Of a stretch of 64,000 nucleotides of DNA, positions 1 to 64,000 are shown piece by piece. Position 1 is the stretch's first letter. The number at the start of each line of letters is the position of its first letter. The stretch comes from Pseudomonadota bacterium (GTDB lineage Bacteria > Desulfobacterota > Binatia > Binatales > Binataceae). The stretch covers positions 124,001 through 188,000 of the forward strand of contig JAJPIL010000021.1 of the NCBI GenBank assembly GCA_021324755.1. Reading direction: 5' to 3'. The notes beneath the pieces were generated by a model. That model was not told the origin of the DNA and did no database searches. It saw nothing but the letters and a program-made list of their open reading frames with translations. The translations under genes and the position numbers were made by a program.

Positions 1-822
1 CGGCGGCGGAAAGCCGTTGCTGCCGGTGCCGATCGTGACCGCGACGTACGCGTAGAGGTCGTGCAGGCATCCGCTGGGATTTGCCGGCGCGAAGTTCGCC
101 GCCCCACAGTCGGATTGTTGCCACATCTGGAAGAAGCGATGGACCGGGTCGCCCGTATACGCGCTGTACGGCACGTACTGGGTTATCTGGAAGGGCCCGG
201 GCGGAAGATTAGCCGGAAAGCGCGTGTCGGGAACGTCGTTGCCAAGCCCGGTGCCGCCGATCAAAAGCAGCTCCTGCCCGTCCGGGAAAAGGCCCAGCTC
301 CGGATACTGCGGGCTCGACGAGGTCACCCACGACGTCGTCGGCGCGTAAGTAGTGTTGGGCTGCGGCAGCGCAGGATAGAAGTCGCTCTTGGCCGGCGTG
401 AGCTCGAACGTCTCGGTGTCGCTTGCCTGATACTGCTCGGCGCGGGCGTAATTCGGACCGGGACTGCCGTCGGCGTTGACGATCTTCTCCGACAGCAAAT
501 TCCAGATCTGTTGCCCGTTGGGCGGCGTGTAGGTAGCGAACAGATTGTCGAAGCTTCGGTTCTCGCCGATAACGATAATCACATGCTTGATCGGCGTTGC
601 CGTAAGCCGGTCGCCAAAGTCGGGCAGGACGGGCGCGGTGACCGGCGGCACTTTGATGCTCGCGTGCAGCGCTCCGGTTATCCTCGCCACCCAGTTAGAG
701 CCGCGGTCGCCGTTGTTCACGCTGCGCGCCAGAGGCGGCATCGCGAGCGCGGCTGCCGCTGCTGCGCCGACGATCCATGTCAGGCTGCTAAGCCTACGCT
801 TGCGCCTAACTTTTCGCTCCAT
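1..822 (-). CDS. Phosphoesterase family protein (phospholipase C / acid phosphatase type), 3' end cut off by window edge
   Basis: The minus-strand frame is open from the ATG at 822 to the window edge, giving 274 residues without a stop. A strong Shine-Dalgarno (AGGAGG, about 831-838) precedes the ATG. A basic start and hydrophobic stretch (residues 12-27) look like a signal peptide. The motif KHVIIVIGENRSFDNLF near residues 79-95 is the hallmark of the phosphoesterase family that contains phospholipase C and AcpA-like acid phosphatases; the Glu-Asn pair contributes to the metal site. Later blocks (FPDGQELLLIGGTGLGN, HRFFQMWQQSDCG) also fit. It probably hydrolyses phosphate esters in the periplasm. 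The substrate cannot be told, and the C-terminal half lies outside the window. Confidence 0.85.
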   Translation of the reverse strand, partial: MERKVRRKRRLSSLTWIVGAAAAAALAMPPLARSVNNGDRGSNWVARITGALHASIKVPPVTAPVLPDFGDRLTATPIKHVIIVIGENRSFDNLFATYTPPNGQQIWNLLSEKIVNADGSPGPNYARAEQYQASDTETFELTPAKSDFYPALPQPNTTYAPTTSWVTSSSPQYPELGLFPDGQELLLIGGTGLGNDVPDTRFPANLPPGPFQITQYVPYSAYTGDPVHRFFQMWQQSDCGAANFAPANPSGCLHDLYAYVAVTIGTGSNGFPPP

Positions 823-1026
823 AAGTTTATCTCCTCCTCTCCACCCCGGCGGACCGGGAAATAAATGTGTGTTCGATACAAACTGCGGCCGGCGCGCTGA
901 CGCCCCAGGGACGCGCAAAAGCTGGCGCGCGCGCCGCCGTTAGATCTGGAGCGCTTAGTTAGCGCAAGGACGTTTCTTAAGTATGACGAAATTCCATCCA
1001 AGCGATGATCCTTTAGAGAAAATTTC

Positions 1027-1073
1027 GTTACACTCGCGCACGCCCGACTCGGTTACACTTGTGCACGCCCAAC
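1027..1073. repeat. Two-copy tandem direct repeat in intergenic region
   Basis: Two adjacent copies of about 24 bases share the core GTTACACT followed by GCACGCCC (copy 1 at 1027-1050, copy 2 at 1051-1073), with roughly 80% identity by eye. They lie in the gene-free stretch 823-1292 between a divergent pair. I see no other feature in that stretch. The repeat could be operator half-sites or simply a small duplication. Confidence 0.4.
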
Positions 1074-1292
1074 GCACCGGCCTGCGGTCGGCGAACGCGC
1101 GCTTGCGCCCGCGGCCTCGGCTTACCCCCCGATACTCGTTTCGTTGAGCGCGACCCCCGAACGTTTGAAAGTATCGATTCGAGCTCGATTCTGCGCCGGA
1201 GTGGGCTTTGATGCAAACTAATCGGCGCGTTTAAGGGCGGTCGGCGATTGCGCTAAGCTAGTCAGCCGAGTGTTGCGCGAGCGAGGATCGCG

Positions 1293-1924
1293 ATGATGCG
1301 GCGAGAGAGGGCGCAAGGCGCGCGTTTCGGCTTGCGCGCGAGCGCTGCGCGGGTCTTCGTCTTGGCGATAGGAGCCGCTTTGGCATTAGCCGGCCCGGCC
1401 GCGGCGGACATGCTCACTACCATATGAGCGTTGCCAGCAAAAGCGCTATTGGCCAGGGGCCGTTTGCGATGCTGCTCGTCGACCGGCCGACGGCGCACAC
1501 GGCTATTATCACGCTTACGCTCGAGCTAGGCTACACGGCGCTGGGCGACGACGTGCTTGCGCTCAACGTCAACGGCGCGGTCACGGTCAGCGAACTTCCG
1601 CCCACCATCACGAGCATCAGCGCCGGCAAGGTCGACAGCTTCGGCTCCTTCAACCTCGTGCTCAACAACGCCGGCGACGCGGCCAGCGGCTTTATGTTCG
1701 GCAATCCGCTGACCTTCAACCTAAACCTCACGAGCGGCGCCTGGATGAGCGCTGCCGACGTTTTGTTCACCAACGAAAACGGCTACCTGGCCGCGTGCCA
1801 TCTGTTGCGCCAGGGAAGCTCGCGCACGGGCTTTGCGGCCGTGATGCCGAGTCTGGAGGAGCCCGACGCGACAGTTGCGCCGTTTACGCTGATGCCGGCA
1901 AAGCTTGCGCCTCAAATGCGCTGA
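1293..1924 (+). pseudogene. Secreted protein split by an apparent frameshift
   Basis: An ATG at 1293 opens a reading frame encoding a basic N-terminus and a clear signal peptide (FVLAIGAALALAGPAAAD), but this frame stops at 1425-1427. From about 1424 another frame continues for 166 residues with a secreted-protein look: beta-rich, with many Asn, Ser, Thr and Gly residues, for example LVLNNAGDAASGF and GAWMSAADVLFTNENGYLAA. The latter resembles the style of extracellular PEP-CTERM-like proteins, but no sorting tail is visible. Signal and mature parts lie in different frames, so this is either a real pseudogene, a sequencing or assembly indel near 1410-1424, or two coincidental frames. Function is unknown. 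Confidence 0.4.
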
Positions 1925-2086
1925 CGCCGGTCGGATCGAGAGCGGCGGCGCGCACGGACAAAGCGTAGCGCGAGCGATTCTCGTGGTCTTCGGCGTTGCC
2001 GACAAGCGCGCCTCGTCCTGCCCAGGGCGTCCTAAAACGCACGTCTCGCCGCCGAGTTAAGCGGTGCGCTCAGGCAGAGCCGGCGC

Positions 2087-3412
2087 TCAATCCGGATGGT
2101 ACGTCTGACGCGCCGGAAGCTCGGGCGTAGTAAGCTCGACCACGGGCAAAAAGCGCTGCTTGAAGGCCTCGGGCGAGAGTTTGGTCATGCTGGCAAGCCG
2201 CGACAGCATCGGCTCTTCGAAGTCGCGCCGTTCAAGCCGTATCATGTAGGAGCGCGCAACCTGGTAGGCCTCGGTGCTTACGTCGACCAAACGCGTGCGC
2301 ACCCGACCGGTGTCTTTGTCGAGCAATTCTTCGAGCCTTAGCGGAGTTACGCGCCCGTCGGCGATCGCGATAAGCGCGCCCGAGCCCCCGCTCAAGAGAT
2401 AGCGCACGGCGCCGTAGCCGAGCGTACGCGTGTACTCGATATCGAAAGCGACCGGCTTGGCGCATCGCAGCTCATAGCCGACGTCTTTATGGATTACGGT
2501 TGCCTCGACGCCGAGCTCCTTGAGCGTCAAGCGAAGCTTTTCGCGCAAAAGCTGTCCCAAGGGGATATCGGCTAGCCGGGGATGGCCGTAGGCGTCGCGC
2601 TCGACGCCGGCCAGCGCAGGTATCGCGTGCAGGTCGAGCGAGGCCGGGTCGAGCCGCTCGGCCACGCCTTCGGCCACGAGCGCCACGCCGTAGTCGCGAT
2701 CGAAGGCTTTGCGCTTGATAATCGCGCCGGCGATCGTATCGACGATATGGGAGAACGGCAGCTTTTCTTCGCGGAACTCCTCGGGAATCACGGTAAGCGT
2801 AGTACCGGCGGCCTTGCCGATTCCGAGCGCGAGCGCGCCCGACCTTCGCCCCATCGTCACCACCAGGTACCATCGCCCCGTGGTGCGCGCGTCCTCCATC
2901 AGCGCCTCGACCACCGCGGCACCGACCGAGCGCGCGGTCTCGAAGCCGAAGGTGGGCGCGTTTTGCGGCAAGGGCAGGTCGTTGTCGATCGTCTTGGGCA
3001 CCGTGGCCACGCTTATCCGGCCGCCGGCGCGCTCGGCGATCTTGGCCGCGGCGTAGGTCGTGTCGTCGCCCCCGATACACAGAAGGTAGCGCACGCCGAG
3101 CTGATCGAGCGCCTCGACCGCAAGGCTAAGGCTTCGCTCGTCCTGGGCCGGATTGGTGCGCGAGGTGCGCAGAAGCGAGCCGCCGGTCAGATGGATTCGG
3201 CTTACGTCTTCGATTCTGAGCTCGACTACGTGCGAACAGTCGCCCCGTGCGATCCACCGGTAGCCGTCGAGCAGCCCGATCACGCGAAGACCCGAGTTTA
3301 TCGCCTCGATCGTCGCCGAGGCGATAACGCCGTTTATCCCCGGTGCCGGCCCGCCGCCGACCAGTATCGCCATCGTCGGACGCCCCGCCGTATCCCTCTG
3401 CCGATCCGCCAT
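2087..3412 (-). CDS. pfp: 6-phosphofructokinase, pyrophosphate-dependent type
   Basis: This 441-residue protein belongs to the phosphofructokinase A family. Visible motifs are the phosphoryl-donor loop GGGPAPGIN (residues 19-27), GGDDT (114-118) and PKTIDND (139-145, containing the catalytic Asp). In this family the second Asp of GGDD and the Lys of PKTIDND mark pyrophosphate-dependent enzymes, where ATP enzymes have Gly at these places. The predicted reaction is reversible fructose 6-phosphate + PPi to fructose 1,6-bisphosphate + Pi in the cytoplasm. AAGAGGAGC sits 8 bases before the ATG, supporting this start. It stands alone, with no glycolytic neighbour. Confidence 0.93.
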   Translation of the reverse strand: MADRQRDTAGRPTMAILVGGGPAPGINGVIASATIEAINSGLRVIGLLDGYRWIARGDCSHVVELRIEDVSRIHLTGGSLLRTSRTNPAQDERSLSLAVEALDQLGVRYLLCIGGDDTTYAAAKIAERAGGRISVATVPKTIDNDLPLPQNAPTFGFETARSVGAAVVEALMEDARTTGRWYLVVTMGRRSGALALGIGKAAGTTLTVIPEEFREEKLPFSHIVDTIAGAIIKRKAFDRDYGVALVAEGVAERLDPASLDLHAIPALAGVERDAYGHPRLADIPLGQLLREKLRLTLKELGVEATVIHKDVGYELRCAKPVAFDIEYTRTLGYGAVRYLLSGGSGALIAIADGRVTPLRLEELLDKDTGRVRTRLVDVSTEAYQVARSYMIRLERRDFEEPMLSRLASMTKLSPEAFKQRFLPVVELTTPELPARQTYHPD

Positions 3413-3714
3413 CGCCTTAGCTCCTCTTAACCTATGAACAAGCGCAACTAAAACGCTGCCTCAATCGCTGGGAGAAGGCCGCTGTCTTCGCGCCGGCCAT
3501 CTCTCAACAAACATTATTGTTGCTGCGCGGCATGCGACGCAAAGCGGGCATGCCGGCTAAACGGCTAAGCGCGACCTCGCGGTCGAAATTAGGCTTAAAG
3601 GGGCGTCGCCCGAAGAAGGCTAAGCGAGCCGCGGGATACGGCGGGGGCGAAAAGCGCCCACCGCCGCCCGCGTGAAATCTCATCGCAAGCGCAAACTATG
3701 CCTTGACGGCCGGG
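3413..3714. other. Intergenic region, no gene seen
   Basis: About 300 bases between the phosphofructokinase start and the end of the next minus-strand gene. A short inverted repeat (CAACAA / TTGTTG around 3505-3522) is the only structure noticed. No convincing coding frame is present. Confidence 0.4.
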
Positions 3715-5382
3715 TCAGTCGCATCCGAGAAATTCAAGCGCCGGAACTCCACCGGCGATATTCCCAAGCGGGGTGACTACGCCGCCACCCTGCACAGTGA
3801 CCGGATTTGCAAAAAGCATCGAGGGCGAGCAAACCGGCTGCTGCGTGCTCATGCTCAACGCCACGGCCGTAAGCGAGAAATCCGCAGTATTCGAGCTCGA
3901 CTGCGTAAACGTGGTATTCGTTTGGCTGGCGAGACCAACCACCGGTGGTGACGCCGGTACGGCCAGCGTAAAGCAGGCGCAATTCGCACCCGAAGGACAT
4001 GCGACCGACGATACCGACGGACAATTCGTCGTATCGGGGCTCGGGCTCGTGATTACCAGGCCCGAGGGCGGAAGCGTGCCGCCAGGCGTGCCAGTAGGAG
4101 GAACGATAAGCGGAACCGGCGCAAGAACGGGCGTGGCGCTTGCGCCCGGCGTAAACGATACGGCGGCGTTCAGGCGCACGAAATCGCCCGAGGTCGAAGG
4201 AGAGTTCTGGGTGCTTACCTCGCCGGCCATCTGTGCCCAAAGCGGTGTACCAGTGGCCGCCGGCGAAGGCTGGGGCAGAAGCGGAATCACAAGCCCGCTT
4301 GCGCCGCCGGTGGGACCGACTTGAACGCCGCTTAAAATGGTCGGGCCGCCCGGATTGGGATTAGCCGAGGAAAGCTGAGGCGCGTCGACCACGATATCGT
4401 AGGTTCCGGGGCCTACAGGGCAGAACTCGAAATTGCCGTTCGCGTCGCTAACCGTAGCCATCACAAGTTGCGAAACCGACTCGGTGGGAGTCGCCCCAGA
4501 GGCGGGCGCAGGAGTTCCGAGCGCTGCGTTGGGCGCGGACGGCTCCTGCTCGAGCCATACGCTTGCGCCCGCAACGGTATAGGCCGACGACGGCGTGGGC
4601 ACGGTTACAGGCTGGCCAGGTCCGGCCGACTGCCCGATTACGATCGTGCCCGCGATAAGAGGATTTACGCCAAGTTCGGAGGCTCGAAGCGTCGGTTTGA
4701 GGATAAACTTTCCGCTCTTACCCGCGGTTACCACCGAGGCACAGGCATTGAAGTCGATATCGATATCGACGCCCTGCCCCGCGCTTACCGTGATTCCTCC
4801 GTTCGCGATTTGGCCCGGCGGAATCTTGATACCAGTTTGGGAGGCGCTCGGCGTATCCAGCGGGTGGTAGTTCGAACTGGTGCCTGCCGTCTCTACGCAG
4901 TTGTAGACCTCCGAGCCAGCGGCGACACATTGGTTGGGCGTAAGCGTGACACCCGGAGTGTTGTTGGCCACGAGAATAAGCCTAATCTGCTCGTACTTTC
5001 CAGGCGGAAGGCCGCTTGTCTGGCCGAGCGTGGCAAGAACGCACTCGGTATTGGGCGCTGAGAGGAGATCGACCTGAATCGGATTGGTCACCGAAAGATT
5101 AGGCGTGAGGTTTACGAACCCGGCGTTCGCGTCGCTGCTGATTGCCGCTTCGACGCCCGCGATCGTAACCCACACGTGCTCGTAGGGACCGTTCGGTGCG
5201 GTGCATTGAGGCGCCGGGTCGCTGATATTCGTCGTAACCGTGCCGCTGCCGGGTGTGCTTGAACCGCCGCCGCCGCCACATCCAGCACCGTGGGTTGCCA
5301 GGATCGCCAATACCACGCCCAGAGCTGGCGTGAGCGCAACTACTGGCCTTAAATAAAACCGTCTGTTCCAAATTCGCGCCAT
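3715..5382 (-). CDS. DUF4382-domain lipoprotein
   Basis: A 555-residue exported protein starts at the ATG directly after a GTG; GGGAGG lies about 9 bases upstream. The N-terminus has a basic segment, a hydrophobic helix (about residues 13-31) and a Cys preceded by THGAG, consistent with a lipoprotein, then a Gly/Ser linker. Residues about 50-230 carry the DUF4382 pattern: ISDPAPQC, YEHVWVTIAGVEA, NPIQVDLLSAP, LPPGKYEQIRLILV. A carboxypeptidase-regulatory-like segment follows (GTIVIGQSAGPGQPVTVPTP, then NGNFEFCPVGPGTYDIVV). Such proteins are cell-surface lipoproteins of unknown role, perhaps carbohydrate or adhesion related. The upstream side is a 1.7-kb gene-free stretch. Confidence 0.8.
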   Translation of the reverse strand: MARIWNRRFYLRPVVALTPALGVVLAILATHGAGCGGGGGSSTPGSGTVTTNISDPAPQCTAPNGPYEHVWVTIAGVEAAISSDANAGFVNLTPNLSVTNPIQVDLLSAPNTECVLATLGQTSGLPPGKYEQIRLILVANNTPGVTLTPNQCVAAGSEVYNCVETAGTSSNYHPLDTPSASQTGIKIPPGQIANGGITVSAGQGVDIDIDFNACASVVTAGKSGKFILKPTLRASELGVNPLIAGTIVIGQSAGPGQPVTVPTPSSAYTVAGASVWLEQEPSAPNAALGTPAPASGATPTESVSQLVMATVSDANGNFEFCPVGPGTYDIVVDAPQLSSANPNPGGPTILSGVQVGPTGGASGLVIPLLPQPSPAATGTPLWAQMAGEVSTQNSPSTSGDFVRLNAAVSFTPGASATPVLAPVPLIVPPTGTPGGTLPPSGLVITSPSPDTTNCPSVSSVACPSGANCACFTLAVPASPPVVGLASQTNTTFTQSSSNTADFSLTAVALSMSTQQPVCSPSMLFANPVTVQGGGVVTPLGNIAGGVPALEFLGCD

Positions 5383-6135
5383 CACAGAGTTCCTCCCCCA
5401 ATAGGCGGACTCGAGCCTGTACGGCGTAATTCTTCCATCTTGTGCAGGCTAAAGTCTCCATCTTTTTATGTAATTTCTTCAACCTCAAGTGGCCTAAAAC
5501 CTCGAAACTTGCCCATCTTCTGCCAGCTCTGCTCGTACCATCGACCTTACCAAGTTGCAAAACGTAACACTATTATGCGTACCAAAGCACGCATTGCGTA
5601 AGAATCGTCGGACATCCACGCCGAGGATGAATACATAGGCGACCGTTCAAGTCAAATAAGTCGGGAACAAAGTCTCTTTGGCGAATCGGGCTTACAGCAA
5701 GACTTGCGCCAGGCAACTTCGAGCTGTGGACGGACGTAGAGCACGGACGAGGCGGGAAGTTTGCCGCAAACCGGCTGGAAGACCCGAGGCTTGCTGATAG
5801 CGGCAAGGGTTTGTCACAGCCTTGGGCCCAGGTGTCATCCGGGTAGCACTTGAATGCCTCTTATACATGCAGGTGAGTAAAACGGCGACGTATCGCGCGG
5901 TGAGTACGTCAGTAGCTATCGAAGGGTGCAGAGGCGCAGAAGGATGGCTGGAAGGGTGCGAAAGGCGTTTTGCAAAGCGCGAAAGTGCGCGGAGTTGGGC
6001 ATTTTTTGGCGATCCGTGCGGTTTATCTCTGGTTGCTGATTCTCATTTTGCAAATTGCGATAGGTTGGGTGGGCTGAAAAGCTAAGTATTTCGAGGGTTT
6101 CGCAGTTGGCATCGCGATTGCTATTGATAGTTCGT

Positions 6136-6240
6136 GGCGCTGTTCCCTCCCCCAAAGCAGCGCCTGTCCCCCAAGCAAGGCCGGGCTGCCGAGAGTGTGG
6201 GCTCCCCCCCACCCACACTCGCCTGAGGTGGCCCGGCTGT
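6136..6240 (+). ncRNA. Candidate structured RNA, copy 1 of a tandem triplet with C-rich loops
   Basis: Hairpin 1 pairs 6136-6142 with 6158-6164 (GGCGCTG/CAGCGCC) around a loop containing CCCTCCCCC. A linker containing TGTCCCCC follows. Hairpin 2 has an outer stem pairing 6180-6186 with 6231-6237 (GCCGGGC/GCCCGGC) and an inner stem of 9 perfect pairs (6193-6201 with 6212-6220, GAGTGTGGG/CCCACACTC) around CTCCCCCCCA. The same two-hairpin plan recurs at 6356 and 6576. The C-rich loops are complementary to Shine-Dalgarno sequences, suggesting a small regulatory RNA; strand is inferred from the terminator-like tail of copy 3. Confidence 0.5.
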
Positions 6241-6355
6241 CTCACCCCCCTCGATAGCGCCGCGCATAGGGCGAGCATCGCTCCAAGCCCGCGTCCGGGC
6301 GTGAGCCTTGCTCGCCTCGGCTACAGTGTCGACAAAAGCTTCCGCAGAGGACGCT

Positions 6356-6465
6356 GGATGTTGCTCCCTCCTCCTTTTGGCAACATCCCTCCTCCCGAGC
6401 GGGCCGGGCTGCTGAGAGCACGGGCTGTCCCCCCACCCGAGCTCGTTTCAAGGCAGCCCGGCAAA
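6356..6465 (+). ncRNA. Candidate structured RNA, copy 2 of a tandem triplet with C-rich loops
   Basis: Hairpin 1 pairs 6356-6363 with 6381-6388 (GGATGTTG/CAACATCC, 8 perfect pairs) and carries CTCCCTCCTCC in the loop. The linker contains CCTCCTCCC. Hairpin 2 has an outer stem of 10 perfect pairs (6403-6412 with 6453-6462, GCCGGGCTGC/GCAGCCCGGC) and an inner stem of about 9 pairs with one mismatch (6416-6424 with 6436-6444) around a C-rich loop. The stem-1 sequence differs completely from copies 1 and 3 while still pairing, which is the covariation expected of a functional RNA structure. Confidence 0.5.
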
Positions 6466-6495
6466 ATTTCCCTCGATGGCTCGCAATTTGCTACG

Positions 6496-6524
6496 TTGCT
6501 GACCTAGGTTTGCTAGGGTATGCT
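6496..6524 (+). promoter_or_regulatory. Sigma-70-like promoter before RNA copy 3
   Basis: TTGCTG (6496-6501), a 17-base spacer and TATGCT (6519-6524) form a reasonable -35/-10 pair on the plus strand. Transcription would begin near 6531, about 45 bases before the first hairpin of copy 3. This supports plus-strand orientation of the element. No equally good pair was found before copies 1 and 2. Confidence 0.4.
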
Positions 6525-6575
6525 CGATAAAGAGGCCGGCATAATAGGCATCGTTTTTGCTTCCTCCACTAAGTA

Positions 6576-6688
6576 GCGCTGCCCCTCTCCTGAGCAGCGC
6601 CTGTCCTCCCAACGGGCCGGGCTGCTTCGGATGTGAGTTCCCCCCGACTCCCATCCATAGTGATAAGCAGCCCGGCCGTCTTTTTAGC
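6576..6688 (+). ncRNA. Candidate structured RNA, copy 3, ending in a terminator-like hairpin
   Basis: Hairpin 1 pairs 6576-6582 with 6594-6600 (GCGCTGC/GCAGCGC) around CCCTCTCCT. The linker contains TGTCCTCCC. Hairpin 2 has a 13-pair perfect outer stem (6615-6627 with 6665-6677, GGCCGGGCTGCTT/AAGCAGCCCGGCC) and an inner stem of 10 pairs with one mismatch enclosing TCCCCCC. The outer stem is followed by GTCTTTTT (6678-6685), the arrangement of a Rho-independent terminator on the plus strand. The TTGCTG/TATGCT promoter pair lies 50-80 bases upstream. Confidence 0.55.
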
Positions 6689-7029
6689 CGCAACTTCGCT
6701 TCCTCGGCTGCCCGCAAGACGAGATATCGCCTTTGCGGGCCGCGCCGGTCCAAGATTGGCACATACATAGACGGCAGCTACGGGTGCGCACGAGCTTTTA
6801 TGTTGCCAAATAGGGCACGTGCGCTAGCGCCAAGAGCGGAACTGAAAAGCCATATTGTCGACATTAGCGGGGCAAGGACCGAGGGCATGCTTTTGCGCTC
6901 GAGCGCAAGCCAAGAGTCTGCACACGGAGCTCCGGCCGGGTAAAGAATCGAGGGCGACGGGCTTACGACGCAAGCGCCGGCGCTGCCAGCGCCTCAATAA
7001 AGCCAAAGCCTCGTTAGAGTAAGAAACGA

Positions 7030-7067
7030 GGGGGCGCTCCGGCGGAGAAGATACCAGGAGCACCCCC
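7030..7067 (-). terminator. Hairpin terminator downstream of the PQQ dehydrogenase
   Basis: GGGGGCGCTCC (7030-7040) pairs with GGAGCACCCCC (7057-7067) with one mismatch. It begins about 25 bases after the stop codon of the minus-strand dehydrogenase gene. A second small hairpin (CCTCGTT/AACGAGG, about 7010-7031) adjoins it. The T-run on the minus strand is weak, so efficiency is uncertain. Confidence 0.5.
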
Positions 7068-7091
7068 TTTCTGCGCGAACGGGAGGAAGGC

Positions 7092-8807
7092 TCAATGGGC
7101 TAAAGCGAAGACGAAAAGTGCGCCACCCTGCGGCGTTGCGGCCAGCATCTCCTTGCCGATTTCGCCCATGAAGCTCGGCGCGCTCTGGGGACGGCCGATT
7201 ACCACCGCGACGTACTGCTTGCCGTCGATCATGTACGTTATAGGCGCGGCGTTGATTCCGGAGCCAGGGGCGAACTCCCACAGGATCTTGCCCGACCGGG
7301 CGTCGACCGCTCTAAAGTAGCCGTCAAAGGTGCCGTAGAACACCAGGCCACCGCCGGTCGAGATAACTCCGCCATTGTACGGGAAGCGCTCGTTTATTCC
7401 CCATACTTCTTTCTGGTTGACCGGGTCCCAAGCGACAAGCCGCCCCAAGTAGTCGCCGTGGCCGCGAATAATCTCGAAGTCGTTACCAAGGTAGAACATC
7501 CCCTGATGGTAATCCACTTCGACGTCCTTCATATTCATGCACATGTTGTTGGTGCTCATGTAGACGAGACCGGTTTGCTGGTCATAGGTCATCGGCTGCC
7601 AATCCTTGCCGCCGAAGAGGCTCGGGCAGATGTCGGTCGCTTTATGGGTCATCGAGGGGCGCTTTTCGGAGATTTCTATTGGGCGGCCGGTCTTGAGGTC
7701 GATACCTTCGGCCCAGTTGACGTAGACGTAAGGCCGGGCCGAGATAAGCTTGCCGGTTTTGCGGTTGGCGACGTAGAAGAAGCCGTTGCGGTCGGCATGG
7801 AGCAGCACCGGCACCTTCTCGCCGTTGATCGTAAGGTCGGTCAGGACCGACTCGTTGACGCCGTCGTAGTCCCAGGCGTCATGGGGCGTGTACTGGATAT
7901 GCCAGAGGATTTTGCCGTCGTCGGGGTTGAGCGCGAGCACGCTGGAGGAGTAGAGGTTGGTGAAGCGGCCGTAGTCAGAGGTTCCCGGGCCGCGCACCGA
8001 CGTATTCCACGGGCCGGGATTGCTCGTGCCCCAGTACACGATATGGAGGTCGGGGTCGTACGAGCCGTAAAGCCAGGTCGAGGCACCACCGTGTTTCCAG
8101 CTGTCGCCCTTCCAGGTGTCGTTGCCGGGCTCGCCCGGGCCAGGCACGGTGTAGGTGCGCCAGATAAGCTTGCCGGTGTCGGCGTCGTAGGCCTGCAGCG
8201 CGCCGCGCACGCCGTACTCGCCGCCGGCAAAGCCGGTAATCACTTTATTGTCGACCACCAGCGGCGGCGAGGTTATAACCTTGCCTTCCTTGTAGTCGAC
8301 CACTTTCGTCTTCCAGATCGGCTTGCCGGTCTCGGCGTTGAGCGCCACCAGGTAGCCGTTGAGCTGGCCGAAGAAGATCTTGCCGTTGGCGTAAGCCACG
8401 CCGCGCGTGTCGACATCGCAGCACGCGTACTGAATCACGTCCTCCGGCACGCCGCTTTCGTACACCCATTTGCGCGCTCCCGTGCGCGCGTCGATCGCGT
8501 AGACGTACTTAGGTCCCCACGAGCTCGCAACGTACATCGTGTCGCCGACCACGATCGGCGAATCCTCGTTGGCGCGAAGCGCGCCGAGCTGGAGCGAGTA
8601 AACCACGCGCAGGTCCTTGACGTTGTCGGTGTTGATCTGGTCGAGCGGGCTGTAGCGCGTATTTGCCTGGTCTCCCCCATGGTACGGCCAGTCGCGGTTC
8701 TGCGCCCAGGCATCGAGCGTTCGCCCCACGACACCCAGGCTCAGAAAGCAGAGCGCCAAAAATACGGGCGCAAAGCGCCAATACTTGCTGCCTTTACTCA
8801 TACGCAT
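7092..8807 (-). CDS. Lanthanide-type PQQ-dependent alcohol dehydrogenase
   Basis: This is a 571-residue periplasmic quinoprotein of the methanol/ethanol dehydrogenase family, an eight-bladed propeller. The start is placed at MRMSKGSKYW after GGGGGA; the frame runs 42 residues further upstream without plausible initiation. A signal peptide ends near AWA-QN (residues 33-36). Family marks are NTRYSPLDQI, vicinal Cys129-Cys130 (YACCDVDTRG), the metal-ligand Glu197 (GGEYGVRG), Asn263 and catalytic Asp313 in WDYDG. Asp315, two residues after the catalytic Asp, is the extra ligand found in lanthanide-dependent XoxF/PedH/ExaF enzymes and is Ala in calcium-type MxaF. No cytochrome c or PQQ synthesis gene is adjacent, so the electron acceptor is unknown. 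Confidence 0.92.
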   Translation of the reverse strand: MRMSKGSKYWRFAPVFLALCFLSLGVVGRTLDAWAQNRDWPYHGGDQANTRYSPLDQINTDNVKDLRVVYSLQLGALRANEDSPIVVGDTMYVASSWGPKYVYAIDARTGARKWVYESGVPEDVIQYACCDVDTRGVAYANGKIFFGQLNGYLVALNAETGKPIWKTKVVDYKEGKVITSPPLVVDNKVITGFAGGEYGVRGALQAYDADTGKLIWRTYTVPGPGEPGNDTWKGDSWKHGGASTWLYGSYDPDLHIVYWGTSNPGPWNTSVRGPGTSDYGRFTNLYSSSVLALNPDDGKILWHIQYTPHDAWDYDGVNESVLTDLTINGEKVPVLLHADRNGFFYVANRKTGKLISARPYVYVNWAEGIDLKTGRPIEISEKRPSMTHKATDICPSLFGGKDWQPMTYDQQTGLVYMSTNNMCMNMKDVEVDYHQGMFYLGNDFEIIRGHGDYLGRLVAWDPVNQKEVWGINERFPYNGGVISTGGGLVFYGTFDGYFRAVDARSGKILWEFAPGSGINAAPITYMIDGKQYVAVVIGRPQSAPSFMGEIGKEMLAATPQGGALFVFALAH

Positions 8808-9482
8808 GTGAATCCCCCATTTAGTTTTTTCTTCCAGCCTTGCTTTTTTCTTTGGACCTGGCAAAAGAGGCGACGGTTTCCAGTGCAAAATCAAAAGCTC
8901 TACTTCCTCTGCTTCCTCTGTGCGCTCGACCACGGCTTGGCCTTAAAACTGCGCGCAAGCGCAAGCAAGGTATAAAACCTGCGCCCAAACGCAGAAGCCC
9001 TACCCGAAGCAAAAAAGCTTACTAGCCGCGCCTTCGCTCCAAAAACCCAGGCTGAATTTTTCTAGAACGAAAGACCCCCGCAAGGTTTGATTCGCGGTTT
9101 AACACAGACCGCAAAACCTGTCAAGAAATTCTCTGCTTGCCAAGCGCGGGTGGGCAACCCAAATTCGCCTTTTCACCGAAACCTAAGCGGCATGATTTGC
9201 ACGCGCTTACCCCATCTCGCCCATCGCAGACATCGGTTGCGCCAAAAAGCGTAAGTCTTAAAAAGCCGTGCCAAAACAGCTCGAAGGCGCAAAATACAAG
9301 TCCGACAAAGCGCGACGTGCCCTTACGGTCGGAGCAGAGCCTTGCGTTTTGTGCGCCGGCACTCCAACGTGTAAGGTTTTTTCGTGATATGGGGCTCAAG
9401 GCAGCGGGCGCTTCGTGAGGTGGAGCGCAAGACTTTCCGCGCCGCAAGAAAAGGCGAAACTTAAAGAAGGAGGTCGAGGGCG
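8808..9482. other. Divergent intergenic region, no gene seen
   Basis: About 675 bases separate the divergent dehydrogenase and phosphoketolase genes, so both promoters should lie here. AT-richer patches occur near 8820-8900 and 9235-9300. I cannot pick a convincing -35/-10 pair or any coding frame with normal codon use. Confidence 0.4.
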
Positions 9483-11885
9483 ATGACGGCAAGCGCTCCT
9501 TGGGAGGCAGCATTGTCGGTTTCCGAGGCTCCGCTTTCTGACGACGAGCTCGATGCGATCGACGCTTATTGGCGCGCGGCGAACTATCTGTGCGTCGGGA
9601 TGCTGTACTTGAGGGACAATCCGCTGCTGAGACAGCCGCTCAAGCCCGAGCATATCAAGCGCCGCCTCTTGGGCCATTGGGGCTCAGACCCTGGGCAGAA
9701 CTTCGTCTGGGTGCACATGAACCGGCTTATCAAGAAGTACGACCTAAACGCGCTTTATATCGCGGGTCCCGGCCATGGGGCGCCGGCCTCGATCGCGAAC
9801 GCCTATCTGGAGGGCGTTTATTCGGAGGTGTACCCCGACCGCAGCGAGGACGAGGAGGGGATGGCGCGGCTGTTTCGGCTGTTCTCCGCGCCCGGCGGCG
9901 TGGGCAGCCATTGCACGCCCGAGCTTCCCGGCTCGATTCACGAAGGGGGCGAGCTCGGCTACAGCTTGTCCCATGCCTTCGGCGCGGCGTTCGACAATCC
10001 CGACCTTTTGGTGGTAGCCGTGGTGGGCGACGGCGAGGCCGAGACCGGGCCGCTTGCCACGTCGTGGCATTCGAACAAGTTCCTCAACCCGATTCGCGAC
10101 GGCGCGGTGCTGCCGATTCTCCATCTCAACGGCTACAAGATCGCCAACCCGACCGTGCTGGCGCGTATTCCCCAGGACGAGCTTTTGGCGCTGCTCTACG
10201 GCTACGGATGGGCGCCGTACGTGGTCGAGGGCGAGGAGCCGCGCGCGGTGCATCAGCGGATGGCGGCCGTGCTCGAGCATTGCGTAAACGAAATTCGCTC
10301 CATCCAGAGGCGGGCGCGCACAGGCGGCAAGCCAGAGCGCCCGCGATGGCCGGCGGTGATTCTGCGCACGCCCAAGGGATGGACCGGGCCGAAGGAGGTC
10401 GACGGCCACAAGGTCGAGGGCTTCTGGCGCGCCCATCAGGTGCCGATTCCGGACCCGGCGAGCAATCCCGCCCATCTCGCGCTGCTCGAGCGCTGGATGA
10501 AGAGCTATCGGCCCGAACAGCTGTTCGACGAACGTGGCCGGCTCAAGCCGGAGCTCAAAGCGCTTGCCCCGACCGGGAAGCGGCGGATGAGTGCGAATCC
10601 CCATGCCAACGGCGGCCTTCTGCGCCGGCCGCTCAAGCTTCCCGACTATCGCCGCTACGCCGTGGCGGTCGAGCGGCGCGCCGGCACGACGGCCGAAAAC
10701 ACGTACGTTTTGGGAACTTTTTTGCGCGACGTGATGCGGCTAAATCCGGACAACTTCCGGCTTTTCGGCCCGGACGAGACCGCCTCAAACCGGCTTCAGG
10801 CGGTCTACGAGGCGAGCAAGAAGACGTGGCTCGGCGAGTTCAGGCCCGAAGACGCCGACGGTGGCGAGCTTGCCCCTGATGGGCGCGTGATGGAGATGCT
10901 GTCGGAGCATACGCTCGAAGGATGGCTCGAAGGCTACCTGCTTACCGGACGTCACGGTTTTATCTCGACTTACGAGGCGTTCGCGCACGTGATCGACTCG
11001 ATGGTGAATCAGCACGCCAAATGGCTCGAGAAATGTCGCGAGATTCCGTGGCGCGCGCCGATATCCTCGCTCAACATTCTTCTTAGCTCCACCGTATGGC
11101 GCCAGGACCACAACGGCTTTACCCATCAGGACCCGGGCTTTATCGACGTTATCACCAACAAAGCGCCCGCGGTCGTGCGCATCTATCTTCCGCCCGACGC
11201 CAACTGTCTTTTGAGCGTGGCCGACCATTGCCTTCGCAGCACGGGCTACGTCAACGTGATCGTGGCCGACAAGCAGCCCCATCTGCAGTACCTTCCGATC
11301 GACGAGGCGGCACGCCATTGCGCCAAGGGAATCGGGCTCTGGCAATGGGCGAGCAACGACGAGGGTCACGAGCCCGACGTCGTGCTGGCCTGCGCCGGCG
11401 ACGTCGCCACGCAGGAGGCGCTGGCCGCGGCTGCGATCCTGCGCGAGCATCTGCCCGAGCTTCGGCTGCGCTTTATCAACGTAGTCGATCTCTTCAAGCT
11501 TACGCCCGCAAGCGAACATCCCCATGGCCTTTCCGACCGCGACTTCGACGGGCTGTTCACCGTGGACAAGCCGATCGTCTTCAACTTCCACGGCTACCCT
11601 TACCTCATCCACAAGCTCACCTACCGGCGCACCAACCATCGTAACCTCCACGTGCGCGGCTACAAGGAGATCGGCTCGATCAACACCCCGCTCCAGCTCG
11701 CGATCGCAAACCAGATCGACCGCTTCAATCTGGCCAACGACATAATCGACCGCGTGCCGTGGGCCAGAAACTCGTGCGCGCGGCTCAAGGATTGGCTAAA
11801 GGACCAGATCGTCGACCATCTGGAGTACGCGCTCGAGCACGGCGTCGACAAGCCCGAGACGGCCAACTGGCGATGGCCGTTCTAG
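9483..11885 (+). CDS. xfp: Xylulose-5-phosphate/fructose-6-phosphate phosphoketolase
   Basis: The 800-residue protein has the usual family length and the thiamine-diphosphate marks GPGHGAPA (residues 95-102), [20 protein letters not shown] (about 138-157) and [11 protein letters not shown] (180-190), plus the C-terminal blocks [13 protein letters not shown] and [18 protein letters not shown]. It cleaves xylulose 5-phosphate and/or fructose 6-phosphate with phosphate to acetyl phosphate plus glyceraldehyde 3-phosphate or erythrose 4-phosphate. An ideal AAGGAGGT ribosome site precedes the ATG. It stands alone: no acetate kinase or phosphotransacetylase gene is nearby, so the fate of acetyl phosphate must be encoded elsewhere. 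It diverges from the alcohol dehydrogenase. Confidence 0.97.
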
Positions 11886-12040
11886 CGCAAGAAATGACGG
11901 CCGGTCGAGCAAGAGAGCGCAGGTGCCTGCGCGAGGGCGTCTTCGCCTTGGATGCGCGAAAGGAAAAAACGGGTGGGAGGCGGGGCGCGGCGATCGGAGC
12001 CGGCGCTTTACGGCGCGGACGCAAGGGCTTGAGCGGAAAG

Positions 12041-12255
12041 CGGCACGTCCGCACATGCGCACGCAGGGGCTTGCGTCGTCGACGAGGCCGTGAAGACGAA
12101 TACGGCACGTCCGCACACGCGCGCGGAGGAGCTCGGTTGCGCCAGGCCTCGACGAGGCTTGCGCGTGTGTCACGCCAGCACGCGGACGGACGGGTTCTAG
12201 GTGAACCTAGCAAATGTGAACCAATACGGCTGACGCCCGCACGCGGACGGACGGG
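12041..12255. repeat. Cluster of short direct repeats after phosphoketolase
   Basis: CGGCACGTCCGCACA occurs exactly twice (12041-12055 and 12103-12117), and GCACGCGGACGGACGGG occurs exactly twice (12178-12194 and 12239-12255). The two motifs are partly inverse of each other around the GTCCG/CGGAC core. The 380 bases between the convergent genes hold no credible coding frame. The second copy of the longer motif contributes to the terminator hairpin at 12235-12261. Confidence 0.5.
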
Positions 12256-12261
12256 CTTTTT
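12235..12261 (+). terminator. Rho-independent terminator of phosphoketolase
   Basis: GCCCG (12235-12239) pairs with CGGGC (12252-12256), followed by TTTTT (12257-12261) on the plus strand. It lies between the convergent phosphoketolase and SCO1-like genes, so it would end the phosphoketolase transcript. The stem is short. Confidence 0.45.
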
Positions 12262-12265
12262 GTGC

Positions 12266-12994
12266 CTAGCCGTTCAGCGAGGCCGCAAGCGCGCCGATAT
12301 CGGCGGCGAGTGATTTGGGCGTAACCGTTGCCGGGTCGTACATCCTGACCGGGCGGCCGTCGGGACCCAGCAGGTAGAGAATCGTGATATGGTCGATCGA
12401 GCCGTCGGCCTCGCGCCGGCGCTCGAGCTTAAAGCGCCGCATCACCGACTCTATCTTTTCCGGCGCGCCGGTAAGGAAAAGCCATCCGGGAACGAGCGCT
12501 CCTTGCTCGCGAGCAAAATCGAGCATCCGCTTGGGGTCGTCGCGCTCCGGGTCGAGCGTGATCGAGACGATCTCGACCGAGCGCCCAAGCTTGTCGCCGA
12601 GCTCGGGCACGGCCTTGGCGATTCGCGCCGTCATAAGCTCGCACGGCCCGGGACACGACGTGTAGATAAAATCCACGAGCACGTACTTTCCCCGAAGCGA
12701 GGCGAGCGAAACGGCCCTTCCGCTTGCGTCGGTAAGCGTTACGTCGGGCAGGCAGTCGGTATCGAGCTTGACCGGATAGACGCCCGGAGCAAGCCCCGAC
12801 GAGGCGCTTCGCTGCTCGTCGGCGTTTCGGCCGCCGCGACATCCGCCGGCGCTTGCCGCAAGCGCTCCTGCCACGAGCAGAACGAGCGCATAGATAAATG
12901 CGTCGGGCAAAAGCCGGCGCTTTCGTTGGAAGTTGCGCGCGCGACTCTTCCCGCTGGCCTCCATCCTCGCCGACACTCTAACGGCTGGGCGCAT
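12266..12994 (-). CDS. SCO1/SenC family copper chaperone, lipoprotein
   Basis: The 242-residue protein has a membrane segment (about 33-50) ending in a lipobox-like SAGGC (Cys52) and a thioredoxin-fold domain. The copper ligands of the SCO family are present: Cys114 and Cys118 in TSCPGPC and His202 in DHITILYLLGPDG. The family delivers copper to the CuA site of cytochrome c oxidase or acts as a periplasmic thiol reductase. AGAAGG just upstream supports the ATG at 12994; a second in-frame ATG (residue 11) is possible. No cytochrome oxidase gene lies within the window, so its partner is remote. Confidence 0.92.
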   Translation of the reverse strand: MRPAVRVSARMEASGKSRARNFQRKRRLLPDAFIYALVLLVAGALAASAGGCRGGRNADEQRSASSGLAPGVYPVKLDTDCLPDVTLTDASGRAVSLASLRGKYVLVDFIYTSCPGPCELMTARIAKAVPELGDKLGRSVEIVSITLDPERDDPKRMLDFAREQGALVPGWLFLTGAPEKIESVMRRFKLERRREADGSIDHITILYLLGPDGRPVRMYDPATVTPKSLAADIGALAASLNG

Positions 12995-13289
12995 ACACCT
13001 TCTAACCTAATTTTATATAGGTACGGGACCCGATAAGGAACCGGGCCGCGGCTTTCGGCCGGTCTACGACGAGGCAGAATCTTCATCGTTGTTTCGAGCC
13101 GAACCGCAGCTGTAGCTCGCACGGCGACAACGCCCGTCGCTCGATCGTTTCTACGCCGTTACTTTCCGAGCCGGGCCGGGGCTCTTGCTCGGTCGGCAAG
13201 TAGGCCCGCGCCCTTCAATTCAACGGGCTAGCCCGACGAGCTTGACCCTCTCTCGAGCTTACGGCGCGTCGCCCTCTCCATACAGCAGC

Positions 13290-13613
13290 TTACGGATCGT
13301 CGCCTTTGCCCCAGGGCAAAATCCTTAAAATATCGAAAGCCAGCGAGCTCGGCCGCACGACCGCAAGATCGTAGACGCGGATTTCGCGCCCCTGTCGATC
13401 GAGCAGGTAGGCAAACTCAGGCGCAAGCACCAACGAGGCTTGGAGCGCGAACAGGCCAAGCGCGAGTAACTCGCACGCACGGGCTAAGAGAAGCGCGCAC
13501 CGAAAGCTTCGGCTTGGGCTCTGCGCAAGGCTTGAGTTGCGGCGCTCGGCCCCGCCAGTCGTCGTATCTTGCCAGGTGTCTACCGGATAAATTTTACGCC
13601 GCCGGTATGCGCT
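13290..13613 (-). pseudogene. Possible short coding remnant without a normal start codon
   Basis: On the minus strand a frame is open between TAG (13614-13616) and TAA (13290-13292). It reads like protein: a hydrophobic stretch (CALLLARACELLALGLFAL) followed by PEFAYLLDRQGREIRVYDLA and a polar end. No ATG, GTG or TTG exists before the hydrophobic part; only ATT at 13592 could serve. It may be a gene remnant, use a rare start, or be a chance open frame in GC-rich DNA. The rest of 12995-13685 appears empty. Confidence 0.25.
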
Positions 13614-13685
13614 CTAAAAACGAGGCGCTTGCAGGCTTGGGCGAAAATTAAGCCAAGCGCGACGGGTCGAGCGGCGCGCCGGTCG

Positions 13686-14411
13686 TCAGCTCAGCAGGCG
13701 GGCGAGCACGGGTGTGGCAGGAAAGTTTTTCAGTTCCTCCCAGCGGCCCAACTGCACGATTCTGCCGCGCTCGATCGCAGCGACCTTCGGGCAGAGCAGC
13801 TTTAGCACGTCGCTTCGATGGTCGGCGGCGATAAGGGCGAAGGCGAGCGTGCGATGCCATTCGAGCAGGGTTTCGACCAGCTCGAGCGTCAAGTTCTTGT
13901 CGAGCGAGGCGAACGGCTCGTCCAAAAGCAGCACGGGCGGCCTTCGCGCAAGCATCCGGGCAAGCGCGACGCGGCGCGCCTGTCCGCCCGAGACGGCGCG
14001 CGCGGGCACGTTCCAGATCGGCTCGAGCTTGAGTTTTTCCTTGAGTTCGGCGATCCATCGGGCAAGCTCGTCTGCGCTCGCGCCGCTCAAACCTGGCGAC
14101 CGGCCGTTTAAGCCGAAGCATACGTTTTGGCCGACCGTCAGATGGGGAAACAGGAGGTCTTTCTGCGTCAGGTAGGCGAGCGGGCGGCGGTAGAGCGGTG
14201 CGGGAGGCGGAAAGAGCACCTGGCCGTCGAGCACGATCTCGCCGCCGTCGGGCGTCTCGAAGCCGGCGATACACGAAAGCACCGTGCTTTTGCCGGCGGC
14301 CGAGGGGCCGAAAAGCGCAAGGCGCTCGGCGCGCTCGAGCGTAAGGGTCACGTCTACGGTAAACTCGCGCCGGCGCTTTACCACGTGCGCCTTAAGCATC
14401 GAGAGCCCCAT
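13686..14411 (-). CDS. ABC transporter ATP-binding protein, molybdate/tungstate type
   Basis: About 241 residues form a single nucleotide-binding domain: Walker A GPSAAGKST, a Q-loop in LTQKDLLFPHLTV, the signature VSGGQARRVALARML, Walker B VLLLDEPFASLD, and His in AADHRSDV. It lacks the C-terminal Mop domain of classical ModC. It overlaps the end of the permease gene, so translation is probably coupled. Candidate starts are the ATG at 14411, a TTG at 14423 and an ATG at 14399; 14411 is used here. Together with the permease and binding protein it forms a three-gene minus-strand oxyanion importer. A free-standing molbindin is found at 23053. Confidence 0.85.
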   Translation of the reverse strand: MGLSMLKAHVVKRRREFTVDVTLTLERAERLALFGPSAAGKSTVLSCIAGFETPDGGEIVLDGQVLFPPPAPLYRRPLAYLTQKDLLFPHLTVGQNVCFGLNGRSPGLSGASADELARWIAELKEKLKLEPIWNVPARAVSGGQARRVALARMLARRPPVLLLDEPFASLDKNLTLELVETLLEWHRTLAFALIAADHRSDVLKLLCPKVAAIERGRIVQLGRWEELKNFPATPVLARLLS

Positions 14412-15210
14412 CTCGGTGCGCAAGCATATGGATTAACCAGGGCAGCGGCAAGGCGCTCACAAGGAAGACCAAAAGCAGCGGCATCACGGCGGGCAATCCC
14501 GCCTGCTGAAGGTCGATCCATATGCGAACTGGGATTCCCGCTGGATAGTACGAAGTCACGATTACCGCGCCGAACTCGCCGAGTGCGCGCACCCAGGCGA
14601 TACTGGCCGCCGCAGCCAGACCCAGGCGCGCAAGCGGAAAGGTGACGCGCGCAAAGACGGCGAGCGGTCTCTGCCCCAGAAGCCCGGCCACCATCTCGAG
14701 CTCGCGCGGCACGGCAGCAAAGGCGGCGCGCGCGGCGATAACGTAGTAGCCCATCGCCACGTACACCTGGGTCAGGACGAACGAGGTCGGGCTGTTGCTG
14801 GTGGCCACACCCAGCCGCAGCAGATAGGCGCCGAGCGGGCTTGTGGGGCCGAAGGAGAGCGAGAGCAAAAGCCCCAGCGCCAAAGGCGGCATCAGCACCG
14901 ACACGATTATCGCGCCCTCGAACACCGCGCGCTCGAGCCCCGAAAGGCGCGCCAGATAGTAGGCCGCCGGCGTACCGAGCGCGATCACGATAAGCAGCGC
15001 GAGCGTGGTCAGGCCGAGCGAGACCTTGACCGCCGCAAGCGTGCTCGCGCCCATCTCATGGTCCCATCGCCACGGCCCCACCGGCATCGCAAGCCCCGTA
15101 AGCGGATAGAGCAGCGCCGCAACGAAAAGCGCCATCAAAAGGCGCGCCACAAGCGGCCTTGTCGTCACGGCCCGGCAAAAGCTCACCGCGCGCGCCAATA
15201 AAAGCCCCAT
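14392..15210 (-). CDS. ABC transporter permease, molybdate/tungstate type
   Basis: The protein of about 272 residues has roughly five to six membrane helices and the permease EAA-type loop (ELEMVAGLLGQRPLAVFARVTFP) followed by GEFGAVIVTSYY, a combination typical of ModB/WtpB and sulfate-type permeases. The start is set at the ATG at 15210, preceded by GGGAG and 26 bases after the binding-protein gene, rather than at an upstream in-frame codon inside that gene. Its end overlaps the ATPase gene. It forms the membrane channel of the importer. Confidence 0.85.
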   Translation of the reverse strand: MGLLLARAVSFCRAVTTRPLVARLLMALFVAALLYPLTGLAMPVGPWRWDHEMGASTLAAVKVSLGLTTLALLIVIALGTPAAYYLARLSGLERAVFEGAIIVSVLMPPLALGLLLSLSFGPTSPLGAYLLRLGVATSNSPTSFVLTQVYVAMGYYVIAARAAFAAVPRELEMVAGLLGQRPLAVFARVTFPLARLGLAAAASIAWVRALGEFGAVIVTSYYPAGIPVRIWIDLQQAGLPAVMPLLLVFLVSALPLPWLIHMLAHRDGALDA

Positions 15211-15236
15211 CGCTCTCCCATCCCCGCCCAACACCT

Positions 15237-16235
15237 TCAGCGCCGTCGGCACAAAACCGTCTTGCGCGCGACGCTTCGATAGCCGTAGCGCTCGAAGATC
15301 GCCCGCGCCTGCTCGCCCAAAAGCCATCGCACAAAGCGCGAAGCCGCCGCCGCTTGCGCCGAGGGCTTTAGCGCCAGCGCGTAGAACAGAAGCGGCTCGG
15401 GCCGGTACGTTTTGCCCTCGAGCTCGACCGAGACCTGGCGATAGAAGTCGAACATTTGCTCGTCGCCAAGGTTCACTTCGCGCGCAAGCGCGATATACGG
15501 AAGCTTGAAGGCGAGCGGCTGGGTAAGGTAGGCCGCGCTTGCGTCGAGCTGGCCGGCCTCGAGGCGTGCCATGAGCTCGGGCTCGGAAAAAATCTGGGCC
15601 GGATTCAACGGTTCACCGAGCACGCGCCGAACGAGCTCGACGTCATGGTAGTAACGCGCCGCAAGCTCCATCGCAAAAATAATATTCAGCCCCAGCGGGT
15701 CGACGCGAGGGTCGGTGCGCCCGAAGCGAAAGCCCGCTTGAGTAAGCACGTTGCGCCAAGCGCCGGCGCTAACTTCTGCCTTGGCGGCGTCGTCGAGCGC
15801 GCGCCGAAACCGGCTTCTGGGGCTGTAGGCGATAACCAGCTCGGTGCGCGCGAACGGATAGGCGCAATCGGCCTTGCCGGCCTCGAGCACGAGCTCTGCC
15901 GGGCGCGCCGTGACGGTGACAAACACGTCGGGACTAAGCACGCCTGCCACGATAAGGCGCGCAAGGGCAAGCGACCCTTGCGCCCGCCCGACAAGGTCAA
16001 AACCGAGCTCGCGCCGAGCCGCCTCGAGAAGCGGCCCCTCCATCACGGGCGCCATCGAACCCGCGTACGCAACCTCGAGCCGCGCGCGCTCAGCGCCCAG
16101 AGCGGGCGACTCCAAAAACGGCAAGGCCCGACCGAGCGCGAGCGCAGAGGCAAGCGAAAGCCCCCACTCGATCAAGTTGCGGCGCGAGACCGCCCCGGGG
16201 TATCCGTCCGCCTTAAAACTCGCAAGACTATCCAT
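15237..16235 (-). CDS. Extracellular molybdate/tungstate-binding protein (WtpA/ModA-like)
   Basis: The 332-residue protein starts with a twin-Arg-like signal (SRRNLIEWGLSLASALALG, residues 17-35), so it may be exported by Tat. The mature start LEVAYAGSMAPVMEGPLLEA and GRAQGSLALARLI are characteristic of the tungstate/molybdate-binding family; later blocks (RTELVIAYSP, DPRVDPLGLN, SAAYLTQPLAFKLPYIAL) also match. It is first in the minus-strand operon binding protein - permease - ATPase. The choice between molybdate, tungstate and sulfate cannot be made from sequence alone; the Mop gene elsewhere in the window makes a group-6 oxyanion likely. Confidence 0.85.
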   Translation of the reverse strand: MDSLASFKADGYPGAVSRRNLIEWGLSLASALALGRALPFLESPALGAERARLEVAYAGSMAPVMEGPLLEAARRELGFDLVGRAQGSLALARLIVAGVLSPDVFVTVTARPAELVLEAGKADCAYPFARTELVIAYSPRSRFRRALDDAAKAEVSAGAWRNVLTQAGFRFGRTDPRVDPLGLNIIFAMELAARYYHDVELVRRVLGEPLNPAQIFSEPELMARLEAGQLDASAAYLTQPLAFKLPYIALAREVNLGDEQMFDFYRQVSVELEGKTYRPEPLLFYALALKPSAQAAAASRFVRWLLGEQARAIFERYGYRSVARKTVLCRRR

Positions 16236-16841
16236 CCGTCGCGCGCGCCTGCGTATGGCACGAGTCGCAAGCTTTGGGTTTGCAAATGCAAATGACGAAT
16301 TTCGTAAAACCTTAAAGTCAAACTTTAACTGCCAGCTTCAGCCTTCTTGAACCTTTGACCAAGCCCGCCCGCCGACTCAAACTTCGACCCGCGCCGCCCG
16401 CCAATTCGCCGATTGCCGCATCCAGGGGCCAGAACCCGCCTGGATCAGGCCAGAAAAACGCTATAAAAGGGCGATCGCAACACGGCCGCGCACGACAAAC
16501 AAAAGCGTCCGGCGCGTCTACGGCGGCCCGGTTTTCGCCATTTGCGGCGCAGATACTGCCATAGTAGCTGATACCGCGCAAGGATGCTTGTCAAAAGCAG
16601 CCGACTTCGCGCCTTTGGCTTATGACGGCTCGAACGAAGGCGGCCCGACGCTGAAGCGCGGAGCTCAAGGTGCGTCTATATGATGCGATTTGAGTACGCG
16701 CTAGGCGCAAGCAAATTATAAACGGTCGAATTAGGCGCTCTTTGACCTAGCGCCGGCATCTTGCTCTTTTAAGTTTGTTTCGGCAAAGCGGCAAATCAGC
16801 TATTCTTTGCTCCACAGGAGACGAAAGGAGGGCAGCGCGAG
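16236..16841. other. Divergent intergenic region, no gene seen
   Basis: About 600 bases between the binding-protein gene and the DUF29 gene. TTTCGG - 17 bases - TATTCT ending near 16805 is a weak promoter candidate for the DUF29 gene. No coding frame stands out. Confidence 0.35.
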
Positions 16842-17348
16842 GTGGGCAAAAGCGAGGACGCAACGCTCTACGAGAAGGATTTCAATTTGTGGGTCGACCT
16901 GCAAGTCGAAGTTCTGAGGAACCAGAAGTTCGAGGAAGCGGACATCGAGCGGCTGTGTCAGGAGCTCGAGGCGATGGGGCGGCGTGAGCGGCGCGAGGCT
17001 CGCGCTTACTTGCGCACGATTGTGGCCTACCTGCTTAGGCTCGGCTACCATCCGTCGGTGGTCGAGCGCCAGGAGAAGCGCCATCGTTGGCAGGTTGCGG
17101 CCGGCAACGCGCGCGATTTGCTGGAGGAGATGCTGGCCGAAAGTCCGAGCCTTAAGCTTTCACTGAGCAACTCGCTCGAGGACGTCTATCGGCGCGCGGT
17201 AAAGCAGGTGGCGCGCGACGCTCAAGTCTCGCCTTCGGTGTTTCCGCCAAGCTGTCCGTTCAGCTTCGAGCAGGTGCTGGACGAAAACTTCTGGCCCGAA
17301 GCGCCGGCAAGCTTAAATCTACCGCCCGAGATGGACGAGAAGGTCTAG
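16842..17348 (+). CDS. DUF29 family protein
   Basis: The protein has 168 residues. A GTG start is chosen because AAAGGAGGG lies upstream at good spacing. The DUF29 pattern is clear: LYEKDFNLWVDLQVEVLRNQKF at the start, IERLCQELEAMGRRERREARAYL in the middle, LLRLGYHP with the following Arg/Gln-rich helix, and CPFSFEQVLDENFWPEAP at the end. DUF29 proteins are small, helical, cytoplasmic and of unknown function, common in cyanobacteria and proteobacteria. It stands alone. Confidence 0.85.
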   Translation: MGKSEDATLYEKDFNLWVDLQVEVLRNQKFEEADIERLCQELEAMGRRERREARAYLRTIVAYLLRLGYHPSVVERQEKRHRWQVAAGNARDLLEEMLAESPSLKLSLSNSLEDVYRRAVKQVARDAQVSPSVFPPSCPFSFEQVLDENFWPEAPASLNLPPEMDEKV

Positions 17349-17530
17349 CCGTTTCCGCCAAAGACCCTTTCGGCGCGCTTTGCGCTTTAAAGGTTTTTTG
17401 CGCAAAGGCTGCGGCGCACACAACTAAGCCTCTGGCAGCCCAATCGAAACTCCAGCAAGCCGAAGAACAAACGCCCATCTTCGCCCAGACCCGCCCTAAG
17501 ACTTAAAGCGATAGTTTAAAAAGGTCGCGA

Positions 17531-17550
17531 CAAAAAGGCGCAAGCGCCTT
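17531..17550 (-). terminator. Rho-independent terminator of the liv operon
   Basis: On the minus strand AAGGCG (17550-17545), loop CTTG and CGCCTT (17540-17535) are followed by a T-run (17536-17532). It lies about 135 bases after the stop codon of livF, the last gene of the operon. The remainder of 17349-17685 shows no gene. Confidence 0.55.
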
Positions 17551-17685
17551 CTAAAGCGTCCTTATCTCTATATGGAGCGCGGGCGCTTTTTTTTCGCAGT
17601 GTTTTTAAAATAAGGACGCAGAAAATCGAGCTTTGCACCTTAAGCGCTATCGTAACGAGGCTTTTCGGCGCGGCTTTGAGTCGTC

Positions 17686-18357
17686 TCAACAATTGGCTAC
17701 TGGCGAAAGCGCTTCGGTTAGCGCGCCGCGCTCGATCGTGTAGAGCCGTTCGGCGAGATCGCTTAGATGAGCGTCGTTCGAGTCGGTGACCAGCACGGCG
17801 AGCTCGCGTTCGCGTTTGAGCTTGCCGATAAGCTCGCGCAGGCGGGCGACGAGCGCTGGTGCCACGCCTTCGAACGGTTCGTCCAAAAGCAGCAGGCGGC
17901 GCGCGCATACAAGGGCGCGGCCGAGCGCGACGATTTTTTGCTGGCCGCCGCTGAGCTCGAGCGCCTTTCGCTCGCGCCAGGCGTAGAGCTCTTCGACGAG
18001 CTCGAAGACGCGCTGCAAGCGTTCGGAGGACTCGGTGGTTTCGCCCGCCGCCCAAAGCGGCAGCATCAGATTCTCCTTAACCGTCCATTGCGGCACGAGC
18101 CGCCGGTCTTCGGGCATGTAGCCGATTCCGAGCCGGGCGCGTCGATGGGGCGCGAGCAGGTCGAGCCGCGCGCCGTCAAGTTCGATCCTTCCGCCCGCCA
18201 GCGGCAGAAGCCCCATTATCGAGCGCATAAGCGTGGTCTTGCCGGCGCCGTTTCGCCCGACAACTCCCACGATCACGCCGGGCGGGGCAAGCAGCGAGAC
18301 GCGGCGCAAAACCTCGACGCCACCCAGATTTACGCTTACTTCGCTAAGCGATAGCAT
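17686..18357 (-). CDS. livF: Branched-chain amino acid-type ABC transporter ATP-binding protein LivF
   Basis: The 223-residue ATPase carries Walker A GRNGAGKTT, a Q-loop region with YMPEDRRLVPQWTV, signature LSGGQQKIVALGRAL and Walker B LLLLDEPFEGVAP, the EGVAP ending being typical of LivF. It is the last gene of a minus-strand operon and overlaps the end of livG by 14 bases, indicating translational coupling. It powers import with LivG. Length and motif order are normal for the family. Confidence 0.93.
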   Translation of the reverse strand: MLSLSEVSVNLGGVEVLRRVSLLAPPGVIVGVVGRNGAGKTTLMRSIMGLLPLAGGRIELDGARLDLLAPHRRARLGIGYMPEDRRLVPQWTVKENLMLPLWAAGETTESSERLQRVFELVEELYAWRERKALELSGGQQKIVALGRALVCARRLLLLDEPFEGVAPALVARLRELIGKLKRERELAVLVTDSNDAHLSDLAERLYTIERGALTEALSPVANC

Positions 18358-19138
18358 CGAAACGTCGCTCGTCGCGCGTGCGCGCGTTTGCGGGGGTACC
18401 GGTGACGAAGGCTCTTACTTTGTCGTCAGCTAGCACGCTCTTGGGCTCGCCGTCGGCCAGCACACGTCCTTCGTGGAAGGCGATTACGCGATGGGCGTAG
18501 CGTTCGACGATTTCCATGTCGTGCTCGACGAACATCACGCCCGCGCCGCTTTGGGCAAGCGGGGCGAGCAGCGTATCCATCAGGGCGAACTTTTCGTCTT
18601 TGCTGACGCCGCTGGTCGGTTCGTCGAGCAGCACGAGTTTCGGATGGCCGCCCGTCGCCATCGCAATATCCAGAAGCTTGCGCGCACCCTGGGGCAAGGT
18701 TGCGCATCGATAGTCGGCGTAGCGGTCGAGCTTGAAGCGAGCGAGCAGCGCCCGCGCCTGCTCGAGCGCTTGCGGCCGTTTGAGCGGGCGCAAAAAGACG
18801 CGCTCGTAACCGGCGGCTACCGCAAGCGCGATAAGCGCGTTGTCGAGCACGCTGAGCTCGAGAAAGAGCTGGGGAATTTGAAAGCTTCGCGCCACTCCCA
18901 AGCGCGTGATTTCGCGCGGCGAAAGCCGGCTTATCTCGCGCCCCATAAAGCGGATAGCGCCGGCGTCGGGCTTCACGTAACCGGTCACCACATTTACAAA
19001 GGTCGTCTTGCCCGCGCCGTTTGCGCCGATAATCCCCACAAGCTCGCCCTCGCCGATAGCCACGCTTACGCCGTCCAAGGCAAGGATACCAGCAAAGGAT
19101 TTCCTCAAACCTGACGTTTCAAGCACGCTCTGGGTCAT
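18344..19138 (-). CDS. livG: Branched-chain amino acid-type ABC transporter ATP-binding protein LivG
   Basis: The 264-residue ATPase has Walker A GANGAGKTT, the LivG-type insertion (EITRLGVARSFQIPQLFLELSV split here by family alignment), the signature LPQGARKLLDIAMA, and Walker B LVLLDEPTSGVSKDE. The signature begins LPQGA rather than LSGGQ, a variant seen in some LivG proteins. It follows livM after about 70 bases and overlaps livF. With LivF it forms the ATPase pair of the importer. Confidence 0.92.
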   Translation of the reverse strand: MTQSVLETSGLRKSFAGILALDGVSVAIGEGELVGIIGANGAGKTTFVNVVTGYVKPDAGAIRFMGREISRLSPREITRLGVARSFQIPQLFLELSVLDNALIALAVAAGYERVFLRPLKRPQALEQARALLARFKLDRYADYRCATLPQGARKLLDIAMATGGHPKLVLLDEPTSGVSKDEKFALMDTLLAPLAQSGAGVMFVEHDMEIVERYAHRVIAFHEGRVLADGEPKSVLADDKVRAFVTGTPANARTRDERRFDAIA

Positions 19139-19211
19139 TGACTACGCCTGCTCGTTGCTAAAAAAGCTAGTCCGCCCGCCGGCCCCCTCTCGCCCTTCCT
19201 CATCAGTCGCC

Positions 19212-20243
19212 TCAGATGCCAACCGTTTTGCCGACTTTCTGGCGTCTTTTCATTATCGACCAAAGCCCGTCGGGCAGGAACACAATTATGGCAAGCATCG
19301 TCGCCCCGAGCATCATCTGCCACAGGTACGGTACGTACTCGAGCGCGTAGGAGCGCACCACGCCCAAGATTATCGCGCCCAGCAACGGTGCGCCGACGTG
19401 TTCGATTCCGCCCAGAAGCGCCATGAACAAAAACTCGCCCGACGTCGTCCAGTTTGCCAGGTCGGGGTCGACGTGGCCCACGGCAAGCGCGGTCAGCACG
19501 CCGCCAAGCCCGGCCAGCGCGCCGGCGATTACGTACTTTATCAGTACCAGGCGGCGCACCGAGGCGCCGAGGTACTCCACACGAAGCTCGTTTTCGCGAA
19601 TCGCCTCGCCCAGATAACCCATCGGCGAGCGCAGGTAGCGGTCAAGCCCGAGCGCCACGACGTAGACTAGCGCACAGGTAAGCACAAAGAGCGCGAGCTG
19701 GAACTTGTCGGGCGAAAGCTCGCTTGCGAAAAAGCGCGCCGGCAACACGTTGTAGCCGTCGGTGCTGCCCAGCCGTTCGTTGTTGACCAAAAGCCCGTAC
19801 AGCACCATCGTAAAGGCCAGCGTCAGCATCGCAAAGAAAATCTCGCGGTAGCGCGCGATAAGAAGGCCGCACAAAAAGCCGACCAGCGCGCACACCGCCG
19901 CCCCCATCGCCAGCAACGCAAACACGTCGCGCACACCCAGCGCCGTACCCGCAAGCGCCGCCGTGTAGCCGCCGATACAGAAGTAGAGCCCCTGGCCGAA
20001 GGAAACCAGTCCCGCGCGCATCAGCACCATAAGCCCCATCGCCACAAGCCCGTTGGCCAGGGCAAGCTCGAGCACAAAGCGCAAATAGGCGGGCACGAAA
20101 GTGGCGCAAAGCAGCGCCCCGATAAGCCCAAGCGTAAGCGCAAGCGCCGTGTAATCGCGCGCGGCTACGAACTCGTGCACCCCTGCCGCTTCGGCCGTGG
20201 AGCTTGTCGGCATGCTCTTGCCCGGTGGAAACGCGCTGCTCAT
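19212..20243 (-). CDS. livM: Branched-chain amino acid-type ABC transporter permease LivM
   Basis: The 343-residue membrane protein has about eight to nine hydrophobic segments and the LivM signature region GYLGEAIRENELRVEYLG, followed by LVLIKYVIAGALAGLGGVLTAL and LLGGIEHVGAPLLGAIIL. The ATG overlaps the livH stop codon (ATGA), a classic coupled junction. It pairs with LivH as the channel. The N-terminal 30 residues are polar and slightly longer than usual. Confidence 0.93.
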   Translation of the reverse strand: MSSAFPPGKSMPTSSTAEAAGVHEFVAARDYTALALTLGLIGALLCATFVPAYLRFVLELALANGLVAMGLMVLMRAGLVSFGQGLYFCIGGYTAALAGTALGVRDVFALLAMGAAVCALVGFLCGLLIARYREIFFAMLTLAFTMVLYGLLVNNERLGSTDGYNVLPARFFASELSPDKFQLALFVLTCALVYVVALGLDRYLRSPMGYLGEAIRENELRVEYLGASVRRLVLIKYVIAGALAGLGGVLTALAVGHVDPDLANWTTSGEFLFMALLGGIEHVGAPLLGAIILGVVRSYALEYVPYLWQMMLGATMLAIIVFLPDGLWSIMKRRQKVGKTVGI

Positions 20244-21136
20244 ATTTTGCGCACCGCGGCGGCGGCGAACAGACCCTGCGGCCTTAGCGCCAGCACCGCG
20301 GCCATCACCACATAGACTACGAAGAGCTCGATCGACGGCACAAGATGAATCACCGCGGCCCGCGCAAGCCCGACGATAAGCGCACCCAGCCCTGCGCCCG
20401 CGATCGAGCCCAGCCCGCCCGTCACCACCACGGCAAAGGCGAGCACGATCACCTCTGCCCCCACACCCGGCACCACCGAGATCTCCGGCGCAGTGAGCGC
20501 ACCGCCCAGCGCTCCGAGCGCCGCGCCGAGCACGAAGGTGGCAGCAAAGATCGGCGTCACGTTGACGCCCATCGCAACGCTCATCTCGCGGTCATGAATC
20601 ACCGCGACCAAAAGCCTGCCCAAGCGCGCGCGATTTAGGCCCCACCACAAAAGCGCGCCGAGCGCGCCGGCTGCACCGATAAGGCAAAGATCGTAGACCG
20701 CATAAGGAAGCCCGCCGATATCGACTGTGCCCAAAAGCCGGTACGGGTCGGCCGCGTAGTAGGGATCGACGCCCCAGACGAGCTTTATTACGTCCTCCAG
20801 AATCAAGAACACCGCGTAGGTCACGAGCACGAGCACGATCTCCTTGCGCCCGTAGAAAAAGCGCAAAAGCCCGCGCTCGAGCGTAAGCCCCACGCTAAGC
20901 CCGATCAGCGCCGCCGCAAGCGGAATTAGCACGTAGACGCCGGCGGGCGGAAGTCCGCGCGCAAAGTAGTAGCCCGCCGCCGACGCCATCAAGTAGGCAC
21001 CCAGCGCGTAGAAGCTTCCGTGCGCGACGTTCACGATCCGCATCACGCCGTACACAAGCGTAAGCCCGACCGAAACGATAAACAGCCACGACGAGTACAC
21101 AAGCCCGTCGAGCACGATCGAAAGCACCGTAAGCAT
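20240..21136 (-). CDS. livH: Branched-chain amino acid-type ABC transporter permease LivH
   Basis: The 298-residue permease has about eight membrane segments and LivH features: LVYGVMRIVNVAHGSFYALGA near the start, VIHDREMSVAMGVNV in the cytoplasmic loop and VVTGGLGSIAGAGLGALIVG near the end. The gene follows the binding-protein gene after a 268-base gap that shows no coding frame. Its stop overlaps livM. Confidence 0.94.
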   Translation of the reverse strand: MLTVLSIVLDGLVYSSWLFIVSVGLTLVYGVMRIVNVAHGSFYALGAYLMASAAGYYFARGLPPAGVYVLIPLAAALIGLSVGLTLERGLLRFFYGRKEIVLVLVTYAVFLILEDVIKLVWGVDPYYAADPYRLLGTVDIGGLPYAVYDLCLIGAAGALGALLWWGLNRARLGRLLVAVIHDREMSVAMGVNVTPIFAATFVLGAALGALGGALTAPEISVVPGVGAEVIVLAFAVVVTGGLGSIAGAGLGALIVGLARAAVIHLVPSIELFVVYVVMAAVLALRPQGLFAAAAVRKI

Positions 21137-21404
21137 CGCTGTCGCCCGTAGCTATGATGCTCTTGTGCGCTTAAGTCCGACGCGCTGGCGAAGGCTTAGA
21201 CCTATGCCTACGCAACCGCCTAGACCCCAGACCTAAGCGCCGAAGCCGGACCCTTCTGCGTCCTTGCCTTGGCGCGCGCGACTTGCCTTAAGGCAGCTCG
21301 GTCCGTAAGTCAATTGCACCACCGCTGCGCCAAGGGCTTCGCGCAATCTCTCGGCCTGGAAGCGCCTTTTCGGCCTGCGCCGCGCGCGTGCGCGCGCCAA
21401 GCGC

Positions 21405-22772
21405 TTAGTCGCACTGCGCTCCTTTGAAGCCCGACTTAATCCAGTCGATACTTTTTACGCCCGGCGGCGGATTTACGCAGCGCGCCGGATAATACTTTAT
21501 ATCGACTATCTCAGGCTCTTTCTTTTGCGGGTCGTACTTGAAGCGGCCGACGGCGTTGGCCTGGATCGCCTGATGGCCGTTGGCGAGCGCAAGTTCGACT
21601 TCGCCGCTTGGCGTCTCCCATTTCGAGAAGGCAAGCGCGTTTATAATTTCGTCGGTGGTGGGCGTGCGGCCTGCGGCGCTGGCGGCTTTTTCGTAAGCGG
21701 TCTTTACCCCCAGAATCGCCATCGCGATTTTGTACGACGCATAAACCGGCCAGATGCCGTACGTGTCGTGGTAGGCTTTGCGGAACCAGCGGTTAAGCTC
21801 GTTCGATGGGGCGAAGACGCCGTGCGGGCCGCGCGCGCACATAATCGTGCCGTCTGGAATCTGGGTCGCCAGCCGGTACATCGCCGGCTCGCCGGCGCTC
21901 AGCACGAGCAACCGGTTTTTGAACAGGCCACGGGCGTTGCCCTGCAAAATAAAGGCCTCGAGGTCGCCGCCCCAAAAGCTCGAAAAAACGACGTCTGGCT
22001 GCGCGGTCAGCATCGCCGAAATATCCGCCCCGTACTGGCCCGCAAAAAGCTTGGGGAATTGGACCACCGGGAACTTCACTTCGGGCTTGAGCGTCTCCAT
22101 CACGGCCGAAAATAACTTCCACGCTTCCTGGCCGTAGTCGTAGTTCTGGTTGATCGCGGCGATCGTCTTGAGGTTCGGGGCGACGGCGAGCGTGTAGCGC
22201 CCCACTGCGACCTCGTCCATCGCGATATGGGGACCGGTGCGGAAAACGTAATGGGGATTTAGGTCGACGTCCTCGAAGATAACGGGCGTGCCGCAATCGA
22301 AGTAAATCGTAAGCGTCTTTAGCTCTTCGGCCACCGGCGCAAGCGCCTTACAGTCGCCGCTCGAGATGTAGCCGATTATCACGTCGCTGTGCTCGCGCTC
22401 GACCAGTTGTCGGTACTGAGCGACCTGTTGCTGCGGGCCGCCCGCCTCGTCGAAGAACTTCCATTCGATCTGCCGCCCGCCGATTCCCTTGCTGCCGTTG
22501 TACGGCGCAGGCATCGTGCCCTCGTTGAGCGCCTTGACCACGAGCTCAGCCCCGTTGCGCGCCGGCACGCCGAAAGGCCCCGCGGCCGGCCCCGAAAGGA
22601 ACGTCACGAAGCTTATCTTGATGCTCTTGGGCTGATCGCCCTGGCAGTAGGCCGCGCGCCCGAGCAAGAGCAGCGCCAACAAAGCCTGTGTCAAAGCCAG
22701 ACCTTTTAGGCAAAAACCTCGTCCGAAATTGAACTTTGCTATCGCTTTCCCCCCAATTGTTTTGCCAATCAT
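21405..22772 (-). CDS. ABC transporter substrate-binding protein, LivK-like
   Basis: The 455-residue periplasmic binding protein of the type-1 fold has a signal peptide (hydrophobic residues about 22-43, ending near YCQG). Typical blocks are ISFVTFLSGPAAGPFGVPARNGAELVV, SDVIIGYISSGDCKALAPVAEE and QNYDYGQEAWKLF. It is longer than amino-acid LivK (about 370), as in family members used for amides, aromatic acids or other ligands. AAGGAG lies upstream of the ATG. As first gene of the minus-strand operon it supplies the ligand; the actual substrate is unknown. Confidence 0.88.
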   Translation of the reverse strand: MIGKTIGGKAIAKFNFGRGFCLKGLALTQALLALLLLGRAAYCQGDQPKSIKISFVTFLSGPAAGPFGVPARNGAELVVKALNEGTMPAPYNGSKGIGGRQIEWKFFDEAGGPQQQVAQYRQLVEREHSDVIIGYISSGDCKALAPVAEELKTLTIYFDCGTPVIFEDVDLNPHYVFRTGPHIAMDEVAVGRYTLAVAPNLKTIAAINQNYDYGQEAWKLFSAVMETLKPEVKFPVVQFPKLFAGQYGADISAMLTAQPDVVFSSFWGGDLEAFILQGNARGLFKNRLLVLSAGEPAMYRLATQIPDGTIMCARGPHGVFAPSNELNRWFRKAYHDTYGIWPVYASYKIAMAILGVKTAYEKAASAAGRTPTTDEIINALAFSKWETPSGEVELALANGHQAIQANAVGRFKYDPQKKEPEIVDIKYYPARCVNPPPGVKSIDWIKSGFKGAQCD

Positions 22773-22958
22773 CGCATTTCCACTCCTTACCTTTGGCAGC
22801 TAAGAACTACACGAGCGCATACACGAGCGCAACCGGAGCGCAAATTTTCGCGCACGCACCTGGGCGGCTTTGGCCCAAACGCGCCTCCCCCAAGCCCAAA
22901 GCGTCCAAGACCAGAGTATCTGAGGCTCAAAGGCCAAAGCGCCGTAAATAAGGTTCGA

Positions 22959-23093
22959 TGTACGGCTTTTCGATCACGACTTCGATCGCAAAACAGGGCC
23001 TGAGTTACCGGCTATTTGATCTCATAACCTCGATGGCAAATAGAGCGTAAAGTTACGGCTTTTCGATCATCACTTCGGTGGCCTTTATCACCA
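22959..23093. repeat. Degenerate tandem copies of the 3' end of the molbindin gene
   Basis: The last 40 bases of the molbindin gene recur twice just downstream. On the plus strand the three related units begin near 23051 (gene end, GTTACGGCTTTTCGATCATC), 23003 (GTTACCGGCTATTTGATCTC) and 22959 (GTACGGCTTTTCGATCACGA). The period is about 45-48 bases. The outermost unit is closer to the gene (about 85% over 28 bases by eye) than the middle one. None of the extra units is coding. Confidence 0.6.
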
Positions 23094-23259
23094 CCACTAC
23101 GTCATCGCCTTTTTTGAGTTCCATCTCCTCGGCGCTTCGTCGCGTAATCACCGATTCGATCGTGTTCGAGCCGACCTTGACCGTAACCAGCGCCGTTACC
23201 GTGCCGAGCACGACCTCGGACACCTTGCCTTTGAGCTGATTTCGCGCCGAAAGCTTCAT
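23053..23259 (-). CDS. mop: Molbindin (Mop domain molybdopterin/molybdate-binding protein)
   Basis: The start is set at MKLSARNQLKGKV, preceded by GGGAGG, giving 68 residues, exactly the size of stand-alone molbindins. The sequence is a single Mop/TOBE domain: SARNQLKGKVSEV, TALVTVKVGSNTIESVITRRSAEEM (spanning two strands) and KKGDDVVVVIKATEVMIEKP at the end. Molbindins form hexamers that bind and store molybdate or tungstate in the cytoplasm. It probably supports the oxyanion importer 8 kb away, whose ATPase lacks this domain. Frames upstream of this ATG are longer but unlike the family. Confidence 0.92.
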   Translation of the reverse strand: MKLSARNQLKGKVSEVVLGTVTALVTVKVGSNTIESVITRRSAEEMELKKGDDVVVVIKATEVMIEKP

Positions 23260-23699
23260 CTTGCCTGACCCTCCCAACGTAGCCGCCCTGCTTCGGGCTT
23301 GCGACACCTCCCCCCCCACTTGCCTGCGCGCCATAAGGCTCAAGCCGCACGGCTTTGGGTAAGCCTATCTCAGGCTTAAATCGAGCGCAACACGGGCGCC
23401 GCCAGCGAATCGAGTACGCGATTTTAAGCAGGCTTTTAGCCCAAGTCCAGAGAGAAGGGGCGCGCGTGGCTAAGAGTTTGCTCCCTCGAGCACAAAGCGG
23501 TGCGCCAAAGTGAAAAGTTAAAAAAGTCGTGCCTTGCGCGAGCGTTGAAAGCGCTTTGTGGCGCGCCTTGCTTAAGCTTGGGCGGAAAATTAGACTTACT
23601 TGGGCGTAGCCTAGGTCGGCGACTTGCTCTCTTTGCGCGGCCGGCTTTGGGCTCGTCAAAACGGGCGAAGGACGGTTCGCAAAGGCGGCTTTGACGGCG
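23260..23699. other. Divergent intergenic region, no gene seen
   Basis: About 440 bases between the molbindin and the DUF2318 gene. A direct repeat CAGGCAAG brackets a G-rich stretch just upstream of the molbindin ATG on the minus strand (about 23260-23325). I looked for a molybdenum-cofactor riboswitch and could not make a case for one. Confidence 0.35.
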
Positions 23700-24170
23700 A
23701 TGGCGTTTCGAAAGCGACCAAGGTTGCCCTCGCTCGGCTTGCTAATCTCGCTTGCCTGCCTGTTGGCCTCGGTGATGTGGCTCGTTTCGCTCTGGAAGAT
23801 ACGCCATCAGCAAGTGCGCGCCCATCACGGCCTTATCACGGTCGACCTGCGAAAGCTTGCTCCAGGTAGCGCTCGAAGCTACGTCTATCGCGACCGCGCT
23901 GGGACGAAACTGCGCTTTATCCTGGCGCGTGACGAGGCCGGTATGACGCACGCCGCCTTCGACGCCTGCCGGCGATGTTACGTCTACCGCGACGGCTACG
24001 CGGTCGAAGCCGGGCGTCTGGTCTGTCGCTTTTGCGGCAACAGCTACGCGATCAAAGACATGGAGCACGGCGAAGCCTCGTGCGTGCCAGTAAAGCTCAA
24101 GGTAAAGGTCAGCGGAGAGAGCGCGACGATAAACTTGGGCGAGCTCGAGGCTGGGCGATGGCTGTTCTGA
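23700..24170 (+). CDS. DUF2318 family membrane-anchored Cys-rich protein
   Basis: The 156-residue protein starts at ATG 23700 (a TTG three codons earlier is also possible) and has one N-terminal membrane helix (about 12-33). The exposed domain has the DUF2318 pattern FDACRRCYVYRDGY (Cys90, Cys93) and VCRFCGNSYAI (Cys109, Cys112), with a later Cys128. Such Cys pairs resemble metal or iron-sulfur sites; family members have been linked to iron and heme transport loci. The protein is single-helix, unlike the long multi-helix DUF2318 proteins. No iron transporter gene is adjacent. Function is inferred only. Confidence 0.75.
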   Translation: MAFRKRPRLPSLGLLISLACLLASVMWLVSLWKIRHQQVRAHHGLITVDLRKLAPGSARSYVYRDRAGTKLRFILARDEAGMTHAAFDACRRCYVYRDGYAVEAGRLVCRFCGNSYAIKDMEHGEASCVPVKLKVKVSGESATINLGELEAGRWLF

Positions 24171-24372
24171 GCGCGCGCGATGTGCTCGGAGCGGCTGATA
24201 GTTCGGCTTACTCCCACCTAACTTGGTAAAGCCGAGGCTCGTTGCGGCAAACCTTCGTGCGGCCGTGCGCGTGGCCAGCTCGGCGAGCGGTTAAAATTAA
24301 GGCAGCGCTTTAAGTTTCGAGCGGGCGTCGAAAGCGTTGCGCATCGGCGCGCCCAGAGACAGCTAGCCGACT

Positions 24373-24401
24373 TTGGTCAGAGCCGAGCGCTCCGTTATAG
24401 T
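24373..24401 (+). promoter_or_regulatory. Sigma-70-like promoter of the P450 gene
   Basis: TTGGTC (24373-24378), a 17-base spacer and TATAGT (24396-24401) give a good -35/-10 pair on the plus strand about 125 bases before the P450 ATG. The 24171-24525 gap has no coding frame, so the transcript would have an untranslated leader of about 115 bases. Confidence 0.5.
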
Positions 24402-24525
24402 TGCAGTGGCGGACACGTTCGAGCTTGCTCGGAGGTTCTGAGGCGGGTCTGCGTGCGCTACGCTCGAGGAACGGATGCGGCGGTGCGCAGGCTTGGGGCG
24501 ACAAAGGCAGAGGAGAGTTTGGGCG

Positions 24526-25785
24526 ATGGAGCTCAGTCTTGAGACGCTCGATATCGTCAATCCAGAGCGCTACGTAAGCGAGGGCTACCCGTGGGCGGAA
24601 TGGGAGTTTTTGCGCAAGCACGCTCCCATTTTCTGGTACGATCGGCCCAACGTGCGCCCGTTTTGGGCGGTGGTCAAGCACGCCGATATCGTTGCGATCT
24701 CCCGCGAGCCCGAGCTTTTCCTAAGCGGCCAGCGCTTTCCGTTTTTCGTCGTGCCCAAGGGCTCGGAGGAGGGAATCAAGGAGCCGCCGATACGGACGCT
24801 TTTGCAGATGAATCCGCCCGAGCATCGCCTCTACCGCGCGCTTACGTCGTCCCATTTTACGCCCCGTGCGCTTGCGCGCCTCGAGGCGGAGGTCTTCGCG
24901 ATCGCGCGTGGGATAATCGACGAGCTTTGCGTGCGCGCCCGTGGCACGCCGCCTACGGTCGAATGCGACTTCGTGACCGACGTTGCGGCCAAGCTTCCGC
25001 TTGCGGTGATCGCCGCCATGATCGGTATCCCGCCCGAAGACCGGGCACAAGTTTTGCGCTGGACCAACGAAGTTCTGGGTGGTGCCGACCCGGAGTATCG
25101 CTCCGCGCCGACGCCGCTCGAAACGTCGCTTCGGGCCAAGGAAGAGTCGTTCATTTACTTTGCCAGGCTGTGCCGCGAGCGCACGCTACGCCCGCGCGAC
25201 GACCTGATAAGCGTGCTCGTGAGCGCGCAAGTAAACGGCGCGCCGCTTGCGCCCTTCGAGCTTCTGTCGTATCTCCATCTGCTGGTGGTGGCGGGCAACG
25301 AAACCACGCGCAACGCAACCTCAGGCGGTCTGCTCGCGCTCATCGAAAACCGCGACCAGTGGCAGCTTCTGCGCAACGACCTTTCGCTTCTGCCGAGCGC
25401 GGTCGAAGAGATCTTGCGCTTCACCTCGCCCGTAATCCAGTTCATCCGCACCGCCGCACGCGACGTCGAGATCCGCGGCGTCAAGATCCGCGCCGGCCAA
25501 GACCTTGCGCTCTACTACCCGTCGGCCAACCGCGACGAAGACGTCTTCGACCATCCCAACCGCTTCGATATCACCCGCAACCCGAATCCCCATCTTGCCT
25601 TCGGCATCGGCGAGCACGTCTGTCTGGGGGCAAATCTCGCCCGGCTCGAACTTAAAGCGATACTCAAGGAAATCGTCGAGCGCGTCGAGGACGCCGAGCT
25701 TATCGGCCCGGTCGAGCGGCTGCGCTCGGTCTTCGTCGGCGGAATCAAACACGTGCCCGTGCGCCTGACTTTGCGCCGCGTTTGA
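24526..25785 (+). CDS. Cytochrome P450
   Basis: The start is set at MELSLETLD, with AGAGGAGAG upstream, giving 419 residues, normal for a soluble bacterial P450. Visible are the I-helix oxygen-binding motif VVAGNETTRN, the K-helix ExxR in VEEILRF, and the heme loop HLAFGIGEHVCLGANLARLE with axial Cys366. The NPPEHRLYR block and the overall style fit the CYP125/CYP142/CYP107-like bacterial class often acting on steroids, terpenes or fatty acids. Electrons would come from a ferredoxin; a [3Fe-4S] type is encoded 2 kb downstream. Substrate is unknown. Confidence 0.95.
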   Translation: MELSLETLDIVNPERYVSEGYPWAEWEFLRKHAPIFWYDRPNVRPFWAVVKHADIVAISREPELFLSGQRFPFFVVPKGSEEGIKEPPIRTLLQMNPPEHRLYRALTSSHFTPRALARLEAEVFAIARGIIDELCVRARGTPPTVECDFVTDVAAKLPLAVIAAMIGIPPEDRAQVLRWTNEVLGGADPEYRSAPTPLETSLRAKEESFIYFARLCRERTLRPRDDLISVLVSAQVNGAPLAPFELLSYLHLLVVAGNETTRNATSGGLLALIENRDQWQLLRNDLSLLPSAVEEILRFTSPVIQFIRTAARDVEIRGVKIRAGQDLALYYPSANRDEDVFDHPNRFDITRNPNPHLAFGIGEHVCLGANLARLELKAILKEIVERVEDAELIGPVERLRSVFVGGIKHVPVRLTLRRV

Positions 25786-26127
25786 GCCTCGGCAAAAGCC
25801 AAGGTTGGCGTGCTTCGGGCGGTACACGGCTTTTGCGTCTTGAAGCGATACGTTAAGTCTAAGCGTTAAATTTTAAGCCTCAGCTGGCAAAACGGCGTCA
25901 TAAGCGTATTTGCCGAGGCTTAGGACCGACCGGCACGCTTGCATTCGCTTGCACTTCAACGTAAATTTCCTTGAGCGGACTTGAGAGTCCGCACGCTTGC
26001 GGTTGACCCGGCCTCTTGCTCGGGGCGAACCTTCACGCGGGTTGCCTTAAAGGGCGCGTGCGGCCGAGCGCCTTGCCGCGGGGCGACCCGCAAGCCTGCG
26101 TCGAAGCGGCATCTTTTTAAGGGGGTC

Positions 26128-26157
26128 GAGCCGGCGAAACTCTTGTTTCGCCGGCTC
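26128..26157 (+). promoter_or_regulatory. Perfect 13-bp hairpin upstream of a secreted protein gene
   Basis: GAGCCGGCGAAAC (26128-26140) pairs perfectly with GTTTCGCCGGCTC (26145-26157) around loop TCTT, about 50 bases before the next ATG. No T-run follows on the plus strand. It may be a leader structure, an mRNA stabiliser or a terminator of unknown upstream transcription. The 25786-26209 gap otherwise shows no gene. Confidence 0.5.
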
Positions 26158-26209
26158 TGTTCGTAATATAGCTTCAAGCATAAGAGCTCGAGCCTGGAGG
26201 TCGCCTTAG

Positions 26210-26830
26210 ATGCAGCTAGACAAAACGCGCTTCGCGCGCCTAAAGCTCAGCGCGGTTGCGGGCTTGGCCCTGCTGTGTGCGCTTTGCTTATCGCGCGCCG
26301 AGGCCTTTGCCCAAAGCAGCAGCTTCTACGTGCACGGCGACTCCAACGCAGGTGCAAGCCTCTACCAGTTCCACGACTTCTACAACAGCTACATCGACCA
26401 GCTCTACACCTCTGGCACGGCGCCGCAAGCGTACTGGAAATGGGACTACTCGCCCGCCCAGGTCGAGGGCCAGATCGGAAGCGAGTACGAACCAAATAAA
26501 ATCGCGGGCGGGCTAAACGTCGGCAAGGGCGTCTCGATCCCTAGCATGGGCTCTGTGTCGGCCTCCCAAGTTCCCGGCACCGAACCCGGAGTAGAGGCCA
26601 CGGCCAAGGAGGTTGGAGCGCTGCCCGAGTACGTGACGCCCGGGCTGCACGGCATTTTGCATGAGGCGGCGGGCGCGCTTGCCAAGATGAATATGCCAGC
26701 TGGCGAAGGCTCGTCGCTGGGCGACTATGTCTCCGGCTTGGGCGCCGAAAGTCTTGGCACCGACCCGATGGGGATGGATTCGGTGCTCTCCGGCGGCGGT
26801 CTCGGCAGCGGCCTCGAAAACGCTCCGTAA
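26210..26830 (+). CDS. Secreted protein of unknown function
   Basis: The 206-residue protein begins after a good GGAGGT site. It has a signal peptide (hydrophobic residues about 14-30, AEAFAQ-SSS). The mature part is low in Lys and rich in Gly, Ser, Tyr and acidic residues, with an aromatic patch (QFHDFYNSYIDQLYTSG) and a Gly/Ser/Met-rich tail (GMDSVLSGGGLGSGLENAP). I do not recognise a family. It has no Cys in the mature part. It sits alone between the P450 and a methyltransferase gene. Confidence 0.65.
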   Translation: MQLDKTRFARLKLSAVAGLALLCALCLSRAEAFAQSSSFYVHGDSNAGASLYQFHDFYNSYIDQLYTSGTAPQAYWKWDYSPAQVEGQIGSEYEPNKIAGGLNVGKGVSIPSMGSVSASQVPGTEPGVEATAKEVGALPEYVTPGLHGILHEAAGALAKMNMPAGEGSSLGDYVSGLGAESLGTDPMGMDSVLSGGGLGSGLENAP

Positions 26831-27023
26831 CGCGCTCAAGCCGGCTTCACTGGGGCCGTGCAAAAACCGATCCAGCACTTAAAACTTTAAGCGAGCACAG
26901 CCGACCCGCGCGCGCCGTGCCTAAGCCTTACGACGCGGCACAAGATGCGCAAGGAGCCCAAAGCGGTAGATTCTCGAGCGCAGATTCTCAAAGCGGCAGA
27001 TAAGTAGATAAAAAGTCGCTCCG

Positions 27024-27800
27024 ATGGCACGCGAAGCCACGCCGTATCCTGCCACCAGATGGTGGTCGCCTGAGCGCTACGCCAAGGACGCCGCCTTCGT
27101 GCCGCAACTGGGCGAGGCACTACTCGAGCTTTTGAAGCCCAAGGCGGGCGAGCGGATTTTGGACCTCGGATGTGGCGAGGGAACGCTTACCGAGAAAATC
27201 GCGCAAAGCGGTGCCGAGGTCGTCGGCGTGGACGTGTCGCCCGAGATGGTCGAGGCGGCAAAAAGACGCGGCCTTGAGGTCTACCTGCTCGACGCGCACG
27301 AGCTCGCCTACGAGCGCGAGTTCGACGCCGTTTTCTCCAACGCCGCGCTCCATTGGATGAAGGACCCGGCGCGGATTATCGCCAACGTCGCCCGGGCACT
27401 CAAACCCGGCGGGCGGTTTGTTGCCGAGATGGGCGGCCACGGCAACGTCGCGGCGATAACCGTGGCGCTGCTCGCCGTGGTCAAGGCGCGCGGGGTCGAC
27501 GCGCGCGACGCAGTGCCTTACTTCCCCACGGCCGAGGAGTATCGCGAACGGCTCGAAGCTGGCGGCTTCGTCGTCGACTATATCACGCTGTTCCCCCGCC
27601 CAACGCCGCTTGCAGCAGGGATGGAGGGCTGGATCGACGTCTTCGGTGCGGCCTACCTAAGTCGCCTGCCCGAAGCCGAGCGGCCCAAGGCCAAACAGGA
27701 GGCGGTCGAGCTTTTGCGCCCGCTGCTGTGCGACTACCGCGGCAATTGGACCGCCGACTACGTGCGCCTGCGCTTTGCGGCCCATCTGCCGACGAAATAG
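27024..27800 (+). CDS. Class I SAM-dependent methyltransferase
   Basis: The 258-residue protein has the Rossmann methyltransferase motif I ILDLGCGEGTLTEKIAQSGAE split as LDLGCGEGT (about residues 46-54), motif II VVGVDVSPEMVEAAK and motif IV-like DAVFSNAALHWMKDP. The FSNAALHW block resembles trans-aconitate methyltransferase and related small-molecule methylases. It transfers methyl from S-adenosylmethionine to an unknown substrate. The ribosome site is weak. It is convergent with the ferredoxin gene. Confidence 0.88.
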   Translation: MAREATPYPATRWWSPERYAKDAAFVPQLGEALLELLKPKAGERILDLGCGEGTLTEKIAQSGAEVVGVDVSPEMVEAAKRRGLEVYLLDAHELAYEREFDAVFSNAALHWMKDPARIIANVARALKPGGRFVAEMGGHGNVAAITVALLAVVKARGVDARDAVPYFPTAEEYRERLEAGGFVVDYITLFPRPTPLAAGMEGWIDVFGAAYLSRLPEAERPKAKQEAVELLRPLLCDYRGNWTADYVRLRFAAHLPTK

Positions 27801-27863
27801 CGCGCCTCGAAGCCAACGACGCCTTGCTTGCGTCGCGCGGTTTGTCGCTCTGTGCGCCCTACT

Positions 27864-28061
27864 CTACTGGTCGTCGACGACGGTTATCGCCTGGCGCGGG
27901 CAAAGGCGCGCCGCAAGCAACACCTTGTCGCGCAACGCCGGCCCGGGCGCTGGGTCGAGCAGGCGCGCCTTGTCGCTTTCGTCGAGCGCGAACACCTCAG
28001 GCGCCGTCGCCACGCATCGCCCGTTGCCCTCGCAAAGTTCAAGGTCCACTGAAACTCGCAT
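27864..28061 (-). CDS. [3Fe-4S] ferredoxin
   Basis: This 65-residue small ferredoxin has three cluster cysteines: Cys10 and Cys16 in CEGNGRC and Cys54 in LCPRQAI. The fourth ligand position is absent, which defines the [3Fe-4S] type found as redox partner of many actinobacterial and proteobacterial P450s. PEVFALDESD is the usual central block. The residue after the second Gly-like position (Asn13) is the site that tunes P450 ferredoxins. The likely partner is the P450 at 24526. GGAAG precedes the ATG. Confidence 0.9.
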   Translation of the reverse strand: MRVSVDLELCEGNGRCVATAPEVFALDESDKARLLDPAPGPALRDKVLLAARLCPRQAITVVDDQ

Positions 28062-28359
28062 CTAACTTCCGTCCATTTGCGAAAAGCGCGGCTAAATCTC
28101 GAGCACCACGAAGCTTACCGCGAGCATAACACGTCCGCGCCCGTGCGCGAATCCCGCGCAACACTGCCGAAGTCGTGGATGGCCACGTACTCGCCGCCCG
28201 CTAAAACTCCCTCACCACGCAAGCGGCGCTTTCTGTCACGCGGGCAAAACCTTACCCCGCTGGCGTAAGTATCGGGCAAAGCGGCTAACATAGTAGAAGC
28301 GCCCGCCGAGGCTTCGGCGGCCGAAGGCGCTAAAGATTATTTTCGGCCCGTCTTTTTTT

Positions 28360-29295
28360 ATGGGGCTTTATCGCGAATACCGCCGGCTTAAGAAGCTCGG
28401 CTTTCGGGGCTTTTGGGACTACCACGTGCTCTCGGTGCTTCGCGCCGCGCTTGCGCTTTACGATCTGGCTTTCCATCTTCGCTACTTCCGCGCGGTGTTT
28501 CGATCCTATCGGCGTGGAGAGCCACTGCCGCCGCTCCATCTTCGAGGCGGCATTGTGCTGTTTCACGAGCCGTTCGACCCAGCGCTCGACCTTGGGCGCG
28601 AAGTGATCGCCCGTCGATGGTACCGGCGTGGGGTGCGCGAGGACGAGGGTGCAGTGATGGTCGATATCGGGGCCAATATCGGGCTTGTGGCGCTCGATTG
28701 GGCGTTTCGGATTCCCAACGTCGTCGTCGACGCCTACGAGCCCGACCCGCGCACGTTTGCGATTCTTCGCCGAAACGTCGAAGAAAACAATTTGTCCGGG
28801 CGAATTCGCCTTTTCAACGAGGCAGTGGCTGCAAAGCCGGGCACTCTTACGCTTTACCGCACGGTCTGTTCCGCGACCGCCACCGCCCTGCCGACGAACG
28901 CACCCGACAAAGGCTCAGCCGACTCGGCGCGCGTCGACCCAGAGAGGCGCGCGCAATCGTGGGCCGACGCGCTGTGGCATGCGCGCGGCGAGCCAGTGAT
29001 GGTAGCTGCGGTCACGCTCGATACGGTTTTTGCGCGCGCCCTCGATAAGGGCGAAATCGGGCTTGTCAAGCTCGATATCGAGGGAAGCGAAAGCTCGGTG
29101 CTCGAGGCCGTGGCGCCGGCCACGCTTGCGCAAGCCCGCCAGTACGTGGTCGAGTATCATGAAAGGTTGTGCCAAAAGGCGCGCCTTCGATGCGTGACGG
29201 CGCTCGAGCGCGCGGGCTTTCGATGCCGGGTCAGGCGCGTTAGCGTAAGGCTCGGGCTTGGCCTGATCTATGCGCGAAGGCAGGGCTTAGAATGA
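28360..29295 (+). CDS. FkbM family methyltransferase
   Basis: The 311-residue protein has an amphipathic N-terminal region (1-75) and an FkbM methyltransferase domain: VMVDIGANIGLVALDWA (motif I, about 105-121), VVDAYEPDPRTFAILRRNVE, and LVKLDIEGSESSVLEAV near residue 235. FkbM enzymes O-methylate polyketides, sugars or lipids. A T-rich stretch and a GC hairpin (about 28298-28335) precede the ATG. Its 3' end is echoed by a degenerate copy immediately downstream. Confidence 0.88.
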   Translation: MGLYREYRRLKKLGFRGFWDYHVLSVLRAALALYDLAFHLRYFRAVFRSYRRGEPLPPLHLRGGIVLFHEPFDPALDLGREVIARRWYRRGVREDEGAVMVDIGANIGLVALDWAFRIPNVVVDAYEPDPRTFAILRRNVEENNLSGRIRLFNEAVAAKPGTLTLYRTVCSATATALPTNAPDKGSADSARVDPERRAQSWADALWHARGEPVMVAAVTLDTVFARALDKGEIGLVKLDIEGSESSVLEAVAPATLAQARQYVVEYHERLCQKARLRCVTALERAGFRCRVRRVSVRLGLGLIYARRQGLE

Positions 29296-29390
29296 GCGCC
29301 TGTTAGACGCTAGCTACGATGCCGGCTCAGGTGTGTTGGCGACAGGCGTGGGCTTGGCCTGGTTTATTGGGTGCGGGCAAGGCTTACGGA
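29222..29390. repeat. Degenerate duplicate of the 3' end of the FkbM gene
   Basis: Bases 29222-29292 (the last 70 bases of the gene) recur at 29319-29390 with a period of 97 and about 75% identity by eye, including identical blocks GATGCCGG and GGGCTTGGCCTG. The second copy is not in a reading frame with a start. It parallels the echo seen after the molbindin gene. Confidence 0.6.
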
Positions 29391-29437
29391 GCACTGCATC
29401 GAAGACTTGAGACACAAACCAAACAGAGGAGAGTGCG

Positions 29438-30127
29438 ATGGCTTCGGCGCAGCGAGTCGTGTTTTTATTCGACGTCGACAACACGCTGCTCGACAACGAC
29501 CGCGTGGTAGAAGACCTGATGCGCCATCTGAGGCGCGAGGTCGGCGAGGAGCGCCAGCGCCAGTACTGGCGCTTTTTCGAGGAGCTGCGCGCCGAGCTCG
29601 GCTACGCCGACTACCTCGGAGCGCTTCAGCGCTACCGCCTTGCCTACCCGCGCGACTTCCATATTCTGGCCGTCTCGCACTACCTTATTAACTATCCGTT
29701 CGCCAACCGCTTGTTCCCGAGCTCGCTCGACGTCGTCGACCGTTTCAAGGCGGCCGGCACCGCCGTGATTCTGAGCGACGGCGACGTCGTCTTTCAGCCG
29801 CTCAAAATCCATCGCTCGGGCCTTTACGAGACGACCGAGGGCAACGTGCTAATCTACATCCACAAGGAACAGGAGCTCGACGACGTTGCCGCGCGCTATC
29901 CGGCCGACCATTACGTAATCGTCGACGACAAAATCCGTATCCTCACCGCGGTCAAGAAAGCGTGGGGCGGGAAGGTGACCACCGTCTTCGTGCGCCAGGG
30001 CCATTACGCGAACGACGCGCGCACGGTCGCCAGCTACCCGCCCGCAGACGTCTCGCTCGGCCGTATCGGCGAGCTTTTGGATTACGAGGTCGAAACGCTT
30101 ATCGACGCCGGGTCGAAAGCGCGCTGA
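29438..30127 (+). CDS. HAD superfamily hydrolase
   Basis: The 229-residue protein has motif I FLFDVDNTLLDND (nucleophile Asp12, acid Asp14), motif II VILSDGD, motif III Lys in the following helix (FQPLKIHRSG) and motif IV YVIVDDKIRIL. The cap domain is helical and lies between motifs I and II, as in C1 HAD phosphatases. It should hydrolyse a small phosphorylated metabolite; the substrate is unknown. AGAGGAGAG supports the start. Codon use matches the neighbours. Confidence 0.88.
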   Translation: MASAQRVVFLFDVDNTLLDNDRVVEDLMRHLRREVGEERQRQYWRFFEELRAELGYADYLGALQRYRLAYPRDFHILAVSHYLINYPFANRLFPSSLDVVDRFKAAGTAVILSDGDVVFQPLKIHRSGLYETTEGNVLIYIHKEQELDDVAARYPADHYVIVDDKIRILTAVKKAWGGKVTTVFVRQGHYANDARTVASYPPADVSLGRIGELLDYEVETLIDAGSKAR

Positions 30128-30238
30128 AGTCGCGCGTGCGAGCGAGCACATCTGGATGGAAGACGCAGCCGAGGCTTTTAGCTTGGAGCTTGAGAAGGGC
30201 AGCGCGCGTGAAGTAAACTTGAGCGCACCTTCGGCGCG

Positions 30239-30958
30239 ATGCTCGACTTTTCGCCGAGGGTCGCGCAAGACGTTGTGACCTACGAACTACTCAAAGACGC
30301 GCTAATCGCCTTTGGCGGCGCGCTCGTCGGCGCCGTGGCGGTCGTGCTCTACCTTTTACAGGCGCAGCGCTCGGAGCGACGGCGCGCGATGAAGGATGCG
30401 GCGCGGGCGGTTTTGTGCGAGATGGCGGCCAACGCGGGCGAAGCCGCCGCGCTGGCGGCCGAACTTGCCCAGCCAAAGGCCACACTCTTGCCGCACGAGG
30501 CACGCTTTGTGTGCTCGGCATGGCAGGCTGAGCTCGCTACGGTGGCGCCGCTTCTCAGCTGGGAGGCGCTCTCGCGCACCCATCGCGCCTACCAAGCCGG
30601 CTCGGCCGTCTACCGCGCCGTAAGAGCCCATCTGGAAGCCTTCGAAGCTTCGCCCCCGCCGCCGCGCCATCCCGACTCCGAGCTTTCGCCCGCAGGCGAA
30701 GGCACAAGCGACGACCAAGCCGCTGCGCGCGCATCCGTGCGTCAGTCGCTGCTCAAGCTTGCCGGCGCATTCGTCGCCGCGATCGAGACGTGGCCGGTCG
30801 AGCAGCTGCTCTCCAACGCCGAGCACGCCGACTTCGTAAAACGTATCACCCAGCTAAAAAAGAACGTCGAGACGTACCACGCCGAGCTCCTGCCGGCCCG
30901 CCAAGGGCGAAATCGCGGCGGCCTGTGGCGAAGGCTTTTCAAAGGCAAGCAGGCGTAA
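30239..30958 (+). CDS. Membrane-anchored protein of unknown function
   Basis: The 239-residue protein has one N-terminal membrane helix (about 19-41) followed by a helical, Ala- and Glu-rich cytoplasmic region with basic patches (QRSERRRAMKDAARAV) and a basic tail (RGGLWRRLFKGKQA). The length of helices suggests coiled-coil packing. I recognise no domain. It is followed 68 bases later by the anti-sigma gene, possibly in one transcript. Confidence 0.6.
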   Translation: MLDFSPRVAQDVVTYELLKDALIAFGGALVGAVAVVLYLLQAQRSERRRAMKDAARAVLCEMAANAGEAAALAAELAQPKATLLPHEARFVCSAWQAELATVAPLLSWEALSRTHRAYQAGSAVYRAVRAHLEAFEASPPPPRHPDSELSPAGEGTSDDQAAARASVRQSLLKLAGAFVAAIETWPVEQLLSNAEHADFVKRITQLKKNVETYHAELLPARQGRNRGGLWRRLFKGKQA

Positions 30959-31025
30959 AACCCACTCTGTTGCTTGGCCCGAAACCAGCTTGTCAGGCAA
31001 AACTGCGCGCAAACGGACCTCGCCG

Positions 31026-31889
31026 ATGGAGCACGACAAAATAAAGGAACTGCTGCCGCTGGCCGCGATCGACAAGCTCGACCCCGACCAGGCCAGAATC
31101 GTCGCCGAGCATCTCGCTTCGGGATGTCGCGAATGCCGGCAAGAGCTCGAGGTGCTCAAGGAGGCAGCCGCGCTCATCGCGATGCCCAAGGGCGAGGAAA
31201 GCGAGGCTAAAAGGCGAAGCGAGGAGAGCCTGAGCGACCAGAGCGCGCCGCAAACGAGCACCGCCGACGCCGCGCCTAAGCCTGCGGCGCGCGCCCCCGG
31301 CGCCGTCTGGCCCTGGCGCGTGGCGACCGGCGCGGCGCTGGCGGTTGCCGTGCTGATGGGGCTGATGCTCCAGTCGGGCACGGCGCAGCTTCGCCAGATG
31401 CGCCGTATTCAGCGGGCGCAGGTCGCGATGCTCGAGGGTCAGGCGCTCGAGCTTTCGCGCAAGCTCAACGCGGCCCAGGCCGAGATCGCCGAGCTAAGCC
31501 GCGTGCTCGACGAGCGGATGCGCCTGGAGGGGGTGCTGATGGCGCCCGATGCGCGAATCGTGCGCCTCGAGCCCGTCGGCCCGGCCAAAGCCGCCCGTGC
31601 CACGGTGGTGATCAGCCACAAGGTGGGCAAGGCCGTGATCGACGCCGCAGGCCTTCCCCAGCCGCCGCCAGGAAAAACCTATCAGCTGTGGTGGATCACC
31701 AAACAGCGCGGCCCCGTGCCAGCGGGAACCTTTACGCCTGCGCCTCAGGGCGAAACGGTTGCGCCGGCCGAGATGCCGCCCGGAAAAGAGCGCATGCTGG
31801 CGGCGGCCGTCACGCTCGAGCCTACGCCTGGGATGCCGAAGCCGACCGGCGAGATGTACCTCAAAGGTTCGCTCGCCGAAGCGCGCTAA
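31026..31889 (+). CDS. Anti-sigma-K factor RskA-type membrane protein
   Basis: The 287-residue protein starts at MEHDKIKELLP. The N-terminal zinc anti-sigma motif is present (His29, Cys34, Cys37 in HLASGCREC), followed by a variable linker, one membrane helix (about 97-118), a coiled-coil stretch and an extracytoplasmic RskA domain (GLPQPPPGKTYQLWWIT, PAGTFTP, VTLEPTPGMPKPTG). Such proteins hold an ECF sigma factor at the membrane until a signal triggers proteolysis. The usual partner sigma gene is not adjacent; the only ECF gene in the window is 15 kb away. Confidence 0.88.
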   Translation: MEHDKIKELLPLAAIDKLDPDQARIVAEHLASGCRECRQELEVLKEAAALIAMPKGEESEAKRRSEESLSDQSAPQTSTADAAPKPAARAPGAVWPWRVATGAALAVAVLMGLMLQSGTAQLRQMRRIQRAQVAMLEGQALELSRKLNAAQAEIAELSRVLDERMRLEGVLMAPDARIVRLEPVGPAKAARATVVISHKVGKAVIDAAGLPQPPPGKTYQLWWITKQRGPVPAGTFTPAPQGETVAPAEMPPGKERMLAAAVTLEPTPGMPKPTGEMYLKGSLAEAR

Positions 31890-31974
31890 GGCCTGCGCTC
31901 CCATCCATCCTTGCCGCGCGCGCAAGCTTCGAGCGGCAGCAGCGTAACCGTATCACGTTTGCGCGCACGCCCCT

Positions 31975-32991
31975 TTACTTCGAGGCGAGAATCACCGGCG
32001 AGGGAGCTGGCACGGCCACCGTCTTGACCGACTTCATCCCAGCCGCCTTGAGCCAGGCGCGATACTCCTTGAGCGTATAGACGTTGCCGCTGGGGGCGTG
32101 GAGCAGCATGTTGAGACCGAAAAGCACGGCAAGCGGCGGCCCGGTGCGCCTGTAGTTGGGAATGTACGACGCCAGAAGAATCATCCCCTGCTCGCGCAAC
32201 GCCGCGGCCGACTTCGCGATAAGCGCTTGCGCCGTCTCGGGTCCTTCGCCGTGGACGATGTGGCCCAGGATAACGAGGTCGTAGCGATCCTTGCCGAAGT
32301 CGAGCTCGCGAAAGTCGCCGCCGACGTATTCGTAGCGCCCCTCGAGGCCGTAGCGCGCAACGTACTGGCGCGTCACTTCCAGCACTGGCGGGAAATCGAT
32401 CGCGGTCACGCGCGTATCCTCGCGCAGGCGAGCGAACGGCAGCGACCAGGCCGCCGTACCCGCGCCGACGTCCAAAACGGCCGCAAGCCTCTGACGTCTG
32501 GATGGGGAAATCGCCTTGAGCGCCGCCTGCGCCGCAACGTAGCTCAGCGGGAAAATCATCGTCACCAGCCCGCGGAAGAACTCCGCGCGCCCCTGTGGGT
32601 CGCTGTGTCCCTCGACCGGCTTGCCCGTCACCACCGATTCCTTAAGTTTCGTCCAATCGTTGAGCAGCGCCCGTGCGCCGACCGTACCCAGCCCCTCCAT
32701 GTAAAGCTCGCTTGTGCGCACCAAATAGGTCTCGGCAAGCGGCGAAAGCGTGTACGCGCTTTGGTTCTTGCGCAAGTAGCCCATCGCCACCATCGCGTCG
32801 CACAGCCGCTCCACGCCGCGCTCGCTTGCGCCGAGCGCACCTGCAAGCTCGCCAATCGTGCGCCGGCCCTGCGCGATATGGCTGAACAGGTCCAGCTCCA
32901 CGGCCGAAAACAGCGCATACGAACGCCATCCGGCCCACAAGTCCTCCAAAAGCTTAACCGGCGACGGATAGCCCCTCTCTCGCTTCACCAT
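31975..32991 (-). CDS. O-methyltransferase, hydroxyneurosporene/acetylserotonin type
   Basis: The 338-residue protein has the winged-helix dimerisation domain typical of plant-type O-methyltransferases (AVELDLFSHIAQGRRTIGEL, ERLCDAMVAMGYL, residues about 30-95) and a C-terminal SAM domain with VLDVGAGTAAWSLPFA, VTAIDFPPVLEVTRQY and LVILGHIVHGEG. It methylates a hydroxyl on a small, probably hydrophobic compound such as a carotenoid or quinone-like molecule. No carotenoid genes are nearby. It stands alone and converges with the anti-sigma gene. Confidence 0.85.
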   Translation of the reverse strand: MVKRERGYPSPVKLLEDLWAGWRSYALFSAVELDLFSHIAQGRRTIGELAGALGASERGVERLCDAMVAMGYLRKNQSAYTLSPLAETYLVRTSELYMEGLGTVGARALLNDWTKLKESVVTGKPVEGHSDPQGRAEFFRGLVTMIFPLSYVAAQAALKAISPSRRQRLAAVLDVGAGTAAWSLPFARLREDTRVTAIDFPPVLEVTRQYVARYGLEGRYEYVGGDFRELDFGKDRYDLVILGHIVHGEGPETAQALIAKSAAALREQGMILLASYIPNYRRTGPPLAVLFGLNMLLHAPSGNVYTLKEYRAWLKAAGMKSVKTVAVPAPSPVILASK

Positions 32992-33556
32992 CCCAAAGCC
33001 TCCGACCCTCGCCTTCCCTACCTGCGCGCGGCCGCAAATCCTGGCTTCAGAGCTACCAGGTATGACGCGCCAAATTTCCCGCGACTGTGACGTTATTCGA
33101 GCTCGAGCGGGGCGCGCTCACCCCCCGCTGGCACCCACGTGCACCCTCTGCCAACTCTCACGCTGTGGAGCGCCTGGCACGCCCCGCTCCCCATTACCGA
33201 TAGCCTTGCGCGCAAATCGCGTCAACAATTCGCCCCATCTCCAAGCCCCACTCGACACCCGAAAACGCCGAGCTATCAGCGCCGGCGCACCGGCGACCTG
33301 GCCCGGACGGGCCCAAATCCCCTGCCCTGTCCGCCCGGTCAGCGCCGTGAAAAGCCTATCCGTCCTGCTGCCGCCACGAGGCGGGTTTTGTGCGGCGGAG
33401 AGCGCCCGCGCTTGGCAAGCAGGCAAAAGCTTTACGCGAATCGCGGGCGAAGGCTTCCGTGCGCCAAAGCGATCCTTCGGCCCAACAGCGTTCGGGCACG
33501 CGCAAGCGATTCGCGTTATAATCGGGCACGGCCACCGAACAGCAGGGGCGGCAGCG
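32992..33556 (+). promoter_or_regulatory. Intergenic region with a TATAAT box before a lipoprotein gene
   Basis: The gap between the divergent methyltransferase and lipoprotein genes holds a perfect TATAAT at 33517-33522, 35 bases before the lipoprotein ATG. No good -35 lies at 17 bases; TTCGGG at 33491 is 20 bases away. The remainder shows no coding frame I believe in. Confidence 0.4.
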
Positions 33557-34144
33557 ATGGTTGGCGAAGCGGGCACGAGTATGCGTCGCGGGTGTTTTGC
33601 ACTGATGGTGGGCGTGCGCCTTTTGTGCTTGGCGGCGCTGATTGCGGGCGGCTTTGGATGTGTGTCGTATCGGGGCGCGCCGCTCGAGCCGGAGCAGAGT
33701 GTGGAGCAGATGGAGGCGCTGCTCGCGGCGGCGGGATTCAAGCAGATCGTGGCCGACTCGCCCCAAAAGATGGCCATCCTGAGCAAGCTTCCGCCCCATC
33801 AGCTCCGCTACTACCCGACCAAGAACGGCCTTGTCTTCTGGTACGCCGACCCGGACAAGTGCCGATGCGTCTACCAGGGCGACCAGAAGGCCTACCAGCA
33901 GTTCCAACTGCTCAAGCTTCAGCAGCGCGAGATCGAAGAGTACGAGCAGGCGGCGATGGCTGAGCAGGGCTCGATGCTCTACGCGTTCGACCCGCTGTGG
34001 TTCGGGATGCCGTTCTTTTTGCCGCCGGCCTATATCATGACCGTCCCAGGCGCGCCTGCCGGCAAAGGCCCGGGCACGTCGCCCGCAACCGCGCCCCGAC
34101 CGCCTGCGCCGCCGCGCGTCGTCGTGCCCCGTCCGATGCGCTGA
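33557..34144 (+). CDS. Lipoprotein of unknown function
   Basis: The start is chosen at ATG 33557, close to AGGGG and the TATAAT box; the frame is open further upstream but without protein-like composition. The 195-residue product has a basic start, a hydrophobic helix (about 15-33) and lipobox GGFGC (Cys35). The mature part has DKCRCVYQGDQKAYQQF, reminiscent of small secreted proteins in which the query residues pack a beta sheet, then a long helix (LLKLQQREIEEYEQAAMAEQ) and a Pro-rich tail. It resembles hypothetical lipoproteins often seen in this kind of genome; no function is known. Confidence 0.7.
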   Translation: MVGEAGTSMRRGCFALMVGVRLLCLAALIAGGFGCVSYRGAPLEPEQSVEQMEALLAAAGFKQIVADSPQKMAILSKLPPHQLRYYPTKNGLVFWYADPDKCRCVYQGDQKAYQQFQLLKLQQREIEEYEQAAMAEQGSMLYAFDPLWFGMPFFLPPAYIMTVPGAPAGKGPGTSPATAPRPPAPPRVVVPRPMR

Positions 34145-34288
34145 CGCTAAAGCCTTCGGGGCTTGAGCGGCTTTGCCGGCGCTGCTTTGAGCCGCGGCGT
34201 CTTGGGGCTTGAAGCTACCGGGCCGCGCCCTTTTGCGCCAGAATCGAACGCATGCGCGGCGAAAGAGCTTTGCGCGCGCGGGTGCAAA

Positions 34289-34396
34289 GAGAAGCTCGAG
34301 CTTGGCGTTGACTTTCTCGACGCCCGAGCTGACTTATAGAGTTATTTAAATTTGTTTAGGAGAAAGTTCGAGTTTGACATTAACTTTTTCACCGTC
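34289..34396. repeat. Degenerate tandem duplication upstream of the acyl-CoA dehydrogenase
   Basis: Bases 34289-34323 and 34360-34396 are related (GAGAAGCTCGAGCTTGGCGT versus GAGAAAGTTCGAGTTTGACA at their starts), with a period of 71. The second copy contains TTGACA. The region 34145-34494 has no gene; AT-rich DNA (34338-34362) separates the two copies and may form part of the promoter. Confidence 0.5.
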
Positions 34397-34494
34397 TGCC
34401 TAAACTTTGCGCCGGGGATACGCCCGGATCCCGGCAAAGGGTAGAATTGCGAGCAGAGCGCGAAACGAAACGGCGAGTTGGGGAGAGCTAAGCG

Positions 34495-36264
34495 ATGATC
34501 GATTACGAGGAGTTCTCGAGCGCAGTCGGCCTCAACTGGTACGAGGTCGACCCGAACTTGCAACAAACGATGCGCCGGATGCTTGCGCCGCAGGACCTCG
34601 AATGGGCGGAGCCGGAGCTTTACAGGCTGGGCGCGCTTATCGGCGGCAAGGTTGCGGCCAGCGCCGAGGTAATCGACAAAAACCCGCCGCGGCTTGTCCA
34701 GTACGACCGCTCGGGCGAGCGTATCGACCAAATCGTGCACCATCCGGCAACCCTGGAAGTAAAGCGCGCGCTGTGGGAGGCGGGCGTAAGCGGGCCGCGC
34801 CTGCGCAATGAGGCTGCACGGCGCGGACGGCCGTATCCCGCCGTGCTCGCCACCGCGCTCAACTACATGCTGGCGCAAGCGGACACCGGGATGCTGTGCG
34901 CGGTCGGAATGACCAGCGGCGTAATCACGCTGGTCAAACGCTACGCGCCGCCCGAGCTGCGCGAAAAGTTGCTCGCCCGGCTTTGCGCCGAAGATTTCAG
35001 CCAGGCCGCCGACGGCGCGATGTTTTTGACCGAGCGCACCGGCGGCTCCGACCTCGGCGCGCTTACGACCGAGGCACGCTACGAAGACGGGCGATGGTTG
35101 CTCTGGGGCGAGAAATGGTTTTGCTCCAACGTCGACGCCGCGCTTATCGCCACGCTCGCCCGGCCGCAAGGCGCACCTCAAGGAATCAAGGGTGTGGCGC
35201 TCTTTTTGGTGCCCCGCCTTCGCGCTGACGGAAGCCGAAACGCGATTCGGATTCGACGCCTCAAGGACAAGCTCGGCACGCGCTCGGTCCCCACGGGCGA
35301 AGTCGAGTTCGAGGGCGCCGAGGCCTACCTGCTCGCCGGTCAGGCTCACGACGGCGCGGTCGACGACGCGCAGGCGCTCGCCCGCGACGGGCGCGGAATA
35401 AACCGCATGATGGACATGGTCAACCCGTCGCGCCACGGCGTGGCTGTGATGGGGCTTGGGATCATGCGCCGGGCGTTTTTGGAGGCGGCGATCTACGCCG
35501 CCCGGCGCCTCGCCTTCGGCAGAAGGCTCGACGCGCTGCCGATGGTGCAAAAGCAGCTTGCGCGCATGGTCGTCGAGCTCGAGGCGGCCTCGGCTCTGGT
35601 CTTTGCCGGCGCCGATAGCTCGCCTGCTGCGCGAATACTCATTCCGCTGGCCAAGCTTCGGGCAACGCGCCAGGGCGTCGCGCATGCCAGCCAGGCGCTC
35701 GAGCTACACGGCGGCAACGGCTATATCGAAGATTGGCCTACCGCGCGCCTTTTGCGCGACGCCCAATGCCATCCGATATGGGAAGGCACGGAGAACATCA
35801 TCTGCCTCGACGTGCTGCGCGCGATGCGCGCCGAGGGAAGCGTGGCCGCGCTGTTCGAGATGGTAGGCGAGCGGCTTTCGCAAGCGCGCGACTTTGCGCC
35901 GCTTCAGGCTTCGTGCCAGCTCATCGAGCCTGCCGCGCAGCAGGCGCGCGCGGCGATCGATTTCGCGGCCAAGGCCGAGCGCGACCTTATCCAAGCGCGC
36001 GCGCCGCTTTTGGCCAACTACTTGGCCGACCTCGCCTCGGCGGCGCTTTTGCTCGAGGAGGCGGTCTTCGAACTCAAAAGCGAGGGCTCGGCGCGCAAGG
36101 CACTAATTGCGTATCTTTTTGCGCAAAGCCGCTTTGCCAACTTGCCCGCGCGCGGCCTTTTCGCGAAAGCCGAGCTCGAGCTTGCCTTCTTCGAGGAGCT
36201 CTCGCGCTTCGGCAAACTCGACCCCGCGCGCCTCGTGCGCACACTCGAGCAAAACGGCGCTTGA
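34495..36264 (+). CDS. Acyl-CoA dehydrogenase, AidB/long type
   Basis: The 589-residue flavoprotein starts after GGGGAGAGC. Acyl-CoA dehydrogenase marks are MFLTERTGGSDLGAL (flavin-binding), KWFCSNVDA, GEVEFEGAEAYLL, LHGGNGYIEDWPTARLLRD and IWEGTENIICLD. The GGNGYIEDWP and IWEGTENI blocks and the extra C-terminal helical domain of about 130 residues place it near the AidB/long-chain ACAD group rather than the classical 380-residue type. It may oxidise a bulky or branched acyl-CoA; AidB-like DNA-binding roles are the alternative. Confidence 0.92.
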   Translation: MIDYEEFSSAVGLNWYEVDPNLQQTMRRMLAPQDLEWAEPELYRLGALIGGKVAASAEVIDKNPPRLVQYDRSGERIDQIVHHPATLEVKRALWEAGVSGPRLRNEAARRGRPYPAVLATALNYMLAQADTGMLCAVGMTSGVITLVKRYAPPELREKLLARLCAEDFSQAADGAMFLTERTGGSDLGALTTEARYEDGRWLLWGEKWFCSNVDAALIATLARPQGAPQGIKGVALFLVPRLRADGSRNAIRIRRLKDKLGTRSVPTGEVEFEGAEAYLLAGQAHDGAVDDAQALARDGRGINRMMDMVNPSRHGVAVMGLGIMRRAFLEAAIYAARRLAFGRRLDALPMVQKQLARMVVELEAASALVFAGADSSPAARILIPLAKLRATRQGVAHASQALELHGGNGYIEDWPTARLLRDAQCHPIWEGTENIICLDVLRAMRAEGSVAALFEMVGERLSQARDFAPLQASCQLIEPAAQQARAAIDFAAKAERDLIQARAPLLANYLADLASAALLLEEAVFELKSEGSARKALIAYLFAQSRFANLPARGLFAKAELELAFFEELSRFGKLDPARLVRTLEQNGA

Positions 36265-36372
36265 GCCGAAGCGGCGCGTAATTCGCATGTATGCGCGTGT
36301 GCCGACGCTGCAGCAGCGGCGAGAAGCGAAGGTGCGAAACTTACGCGCGAGGCCTCAAAGCCGCGCCTTTTG

Positions 36373-37164
36373 CTACGACATTATTCGTCCAGCGTCGACG
36401 TTGAGCGTCTGTCCGGTCATCCCGGAGGAGGCCGAGCTCGTAAGGAAAAGCGCCACGCGCGCGACTTCCTCCTCGGTGACCATCCGTTCGAGCGCCGCGT
36501 CGGCGTAAAAGGCGCGCCGCACTTGTTCTTCGGGCAGCTTGAGCGCCTCGGCGCGGGCGCGGATTACGCGCTCGATCCGCTCGCCCTCGACCGCGCCCGG
36601 GCAGATACAGTTGACGCGGATGCCGTAGCTTCCCCATTCGCGCGCCAGCGTCTGGGTAAGCCCGATCATCGCCCATTTGGAAGCCGCGTACGGCGCGCGC
36701 AGCGGGTAGCCGATTCGCCCTGCCGCCGACGAGATATTGAGAATGTCGCCGCTTCTTTGCGCCGCCATCACCCTGAGCGCCTCGCGCGAGCAAAGCCATG
36801 CACCGGTGAGGTTTACGTCGAGCGTCTCTTGCCATTCGGCGAGCTCGGTTTCGGTTATCCGTTTGGTCGGCCCGGCGATTCCGGCGTTGTTGACCAAGAT
36901 ATCCAATCTGCCGAACGCCTCGACCGTCTGCTTGATTAGGCGCACGCAGTCGGCCTCTTTGGCGACGTCGGTGGTAATCGCGATCGCCTGGCCACCCATC
37001 CGGACGATCTCGTCGCGCGTTGCCTCGAGCGCCGCGGTCGTGCGTCCGGCAAGCGCGAGCTTGACGCCCGCCTCGGCGTACTTGAGCGCGATTCGCTTGC
37101 CGATTCCGTAGCCGCCGCCCGTAATTACCGCCACCTTGCCCTTGAACTCCTCGCTAAAACCCAT
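36373..37164 (-). CDS. Short-chain dehydrogenase/reductase
   Basis: The 263-residue SDR of the classical type has TGGGYGIGKRIA (NAD(P) loop, residues 15-26), DILVNNAGIAG, the catalytic Ser in ILNISSAAGRIG and YAASKWAMIG with Tyr and Lys, then IRVNCICPGAVEG. The C-terminal end SASSGMTGQTLNVDAG is normal. It oxidises or reduces a small alcohol/ketone. It lies about 80 bases after the PiT gene on the same strand and may be cotranscribed, although no shared function is obvious. Confidence 0.93.
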   Translation of the reverse strand: MGFSEEFKGKVAVITGGGYGIGKRIALKYAEAGVKLALAGRTTAALEATRDEIVRMGGQAIAITTDVAKEADCVRLIKQTVEAFGRLDILVNNAGIAGPTKRITETELAEWQETLDVNLTGAWLCSREALRVMAAQRSGDILNISSAAGRIGYPLRAPYAASKWAMIGLTQTLAREWGSYGIRVNCICPGAVEGERIERVIRARAEALKLPEEQVRRAFYADAALERMVTEEEVARVALFLTSSASSGMTGQTLNVDAGRIMS

Positions 37165-37245
37165 CGCCGCATGCTCCCGATCGTGCTCGAGTGTGTCGTG
37201 TTTTTATAACTTACCGCCGGCCAGGGCGCAAACAACCGCTTCGCT

Positions 37246-38232
37246 TCAAGCTGGAAAGGCGAGATGGAGCGCGCGCGAAAGCCCGTAGCCGAGCGCGAGC
37301 GCCGAGAGCGGTCCGACGACCCATCCAACGACGATTCCCGCCATCGTCGCCCAGTTTACGGTCTTGAGGCCGCGCGCCAGACCGGCGCCGCCGATCGCGC
37401 CGACCAGCGCCTGATTGATCGACGTAAAGTATCCGAAGCCGAGCACCGAGGCGAGCACCACCAGCGCCTGCACCATCTGCGCCGCGCCCGCCATTGCGAG
37501 GTCTAGCCTTGCGATCTCGAAGGCGACGCGCTTAAGCAGCGCTCCGCCCCATCCGACTACTCCCAGCGCGATCGCGACGCCGCCGAGCGCGCCCGCCGCG
37601 AGCGCCGGCCAGCGCAAGGCCGCCACCAGCACGCCGGTTGCGTTGGCGACGTCGTTGGCCCCCATCGCCAGCGACGCCGTCGCGGCCGCGAGCAGCAGCA
37701 TCCTTCGCGCGTTTGCGCGCCTCTGTTCGCCGGCCGCGTCCTTATCCGACGGCGGCGCACCCAGTCCCAGCCGGTCGAGCAAGCGCGTAAAGCCGAAGCC
37801 CAGCGCTGCGGCCGCAAGCGGCGCAAGCGCCCAGAGGGCGACCAGATGGCCGATCGTCGACCAATTCACCGAGCCGTTGCCGGCAAGCGCCACGCCGGCC
37901 ATGCAAAAGACGAAAATCTGGATCGTCGAGGTCGGAAGTTTGAGCCGGTTGTAGAGCGTGGTGAGAAGGAAGGCCGCGGCCAGAGTCGCGCTTGCCTGAC
38001 CCGGGGTCAGATCGTCGGCGCCGACGATTCGGTAGCCGACCGTGTCGAGCACGCCGTGGCTCAAGAAGGCCGCGCCCACAAGCGCCAGCACAGCCATCAA
38101 GCGCAGCGCGCGCCGCTCGGCGATCGCGCCTGTCGCGTACGCCATCCCCATGCACGCGCCCGTGTAATGGGCGCCCATCGCGAAGGCAAACGCCATCGCA
38201 AGCAAAACCGCAACTGCCGACCCAAGCCCCAT
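37246..38232 (-). CDS. PiT family inorganic phosphate transporter
   Basis: The 328-residue membrane protein has the internally duplicated PiT architecture. The C-terminal half has MGANDVANATGVLVAALRWP, the family signature; the N-terminal copy has the variant MGAHYTGACMGMAYATGAI. About nine to ten membrane segments are visible. It is shorter than E. coli PitA (about 500), as in the compact bacterial/archaeal type. It imports phosphate with protons or sodium. It starts only 5 bases after the PAP2-like gene, so the two form an operon that could couple phosphate release and uptake. Confidence 0.88.
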   Translation of the reverse strand: MGLGSAVAVLLAMAFAFAMGAHYTGACMGMAYATGAIAERRALRLMAVLALVGAAFLSHGVLDTVGYRIVGADDLTPGQASATLAAAFLLTTLYNRLKLPTSTIQIFVFCMAGVALAGNGSVNWSTIGHLVALWALAPLAAAALGFGFTRLLDRLGLGAPPSDKDAAGEQRRANARRMLLLAAATASLAMGANDVANATGVLVAALRWPALAAGALGGVAIALGVVGWGGALLKRVAFEIARLDLAMAGAAQMVQALVVLASVLGFGYFTSINQALVGAIGGAGLARGLKTVNWATMAGIVVGWVVGPLSALALGYGLSRALHLAFPA

Positions 38233-38237
38233 CTCGC

Positions 38238-38906
38238 CTACGCGCCGCTCGCCTTGTGCCCCTCGCCGCCTGACTTAGGCTCGTGCCCGGAAAACCGCCG
38301 GCGCAGCGCCACGAGCGGCATCAAAAGGAAAATCCAGAAAAAGCCCGCCAGGTACGACAGCAGAAGGTCGCTCGGCCAATGCGCCCCCATCACGACCCGC
38401 GCCGCCGCGCCCACCGCGAGCCAAAGCCCCAAAAGCGCCGGTATCACGATCCGCCACGGGCGCGGCAGCGCCAGCGCCGCCAGCACCGCCAGGTAGCCGA
38501 AGGTCGCGACGTAAACCAGCGCGAAGATCGACGGAAACGCAAACCCGGAGGGATTTCCCACCACGTGGATCAGCGACGGCGACGGGCGCGGCTGCGCCAC
38601 GTACGGGCTTGCCCATACGTAGAAGAAAAACAGGCCGAAGAAGACCGGAATCGAAAACGCCGCCGCGTGCTCGCCCGCGATCAAGTAGGCCAGCGCCACG
38701 GTTGCGAAAAGCAGCACGATCGAGGCTGGCGGCTCGGCGCTGCGCGTCACGAACTCCGCCCACGGCCCGTAAGGCAAAAGCGCCTGGATCGCGCGCGCAA
38801 GGCTTACGTCGCCCGGCAAATAGGGCATCGCCTTGGCAAGCCTGATAAGCGTCGCTAATCCTCCCGCCCAAAGCGCCATCGCCGCGGCTTTGCTCGCAGT
38901 CCTCAT
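38238..38906 (-). CDS. PAP2-superfamily membrane protein with an altered second motif
   Basis: The start is set at MRTASKAAAM (ATG 38906). The 222-residue protein has about six membrane helices. The third PAP2 motif is intact (ARVVMGAHWPSD, with Arg, His and Asp), and a QPRPSPS block stands for motif 1. Motif 2, normally FPSGHA with a catalytic-acid His, reads FPSIFA, so that His is absent. The protein may be an inactive or altered lipid phosphatase. It forms a tight pair with the downstream PiT transporter. Confidence 0.75.
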   Translation of the reverse strand: MRTASKAAAMALWAGGLATLIRLAKAMPYLPGDVSLARAIQALLPYGPWAEFVTRSAEPPASIVLLFATVALAYLIAGEHAAAFSIPVFFGLFFFYVWASPYVAQPRPSPSLIHVVGNPSGFAFPSIFALVYVATFGYLAVLAALALPRPWRIVIPALLGLWLAVGAAARVVMGAHWPSDLLLSYLAGFFWIFLLMPLVALRRRFSGHEPKSGGEGHKASGA

Positions 38907-39117
38907 CGCTAAAAAGCTTCCCCTCTCAACGCACGAGATTTTCTTTCTGCCCGCCCGCAGCGTGCCAAAGAGGCCCTCGCGCGAAGGCGCGCACGCGACG
39001 GGCTTGCTTGCGCCGCGCTCGGTCGAGCGTAGGCCGACGCCGGCGCAAAGGAAATTGTTGCAGGAAGCGCGGCGCGATTCGACCCCGCGCAACATAAAGA
39101 CTTGCCGCTCGATACAC

Positions 39118-39146
39118 TTGATACATAAGCGCGCTTTATATATAAG
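39118..39146 (+). promoter_or_regulatory. Sigma-70-like promoter of the gluconate dehydrogenase-like pair
   Basis: TTGATA (39118-39123), a 17-base spacer and TATAAG (39141-39146) in an AT-rich patch make a strong promoter candidate about 80 bases before the ATG at 39228. It would drive the Tat-exported subunit and the GMC oxidoreductase together. Confidence 0.6.
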
Positions 39147-39227
39147 CGCAATTAATACACATCGCTTGCGCGCAGCTGAGAGGATCGAAGCCTCTTAAGC
39201 TCTCGCGCAAAAAAGGGGGGCAACCTT

Positions 39228-39758
39228 ATGGATGTCGACCGACGGGAGTTTCTGACGTTGGTGGGATGCTCGGCGCTGGCGCTGAGCGCAGGGGCGCTTT
39301 TGGGCGCAAAGCCGACGCTTTCATGGGCGGCGACAACCGACGACCTGGGCCGTGCGACAAACCTCGATACGCTTTACGCCGCAGTCGAGCGAATCGTGCC
39401 GCACGCCGACCCAGAGCTCAAAGAGCTCGCCCGGCAGACCGCACGCGCGATCGCGATGCGGGCGCAAAGCGATCCGGCATTGAGGCAGACGGTCGAGCAA
39501 GTGGTGGGCGAGCTGGATGAGCGCGCACAGAAAACCTACAACCGCCCGTTCGCCAAACTAATCGCCGAGCAGCAAATCATAATCATGGAGCAAATTCAGT
39601 CTTCGCGCGCTTTCCAGCATCTGGTCAACCAGGTACTGGCCGACTACTACGACAAGCCCCAGGTATGGCACGCGCTGGGCTATCCCGGGCCGGTCAACGA
39701 CCACGAGCATATGGAAGGCGGCTATCTGGCGCGCGGCTACGACAAGCTCGATTGGTAG
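39228..39758 (+). CDS. Gluconate 2-dehydrogenase subunit 3-like Tat protein
   Basis: The 176-residue protein opens with a twin-Arg signal (DRREFLTLVGCSALALSAGA, residues 4-23). The mature part has the subunit-3 pattern: LYAAVERIVPHADPE, RPFAKLIAEQQIIIMEQIQSS, and a C-terminal DYYDKPQVWHALGYPGP with GGYLARGYDKLDW. The small subunit piggybacks the flavoprotein through Tat and aids its assembly. Only 24 bases separate it from the GMC gene, so they form one unit. The ribosome site is G-rich. Confidence 0.85.
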   Translation: MDVDRREFLTLVGCSALALSAGALLGAKPTLSWAATTDDLGRATNLDTLYAAVERIVPHADPELKELARQTARAIAMRAQSDPALRQTVEQVVGELDERAQKTYNRPFAKLIAEQQIIIMEQIQSSRAFQHLVNQVLADYYDKPQVWHALGYPGPVNDHEHMEGGYLARGYDKLDW

Positions 39759-39782
39759 ACGGACTTTGGGGAGGACAGGACG

Positions 39783-41369
39783 ATGGCGAAATTTCCACTC
39801 GACGAACCCGTGGACGTATGCGTGATCGGCACCGGAGCGGGCGGCGGAAACGTAATCCGCCAGCTGTGCACGGCCGGCGTCAAGGTGGTGGCGCTCGAGG
39901 CCGGGCCGCGCTTCGACCCGCACAAGGACTTCGTCAACAACGAATGGGTGATGTTCAAAAAGACGGCCTGGCTCGACCGGGTTCTGGGAGACGGCGCCGA
40001 CCAGACCGGGTTGCCGATTTGGTTGGCCAAAGGCGTGGGCGGCACGACCATCCATTGGGCGGGCGCTTCGCTGAGGCTTCAGGCCCACGAATTCAAGACC
40101 AAGACGGTCTACGGCAATATCGACGGCGCCAATCTGGAGGACTGGCCGCTTACGCTCGACGAGCTTTTGCCTTACTACGAGAAGGCTGAGCGGTACATGG
40201 GCGTGGCGGGACGCGTGCAGCCCGCGCCGATCGGCAACACGAATTTTCTGGTGATGAAGAAAGGGGCCGACAAGCTCGGCCTCGACGCCCATCCGGGCAC
40301 GATGGCGATAAACGCGCGCGGGCCGTACGACGGGCGGCCGCAATGCATGCAGTGCGGCTTCTGCTTCCAGGGATGCACGCCGATGGCCAAGTGGAGCACG
40401 CTCTACGAGGCGATACCCAAGGCCGAAGCGACCGGCAACCTCGACCTGCGCACGCACGCGATGGCGCTGCGAATCGAGACCGACGGCTCGGGCAAAGCCA
40501 AAAGCGTCATCTACGCTACCCCCGACGGCCAGCATCACGAACAGCGCGCCCGCGTAGTCGTCGTCGCCTGCAACAGCATCCAGACCCCGCGCCTTCTGCT
40601 CAATTCGGCCTCCTCGCAGTTTCCCCACGGCCTTGCCAACGGCAGCGGCCAGGTCGGCAAAAACTACACGCGCCATCTCACCGCCTCGGTCTACGCGATC
40701 TTCCCGAAGCCGGTCCACGCCTACAAGGGAATCACCATGATGGGGATTATCGAGAACTACGCCGGCCATGACCCCGCCGCGCGCGGCTTCGCCGGTGGCT
40801 TCTACTTCGAGACGATCATGCTCGGCCCAGCCTTCCTTTCCGTGTTCGTCACGCCCGGACCCGATACCTCGACGGCCGATGCCCGCGCCGCCTGGGGCGA
40901 ACCGCTCAAGAACCTGATGGAAAACTACACGCACGTGGCCGGGATGTGGATCGTCGGCGAGGATTTGCCCACGCCTGGCAAATTCGTAAGCCTCCATCCC
41001 ACGCAGAAAGACCAGTACGGGATGCCCGTGCCGGTCGTCACCGTCAACGACCATCCCAACGACAAGGCGATGCGCAAGTTCGCGTGGGAGCGCGGGCGCG
41101 ATATCTTCGAGGCTGCCGGCGCGGTCAAGGTCTACTACACCCCGCCCTATCCGGCCACCCACAATCTGGGGACGTGCCGGATGGGTGCCGATCCGTCGAG
41201 CTCGGTGGTCAACGCTTACGGCCAGGCGCACGAAGTGAAAAACCTGTTCATCGCCGACGGCAGCGTCTTCACCACGTCGGCGGCCGAAAACCCGACGCTT
41301 ACGATCTCGGCGCTCGCGATCCGGCAGGCCGAGCATATAATCGACAAGATGAAGCGGCGCGAGCTTTAA
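39783..41369 (+). CDS. GMC-family FAD oxidoreductase, gluconate 2-dehydrogenase large-subunit type
   Basis: The 528-residue protein starts after GGGGAGGAC. It has the FAD-binding GTGAGGGNVIRQL and LEAGPR near residues 17-42, the GMC block GVGGTTIHWAGASLRL, a Cys motif MQCGFCFQGCTP, and the C-terminal PATHNLGTCRMG and DGSVFTTSAAENPTLTI. The last includes the conserved active-site His region. It should oxidise a sugar acid, sugar or sugar alcohol in the periplasm with the Tat subunit. The usual cytochrome c subunit is not adjacent, so electron transfer is unresolved. Confidence 0.9.
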   Translation: MAKFPLDEPVDVCVIGTGAGGGNVIRQLCTAGVKVVALEAGPRFDPHKDFVNNEWVMFKKTAWLDRVLGDGADQTGLPIWLAKGVGGTTIHWAGASLRLQAHEFKTKTVYGNIDGANLEDWPLTLDELLPYYEKAERYMGVAGRVQPAPIGNTNFLVMKKGADKLGLDAHPGTMAINARGPYDGRPQCMQCGFCFQGCTPMAKWSTLYEAIPKAEATGNLDLRTHAMALRIETDGSGKAKSVIYATPDGQHHEQRARVVVVACNSIQTPRLLLNSASSQFPHGLANGSGQVGKNYTRHLTASVYAIFPKPVHAYKGITMMGIIENYAGHDPAARGFAGGFYFETIMLGPAFLSVFVTPGPDTSTADARAAWGEPLKNLMENYTHVAGMWIVGEDLPTPGKFVSLHPTQKDQYGMPVPVVTVNDHPNDKAMRKFAWERGRDIFEAAGAVKVYYTPPYPATHNLGTCRMGADPSSSVVNAYGQAHEVKNLFIADGSVFTTSAAENPTLTISALAIRQAEHIIDKMKRREL

Positions 41370-41394
41370 AGCGTAGGCGGCCGCGACGACGTGG

Positions 41395-41706
41395 ATGGAG
41401 GCAGGATGGATTAAAATTTCCGAACGTGCCGTAAGCGTCGAGGTCGCGGCGCGTCCGATGGCTTCGCGCAGCGAGATTCTGGGCGTCACAGCGCGCGGGC
41501 TCGTCGTCGCCCTTGCCGCGCCCGCCGAAAAAGGCAAGGCGAACGACGAGCTGCGCGCGCTCCTGGCGCGGCTTTTGGGCGTAGAGCGCTCCAAAGTCGA
41601 AATCGCACGCGGAGGCACCTCGCGAAGGAAAATCGTCCGCATCGAAACCCCAGACCCGAAGCGACTAGCCCAAAAGCTTCTTGCCTTGCGCCCCAAAGCG
41701 TCATAA
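41395..41706 (+). CDS. DUF167 (YggU-type) protein
   Basis: The 103-residue protein matches the DUF167 family: RPMASRSEILGV, LVVALAAPAEKGKANDEL and GVERSKVEIARGGTSRRKIVRI. The small alpha/beta fold is highly conserved in bacteria and its role is unknown. The chosen ATG at 41395 follows the GMC gene by 26 bases without a strong ribosome site. The first 10 residues are uncertain. Confidence 0.82.
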   Translation: MEAGWIKISERAVSVEVAARPMASRSEILGVTARGLVVALAAPAEKGKANDELRALLARLLGVERSKVEIARGGTSRRKIVRIETPDPKRLAQKLLALRPKAS

Positions 41707-41873
41707 AGTTTCCCCAGGCGAGAGCTGCGTTCGGCACGCGAGGCGCCCGAAGCGCGCGGCGCAAGCGTAAAACGCCTTGCGACAAGCCGCCTTATGGCGC
41801 GCGCCGCCGGCGCTTTTGCAAGGCGGCTTTCGGACGCAGCCGGTTTTCGCAAAAACTTCTAGGCGCACAAAAC

Positions 41874-42278
41874 GTGTACGGCTCAGAGTGCAAAGCTCGA
41901 ACGATTGCCGGCGTGGCGGCGGCGATACTTGCGCTTGCCGGATGCGTCACTACCGACAGCTCGCCCGCTCTCGAGCAGGCGCGGCTCGAGCTTTTGCGCG
42001 AACAGATCGAGCTTACCAAACTCAATATCGAGCTCACCAAGGAGACGCTTGCGCGGATGCGCGCCGACAAGCAGGCCACCGAGCAAAGCCAGAAGGCCGC
42101 CGCGCGCGAGCGCGAGGCCCATCGCAGGGCCGCCGTCGCCGTGCTTAGGAGCCTTGCTCAGCGCAAGACCGGGCATGAGCGAAAAGTGGTAGAAAGCCTC
42201 GCCGATTGGGTCGAGGCGGGCGGCGACCCCGACAGCGCGCTTCGGGCGGTTGCGCCCGGCGGCGGGCTTGCGCAGTAG
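41874..42278 (+). CDS. Small coiled-coil lipoprotein
   Basis: A GTG start gives 134 residues: short basic region, hydrophobic helix and lipobox LAGC (Cys24), then a heptad-rich helix (QARLELLREQIELTKLNIEL) likely to form a coiled coil, and an Ala/Arg-rich second half ending in Gly. It would be anchored in a membrane leaflet facing the periplasm. No family is recognised. It stands alone. The start codon is not certain. Confidence 0.6.
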   Translation: MYGSECKARTIAGVAAAILALAGCVTTDSSPALEQARLELLREQIELTKLNIELTKETLARMRADKQATEQSQKAAAREREAHRRAAVAVLRSLAQRKTGHERKVVESLADWVEAGGDPDSALRAVAPGGGLAQ

Positions 42279-42445
42279 CGCGCCGCGCAAATCGAAGGCT
42301 TGGAACTCCCCAGGACGAGCAAGCGCGCGCAAACAAAAAACAAGAGCGCTCTGCCCGCGCGCATATCGAGGTTTTAGCTAGCGCGCGAGTCGATTTTTGT
42401 TTTTCGAGCGCTCGAAAGCGCCGGTGCGAAGAAGGGCAAGATGCT

Positions 42446-43123
42446 TCAAGCGCGCCGGTTCGAGGCGATCTCGACGTCCGTGCGATAGAGCCGGTAAGCT
42501 TCCGCGTACTCCATCACGCGCGCCACTTCCTCGATAAAGGCGTCGTCGTAGCCTGCGCGCTTGAGCAAGTAGAAGCCCATCTCCATTCCGGACGAGATTC
42601 CGCCGGCGGTGATTATTCGGCCGGCGTCCACCACGCGCGCCCGGCTGATTCGGCATCGCGGCGCGATCTTCGCAAGCCGCTCGATCGGCACCATCCCGCG
42701 CGCCGACGCCTCGACCGCGTCCGGCTCCTTGCGGTTGGTTGCGACCAGCCCGTCGAGCAGCCCCATCATCCCGTAGATCCACGAGCCCGTGCACACACTC
42801 GTAAGAAGGCACGACTCGGGCAGCTCGCGGATAAACTCGTGCAGCCGCCGGTTATGCATCTCCTGGCGCGTGCCGAAGCCGCCGGGAATCAAAAACGCGT
42901 CCATCGCCGGCCGGTCGGCAAAGGCGTAGTTCGGCAATACGGTGAAACCCGCCTGCGCCTGAACCGGCCGCATCGCCTCGGCCACGAAAAACACGTCGAG
43001 CTCTGGGTCGTAGCGCCGCGCCACGGAAAAGACGCCGTACGGCGCGGCGAAATCGACGATCTCGGCGTCCTTGAAAATGTAGATTCCAAGCCTGAAGCCC
43101 GCCTTGCGCGCCTGATCCGCCAT
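42446..43123 (-). CDS. DJ-1/PfpI family protein
   Basis: The 225-residue protein has the DJ-1/PfpI glutamine-amidotransferase-like fold. IFKDAEIVDFAAPYGVF contains the conserved acidic residue, and FLIPGGFGTR with SVCTGSWIYGMMGLLDG holds the nucleophile Cys in the nucleophile elbow. ITAGGISSGMEMGFYLL is the usual later block. The sequence is closest in style to isonitrile hydratase and transcription-regulator-type members, but lacks an AraC domain. A chaperone, hydratase or glyoxalase role is possible. It is 200 bases from the aldehyde dehydrogenase gene on the same strand. Confidence 0.88.
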   Translation of the reverse strand: MADQARKAGFRLGIYIFKDAEIVDFAAPYGVFSVARRYDPELDVFFVAEAMRPVQAQAGFTVLPNYAFADRPAMDAFLIPGGFGTRQEMHNRRLHEFIRELPESCLLTSVCTGSWIYGMMGLLDGLVATNRKEPDAVEASARGMVPIERLAKIAPRCRISRARVVDAGRIITAGGISSGMEMGFYLLKRAGYDDAFIEEVARVMEYAEAYRLYRTDVEIASNRRA

Positions 43124-43322
43124 CGCTTTTTAACCCTTCCCTTTCGTTTCAATCCGAGTTGTCGCACGCGTCGGCCACGTGTGCCGCGCTGGGGCTTGCG
43201 CCCGCGCCCGAATTAGGTGCTGTTTTTCAATCTCGCACAAAGCGGCGCGGCGAACAAACCGCCGAGCGCGAAGGGCTTAGGCGCGCGGCGAGCTGTTTTT
43301 GCCTGGGGTGTGGAGGCGCTTG

Positions 43323-44915
43323 TCAGCGGTCGGGCGGCAGCAGCACGTAGTCGGGGAAGTTTCCGTACAGTCGTTCGCCAGGCTCGCCCTGGGTCACGGC
43401 CTCGACCAAAAGCCGTCCGCCGACGAAGCATCCCTTCCACGATTGGCCGAGCCCGCCGAAGGTCTCCTCGCGGTCGCCGCGCGAGCGCATCTCGTTGATT
43501 CCCACCTTGTAGGCGCGTATCTCCTTGGCTACGGTGGCGGCGAGCTTCAAGTCGTCGGTGGCGATCGAGCCGACCAGCGCCCCGTTCGAGACGTTCATCT
43601 CGGCGATAAGCTCGTCGAGCCGGTCGACCAGGACGATCGTGTCCACCGGGCCGAAGGGCTCGTTGTAGTAGAGATGGCAGTTGCGCGGCACGTTCATCAG
43701 CGCCACCGGCGCCATGTAGGCCGAGGTATCCTGGTTGGGGAGAAAAGCGCTGCTGTCGAGCTCGCCTTGGTAAAGCGCGACCGCGCCCTTGCCGAGCGCC
43801 TCGCTTACGTGCACGCGCAGCTCTTCGACCTTGGCTAGATTGATAAGCGGGCCGTAGTCATAGTTCGGCAGCTCCTCCTTGGGACCGGTGACGAGCACGG
43901 GATGGCCGATGCGGATCGAGCGCAAAACGGGCAGATAGACGTCGAGGAAGCGCGGGAAGAGGCTGCGTTCGATGACGAAGCGGATATAGGCGGTACATCG
44001 CTGCTTGCCGTACTGGAAGCCCTTGCGCAATTGCTTGGCGAGCTTGTCCCACTGGGAGAACTTCCAGATGCCGTAGGCGTTGACGCCCTCCATCTCGAGC
44101 ATGTAGCGGCGCGACTGGTCGTGGAGGTAGGCGGCGATAATACCGCCGTTGGTCTTGCCGCCCACGAACGAGAGGCAGGCGATCTCGGGATGGCGCACCA
44201 GGGGCTCGCTCAGATGGGCGCCCGAGCCGCTCACCAGCGAGACCGGAAGCTTATGGCGCCGCGCAAGCCCCATCGCCACGGTCAGCGTGAACAGACCGCC
44301 GTCGGTCGGCGTCTTGGCGATCACCGTGTTGCCGCAAAGCAGCTGCACCAAGACGGCGTGCATGATGACCGACATCGGATAGTTCCACGACGCGATGTTC
44401 GAGACGAGCCCGAGCGGTTTGCGCTTGCCCAGCATCTGCTCGATATTCTCGACGTACCACTCCACACCCGAGATGCAGCGGTCGACGTCGGCTTGGGCAA
44501 GCTCGAGCGGCTTGCCGATCTCCCACATCAGCAGGTAGACGAGCAGGTCGCGATGTTCGCGCAGGCTCCGTACGCATTCGCTTACACGCCGCTTGCGCTC
44601 GTCGAGGTCGACACGCGAGTAGGTGGCGAACTCGCGGGCGGCGAACTCGACCGCGCGGCGCGCCGTCTCCGCGTCCACCATCGGCAGCATCCCCAAAAGC
44701 GTGCCGTCGTTGGCGGAATGGAAGGGGCGCGGATGGCCCGGCTCTTTCCATTCGCCCTCGATCAGGTTGAGCACCTGTCCGTCGGACGTAAACGCCTCGG
44801 GCACCACGCTCTTCATCCACGCCTTCAAGTTTTCCCATCGCGCCGGCTCGTAAATATGTGGTATACGAGCGTCGGTGACCGATGCAGCCTCGATTCCGCC
44901 GTTGAACTTGTCCAT
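43323..44915 (-). CDS. Aldehyde dehydrogenase
   Basis: The 530-residue NAD(P)-linked aldehyde dehydrogenase starts after GGGGAGG. It has the cofactor region LVSNIASWNYPMSVIMHAV and the following LVQLLCGNTVIAK, a glutamate segment MLEMEGVNAYGIW, and the catalytic Cys in FQYGKQRCTAYIRF. The NEPFGPVDTIVLVD and FGGLGQSWKG blocks are family standard. The usual KPSE after the cofactor loop is KTPTDGG here, a slight deviation. It oxidises an unknown aldehyde, plausibly the product of alcohol dehydrogenases in the window. Confidence 0.93.
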   Translation of the reverse strand: MDKFNGGIEAASVTDARIPHIYEPARWENLKAWMKSVVPEAFTSDGQVLNLIEGEWKEPGHPRPFHSANDGTLLGMLPMVDAETARRAVEFAAREFATYSRVDLDERKRRVSECVRSLREHRDLLVYLLMWEIGKPLELAQADVDRCISGVEWYVENIEQMLGKRKPLGLVSNIASWNYPMSVIMHAVLVQLLCGNTVIAKTPTDGGLFTLTVAMGLARRHKLPVSLVSGSGAHLSEPLVRHPEIACLSFVGGKTNGGIIAAYLHDQSRRYMLEMEGVNAYGIWKFSQWDKLAKQLRKGFQYGKQRCTAYIRFVIERSLFPRFLDVYLPVLRSIRIGHPVLVTGPKEELPNYDYGPLINLAKVEELRVHVSEALGKGAVALYQGELDSSAFLPNQDTSAYMAPVALMNVPRNCHLYYNEPFGPVDTIVLVDRLDELIAEMNVSNGALVGSIATDDLKLAATVAKEIRAYKVGINEMRSRGDREETFGGLGQSWKGCFVGGRLLVEAVTQGEPGERLYGNFPDYVLLPPDR

Positions 44916-45719
44916 TGTCGCCTCCCCAACTTAAAACAAACTACCTTCGCAAACCCGCTCCACGCCTAAAGCGCCTATTCGCTAAGCCCACTGGCTTGCG
45001 CGCGCGCCAACGACAGCCTTGCCCCGGCCAGCTTTGACGCGCCCACGTCGGGCAAAACACAGGCACCGCCCCCGCGCAAGCAAGGCGCAAGCGCACAGAA
45101 TTCAGTCGGACGAAAGCCCCGCGCCGCAAAGGCCAGGGACACCGCTAAGTTCGCAGCACAGGCATCCGAGGCGCGCCAGAATCCCGGCCCAGCACAAAAA
45201 GCGCGCCCGAATACGAGGTACGGGAAATCTATAAAAGCGTATCCTTTCGCCGATCGCAAGCCCCCGCGCCTTTCGAGGCTGCCCCGCCAAGCACCGTCCG
45301 ATAACGATTCTGCCCGTTCGGGCAAGCTTAGGCGCGAGCAGCTCTTTGCGCACGGCGAAGCGATCAGGCGCGCGCTTGCACGCAGGCAGGTGAATCCGCG
45401 CAAGTCAAGCCTTTTCTGCCCGCCGGACAGAAGCCTGCACGCCGGCGCTCGGGGCCCAGAAGCGGAGCTTAGCGCGCGCTTGCTTGCGGGGTAGCGTCGG
45501 CGACAATTGTGCTATAGTGATCGGCAAACGCCAGAACGACGGCACGGGCGCGTGCGCGTTGGGCGCTGCGCCCGCTCGGGCGAGCGGGGACGGTCCTGGG
45601 ATGGGCGGGCGCGCGCGGGTCGAGCGCCAAATAAACCTTACGTCCGTTGCGCCTTGTACGGCTTTACCAGCGCGCGCCCGGGTAGGCGCTCTGGCTCAAA
45701 TTCGGGGAGAAGGAATGAG
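44916..45719 (+). promoter_or_regulatory. Divergent intergenic region with an extended -10 promoter for the YqgE-like gene
   Basis: The 800-base gap holds no credible gene. TGCTATAGT at 45510-45518 is an extended -10 element (TGn followed by TATAGT) on the plus strand; no good -35 is present, as is usual for extended -10 promoters. It gives a leader of about 200 bases for the gene at 45720. I see nothing else supportable in this gap. Confidence 0.4.
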
Positions 45720-46415
45720 ATGGCGTCGAGAGGCGGCGCTTTGGTCGCGCTCGGGATACTGCTTTTGGCGCTGATACCCTGCCTAGGGCAGGCCAGCCAG
45801 GGCAGCTTCACCGCTCGCAAGGAGCCGTTTTTGCTGGTGGCGACGGACAAAGTCAACGATCCGTTCTTCCACCATTCGGTGGTCCTGATGCTGCCGCTCG
45901 GGCGTTTGCCCCTGGTTGTGGGGATTATCATCAACAAGCCCACCACGCTTGCGCTGGGCAGTCTTTTTTCCGATACGCCGCAGCTCAAGGACCGCGCCGA
46001 CAAGGCCTTTTTCGGCGGGCCGGTAGGCGTTCGCGAGCCGAGCCTGGTGTACAAGGCCAAGCAGGCACCGGCCGGCGCCTTGCGCCTTTTCGAGGGCGTC
46101 TATCTGAGCGCCGAGCCGCATGTGATTATCGAGCTACTCAAGGCGGCGTCGCCGAGCCAACCGATGCGGCTTTATCTGGGACGGGCGCAATGGGCGCCCG
46201 AGCAGCTCTACCACGAGGCGGAAGAAGGCTCGTGGTACGCGCTTGCGGCCGACCCCGAGCTTATTTTCAGCGCCGCGCCCGAAGGCTTATGGCAGTCGTT
46301 GGTCGCGCAGGCTCAGCGCGAGCAGGTAAACCTTCGGCAGGAATTAAAACCGCGCGCATATCCGATCTCGCTCGACACCGGCCCTTTGAACTTTCCACTT
46401 GTTGCGCTGCCTTAA
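45720..46415 (+). CDS. YqgE/AlgH family protein with an N-terminal signal peptide
   Basis: The start is at ATG 45720, preceded by GGGGAGAAGGA. The protein has 231 residues; the usual UPF0301/AlgH protein has about 185 and is cytoplasmic. Here residues 1-30 form a signal-like hydrophobic helix (GALVALGILLLALIPCLGQA). The family core follows: FLLVATDKVNDPFFHHSVVLM, VVGIIINKPTTLALG, AFFGGPVGVREPSLVY, and MRLYLGRAQWAPEQL. Function of the family is unknown. The signal suggests a periplasmic version. Confidence 0.85.
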   Translation: MASRGGALVALGILLLALIPCLGQASQGSFTARKEPFLLVATDKVNDPFFHHSVVLMLPLGRLPLVVGIIINKPTTLALGSLFSDTPQLKDRADKAFFGGPVGVREPSLVYKAKQAPAGALRLFEGVYLSAEPHVIIELLKAASPSQPMRLYLGRAQWAPEQLYHEAEEGSWYALAADPELIFSAAPEGLWQSLVAQAQREQVNLRQELKPRAYPISLDTGPLNFPLVALP

Positions 46416-46576
46416 GCGGCCCGAACAGTTGCGCGCAAAAGGTTTAAAGCTTGCGCGGCAAATTTTGTCCGCGAGCTTTTTAAACGTATCGGCGCTTTCG
46501 GGGTTTTAAACCAGTAGCGGGCTTGCTCGACAAGGAAGGCGACGAAGCTGGTTTTGCGAAGACAAGGCAGCGCAAG

Positions 46577-47170
46577 GTGAGTTCGAAACAAAAAGACGAG
46601 CCTTCGGGCGCGGGCAAGAGCAGGAGCAGAGCGTCGCTTTCGTTGCCTTTGCCCTTCGAGGAGGTCGTGAACCGCCACGGGCGCGAGCTGATGGCTTTTC
46701 TTGCGCGCGCAGCGGGCGAGAGCGAAGCGGCGCGCGAGCTTTTTCAGGAAACTTTTCTTCGCGCCTACCACGCCTATCCGCGCCTGCGCGAAGGTGCCAA
46801 CGTGCGCGCCTACCTGTACGCGATTGCGTCCAACTTGCTGCGCAACCGAGCGCGCGACGGCGCGCGGCGCGCCCGCGTGATCGCACAGCACGAGGTGCCA
46901 GCAAGCGCCGACGAGCGCTTTGCCGCCGACGACGACGGCGCGCGGGCACGAGCTCTGAATCCGGCCGCGCACCATCGCGACTTGACCGAGGCCGTGCTCC
47001 ATCTGCGTGCGCTTATCGCGCGGCTGCCCGAAAAGCAGCGCCAGGCGCTTTTGATGCGCCGCGTGGCGGGGCTTACGTACGAAGAGATCGCGCAGGCGCT
47101 CGGTTGCTCGGTCGAGGCCGCGCGCGCTCACGTCAGTTTGGCCACGCGCAAGCTCAAAGCCCAATGGTAG
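46577..47170 (+). CDS. RNA polymerase ECF-type sigma factor
   Basis: GTG 46577 (MSSKQKD) is chosen; a TTG 18 codons upstream is the alternative. The protein has region 2 (LARAAGESEAARELFQETFL, then YAIASNLLRNRARD) and region 4 (IARLPEKQRQALLMRRVAG, then LTYEEIAQALGCSVEAARAH), the two-domain ECF layout, about 197 residues. Between the domains is an acidic linker. No anti-sigma factor is adjacent; instead the next gene, 43 bases on, is the methyltransferase-Ada fusion, hinting at control of alkylation repair. This link is inferred. Confidence 0.9.
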   Translation: MSSKQKDEPSGAGKSRSRASLSLPLPFEEVVNRHGRELMAFLARAAGESEAARELFQETFLRAYHAYPRLREGANVRAYLYAIASNLLRNRARDGARRARVIAQHEVPASADERFAADDDGARARALNPAAHHRDLTEAVLHLRALIARLPEKQRQALLMRRVAGLTYEEIAQALGCSVEAARAHVSLATRKLKAQW

Positions 47171-47213
47171 GGGGCAAGCGCCAAAGCATTGCAGCCAAAT
47201 TTAGGCGACAAGG

Positions 47214-48074
47214 ATGAGAGCGCAAGCAAAACGATCCGAGGACAATTCACGCAGTCGGCCGATTACGCTCGAGCAGGCGCTATCGGCGCTGGCAAAGGAT
47301 CGGTCGGCTGACGGCGAGGCGTTCGAGCGTGCGCTCGGCGAGAGTCTCTCCTCGCTCAGGCGCGAGCTTGCGCGAGTTGGCCGGCCTAAGGCGCGCGTCG
47401 GCTTGGCCGACTCGCCCACGCTCGGGCGTCTTCTGGTCGCGCTTTCGGACCAGGGCGTGGCGATGGTGTGTTACGTCGAGCGCGCCGGCGACCTCCATCA
47501 GGCGATCTTGCGCCTGGCGCGCAAGTTCGATCTGTTCGGCGACGAGCGCGCCGCGGCCGCGGTGGCTGCCGAGCTTACGCGATACAGCGTGGGCGAGACC
47601 GACCAGCTTACGTACGCGGTCGACTTGAGTTTGGTCGAGGGCGACTTTTCGCGCCGCGCGCTGCTCGCGCTAAAGACGCTTTGGCGCGGCGCGGCCGTAA
47701 CTTACCAGGGGCTCGCCGCCGCGATCGGCGCACGCCAGAAAGCTCGCGCCGTGGGGTACGCGATGAACCTAAACCCGGTGCCGATCTTCGTGCCATGCCA
47801 TCGCGTGCTCGCCTCCGACCTAAGCCTGCACGGCTACGCCGGCGGGCTTGCGCGCAAGGCGCTTTTGCTCAGAGCCGAGGGTTTCGAGCTCGCAAGCCGT
47901 CCCTTGAAACTGGCGGGCGAGCTGGTATGGGCGAATCGGGAGGCAAAAATTTTCTGCCGCCCGAGCTGCCCGAGCGCGCGCCGCGCCGACCGAGCCAGGA
48001 TGGTGTTTTTCGCCGGCGCGGATGCGGCAAGCCGTGCTGGGATGCGCCCGTGCCGGATATGCCGTCCGGCCTAA
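47214..48074 (+). CDS. Methylated-DNA-protein cysteine methyltransferase with a C-terminal Ada zinc domain
   Basis: The 286-residue protein has two domains. Residues about 65-220 are an O6-alkylguanine-DNA alkyltransferase: RRALLALKTLWRGAAVTYQG, the acceptor Cys in IFVPCHRVLASD, and GYAGGLARKALLL. Residues about 232-286 match the Ada zinc/methylphosphotriester domain with its four Cys ligands (KIFCRPSCPSARRADR, FFAGADAASRAGMRPCRICR). In E. coli Ada and AdaA this domain is N-terminal and followed by an AraC DNA-binding part; here it is last and the AraC part is missing. It follows the ECF sigma gene by 43 bases. Confidence 0.9.
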   Translation: MRAQAKRSEDNSRSRPITLEQALSALAKDRSADGEAFERALGESLSSLRRELARVGRPKARVGLADSPTLGRLLVALSDQGVAMVCYVERAGDLHQAILRLARKFDLFGDERAAAAVAAELTRYSVGETDQLTYAVDLSLVEGDFSRRALLALKTLWRGAAVTYQGLAAAIGARQKARAVGYAMNLNPVPIFVPCHRVLASDLSLHGYAGGLARKALLLRAEGFELASRPLKLAGELVWANREAKIFCRPSCPSARRADRARMVFFAGADAASRAGMRPCRICRPA

Positions 48075-48093
48075 GACCCAGCGCGCGCGCCGG

Positions 48094-50547
48094 CTAGAGC
48101 AGCGGAAGCGGCACGGTAAGCGCGTCGTAGACCGCGATTCGAGGGCCGTAAGCGGCCTGAAAGACGCCGATTCCCGTCGGCGGGCGGATTAGATTGGTAC
48201 GGTTGAAGATGTTGATCAGCACGACCCGGTCTTCGACCCAGCCGACTTTGGGCACGAAAAACGAACGCGCACCGCTCACGTTGACCTGCCATACCTGGGG
48301 CAGCTGTTCTTCGTTGGCGAAGCCGCCGCGAAGCCCGCTCGAATACAGGCCGTCGATCGTGAATTGCCATCGGCGCCACCGACAGGCGGCCCCGCCCGAC
48401 AAGCCGACCAGCGGCGTGTGGTCCAGGATGATGTAGTGGCTGTCGATATAGGCCAGCTCGTCGGGCGGAAAGTTGAACTGACCGGTGGCGACACCCGTTA
48501 CCTCCTCGCGCGCAACGAAGGCGTTCACGCGCAGCGAGAAGTCGCGGATATTGTACGAAAGCGCGTACTCCGAGCCCCATCCGTAGCCGTGGTCGTAGTT
48601 GAAGGGCGCGCTTATCGGCACGAAGCCGAAGTTGCCCTCGTCCAGGTAATGATGGTCGAGGCGGAAGTAATTGTCCTGGGTAAGCGTCAGATAAGGCGTC
48701 AGATGGCGCATCACGCCGACGTCCCATACGTCGTCCCGCTCGGGCTCGGCGAACGAGATTCCGGTGGTGACGCCGGTGCTGGCGGTGGTATTGGCGAAAA
48801 GCGTGGCAGTAGTAGGCGGAATCCCTTGGAAGTTCGGCACCTGGAAGTAACGAGCAAAGCCGGCGTGCCATACCGTGTCGGGCGAGCTTGCGTAGGTGAA
48901 GTTGATCGTCGGACTTAGCTGGCTGCCGTTGGCAAAACCGCGCACCAGATCGAACCGCGCCCCGACGTTGACCGAAAGCTTCTCGGTTATACGATAGGTG
49001 TCCTGAAGGTAGATTCCATAGAGCATGTTGAGCCGATAGACGCTATTGGCCACGGCGATCGGCGTCGTGCTCGTCTGCTGGCCCTGGGAGTTGGCGGGAA
49101 AGGTGAGCGAGTACTGGCTGGTACTGACGCCGTACTCGCCGACGTAAAAACCCCATCCGATCGTGTGCGAGGCGCCGAGCTGGTAGGTGAAGTCGCCCTC
49201 GAGCGAGTTCGACAGGTCGCTTATCGAGACGTCCGAGGCCACGCCCTCGTAGATAAGGTCGCCGATGGGGTCGGGGATGAAGCGCTGGCTGAAGTAATGG
49301 GTGGCGTAGGCCAGCTGGTAGCTCAAGCTCGGCGTAAGCGAGCCGGACAGCGCCAGCACGGCGAAATAATCCTGCTGCTCGAGCGCCGAGTTTATCGCCT
49401 GCGACGGATAGTTCGCCGGATCGACGCCGTTGAGCGTGTAGAGCGGAGGAAGCCCGACCTGGTTGGGGAATTGCATGTGGTCGACGGTAAAGCCGCTGAT
49501 AAGGCTAAGGCGCGTTTGCGGGCTTAGCTCGTACTTGACGTAGGCAAAGCCCTGCCCCTGGTTCATCAGGTCGTGTATCGGGTCCGGCCCCGGCGTGGCC
49601 TGGCTAAAGCCCAGGTTGTTGTGCTGGAAAAGTCCGGTGGCGTAGTAACTGAGCGGTCCGTGGCATCCGGCAAGCTCGAAACTCGGCTCGGCCGTCTCGC
49701 GCTGGCCGCCGAAGATCGTGAAGCTGCCGCTCTTGAGCGCGCAACCGTCCTTGGTCTCGAGGTCGATTACGCCCGCGGTATGAAAGCCGTAGCGCGCCGG
49801 CAGCACGCCGTCGATCAAACTTACGCGGCTTACGAAGAACGAGTTAACGAGCTGCTCGAAGGTCGGGTCGACGTTGATATCGAGCGGCAGAAGGATACCG
49901 TTCATCTGGTACTGAAGCCCCATATGCTCGCCGCGCACGTGGATTTCCTGGTTCTGGTCGAGCGCCACGCCCGGCATCTGGAGCAGCACCTCGTTGAGCG
50001 GCGTGTACTCGCCTTCGGGCAGATTGCGGATGTCTTCGCTGGTCATCGTGTACTCGTTCGCTCCCGTGGAGGAAAGCCCGTTTTGCGCCCGTCTGAGCGC
50101 CGCGCGAATCGGCACCGTGAGCGCCTTCAACGCCTCGAGCGAAAGCGCTACGTCCCTTGCCGCTCCGGCCTCGAGGCGTACCACTTTGAGCCCTGGTTTA
50201 AATCCCTGCTTTTGCACCGACAAGGCGAACACACCTGGTGCCAGGCCCTTGAGCACGAAACGCCCGTCGGCGTCGGTCGTCGCGCGCGCCACGACCTTGT
50301 TCTGCGCGTCCTTGAGCTCCACGTAAGCCCCGCTTATAGGCCGACCCAGAGCGTCCTTCACTACGCCCGAAAGCGAGGCGCCGTCGGACCGATCGTCTGC
50401 CCAAAGCTCTTGCCCAAACCCCAGCGCGAGGGTAAGTGCGAGCGCAACGGCGCACGTCGCTCGAAGCAAACCTTCCCACCGAACGCCCCAAAACGGAGGT
50501 TTTGAAACTAAAGTTGCTAATTTGCATTTGCCGAACGGCGTTAGCAT
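48094..50547 (-). CDS. TonB-dependent receptor with carboxypeptidase-regulatory-like domain
   Basis: The 817-residue outer-membrane protein has a signal peptide (hydrophobic about 29-45), a carboxypeptidase-regulatory-like Ig domain (SGVVKDALGRPISGAYVEL and VLKGLAPGVFALSVQKQGFK, about 58-120), a plug (TSEDIRNLPEGEYTPLNEVL, VRGEHMGLQYQMNGILLP) and a long beta-barrel with Asn/Thr-rich strands. The end NIFNRTNLIRPPTGIGVFQA contains the usual barrel closure. It imports a large ligand such as a metal chelate or saccharide. A His-rich secreted protein follows upstream on the same strand, hinting at a metal ligand, though this is unproven. Confidence 0.88.
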   Translation of the reverse strand: MLTPFGKCKLATLVSKPPFWGVRWEGLLRATCAVALALTLALGFGQELWADDRSDGASLSGVVKDALGRPISGAYVELKDAQNKVVARATTDADGRFVLKGLAPGVFALSVQKQGFKPGLKVVRLEAGAARDVALSLEALKALTVPIRAALRRAQNGLSSTGANEYTMTSEDIRNLPEGEYTPLNEVLLQMPGVALDQNQEIHVRGEHMGLQYQMNGILLPLDINVDPTFEQLVNSFFVSRVSLIDGVLPARYGFHTAGVIDLETKDGCALKSGSFTIFGGQRETAEPSFELAGCHGPLSYYATGLFQHNNLGFSQATPGPDPIHDLMNQGQGFAYVKYELSPQTRLSLISGFTVDHMQFPNQVGLPPLYTLNGVDPANYPSQAINSALEQQDYFAVLALSGSLTPSLSYQLAYATHYFSQRFIPDPIGDLIYEGVASDVSISDLSNSLEGDFTYQLGASHTIGWGFYVGEYGVSTSQYSLTFPANSQGQQTSTTPIAVANSVYRLNMLYGIYLQDTYRITEKLSVNVGARFDLVRGFANGSQLSPTINFTYASSPDTVWHAGFARYFQVPNFQGIPPTTATLFANTTASTGVTTGISFAEPERDDVWDVGVMRHLTPYLTLTQDNYFRLDHHYLDEGNFGFVPISAPFNYDHGYGWGSEYALSYNIRDFSLRVNAFVAREEVTGVATGQFNFPPDELAYIDSHYIILDHTPLVGLSGGAACRWRRWQFTIDGLYSSGLRGGFANEEQLPQVWQVNVSGARSFFVPKVGWVEDRVVLINIFNRTNLIRPPTGIGVFQAAYGPRIAVYDALTVPLPLL

Positions 50548-50958
50548 CTCTTTAATGCTGATCGTTCCGCCTGGGATATCTTGAAGCAGCAGAGTTAACT
50601 TTCTTCGCGCACGTTTGCAGTTCGCTGCGAGGGTTCGCCGGAGCTGACGGAGCTTGCCCGCGTTGTCAAGAAAAAAACCGGCCGGATTGCGAAGGCGCGC
50701 GAGCTATGGCGCAAGCTTGCACCCAAGCGTCGACGAGCTCTTGTTAAAGACCGCACAACCCGGATGCGCGCGCGGCCGAACGTCAGAACGGGCCGTCGCT
50801 TTGCACAAGCGGCGAGCGACGACGCAGAGCGACGCGCCGGCGTGCCGAGCAAAAGCGAGGCGGCACGGGCCGCCAGCTCGAGCGTTGCGGATTTGCGGGC
50901 AGGTCAATCGCCCTGCCTTGGACAAGCCCGGCAGCTTTTGCAACCGTCCGCGGTCGAA
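50548..50958. other. Intergenic region, no gene seen
   Basis: About 410 bases between the receptor start and the His-rich protein. No promoter or structure stood out, and candidate frames have shadow-like composition. Confidence 0.35.
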
Positions 50959-51534
50959 CTAGCTTATCCGACTGGCGTTTGTCGGTGGGGAGCGCGCTAG
51001 ATAGCCGCGCGCATGGCACGAAGGCGCCGCCTTTGATTCTCCCGCCGCCGGCACGACCACCTGAGCCAGAATCAGCGCCAAAAGCGCGATCGGCGTCCAA
51101 AGCCCGGGACCGACCCCTATCGGCAGCGCAAGATGCCAATGGCCGTCCTGGCGGTGCGAGCTTCCATCCCGCTCGACAGGGTGGCTCGGCGCGCCATGGG
51201 CGCTTTTATGAGCGGAATGGGTGCAGGGCTTGCAAAGCGGCGGCACAAGCTCGCTTATGGCAAGCGGCAGAAGCGAAGCCTGCGCTTTTGGAAAGCCATC
51301 ACCGTTTGGCGAAAGCCAAGGGGCGTGCACGTCGTGCGCGCCGGATTTCGGCGCAGGAAGAACGTGCACGTGCGCAGCTTCGCCGTCTGCGTGGCGATGG
51401 AACACGGCGGTGGGGCGCAAGCTTGCGCTTTGCGCGTAGAGCAAAAGGAGATCTCCGCGCCGCGGCCTTACGACCCCCCATCGCCATCGCCGAACGCTGC
51501 GCCGCGTGCTGGCGACTTTGCCGTGGCCGGTCAT
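50959..51534 (-). CDS. His-rich protein of unknown function near the TonB receptor
   Basis: A 191-residue frame starts at ATG 51534 (TTG 51573 is also possible). It has clusters of His in ordered contexts: FHRHADGEAAHVHVLP, GAHDVHAPW, CKPCTHSAHKSAHG, SHRQDGHWHLALP, and a C-terminal hydrophobic segment (WTPIALLALILAQVVVP). The clusters and the Cys pair look like a metal-binding protein. I recognise no named family. It lies upstream of the TonB receptor on the same strand, separated by about 400 bases, and may take part in metal uptake. Its reality rests on composition rather than a recognised domain. Confidence 0.45.
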   Translation of the reverse strand: MTGHGKVASTRRSVRRWRWGVVRPRRGDLLLLYAQSASLRPTAVFHRHADGEAAHVHVLPAPKSGAHDVHAPWLSPNGDGFPKAQASLLPLAISELVPPLCKPCTHSAHKSAHGAPSHPVERDGSSHRQDGHWHLALPIGVGPGLWTPIALLALILAQVVVPAAGESKAAPSCHARGYLARSPPTNASRIS

Positions 51535-51722
51535 TGCGCAATAGCTATAACAGATCGGCGCGCCCTGCGGCAATTAGCTAGTTTCGTCTAACAGCAGGCG
51601 CTTTCTTACAGGAGACTTGCGCAGGAGGCTTGCGTGCGCGCCGCAGCGGCGCAAGCGTGGGCAGCGGCGCGCGCGATTCGGCCGTGATTTGCGTGGCGTA
51701 AAGCTAAAGAAAAGAAAGAAGG

Positions 51723-52745
51723 CTACGGCAGGGCGTGGGGATTCAGCTCCACCCCCTGGCGCGCCGCCTGCTCGAGCGTGTAGTCGGGGCCTTCGGTAAG
51801 CCGCCGGTAGTACGATTCGTAAGCCGGGCTGCCCTCGGGCCAGCTCGAAAGAAAGCTGCGGATCCAGGCCTGATGGTCGTAGCGCACGGCTATCGCGTCG
51901 CATCGCAGCGCCCCAACCCAGCATCCGTAGAGCCATCCGGCCGGCGGCGTCGGGTGGGTCGAGATTCGCGTGATCACGCCGAAGCGCTGGCCACGAAAGT
52001 TCGGCATCCCGGCCGCCCCGTTGTTGATAAGCAGGCACCGTCTACCGTCGACCTCGTAGGTTTGCGCCACGGGAAGGCAGGTATGGCTCGAGGCGAAGAT
52101 TCGCACGCTGGATGCGCGGAAGTACGCTTGCATCTCGGTTATGCTCGTCACGACCGTATCCGGCACGCCCAGCGCGCGGCGAAGCCGAAGGTCGGGCGGC
52201 TCGAGCGCTTCGGCCGCAAAGCGCCATCCGGCAAGCGAGCAGGCGTCGCCATGCACCACGGCGACGCGCTCAGCGCCAACTTCGACCACCGCGTTGAACC
52301 CAAGGCGCGAAAACGCGCGCGTGATCGGCGCAAAGCGCGCCGCCGTCGCCTTGAGACGCGCGATTATGGCGTTCGAGCGCTCCACCGAGGCGCTGTCGAC
52401 GTACTCCGGATAGCCGCATCCGCATCCCACCTGCTTAAGCCGCTCGGCGCAAAGCTCGGCCTCGACGTTGCCGGCGATCGCGGGATGGTCGAGCACGGCG
52501 CAATTTAGCAGGGCGAACTTTTGCGGGTCGACGTTGAACCAATTGAAGTCGCCGTTGAACAGTAACGTTACGCGCCTGCCTTGCCCCTGTTCCGCGGCTC
52601 TGAGCTCGAAAATCGCCTCGAGCGCCTCGAGATTACCGTAAAGTCCGCCCACGACGTAGAGCGTGTCGGCCACGAAGTCGCACGGGCGGCTTAGCGCCTG
52701 CACCCCGTACGAGTACTCGAGCGGGCACGTCCGTCCTGCACTCAT
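51723..52745 (-). CDS. Calcineurin-like metallophosphoesterase
   Basis: The 340-residue protein follows the metallophosphoesterase plan: VVGGLYGNLEAL at residues about 31-42 (the first motif, normally GDxHG, reads GGLYGN), LLFNGDFNWF (GD motif), AIAGNVEAEL (GN motif), VVHGDACSLAGW and SSHTCLPVA for later His ligands. The modified first motif is a recurring variant of this subgroup, not a defect. It should hydrolyse a phosphoester with two metals. AGGCGAG precedes the ATG. It stands alone. Confidence 0.82.
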   Translation of the reverse strand: MSAGRTCPLEYSYGVQALSRPCDFVADTLYVVGGLYGNLEALEAIFELRAAEQGQGRRVTLLFNGDFNWFNVDPQKFALLNCAVLDHPAIAGNVEAELCAERLKQVGCGCGYPEYVDSASVERSNAIIARLKATAARFAPITRAFSRLGFNAVVEVGAERVAVVHGDACSLAGWRFAAEALEPPDLRLRRALGVPDTVVTSITEMQAYFRASSVRIFASSHTCLPVAQTYEVDGRRCLLINNGAAGMPNFRGQRFGVITRISTHPTPPAGWLYGCWVGALRCDAIAVRYDHQAWIRSFLSSWPEGSPAYESYYRRLTEGPDYTLEQAARQGVELNPHALP

Positions 52746-53241
52746 CGCTCGCCTCGCCCAAGCCCGTAGGATGCCAAAAACCTCCCCTTAAAGATACCGT
52801 CGCGGCCCGGGCAAGCGCTTGCCCCGCAAGCTCGACGCTCGAAGCGGAAAGCGCAAGGGCTTGCGGCAGAAGCGAAGCTCATCTGGCCCCACGCTCGGCG
52901 TTTTGGCCTACGGCGTGGGAATCAAGTTTGCTTGCACCGGCGCGCGCAGGACGAAGCCGACTGCGTCCGCCTTATGGCGTTTTGATAAGTGCATGCACGG
53001 GCGCGCGCTATCGCAGGCGCTTTTGCACGCCGGCGCGCGCGGTCAAGAGGTCACGGACGCGCAAGCGGCGCGCGCAATTACGCTTGCGGTGAGGAATCGT
53101 CTTCGAGGCAGGCCCATCGTGCGGGGTTTGGCCCGAGCGGATGCGTTTGGGTTAGGATAGGACGTAGGCCGATAGCTCTTGGAGGCGCAAAGCCGAGGGC
53201 AAGTCGCGCGACTTAAAAAAGGCAGGACCACAAAAGCGAAC
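52746..53241. other. Divergent intergenic region, no gene seen
   Basis: About 500 bases between the metallophosphoesterase gene and the dehydrogenase gene. No convincing promoter, RNA or gene seen. Confidence 0.35.
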
Positions 53242-54309
53242 ATGAACAGAGCCGACCGTAAGATAGAGGGCGAGCGGCAAAGCACGCAGCCGGACAGGGA
53301 CGCGCAAGCGGCGCGGGTAGTTACGCTTATCGAAGGCGACGGAATCGGGCCCGAGGTTATCGGCGCGGCGGTCAAGGTCGTCGAGGCAACCGGTGTGCCG
53401 ATCGTCTGGGAGCGCCAGCTCGCCGGGCGCGCGGCCTTCGAGCGTTTCGGCAATCCGGCGCCCGAGGAGCTTTTGGCCTCGCTTAGGCGCACGGGCGTGG
53501 CGCTAAAGGGACCGCTCGAGACGCAAGTGGGTCAGGGCTACCGCTCGGTCAACGTCTTTTTGCGCAAGACCTTCGACCTTTACGCCAACGTTCGCCCGGT
53601 GCGGAGCTTTCGCGGCGTGCACAGCGCGTTCAAGAACGTCGACCTTGTCGTGGTACGCGAGAACACCGAGGATTTGTACGCCGGAATCGAGCACGAGGTG
53701 ACGCCGGGCGTGGTCGAAAGCGTAAAGGTGATAACCGAGCACGCCTCGCGCCGAATCGCGCGCTTTGCCTTCGCCTATGCCGAGCGACACGGCCGGCGCA
53801 AGGTCACGGCGATCCACAAGGCCAACATCATGAAGCTTTCCGACGGGCTTTTCCTTCGATGTGCGCGCGAGGTCGCGCGCGACTACCCGCATATCGAGTA
53901 CGACGAACAGCTCGTCGACGCGGCCTGTATGCGGCTTGTGATGAATCCGCAGGGGTTCGAAGTGCTGCTACTCGAAAACCTCTACGGCGATATTATCTCC
54001 GACCTGTGCGCCGGATTGGTGGGCGGCCTCGGCGTGGTGCCTGGAGCGAACTACGGCGAAAACGGGGCGATCTTCGAGGCCGTGCACGGCACCGCACCCG
54101 ATATCGCCGGCAAGAACGTGGCAAACCCGATCGCGGCGATCCTGTCGGCGGCGCTGATGCTCGAGTATCTGGGCCAAGCCGAGGCGTGCGCGCGGATAAA
54201 CGAAGCGGTGGCGCGCGTTTTGCGCTCGGGCAGAACGCTTACGCCCGACCTGGGCGGCAAGGCCACCACCGAGCAAATAACCGCCGCAATTATTCGCAAC
54301 CTCGACTGA
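53242..54309 (+). CDS. Isocitrate/isopropylmalate dehydrogenase family, NAD-type isocitrate dehydrogenase
   Basis: The start is at [10 protein letters not shown] (ATG 53242); a longer TTG start is less likely. The 355-residue protein carries [37 protein letters not shown] (substrate Arg residues), [48 protein letters not shown] with metal-ligand Asp residues, and [15 protein letters not shown] with the NAD-type cofactor site. The block SVNVFLRK and [12 protein letters not shown] mark isocitrate rather than isopropylmalate enzymes. It oxidises isocitrate to 2-oxoglutarate. It stands alone. Confidence 0.92.
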
Positions 54310-54337
54310 GGCCAAAAAACAAACGGTCGCGACCGCC

Positions 54338-54463
54338 TCAGTGCTTGCGCGCCTCGAACACCGCCCAGACGACGAGCGCAGCGACAAGGGCGAACCCCAA
54401 AAGCTCGCGCACGTCAAAGCTCTTGAGCCCGTGGACGATCGAATCGACTAGATCGGCAATCAA
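54338..54463 (-). CDS. Small single-helix membrane peptide, paralog of the next small gene
   Basis: A 41-residue frame begins with TTG at 54463 and ends with TGA at 54338. It encodes an amphipathic start ([20 protein letters not shown]) and a membrane helix [15 protein letters not shown] with basic end EARKH. The core GFA(L/I)xAxxxxWAV is shared with the 24-residue peptide 160 bases upstream on the same strand, so the two look like a duplicated pair. The TTG start is weak. It could be an accessory subunit to a larger membrane complex. Confidence 0.45.
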
Positions 54464-54619
54464 CTTTCGCCCGCTTTGCCGCCAAAAGAATATTCTCTAT
54501 CGTTCGCGCAAACGAAGTACGTCTGCACGTTCGATTTTCGCCGCCCGATCTCCGTGGCCCGCCCGCCAAAGCCTGCCACAAAGCGCCAAGGGCGTTTCGT
54601 GGGAGCAGGCTTTATGCTG

Positions 54620-54694
54620 CTACGCCCTGACCACGTACAGTACGGCCCAGATCGCCACGATAGCTAGAATCGCAAAGCCGATCCAGTCGAACAT
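54620..54694 (-). CDS. Tiny 24-residue single-helix membrane peptide
   Basis: ATG 54694 to TAG 54620 encodes a 24-residue peptide that is almost entirely a membrane helix: short FDWIG start, FAILAIVAIWAVLYVV and basic end RA. GAGGGA lies 6 bases before the ATG, a proper ribosome site. The shared core with the next small gene (GFA, WAV) supports selection on the peptide. The size resembles KdpF-like or cytochrome-oxidase-accessory peptides, but no partner complex gene is beside it. The genes are too short for typical gene finders. Confidence 0.5.
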   Translation of the reverse strand: MFDWIGFAILAIVAIWAVLYVVRA

Positions 54695-54796
54695 CGAGCA
54701 TCCCTCGCTCGTCCTTTGCTCGAGGCGCGCCGCGCCTGCGGCCCAAAAATAGCGCGTACCCGCCTTTGGGCGACGCCTGCGCCTTCTAAAAGCCGG

Positions 54797-54840
54797 TCAA
54801 GCGCGCGCGAAAGGAGTCATACGTCCCCCTCTCCTTTCGC
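54797..54840 (-). promoter_or_regulatory. Hairpin enclosing a ribosome site and a 7-residue reading frame
   Basis: GCGAAAGGAG (plus strand 54807-54816) pairs perfectly with CTCCTTTCGC (54831-54840). On the minus strand the loop region reads GAGAGGGGGACGTATG, a strong ribosome site with an ATG at 54820 whose frame codes for 7 residues and ends at 54797. The same ribosome-site string with minor changes precedes the MetX-like gene (GAGAGGGGGACACGATG). It may control expression of the tiny membrane peptides downstream, or be a duplicated initiation region. Confidence 0.4.
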
Positions 54841-54893
54841 TGATAGCGCTTGCGCGCCTTTAAGTCCAGGAGGTGGCAGCAGCGCCTTAAGCC

Positions 54894-55949
54894 TTACGGC
54901 ACGCGCGTGGCCAAAAGCTCCTTGAGGTTGCGGTCGACCTGCTCGCGGTATTCGTCCTCGACGCCGAACAGCGCGAAATGGCCCCACAGGCTTTTGATTA
55001 CGCGAAGCTCGCTCTGGGCGACCATCTCTTGCTCGGCGGCGCAATCGCGCACCGGGAAGAACATATCTTCGTCGATCGGCATCACGAACATCTTGGCCTT
55101 GATTCGCCCGAGCGCCTGCTTGAGGTCGCCGCCGGTGATTCGGCTTACGTCGCCGCGCTGCCATTTCCAGGCCTGGCACAAAAGGTTGTTCGGATCCATC
55201 GGGTAGAAGTAGCCTTCGACGAAGCCGACGACGAAGTCTTCGAGCGAGCAGAAGCCGAGCGTGCGGTAAAGCTCGCGCTTGAAGAACTCGGTGCTGAGTC
55301 CCAACAGCAGCCAGGTGCGGGCGTGGCGGCGAAGTCCTTCGCGCACCGCGTGCGGCTCGCGATACCATCCGCCGTTCCACGCCGGGTCGGAGCGAATCGC
55401 GTCGCACAAAACCTCGCCGAACAGAAAGTCGTGGGGCGTGTTCTTGGCGGTGCCCGCGATCGGCGCTGCCCGCTTCACCATCTCGGGGTACCGCACCGCC
55501 CACTCCCAGGTCTGCTGCGCCCCCATCGAGCCGCCCACCACGAGCTCGAGCCGCTCGATACCGAACTTCTCGGTGATAAGCTTGTGCTGGGCGCGCACGT
55601 CGTCGGCGATCCGCACGCGCGGAAAATTCGGCCCGTCGAACGGCGGCGGTGTGTTATGGGGCGAGCTCGAAAGCCCGCTGCCGATCTGGTTGACGATCAC
55701 GATAAAGTACTTGTTCGGGTCGAGCGCACGCCCCTCGCCGACGTAGACCTGTTCGAGGATCTTGCTGGTGCCCGAAAACCAGGTCGTCATCAAAATCGCG
55801 TTGTCCTTGCGCGAATTGAGGTTTCCGATCGCGCGGTAGGCAAGCTTAAGGCCGCGAATCTTACCGCCTTCTTCGAGCTCGAAGTCGCCCGCCTCGAAAA
55901 TCTCGTACGGACCGTGGATTTCTTGCGAGTAGTATTCGTTGTCGAGCAT
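54894..55949 (-). CDS. MetX/homoserine O-acetyltransferase-like alpha/beta hydrolase
   Basis: The 351-residue protein starts after GAGAGGGGG. It has the MetX fold: LKLAYRAIGNLNSRKDNAIL, NYFIVIVNQIG-type block (NKYFIVIVNQIGSGLSSSP), FPRVRIADDVRAQHKLITEKFG, nucleophile elbow VVGGSMGAQQTWEWAVRYP, Asp in PIDEDMFFPV and the His near LWGHFALFG. Genuine homoserine acetyltransferases have a closely similar plan; the extended family also includes esterases acting on other acyl groups. The exact substrate is uncertain. Two tiny membrane genes follow on the same strand. Confidence 0.85.
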   Translation of the reverse strand: MLDNEYYSQEIHGPYEIFEAGDFELEEGGKIRGLKLAYRAIGNLNSRKDNAILMTTWFSGTSKILEQVYVGEGRALDPNKYFIVIVNQIGSGLSSSPHNTPPPFDGPNFPRVRIADDVRAQHKLITEKFGIERLELVVGGSMGAQQTWEWAVRYPEMVKRAAPIAGTAKNTPHDFLFGEVLCDAIRSDPAWNGGWYREPHAVREGLRRHARTWLLLGLSTEFFKRELYRTLGFCSLEDFVVGFVEGYFYPMDPNNLLCQAWKWQRGDVSRITGGDLKQALGRIKAKMFVMPIDEDMFFPVRDCAAEQEMVAQSELRVIKSLWGHFALFGVEDEYREQVDRNLKELLATRVP

Positions 55950-56392
55950 CGTGTCCCCCTCTCACGGCTTGCCGCAAAGCGCGCTTTTAGGCCCAAGGCA
56001 AGCCCGATTTTTGTGCTATGCAAGTATAGCGTTTTGCACAACCGGCCACCAATCAGCGCACCAGCTAAGCGCACCCGCCCTTTTGGCACCCTTCCAAAGC
56101 TCGGCTGCGCGCTGGCTCAGTTACGCCCTTTCGCCCGCAGGCTTTCGCGCCCGACAGGCGCAAAAGCCTTCCCCATCCAATTCCGATACCCCGCCTATCG
56201 CGCACCTCGAGGAGCGTCTGCCACGTGTCGAGGCCCACGCGCGCAAGCATCTAGCGCGAAGACACGAACTGCAAGCCTTTACGCTTGCGCCCTTTGCCGC
56301 TAAGTCGCAGCCCGTAGCCTCGCTCGAGCTTTGCCCGCACACTTCGCCCCGTTGGCTTTCCCAACGCGGCTTCAGTTGCGCTTGTCGAGTGC
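55950..56392. other. Intergenic region, no gene seen
   Basis: About 440 bases between the MetX-like gene start and the end of the next minus-strand gene. Frames are present in several directions but have shadow-like composition. No RNA structure was recognised. Confidence 0.35.
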
Positions 56393-56698
56393 CTACTGCT
56401 GTCCGCCAAGCGCCGGGTCGTCCTCGGCCACGCATCGCCCGTAGCGCAAGAACCTCACGTACGCCTCGATCTTCAAAAGCTTTACCAACTGGTCGGGAAA
56501 GCCTGCTTCCAGCACCCGCTGGCAGTCGCTCTGCGTGTCGAACGGCTCGACCTTGACCCATCGCGAAAGCGGCGCGTACGGGTCGGGGGCGAACGTTTGC
56601 CCTTGCCCGAGCGGCGGCGGCACCATCAGATACCACACCATCAGGCAAAGCCCGCATGCCGTCGCAGCGCCACGTATCGCCCCGAGCCGCCCGTACAT
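56393..56698 (-). CDS. Small secreted protein of unknown function
   Basis: The start is set at MYGRLGAIRG (ATG 56698), giving 101 residues. It has a signal-like helix (about 8-28) and a mature part with two Cys residues (SDCQRVLEAGF and RYGRCVAEDD), which could form a disulfide, plus an aromatic and basic middle (WVKVEPFDTQ, LKIEAYVRFL). Similar short proteins with the DxxCxxxL...RCV pattern occur as hypothetical secreted proteins in many genomes. An upstream start at 56794 is possible. It is followed by repeats, upstream on the same strand. Confidence 0.55.
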   Translation of the reverse strand: MYGRLGAIRGAATACGLCLMVWYLMVPPPLGQGQTFAPDPYAPLSRWVKVEPFDTQSDCQRVLEAGFPDQLVKLLKIEAYVRFLRYGRCVAEDDPALGGQQ

Positions 56699-56978
56699 GC
56701 TGCTTGCGCTTCTGATACGCCCCAGCTCCGAGCGCCGAGAGCGCGCGCCACAGGCGTTCTGCCAAGGACTTGGTGAGTCTTTTTCTTGCGCCATCGTCGC
56801 GCCCAAGCGTTTACCGACCGCCATCACTCCATCGTTTAAGCCTAGCGCAACGAACGCTCTGCCTGGATAAGGAGGCGAACGAAGCTCGGCCAAAGCCGCC
56901 ACGCTTTGCGTATCGCGCCGACCGTGGCGCGGTACGCAATGTATTTTCCGACTCGACGGCGGATGACATATTTAATTT

Positions 56979-57246
56979 TCGCATGCAACGGCGGACGACA
57001 TAGTTGAGTTTCGCATGTAAGGACGCCGGACGGGGGCTTTACCTTTTTTCGCATACAAGGGCGCATGATGGGAGCTATGCCTTTTTTCGGATGCAGACGC
57101 GGACAACGGGGGCTTTAGGCCTTTTCGCATGTAACAGTGGACGAGGGGATCATTCTTTGGCACGCATCAGCTAAGGACCGTGGCTTTACCTTTTTGCGCA
57201 TGCGACCGCGGCTGACGGCGGCTTTACGTTTTTCGCGTGCAACGGC
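56979..57246. repeat. Degenerate tandem repeat, about eight units of 32-39 bases
   Basis: Units begin at about 56979, 57011, 57049, 57087, 57125, 57163, 57195 and 57233 (partial). The consensus start is TCGCATGNAA, followed by a GCGGACGA-like middle and GGGGGCTTTACCTTTTT at the end. The best-matched units (57011 and 57049) share about 65% identity by eye; most have a period of 38. Unit length is not a multiple of three, so no continuous peptide is encoded. The array fills the 650-base gap between the small secreted protein and the acyl-CoA dehydrogenase. Confidence 0.7.
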
Positions 57247-57351
57247 TTATCACTCGGTTTCGCCTTTGCCGTGGTTGCATGCCGGTGCTCGAGCATCTTG
57301 TCTTTGAGCTTGGCCGTATAACCGACGAAGGAAAGGGGGTTTTGAGGGCCG

Positions 57352-58515
57352 ATGGATTTCGAGCTTACGCAGACGCAGAAAGAGATCGTCGCCGGCGTAC
57401 GCGCCCTGCTCGCGCGCTTCGACGACGCGTACTGGCGGCAGAAGGACGAACGGGCGGAGTTTCCCCACGACTTTTTCGACGCCTTCGCCAAGGCCGGCTA
57501 TCTGGGGATTGCGATTCCCGAAGAATACGGCGGAGCGGGACTGGGAATTACGGAGGCGGCGCTGATGATGCGCGAGGTGGCGCAGGCCGGGGCGATGAAC
57601 GCGGCGAGCGCCCTTCACATGTCGATCTTCGGTCTTACGCCGGTGATTCTGCACGGCAGCGAAGAGATGAAGCGGCGCGAGCTTCCGGCCGTGGCTCAGG
57701 GTGCGGTTCACACCGCCTTTGCCGTAACCGAACCCGACGCCGGCAACGACATCACCCATATCACCACCACGGCACGGCGCGAGGGCGACGTCTTTGTGAT
57801 CAACGGGCGCAAGGTCTTCACCACCAAAGCCAAGGAGGCGCACAAGCTGCTCTTGCTCACGCGCACAACGCCGATCGACCAGGTGCAGAAGAAGACCGAC
57901 GGGATGACGCTTTTCTACACCGACCTCGACCGGCGCGCGATCGAGGTGCGCGAACTCCATAAGATGGGGCGGCATGCGGTGGACACCAACATGCTGTTCA
58001 TCGACAATTTGCGCGTCCCGGCGCGCGACGTGGTGGGCGAGGTTGGCAAGGGCTTTCGCTACTTGCTCGACGGGCTCAACCCCGAGCGGATTCTGACCGC
58101 CGCCGAGGCCGTGGGAATCGGGCGCGCGGCGCTCGAGCGCGCATTGCGCTACGCACGCGAGCGGATCGTGTTCGGCCGTCCGATCGGGTCCTACCAGGCG
58201 ATCGCCCATCCGCTGGCCGACGCCTTCAGCCAGCTCGAGGTGGCCGAGCTGATGGTGCTCAAGGCGGCCTCGCTGTTCGACCGGCGCTTGCCGTGCGGGG
58301 TGGAGGCCAATATCGCCAAGCTGCGCGCCGCCGAAGCCGCCTTCTACGCCTGCGACCGCGCCGTCCAGACGCTGGGCGGCTACGGTTACATGCGCGAGTA
58401 CGACGTCGAGCGCTTCTTCCGCGAATGCCGGATGCTACGGATAGCGCCTATAACCCAGGAGATGGCGCTCAATTCGCTGGCCGAGCACGCGCTTAGGCTG
58501 CCGCGCTCGTACTAG
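57352..58515 (+). CDS. Acyl-CoA dehydrogenase
   Basis: The 387-residue protein has the standard family length. MDFELTQTQKEIVAGVRALL starts the N-terminal helical domain; AFAVTEPDAGNDITHITTTA is the flavin loop; EVGKGFRYLLDGLNPERILTAAEAVGIG and the RIVFGRPIGSYQAIAHPLAD region are typical; LGGYGYMREYDVERFFRECR and IAPITQEMALNSL close the FAD site. The flavin dehydrogenates an acyl-CoA at the alpha-beta bond; the preferred chain is unknown. The usual GTXEI-type end reads APITQEM here. AAGGAAAGG lies before the ATG. Confidence 0.94.
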   Translation: MDFELTQTQKEIVAGVRALLARFDDAYWRQKDERAEFPHDFFDAFAKAGYLGIAIPEEYGGAGLGITEAALMMREVAQAGAMNAASALHMSIFGLTPVILHGSEEMKRRELPAVAQGAVHTAFAVTEPDAGNDITHITTTARREGDVFVINGRKVFTTKAKEAHKLLLLTRTTPIDQVQKKTDGMTLFYTDLDRRAIEVRELHKMGRHAVDTNMLFIDNLRVPARDVVGEVGKGFRYLLDGLNPERILTAAEAVGIGRAALERALRYARERIVFGRPIGSYQAIAHPLADAFSQLEVAELMVLKAASLFDRRLPCGVEANIAKLRAAEAAFYACDRAVQTLGGYGYMREYDVERFFRECRMLRIAPITQEMALNSLAEHALRLPRSY

Positions 58516-58806
58516 GCGACGCCACACGGGCGGGCGCGCCCCATAAGCGGCCGTGCGCCGCGTAAAACGGCGCGCCCTTGACCCAAAACGGAAGACTAAA
58601 GCTTTTACTTAAAAAAGGCGCCCAAAACTTTCCTTATTGGATGCGCGCGCCTTTTGGGACGGGCCGCGGACCGCGCAAGCTACCCTTGCAGGCATAAGCG
58701 CCCGAAGCGCCCCCTCGCGCCCACCCAGCCTATGGCACTTTGGCGCGCTTGCGTCTATTCTAGGTAGGGCGTTTTTGGCTCGGCTTTCGACGGAGGATAT
58801 GGCGCG

Positions 58807-59508
58807 ATGGAACCGTTTGCGATGTTAGACGAACAGGCGCTCTCAAGCGTGGCGCTCAAAACCGACCCCTACGAGCACGTCATAATCCCGAACGCAATAA
58901 AGCCCGAGTTCAAAGAAAAGATTCTTGCCGACGCGCCCAAGATCACCGAGGCTGGAAGCTTTCTGCTCGACACGCTTCGCTTCGGACCGAGCTTCAAGGC
59001 GCTGGCCGACGACCTTTTGAGCGAGCGCTTTCGATGGCACGTCGAGCAGAAGTTCAAGCTCCCGCTGGGCCATCTGCCGGCCGTGCTGACCGTGCGCGGC
59101 TACACCAGCGGTATGCGCGACGGCTACGTCCATACCGACACCAAGCACAAGGTCATCACCGTGCTGCTCTACCTGAACCCCGAATGGCCCTATCCGGGCG
59201 GCCGTCTGCGCGTGCTCAGAAGCAACAATATCGACGACTGCGCGGCGGAGATCGCGCCGCTTTTCGGTACGATGCTCATCTTTCGGCGCTCGGACCATTC
59301 CTGGCACGGCCATCTGCCGCACGAAGGTCCGCGCCTAAGCCTCCAGCTCAACTGGGCCGACTCCGCCAGCTGGGTACGGCGCGAGAATTGGCGCCATCGC
59401 CTGAGCGCCGCGATGAAGGTCTCGGCACCTGCGCTGCAGCGCCTTTCGTGCTGGATCGCCGGTGCCCGGCGAAAGCTTAGGGGCGAACAGCTCGAAATTC
59501 GCCCCTAA
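58807..59508 (+). CDS. 2-oxoglutarate/Fe(II)-dependent oxygenase
   Basis: The 233-residue protein starts after GGAGG. It has the prolyl-hydroxylase-like double-stranded beta-helix: VHTDTKHKVITVLLYLNPEW supplies His109 and Asp111, the glycine-rich turn YPGGRLRV follows, and HSWHGHLP with Arg176 supplies the third iron ligand and the 2-oxoglutarate-binding Arg. It hydroxylates an unknown substrate. The stop codon lies inside a strong hairpin. Upstream 58516-58806 shows no gene. Confidence 0.85.
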   Translation: MEPFAMLDEQALSSVALKTDPYEHVIIPNAIKPEFKEKILADAPKITEAGSFLLDTLRFGPSFKALADDLLSERFRWHVEQKFKLPLGHLPAVLTVRGYTSGMRDGYVHTDTKHKVITVLLYLNPEWPYPGGRLRVLRSNNIDDCAAEIAPLFGTMLIFRRSDHSWHGHLPHEGPRLSLQLNWADSASWVRRENWRHRLSAAMKVSAPALQRLSCWIAGARRKLRGEQLEIRP

Positions 59509-59509
59509 G
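59476..59509 (+). terminator. Terminator-like hairpin spanning the oxygenase stop codon
   Basis: CTTAGGGGCGAA (59476-59487) pairs perfectly over 12 bases with TTCGCCCCTAAG (59498-59509), with loop CAGCTCGAAA. The right arm contains the TAA stop codon (59506-59508). There is no T-run, so intrinsic termination is not assured; it may instead protect the mRNA end. Confidence 0.5.
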
Positions 59510-59524
59510 GCCACTGGCGCCGAT

Positions 59525-59703
59525 CGAGAACGCGCTCATTCGGAAACGCGCTTCTATGAGTTCGCAAAGCCGCTCGCATCCGGACGGAAACGCGCTTGCT
59601 CGACTCGGCAAAGCCGCATGTCGGCAAAGTCGCGCGCACCAGATGGAGCCGCGCTCGCTTGAATTTGCAAAGCTGCCCGCACCTGGATGAAAACGCGCTT
59701 GGC
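59525..59703. repeat. Degenerate tandem repeat of about 43 bases after the oxygenase gene
   Basis: Units share GCAAAGCCGC, a CGCATC/CGCACC block, GGACGGAAACGCGCTTGC and a GACTCG/GAATT end. Copies are visible from about 59525 (partial), 59564, 59623 and 59666. The identity is about 65-75% by eye. It lies between the oxygenase and the alcohol dehydrogenase and is not coding. Confidence 0.55.
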
Positions 59704-59783
59704 CACATCCTCGCCCAAAGGCCCGCTCGATGCCTCAGCGGCGAGGTCTATGAGTAGCAAGGACTGAGCGAGCTCGAAGGCCG

Positions 59784-60737
59784 ATGCGCGCGCTTTATCT
59801 GGATGGGGCGACGGTTAGGTTCCGGCCCGACTATCCCGCGCCCAGGCCGCGAGCGAACGAAAGCTTGATCCGGGTGCGATACGCCGGAATCTGCCGCACC
59901 GACCTCGAGCTTGCGCGCGGCTACATGGGCTTTCGCGGCGTGCCCGGCCATGAGTTCGTCGGCGAAGTTGTGGAAAGCAAGCAAAAAGAGCTTTCCGGCA
60001 AGCGCGTGGTCGGCGAGATCAACGTCGGATGCGGGCGATGCCGATGGTGCAGGGGCGGGCTCGAGCGCCATTGCCCCAGGCGCACCGTGCTCGGAATCTT
60101 CGGCCGCGACGGCGCGTTCGCCGACTTCCTGGTCCTCCCCACCCGAAACCTCCATCCCGTGCCCGAAAGCGTCCCCGACGAGAGCGCCGTGTTCGTCGAG
60201 CCGCTTGCCGCCGCGTTCGAAATCTTCGACAACACAAATTTAGCCCCCACCGACCGCGCGCTCGTCCTGGGCGACGGCAGATTGGGCGCGCTGGTTGCGC
60301 TCGTGCTCAAGTCGCGCGGAATCGAAGCGCTCGTCGCAGGACGGCACGAATCCAAGCTTTCGCGCCTTGCGGGAATCGGACTTAAAGTCGAGCGCGAAGA
60401 CAAGCTCAAGCCCGGCTACGACGTCGTAATCGAATGCACGGGAAATCCAAACGCGCTCGAGCGCGCGCTTGCGCTTGTCCGCCCACGCGGCAAAGTCGTG
60501 CTCAAGACGACCACGAAGTCGCCCCACAAGCTAAATCTCGCGCCGCTTGTGGTAAACGAAATCGCCCTTTTCGGTTCGCGATGCGGCCGGTTCGGCCCGG
60601 CGCTGAAAGCCTTGGCGCAGGGCGCGATCGACCCGCGCCCGCTTATCACGGCCACCTTCGCGCTAAGCGACGGGCGCGCGGCGCTCAAGGCGGCGGCGTG
60701 CCCCGAACACTTGAAGGTGCTGCTGGCGATGGTCTAA
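59784..60737 (+). CDS. Zinc-dependent medium-chain alcohol dehydrogenase
   Basis: The 317-residue protein is of the MDR superfamily. The catalytic zinc region is YAGICRTDLELARGYM with GVPGHEFVGEVV (Cys and His-Glu), and CGRCRWCRGGLERHC shows the structural zinc Cys cluster. The Rossmann part is short: VLGDGRLGALVALVLKSRG. It oxidises or reduces an alcohol/aldehyde pair. It is shorter than canonical MDR enzymes (about 340-350). Neighbours are an oxygenase and an MFS carrier. Confidence 0.9.
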   Translation: MRALYLDGATVRFRPDYPAPRPRANESLIRVRYAGICRTDLELARGYMGFRGVPGHEFVGEVVESKQKELSGKRVVGEINVGCGRCRWCRGGLERHCPRRTVLGIFGRDGAFADFLVLPTRNLHPVPESVPDESAVFVEPLAAAFEIFDNTNLAPTDRALVLGDGRLGALVALVLKSRGIEALVAGRHESKLSRLAGIGLKVEREDKLKPGYDVVIECTGNPNALERALALVRPRGKVVLKTTTKSPHKLNLAPLVVNEIALFGSRCGRFGPALKALAQGAIDPRPLITATFALSDGRAALKAAACPEHLKVLLAMV

Positions 60738-61001
60738 GCCGTCGGGCGGGCGCAAAAAGCCCGTCGCTTCGAGCTACCTTCCGCTTGCGCGCAGCGGTGT
60801 CGAGCCGTTTAATCTACGTATAGTCTTTTTGCGAGCAAGCCTTTGCAAGAGCAGGCGCGAACGAGCAGGCTCGGGGCCATCGCGAAGCGCCGCGCCTTGT
60901 CTTGGGGCCTGCGTGCGGGCAAAATCCGGTTTTCGAGTCGAACTTCATCCGGTTTTGATTTTTCCGTTTTCGCTTCTCGAGCGGGGGAGGCACAAACGAC
61001 G

Positions 61002-62339
61002 ATGGGGCTCGATACGGTTTACGCAACGGAAGCTCAAAAGGCCAAGCGGGCGGCGGCGATGAGCGATGAGGCCAAAAGCGCGGCCTGGGCAGCTTTTTTG
61101 GGCTTTTTTATCGACATGTTCGACGTCTACCTGCCGCTGGTCGCGCTCGGCCCGGCAAGCGCCTACTTCGAGCCGCCGTCGCTTTCTCCGATCGGCTCGG
61201 CGATCTTGGGTGCGATGGTCTTTATCGCGGCGCTTTTGGGCCGGCCGCTGGGCGCGCTCATCTTCGGCAGCTACAGCGACCGGCTGGGGCGAAAGCGTGC
61301 GGCCGAGATCGCGGTGGCCGGCTTCGGTGTGATGACGCTCCTGATCGGGCTTATGCCGGGCTACGAGCGATGGGGAATGGCGGCGGTCGTGCTCGTGGTC
61401 GTGCTGCGGCTGCTCGACGGAATCTTCCTCGGCGGCGAGTACACGGGCGCAACGCCGCTTGCGATGGAGGCGTGCCCCAAAAAATGGCGGGGATTGGTCG
61501 GCGGCTGGATCATGTCGGGCTTTCCGCTGGCGTACCTGGCGATTTCGTTCGTGACGATGGTGATGCTCAAGATCGCGCCCGCCGGCGGGCTGCATTCGCC
61601 GTACGTTCAATGGGGATGGCGCGTGCCGTTCTTCGTCGGTGCGGCGCTCGCCTTCGGCTGGGTCGCTTTCGTCCATTTGCGAGTCGCCGAGTCGCAAACA
61701 TGGAAGGAAGCGCAAAAAACCTCGACCCCGCTGCGCACGCTGTTCAGCGGGCAAAACCTGCGCGACCTGCTCCAGGTGTTCGTGCTGATGACCGGCTTTT
61801 GGTTGGTGGTGGACGTCGTGGCGGCGGTCACACCCGGGCTGCTCAAGACCGTGGTGGGACTTAAGCCGGTCGAGGTGACGGTGGCGCTGATGATCGGCAA
61901 CGCCGTCGCCGCCGCAAGCTACGTCGGCGCAGGCGCGCTGAGCGACCGGATCGGACGGCGAACCTTCCTTGTGCTGTGGGGAGCGGTGATCACGCTCGGA
62001 GGAAGCGCTACCTACTACGCGCTAATCGGGGCAAACGGCGCCACGCTCGCCTCGATCTACGCTCTGGTCGCAGCGGTCTACTTCTGCACGATCCCGATCT
62101 GGGGGCTTGCAAGCTCCTATATCAACGAGCGCTTCCGCACCTCGGTGCGCTCCTCGGGCTTCGGCCTGGGCTATACGCTCGCGGTCGTGCTGCCGTCGTT
62201 CTACGCCTTCTACCAGAAATGGCTTGCGGCGCTGATGCCCCATAAGTACACCGCCGTGCCCCTGCTCGCCTTGGGCGGAATTTTCGTGATCGTCGGCGCG
62301 CTATGGGGACCCGAAACCAAGGACGTCGATTTCGACTGA
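61002..62339 (+). CDS. MFS transporter, metabolite:H+ symporter type
   Basis: The start is set at ATG 61002 after GGGGGAGG, giving 445 residues and about twelve membrane helices. The family signature GSYSDRLGRKRAAEIAVAGF lies in the loop between helices 2 and 3, and RLLDGIFLGGEYTGATPLAM marks helix 4-5; the second half repeats ALSDRIGRRTFLVLWG. These features resemble the sugar/metabolite:H+ symporter family (ShiA, ProP, KgtP). The substrate is probably an organic acid, unproven. The crotonase gene follows after 73 bases. Confidence 0.88.
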   Translation: MGLDTVYATEAQKAKRAAAMSDEAKSAAWAAFLGFFIDMFDVYLPLVALGPASAYFEPPSLSPIGSAILGAMVFIAALLGRPLGALIFGSYSDRLGRKRAAEIAVAGFGVMTLLIGLMPGYERWGMAAVVLVVVLRLLDGIFLGGEYTGATPLAMEACPKKWRGLVGGWIMSGFPLAYLAISFVTMVMLKIAPAGGLHSPYVQWGWRVPFFVGAALAFGWVAFVHLRVAESQTWKEAQKTSTPLRTLFSGQNLRDLLQVFVLMTGFWLVVDVVAAVTPGLLKTVVGLKPVEVTVALMIGNAVAAASYVGAGALSDRIGRRTFLVLWGAVITLGGSATYYALIGANGATLASIYALVAAVYFCTIPIWGLASSYINERFRTSVRSSGFGLGYTLAVVLPSFYAFYQKWLAALMPHKYTAVPLLALGGIFVIVGALWGPETKDVDFD

Positions 62340-62412
62340 CCCGCTCGGCGCGCGGCGCGGACAAGACCTCGCTCGAGGGGCAAGCGAAAAGAAACAAGGA
62401 GAGGAAAGCGCG

Positions 62413-63177
62413 ATGGAATCGTTGATTTACCAGACCGAAGGCGAACTTGCGCTGGTCACGATCAACAGGCCTCAGGTGAGAAACGCGATCGACCGCGCCA
62501 CCGCGGCCTTGCTCGCCGACGCTTTTCGCCGCTTCGAGGCCGACGAAGGGCTCAAGGTTGCGATTCTCACGGGCGCGGACAACACGTTTTGCGCCGGCTT
62601 CGACCTCAAAGCTTACGCGCGCGAACAGGGTAATATCGTCGTGCCCCAGGGCGACGGGCCGCTTGGATGTACGCGGATGCTGCTTACGAAGCCGGTTATC
62701 GCCGCCGTCGAGGGCTACGCCGTGGCGGGCGGCTTCGAGCTCGCGCTGTGGTGCGATCTGCGCGTGGCGGCGCGCAACGCCGTCTTCGGCGTCTTCAACC
62801 GGCGCTTCGGCGTGCCGCTGGTCGACGGCGGAACAATCCGCCTGCCCAGGCTTATCGGGCTGAGCCGCGCGCTCGACCTTATCCTGACCGGACGGCCCGT
62901 GTCAGCTGAAGAGGCGTTCGCGATCGGGCTCGTAAACCGGCTGGTCGAACCCGGACAGGCGCTCACGAGCGCAAAGGAATTGGCCCGCACGCTGGCGGCG
63001 TTTCCCCAGCGATGCCTGCGCTCGGACCGACTGTCCGCCTACGAGGGCTACGGGATGACGCTCGAGCAGGCGCTCGCCAACGAGTACCGGCACGGAATCC
63101 GCACGATCGAGTCGGGCGAATCGCTCGCCGGCGCAAGGCGCTTTGCCGCAGGCGAAGGCCGCCACGGAAAATTTTGA
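62413..63177 (+). CDS. Enoyl-CoA hydratase/isomerase family protein
   Basis: The 254-residue crotonase has the oxyanion-hole blocks FCAGFDLKAYAREQG and GYAVAGGFELALWCDLRVAA, and the later FGVFNRRFGVPLVDGGTIRLPRLIGLSRALDLILTG. The position of one catalytic Glu in crotonases is in the VPLVDGG stretch, which has Asp here; isomerases and other family activities use other residues, so activity is not certain. ACAAGGAGAGG precedes the ATG. It may act with the nearby acyl-CoA dehydrogenases in beta-oxidation. Confidence 0.92.
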   Translation: MESLIYQTEGELALVTINRPQVRNAIDRATAALLADAFRRFEADEGLKVAILTGADNTFCAGFDLKAYAREQGNIVVPQGDGPLGCTRMLLTKPVIAAVEGYAVAGGFELALWCDLRVAARNAVFGVFNRRFGVPLVDGGTIRLPRLIGLSRALDLILTGRPVSAEEAFAIGLVNRLVEPGQALTSAKELARTLAAFPQRCLRSDRLSAYEGYGMTLEQALANEYRHGIRTIESGESLAGARRFAAGEGRHGKF

Positions 63178-63334
63178 CCGGCTCGAAAAACCCTGCTTCG
63201 CCCCAACCGCTTCGCCCGCGTAGGGCTCGAGCCTGCGGCGCCCGATATATACCGCGCGATCCGGTAAAACCAGCGCCATCTTTGCCGAATACTTAAGGGC
63301 ACGCAAAGACTTGCTCCAAAGGAGAAGCGCTTAT

Positions 63335-63682
63335 ATGGATCGACAACCAAACAGCCCTGCCCACGCAACGCCCAAAGCGTCCTGCTCGACGCTCCATCCA
63401 GCGGCGCTCGACACGTTTATCGCCAAAACGGCCAAGCTCGAGGGCGTAAAATGTATCGTTGCCGAGCAGATCGAAGGCGAGCAGACGATCCGCGTGACGA
63501 CCTTCGTCGATCCCCTGACCGACGAAACCCATACCGTCCTTTACCTGTACGAGGCCGAGCTAATCGCGGCGTGCCAGAACCAACCCTTCGAATTCTGCCT
63601 CGTCGAGGCCGGCGCGGGCGAGCTCACCACGCCCAAACCCAGCCCGAATAGCCGCCTTTTTATCCTCTGGGGCGGCCTTTGA
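63335..63682 (+). CDS. Small conserved-looking cytoplasmic protein of unknown function
   Basis: The start is set at MDRQPNSP (ATG 63335), preceded by AAAGGAGAAG, giving 115 residues. The first 25 residues are disordered. The rest alternates short helices and strands (FIAKTAKLEGVKCIVAEQIEG, IRVTTFVDPLTDETHTVLYLYEAELIAACQN) and ends FILWGGL. The region is rich in acidic residues. I recognise no family. It stands alone after the crotonase gene. Confidence 0.65.
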   Translation: MDRQPNSPAHATPKASCSTLHPAALDTFIAKTAKLEGVKCIVAEQIEGEQTIRVTTFVDPLTDETHTVLYLYEAELIAACQNQPFEFCLVEAGAGELTTPKPSPNSRLFILWGGL

Positions 63683-64000
63683 CGCACACCGGCCGCCTCG
63701 TCGCACCTGGCGGTAAGCTAACCCGTTGCGCCCAAGCGCGCGGCTGGATGCGGTCTTGTTGCCCGCCCCGCTTTGTGGAGCGGTTGTGCGCAATCTTGCG
63801 CCTATACAGCCGCCTCTCTTGCCCATCGCATAGGCATTTTTCGGCGCATCTGCCGCCGCCCGTAACCTTTGCACAGAAACCTTTGCACAGAACACTCGGT
63901 TAAAACTGCCCGCCTTATCCGCGCTTTTTCCGCCCTGACGCGCCCGTCTTTGGTGCCCTGACGCGCCCCGGCGCGCCCGGATACACACGTCGGCGCTGCA
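63683..64000. other. Window end, no gene seen
   Basis: The last 318 bases contain a small tandem repeat (CCTTTGCACAGAA twice, about 63868-63894) and another short repeat (CCCTGACGCGCCC twice near the end). No credible coding frame is visible. Confidence 0.4.

Follow-up and report, generated by a model that had tools for sequence, protein, structure and literature searches.

What do three tandem copies of a two-hairpin element encode? They lie on the plus strand of the 64,000-nucleotide stretch of Binataceae DNA analysed here (hereafter the window), which belongs to a genome of 3.07 Mb in 29 contigs. The copies had been noticed in a reading made from the sequence alone, and all three structured copies were confirmed at the positions given in Table 1. 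In each, hairpin 1 consists of 7–10 pairs closing a C-rich loop and is followed by a C-rich linker; in copy 2, the sequence CCUCCUCCC overlaps the end of this linker. In hairpin 2, an outer stem of 11–13 pairs leads through an asymmetric internal loop to a nested inner stem, whose loop contains a run of six or seven C. The fold calculation that the same reading had proposed gave clearly negative z scores (Table 1), and for each copy none of 200 dinucleotide shuffles folded as well. Stem 1 was said to diverge between copies while still pairing, and indeed compensatory changes at three model pairs set copy 2 apart from copies 1 and 3.

Table 1. Coordinates of the features of the three-copy array in the window (R1, covariance model; z, fold score relative to dinucleotide shuffles).
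Feature	Position	Strand	Sequence or parts	Remarks
Enhancer-like palindrome (distal), copy 1	5969..5983	+	TTTGCAAAGCGCGAA	-167 from hairpin 1; 10/12 to TTCGCA-N3-TGCGAA
Enhancer-like palindrome (proximal), copy 1	6047..6061	+	TTTGCAAATTGCGAT	-89; 12/13 to the LuxO-site consensus given in PMC10162802
Putative sigma-54 -24/-12 promoter, copy 1	6107..6122	+	TGGCATCGCGATTGCT	strict match; position conserved in family
sRNA copy 1	6136..6243	+	hairpin 1 6136-6164, linker 6165-6178, hairpin 2 6179-6238	R1 86.8 bits, E 2.9e-15 (copy in R1 seed); z -4.2
Possible sigma-54 element, copy 2	6298..6311	+	GGCGTGAGCCTTGC	45 nt before hairpin 1, atypical (others 12-15 nt)
sRNA copy 2	6356..6468	+	hairpin 1 6356-6388, hairpin 2 6403-6462	R1 70.7 bits (copy in R1 seed); z -3.7
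Weak enhancer-like site, copy 3	6480..6494	+	CTCGCAATTTGCTAC	-95; 9/12 match
Putative sigma-54 -24/-12 promoter, copy 3	6546..6561	+	AGGCATCGTTTTTGCT	strict match
sRNA copy 3	6575..6685	+	hairpin 1 6576-6600, linker 6601-6614, hairpin 2 6615-6677, T-run 6681-6685	R1 83 bits (copy in R1 seed); z -6.1

A covariance model, called R1, was built from the three window copies and 18 homologues found by BLAST, the seed being supplied by 19 positive genomes (window genome included). The search of the lineage that had been suggested showed that 33 of 41 Binataceae genomes, from 13 of 17 genera, carry the RNA, with best E values per genome from 2.2e-20 to 5.8e-8. The tandem triplet is not a feature of the family: 32 of the 33 positive genomes carry a single copy, and three are found solely in the window genome. 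The eight negative Binataceae genomes gave no match with laxer filters either, and all eight retain RpoN. A class-wide R1 search of 148 genomes, the family included, returned the same 33 positives and none among the 107 others; it used stricter filters and scored 25 candidates per genome, so that weak homologues in the class may be missed. A phylum sample (n=395) gave matches in six genomes of the family; three weak ones, from outside it (E 0.01–0.06), were taken as chance. Beyond the phylum, one pattern scan of collections of named genomes gave at least 118 loci, mostly chance, and R1 confirmed 16 among the matches listed, 11 of them named: Binataceae/Binatus (4), Deltaproteobacteria (4), Proteobacteria (2) and Acidobacteriota (1). 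A metagenome-assembled genome labelled Acidobacteriota (L083, JAFAPG010000730.1) carries the RNA at 89.8 bits and is probably a mislabelled Binatota genome. The plasmid search gave no match for the RNA.

At the gathering threshold, no Rfam family was found in the window, riboswitch matches of its copies being below threshold and rejected; in the loci of 20 relatives tRNAs were matched, and none of the matches was to the RNA itself. A literature search found no paper connecting small RNAs with Binatota or Binatia, and none combining sigma54, sRNA and UCCC; subscription papers were mostly outside its scope, so this is no proof of absence.

Covariation was scored on two alignments. In the model-fitted alignment of 35 copies, 95.8% of the cells pair and 15 of the 25 pairs have changes on both sides. 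Its covariation score was 0.242, versus 0.131 +/- 0.007 for shuffled alignments and at most 0.084 with slid partners; such an alignment leans towards structure and kinship inflates the comparison with shuffles, that with slid partners being less affected. In a MAFFT alignment of 21 sequences, made without structure, the score was 0.218, versus 0.132 +/- 0.010 for shuffles (subject to the same inflation) and at most 0.071 with slid partners, and 10 pairs had changed on both sides; on another measure, that of further pair types, 10 of 500 shuffles equalled this alignment. The sequence-only reading had named a lack of covariation in homologues as what would speak against an RNA; in these alignments, covariation is strong. 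Together with the homologues and the absence of an Rfam match, it supports the proposal of a new structured small RNA family with C-rich loops. The family is previously undescribed.

Three tandem copies could also point to a repeat or mobile element, and the array might be what is left of a decayed protein gene. Such readings are contradicted by the single copy present in 32 of 33 positive genomes, by the absence of Pfam matches in the seven overlapping or adjacent small ORFs scanned, and by the covariation of the stems. They were rejected, and we give them next to no credence.

The 3' end of the RNA bears on its strand. A U-tract (at least five T in eight bases) follows hairpin 2 in 26 of 35 copies, one row (L057) being mis-parsed and scored as a miss, compared to 2 of 35 in the minus-strand control. 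A clear tract is missing in nine copies, which include the genera g4 and g3 and two of the three window copies: copies 1 and 2 have weak T tails, and copy 3 has a T-run. A terminator-pattern scan of the window detected none at the three copies. If the product came instead from the minus strand, its loops would show GGA/GGGAGG and the RNA could act as a CsrA sponge. In copy 3 the two strands fold equally well (z -6.14 for minus, -6.11 for plus) and the minus-strand loops have GGAG-like motifs, but for copies 1 and 2 the minus-strand fold is poorer (z -0.8 and -2.7), the minus strands score at most 25.7 bits with R1 (a model built on the plus strand), and it is on the plus strand that a promoter element precedes the RNA and a U-tract follows it. 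A minus-strand sponge is therefore highly improbable in our view.

How might a plus-strand RNA be transcribed? A strict form of the sigma-54 -24/-12 element, [TCA]GGCA[CT]-N5-TTGC[TA], had only two matches in the 64 kb, both strands counted together, and these lie directly upstream of copies 1 and 3. A relaxed form, GG[CT][AG][CT]-N5-TTGC, was present upstream of all 35 copies and only once in 9184 background positions (-400 to -100 in 32 relatives' loci); such counts across genomes, and those of the palindromes described below, are not independent, because the elements are shared by descent. Sigma-54 promoters have GG at -24 and TGC at -12, as described in PMC3844500. The element ends 12–15 nt before hairpin 1 in 34 of the 35 copies, so that the RNA is predicted to start at hairpin 1. 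For copy 3, the earlier reading had reported a promoter pair and a terminator-like T-run. Both are present, but the promoter is a sigma-54 -24/-12 element and not a sigma-70-like one; the latter was rejected, as a sigma-70 scan from 5400 to 7100 gave a single site, at 5547, away from the copies. All 41 family genomes have RpoN. In the window genome, sigma-54 activators gave ten matches above 200 bits, another at 85 bits and four weak ones. On this evidence, the RNA is apparently switched on by an activator-dependent sigma-54 promoter.

Putative enhancer sites lie further upstream. When the sequence upstream of the promoter was searched for spaced tetramers, TCGC-N7-GAAA and dyads overlapping it were revealed in up to 9 sequence groups, compared to at most 4 in any of three base shuffles. 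The tetramers resolve into palindromes, TTCGCA-N3-TGCGAA, located mostly near -85 and -155; some regions have one at -194 as well, and in a few genera the positions are displaced (to -118 and -189 in g4, for example). A palindrome matching at 10 or more of 12 positions was present in 30 of 35 upstream regions, versus a mean of 3.7% and a highest value of 14.3% in 20 rounds of dinucleotide shuffles, a count that is favoured because the consensus was derived from these same regions. The LuxO consensus itself gave a weaker result, with at least 10 of 13 positions in 29 of 35 regions versus 79 of 700 base-shuffled regions. No convincing palindrome was found in the region upstream of copy 2.

The same motifs were used to look for the activator. 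Near the window genome's own activator genes, no palindrome was convincing. A combined enhancer-promoter pattern gave 73 matches in the 41 genomes, 18 at the RNA's own promoters and 55 elsewhere, compared to 27 for the reversed control; it had no match in the window genome, its RNA copies included. In one relative it led to an NtrC/AlgB-type activator gene beside a hemerythrin-like ORF, which could be chance. At this place (L290:1-1433; G022:C135:18000-20000), an enhancer-like palindrome lies between two divergent sigma-54-like elements, before the activator gene and the hemerythrin-like ORF. The activator, which we take to be AlgB-like, is possibly an autoregulated activator of the same kind, and the best window-genome protein is 45% identical to it. 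At another locus (L289; G002:C35:69500-71500), two sigma-54-like elements with palindromes are found near a secreted-looking protein of 108 aa (MKAIKTVLTAA...). NCBIfam models applied to the ten window-genome activators gave no family above cut-off among the matches listed, the LuxO model being below cut-off for all ten, and PDB searches with three of the ten did not single out LuxO.

Inspection of the neighbourhood revealed a recurrent partner. In 24 of 32 loci from relatives, a divergent Pro-Arg-His-Lys tRNA cluster, either complete or represented by two or three of its tRNAs, is located 243–739 nt upstream of the RNA; in two further loci the distance is 1.7 and 3.1 kb (26 of 32 in total). 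As for the other six loci, one is cut by a contig end and five have the cluster on a different contig. In four RNA-negative genomes the cluster was retrieved, with four tRNAs in G008 and G011 and Pro-Arg only in G015 and G027. In the window genome it is on contig C13 (L266), with Pro-Arg only at that place, and the sRNA is absent there. The three window copies form one clade (support 0.80), with copies 2 and 3 on long branches. This suggests, tentatively since it is based on about 110 nt, that the gene was relocated and triplicated in the window lineage, and that two copies diverged.

Protein neighbours are little conserved. Clustering over 21 loci, with a crude ORF caller, found no ORF cluster in more than three loci except one in six; this one coincides in position with the tRNA cluster and probably represents a false frame. 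Little-conserved protein neighbours around a conserved RNA fit what is expected of a trans-acting RNA. In the window, the array is flanked on the left by a gene for a DUF4382 protein with a lipoprotein-like start (3715-5385, minus strand). Beside it lie a PQQ-dependent alcohol dehydrogenase-type gene (7092-8933), on the strand opposite to the copies, and a phosphoketolase gene (9483-11885), the two making up a carbon-metabolism setting; in the 20 loci of relatives that were clustered, neither was seen as a shared neighbour of the RNA. The resemblance of hairpin 2 and its U-tract to a terminator, and the frequent tRNA cluster nearby, could be taken to mean that the element is a cis-acting leader, or a terminator pair, of a flanking gene or of the tRNA operon. 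However, the tRNA cluster is divergent, the protein neighbours differ between most genera, the RNA has its own promoter element, and the downstream gene in the window is on the opposite strand. We regard a cis-acting role as very improbable and retain the trans-acting one.

What such an RNA displays was examined in the 35 copies. CCCC was found in loop 1 of 32, in the linker of 31 and in the inner part of hairpin 2 of all 35, and UCCCC in 31, 31 and 34 copies, respectively; the parsing is approximate, above all for L065, L068 and L210, and the hairpin 2 stretch extends past the apical loop. By the same approximate parsing, CCUCC was present in loop 1 of 15 copies (13 relatives and window copies 1 and 2), in the linker of two (copies 2 and 3) and in hairpin 2 of none. 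The anti-Shine-Dalgarno loops of CCUCC type that had been proposed are thus C-rich as described, but CCUCC is not the shared motif, the common display being CCCC/UCCCC. The distribution suggests that UCCCC is the ancestral display and that the linker CCUCC is new in copies 2 and 3. No match to Hfq (PF17209) was found in the 41 Binataceae genomes, while the same search was positive in 5 of 14 control genomes, including E. coli and B. subtilis. The Binataceae are apparently an Hfq-less lineage with a conserved sRNA.

Targets were searched with a single pattern, a complement of the linker with an ATG after it. It gave 128 matches, one of which is the RNA's own complement (in G033), versus 44 for the reversed pattern, an excess that may reflect ordinary Shine-Dalgarno or composition bias. 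Inspection of 43 distinct sites (50 loci, 20 of them picked by eye and 30 drawn automatically) found no convincing start-codon site common to genera. Look-alike sites recur across genera in three groups, and these were taken as antisense to protein genes because a conserved frame runs on the opposite strand, with 79–99% (L331-L333), 45% (L334/L335) and 64–87% (L339-L341) identity; in L339/L340 the frames on the strand of the site also match, at 47%. In genus g15, an identical linker-complementary site lies directly before the ATG of a 272-residue frame in 4 genomes (L328, L298; matches in G026, G032 and G034), and it may lie inside a gene, because this frame is open far upstream.

We compared the family with known small RNAs, drawing on PMC10746234, PMC10253847, PMC3927594, PMC4132741, PMC3844500 and PMC10162802. 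Membership of the alpha-r14/cuckoo group, which the sequence-only reading had brought up, was not supported. Rhizobial alpha-r14/NfeR1 (RF02344) is similar in having anti-Shine-Dalgarno C/U motifs in hairpin loops and diverging stems. It differs in that it has three hairpins, each with an identical CCUCCUCCC, compared to two hairpins here. The ar14 model scored 14.9–16.1 bits on the window copies versus a gathering threshold of 58.8, and CCUCC is sparse in the family (15, 2 and 0 of 35). The NfeR1 promoter, as presented in PMC10746234, is without a sigma-54 signature. CcsR/cuckoo RNAs of Rhodobacter and relatives share with the window the arrangement of several small RNAs side by side. They have C-rich anti-Shine-Dalgarno loops. 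As PMC10253847 describes, an RpoHI/HII promoter drives a common transcript of the CcsR RNAs and a DUF1127 gene, and RNase E takes part in its processing, whereas sigma-54 elements precede the copies here; around the array, the 10 ORFs of the window that were scanned gave no match to DUF1127.

Small RNA genes under sigma-54 control offer closer parallels on the input side, where the family shows a -24 GG/-12 GC element in 35 of 35 copies and predicted upstream activator sites in 30 of 35. GlmY/GlmZ likewise have a sigma-54 promoter element. They are unrelated in RNA and mechanism and are not known to display C-runs. Their sigma-54 promoters are reported in PMC3844500. The Qrr RNAs of Vibrio work with Hfq, in contrast to the Binataceae, with an Hfq match in 0 of 41 genomes. 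According to the account in PMC10162802, their sigma-54 promoters have two upstream activator sites between -60 and -175, LuxO and SypG being the activators of Vibrio qrr1, and the site cores are alike (TTGCAWWWTGCAA for LuxO, TTCTCANNNTGMDWN for SypG and TTCGCANNNTGCGAA here). No Rfam match to Qrr reached threshold.

On the output side, the closest likeness is with LhrC1-5 of Listeria monocytogenes. These RNAs, which like RsaE are UCCC-motif sRNAs, are 111–114 nt long, and each carries UCCC at three redundant places, one in a loop, one in the linker and one in the terminator loop; the three sites recognise target mRNA, and Hfq is not needed for the effect (as set out in PMC4132741). The family described here resembles them in its length of about 110 nt, in its C-run sites in loop, linker and terminator hairpin (CCCC in 32, 31 and 35 of 35 copies), in its several copies, here in the window genome, and in its predicted control by signalling. 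It differs from LhrC in belonging to a different phylum and in its sigma-54 element in place of LisRK control, and most Binataceae genomes have a single copy whereas LhrC has several. LhrC is absent from the nine Rfam matches up to E 10, none of which reaches gathering. No homology to LhrC or Qrr was seen by these comparisons.

The best explanation, and in our judgement a fairly probable one, is a trans-acting sRNA that is controlled by sigma-54 and an enhancer, works independently of Hfq and base-pairs with ribosome-binding sites rich in G. Its structure, covariation, family, promoter element, palindromes, U-tract and absence of Hfq match were read from the sequence; transcription, activation, target pairing and repression we infer. 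The three elements would be genes for a trans-acting regulatory RNA of about 110 nt, extending from the base of hairpin 1 to the U-tract after hairpin 2. Transcription would proceed from the RpoN promoter with an enhancer-binding protein on the palindromes near -85 and -155, and the RNA would be made only when a signal activates this protein, because a sigma-54 promoter requires it. Three separate C-runs (CCCC/UCCCC), one exposed in each of loop 1, the linker and the hairpin 2 inner loop, would base-pair with Shine-Dalgarno regions rich in G and prevent translation, with no need of Hfq. Repression by Shine-Dalgarno pairing is proposed because the layout is that of LhrC, whose three sites recognise mRNA without Hfq. 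In the window genome, the gene would have come to lie apart from its usual tRNA neighbours and been triplicated, the linker run changing in copies 2 and 3 to CCUCC, an exact anti-Shine-Dalgarno sequence.

The main rival of Shine-Dalgarno pairing is a protein decoy, in which the same sigma-54-driven RNA would use its three C-runs to titrate an RNA-binding protein, as CsrB/RsmZ titrate CsrA via GGA loops. The display of one short motif three times per RNA, the several copies in the window genome and the lack of a supported mRNA target from the one target pattern all speak for it. However, conservation of the linker extends well past the C-run (UGUCCCCAAGCA or a near-identical sequence in most genera), which suggests a base-pairing role, and we know of no bacterial C-run-binding regulator for this lineage. 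We hold a decoy to be unlikely, though less so than the other alternatives considered above.

More tentatively, and on balance doubtfully, the Binataceae, in which no Hfq was found, may have independently evolved a Qrr-like input (sigma-54 and an enhancer protein of LuxO/SypG type) joined to an LhrC-like output (three C-run seeds for many Shine-Dalgarno sites), the triplication in the window genome splitting the RNA into specialised copies, two of them with the linker seed changed from UCCCC to CCUCC. If Shine-Dalgarno pairing is correct, Candidatus Binatota would have a regulatory RNA family whose structure, promoter, enhancer and terminator are all legible from the sequence. It would also be a case of convergence, with the three-C-run layout of the Firmicutes LhrC in a lineage where no Hfq was found, and such a recurrence would make sRNA pairing without Hfq open to comparative testing. 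The covariance model and the enhancer motif could be used at once for annotating Binatota genomes and for seeking the activator and its signal.
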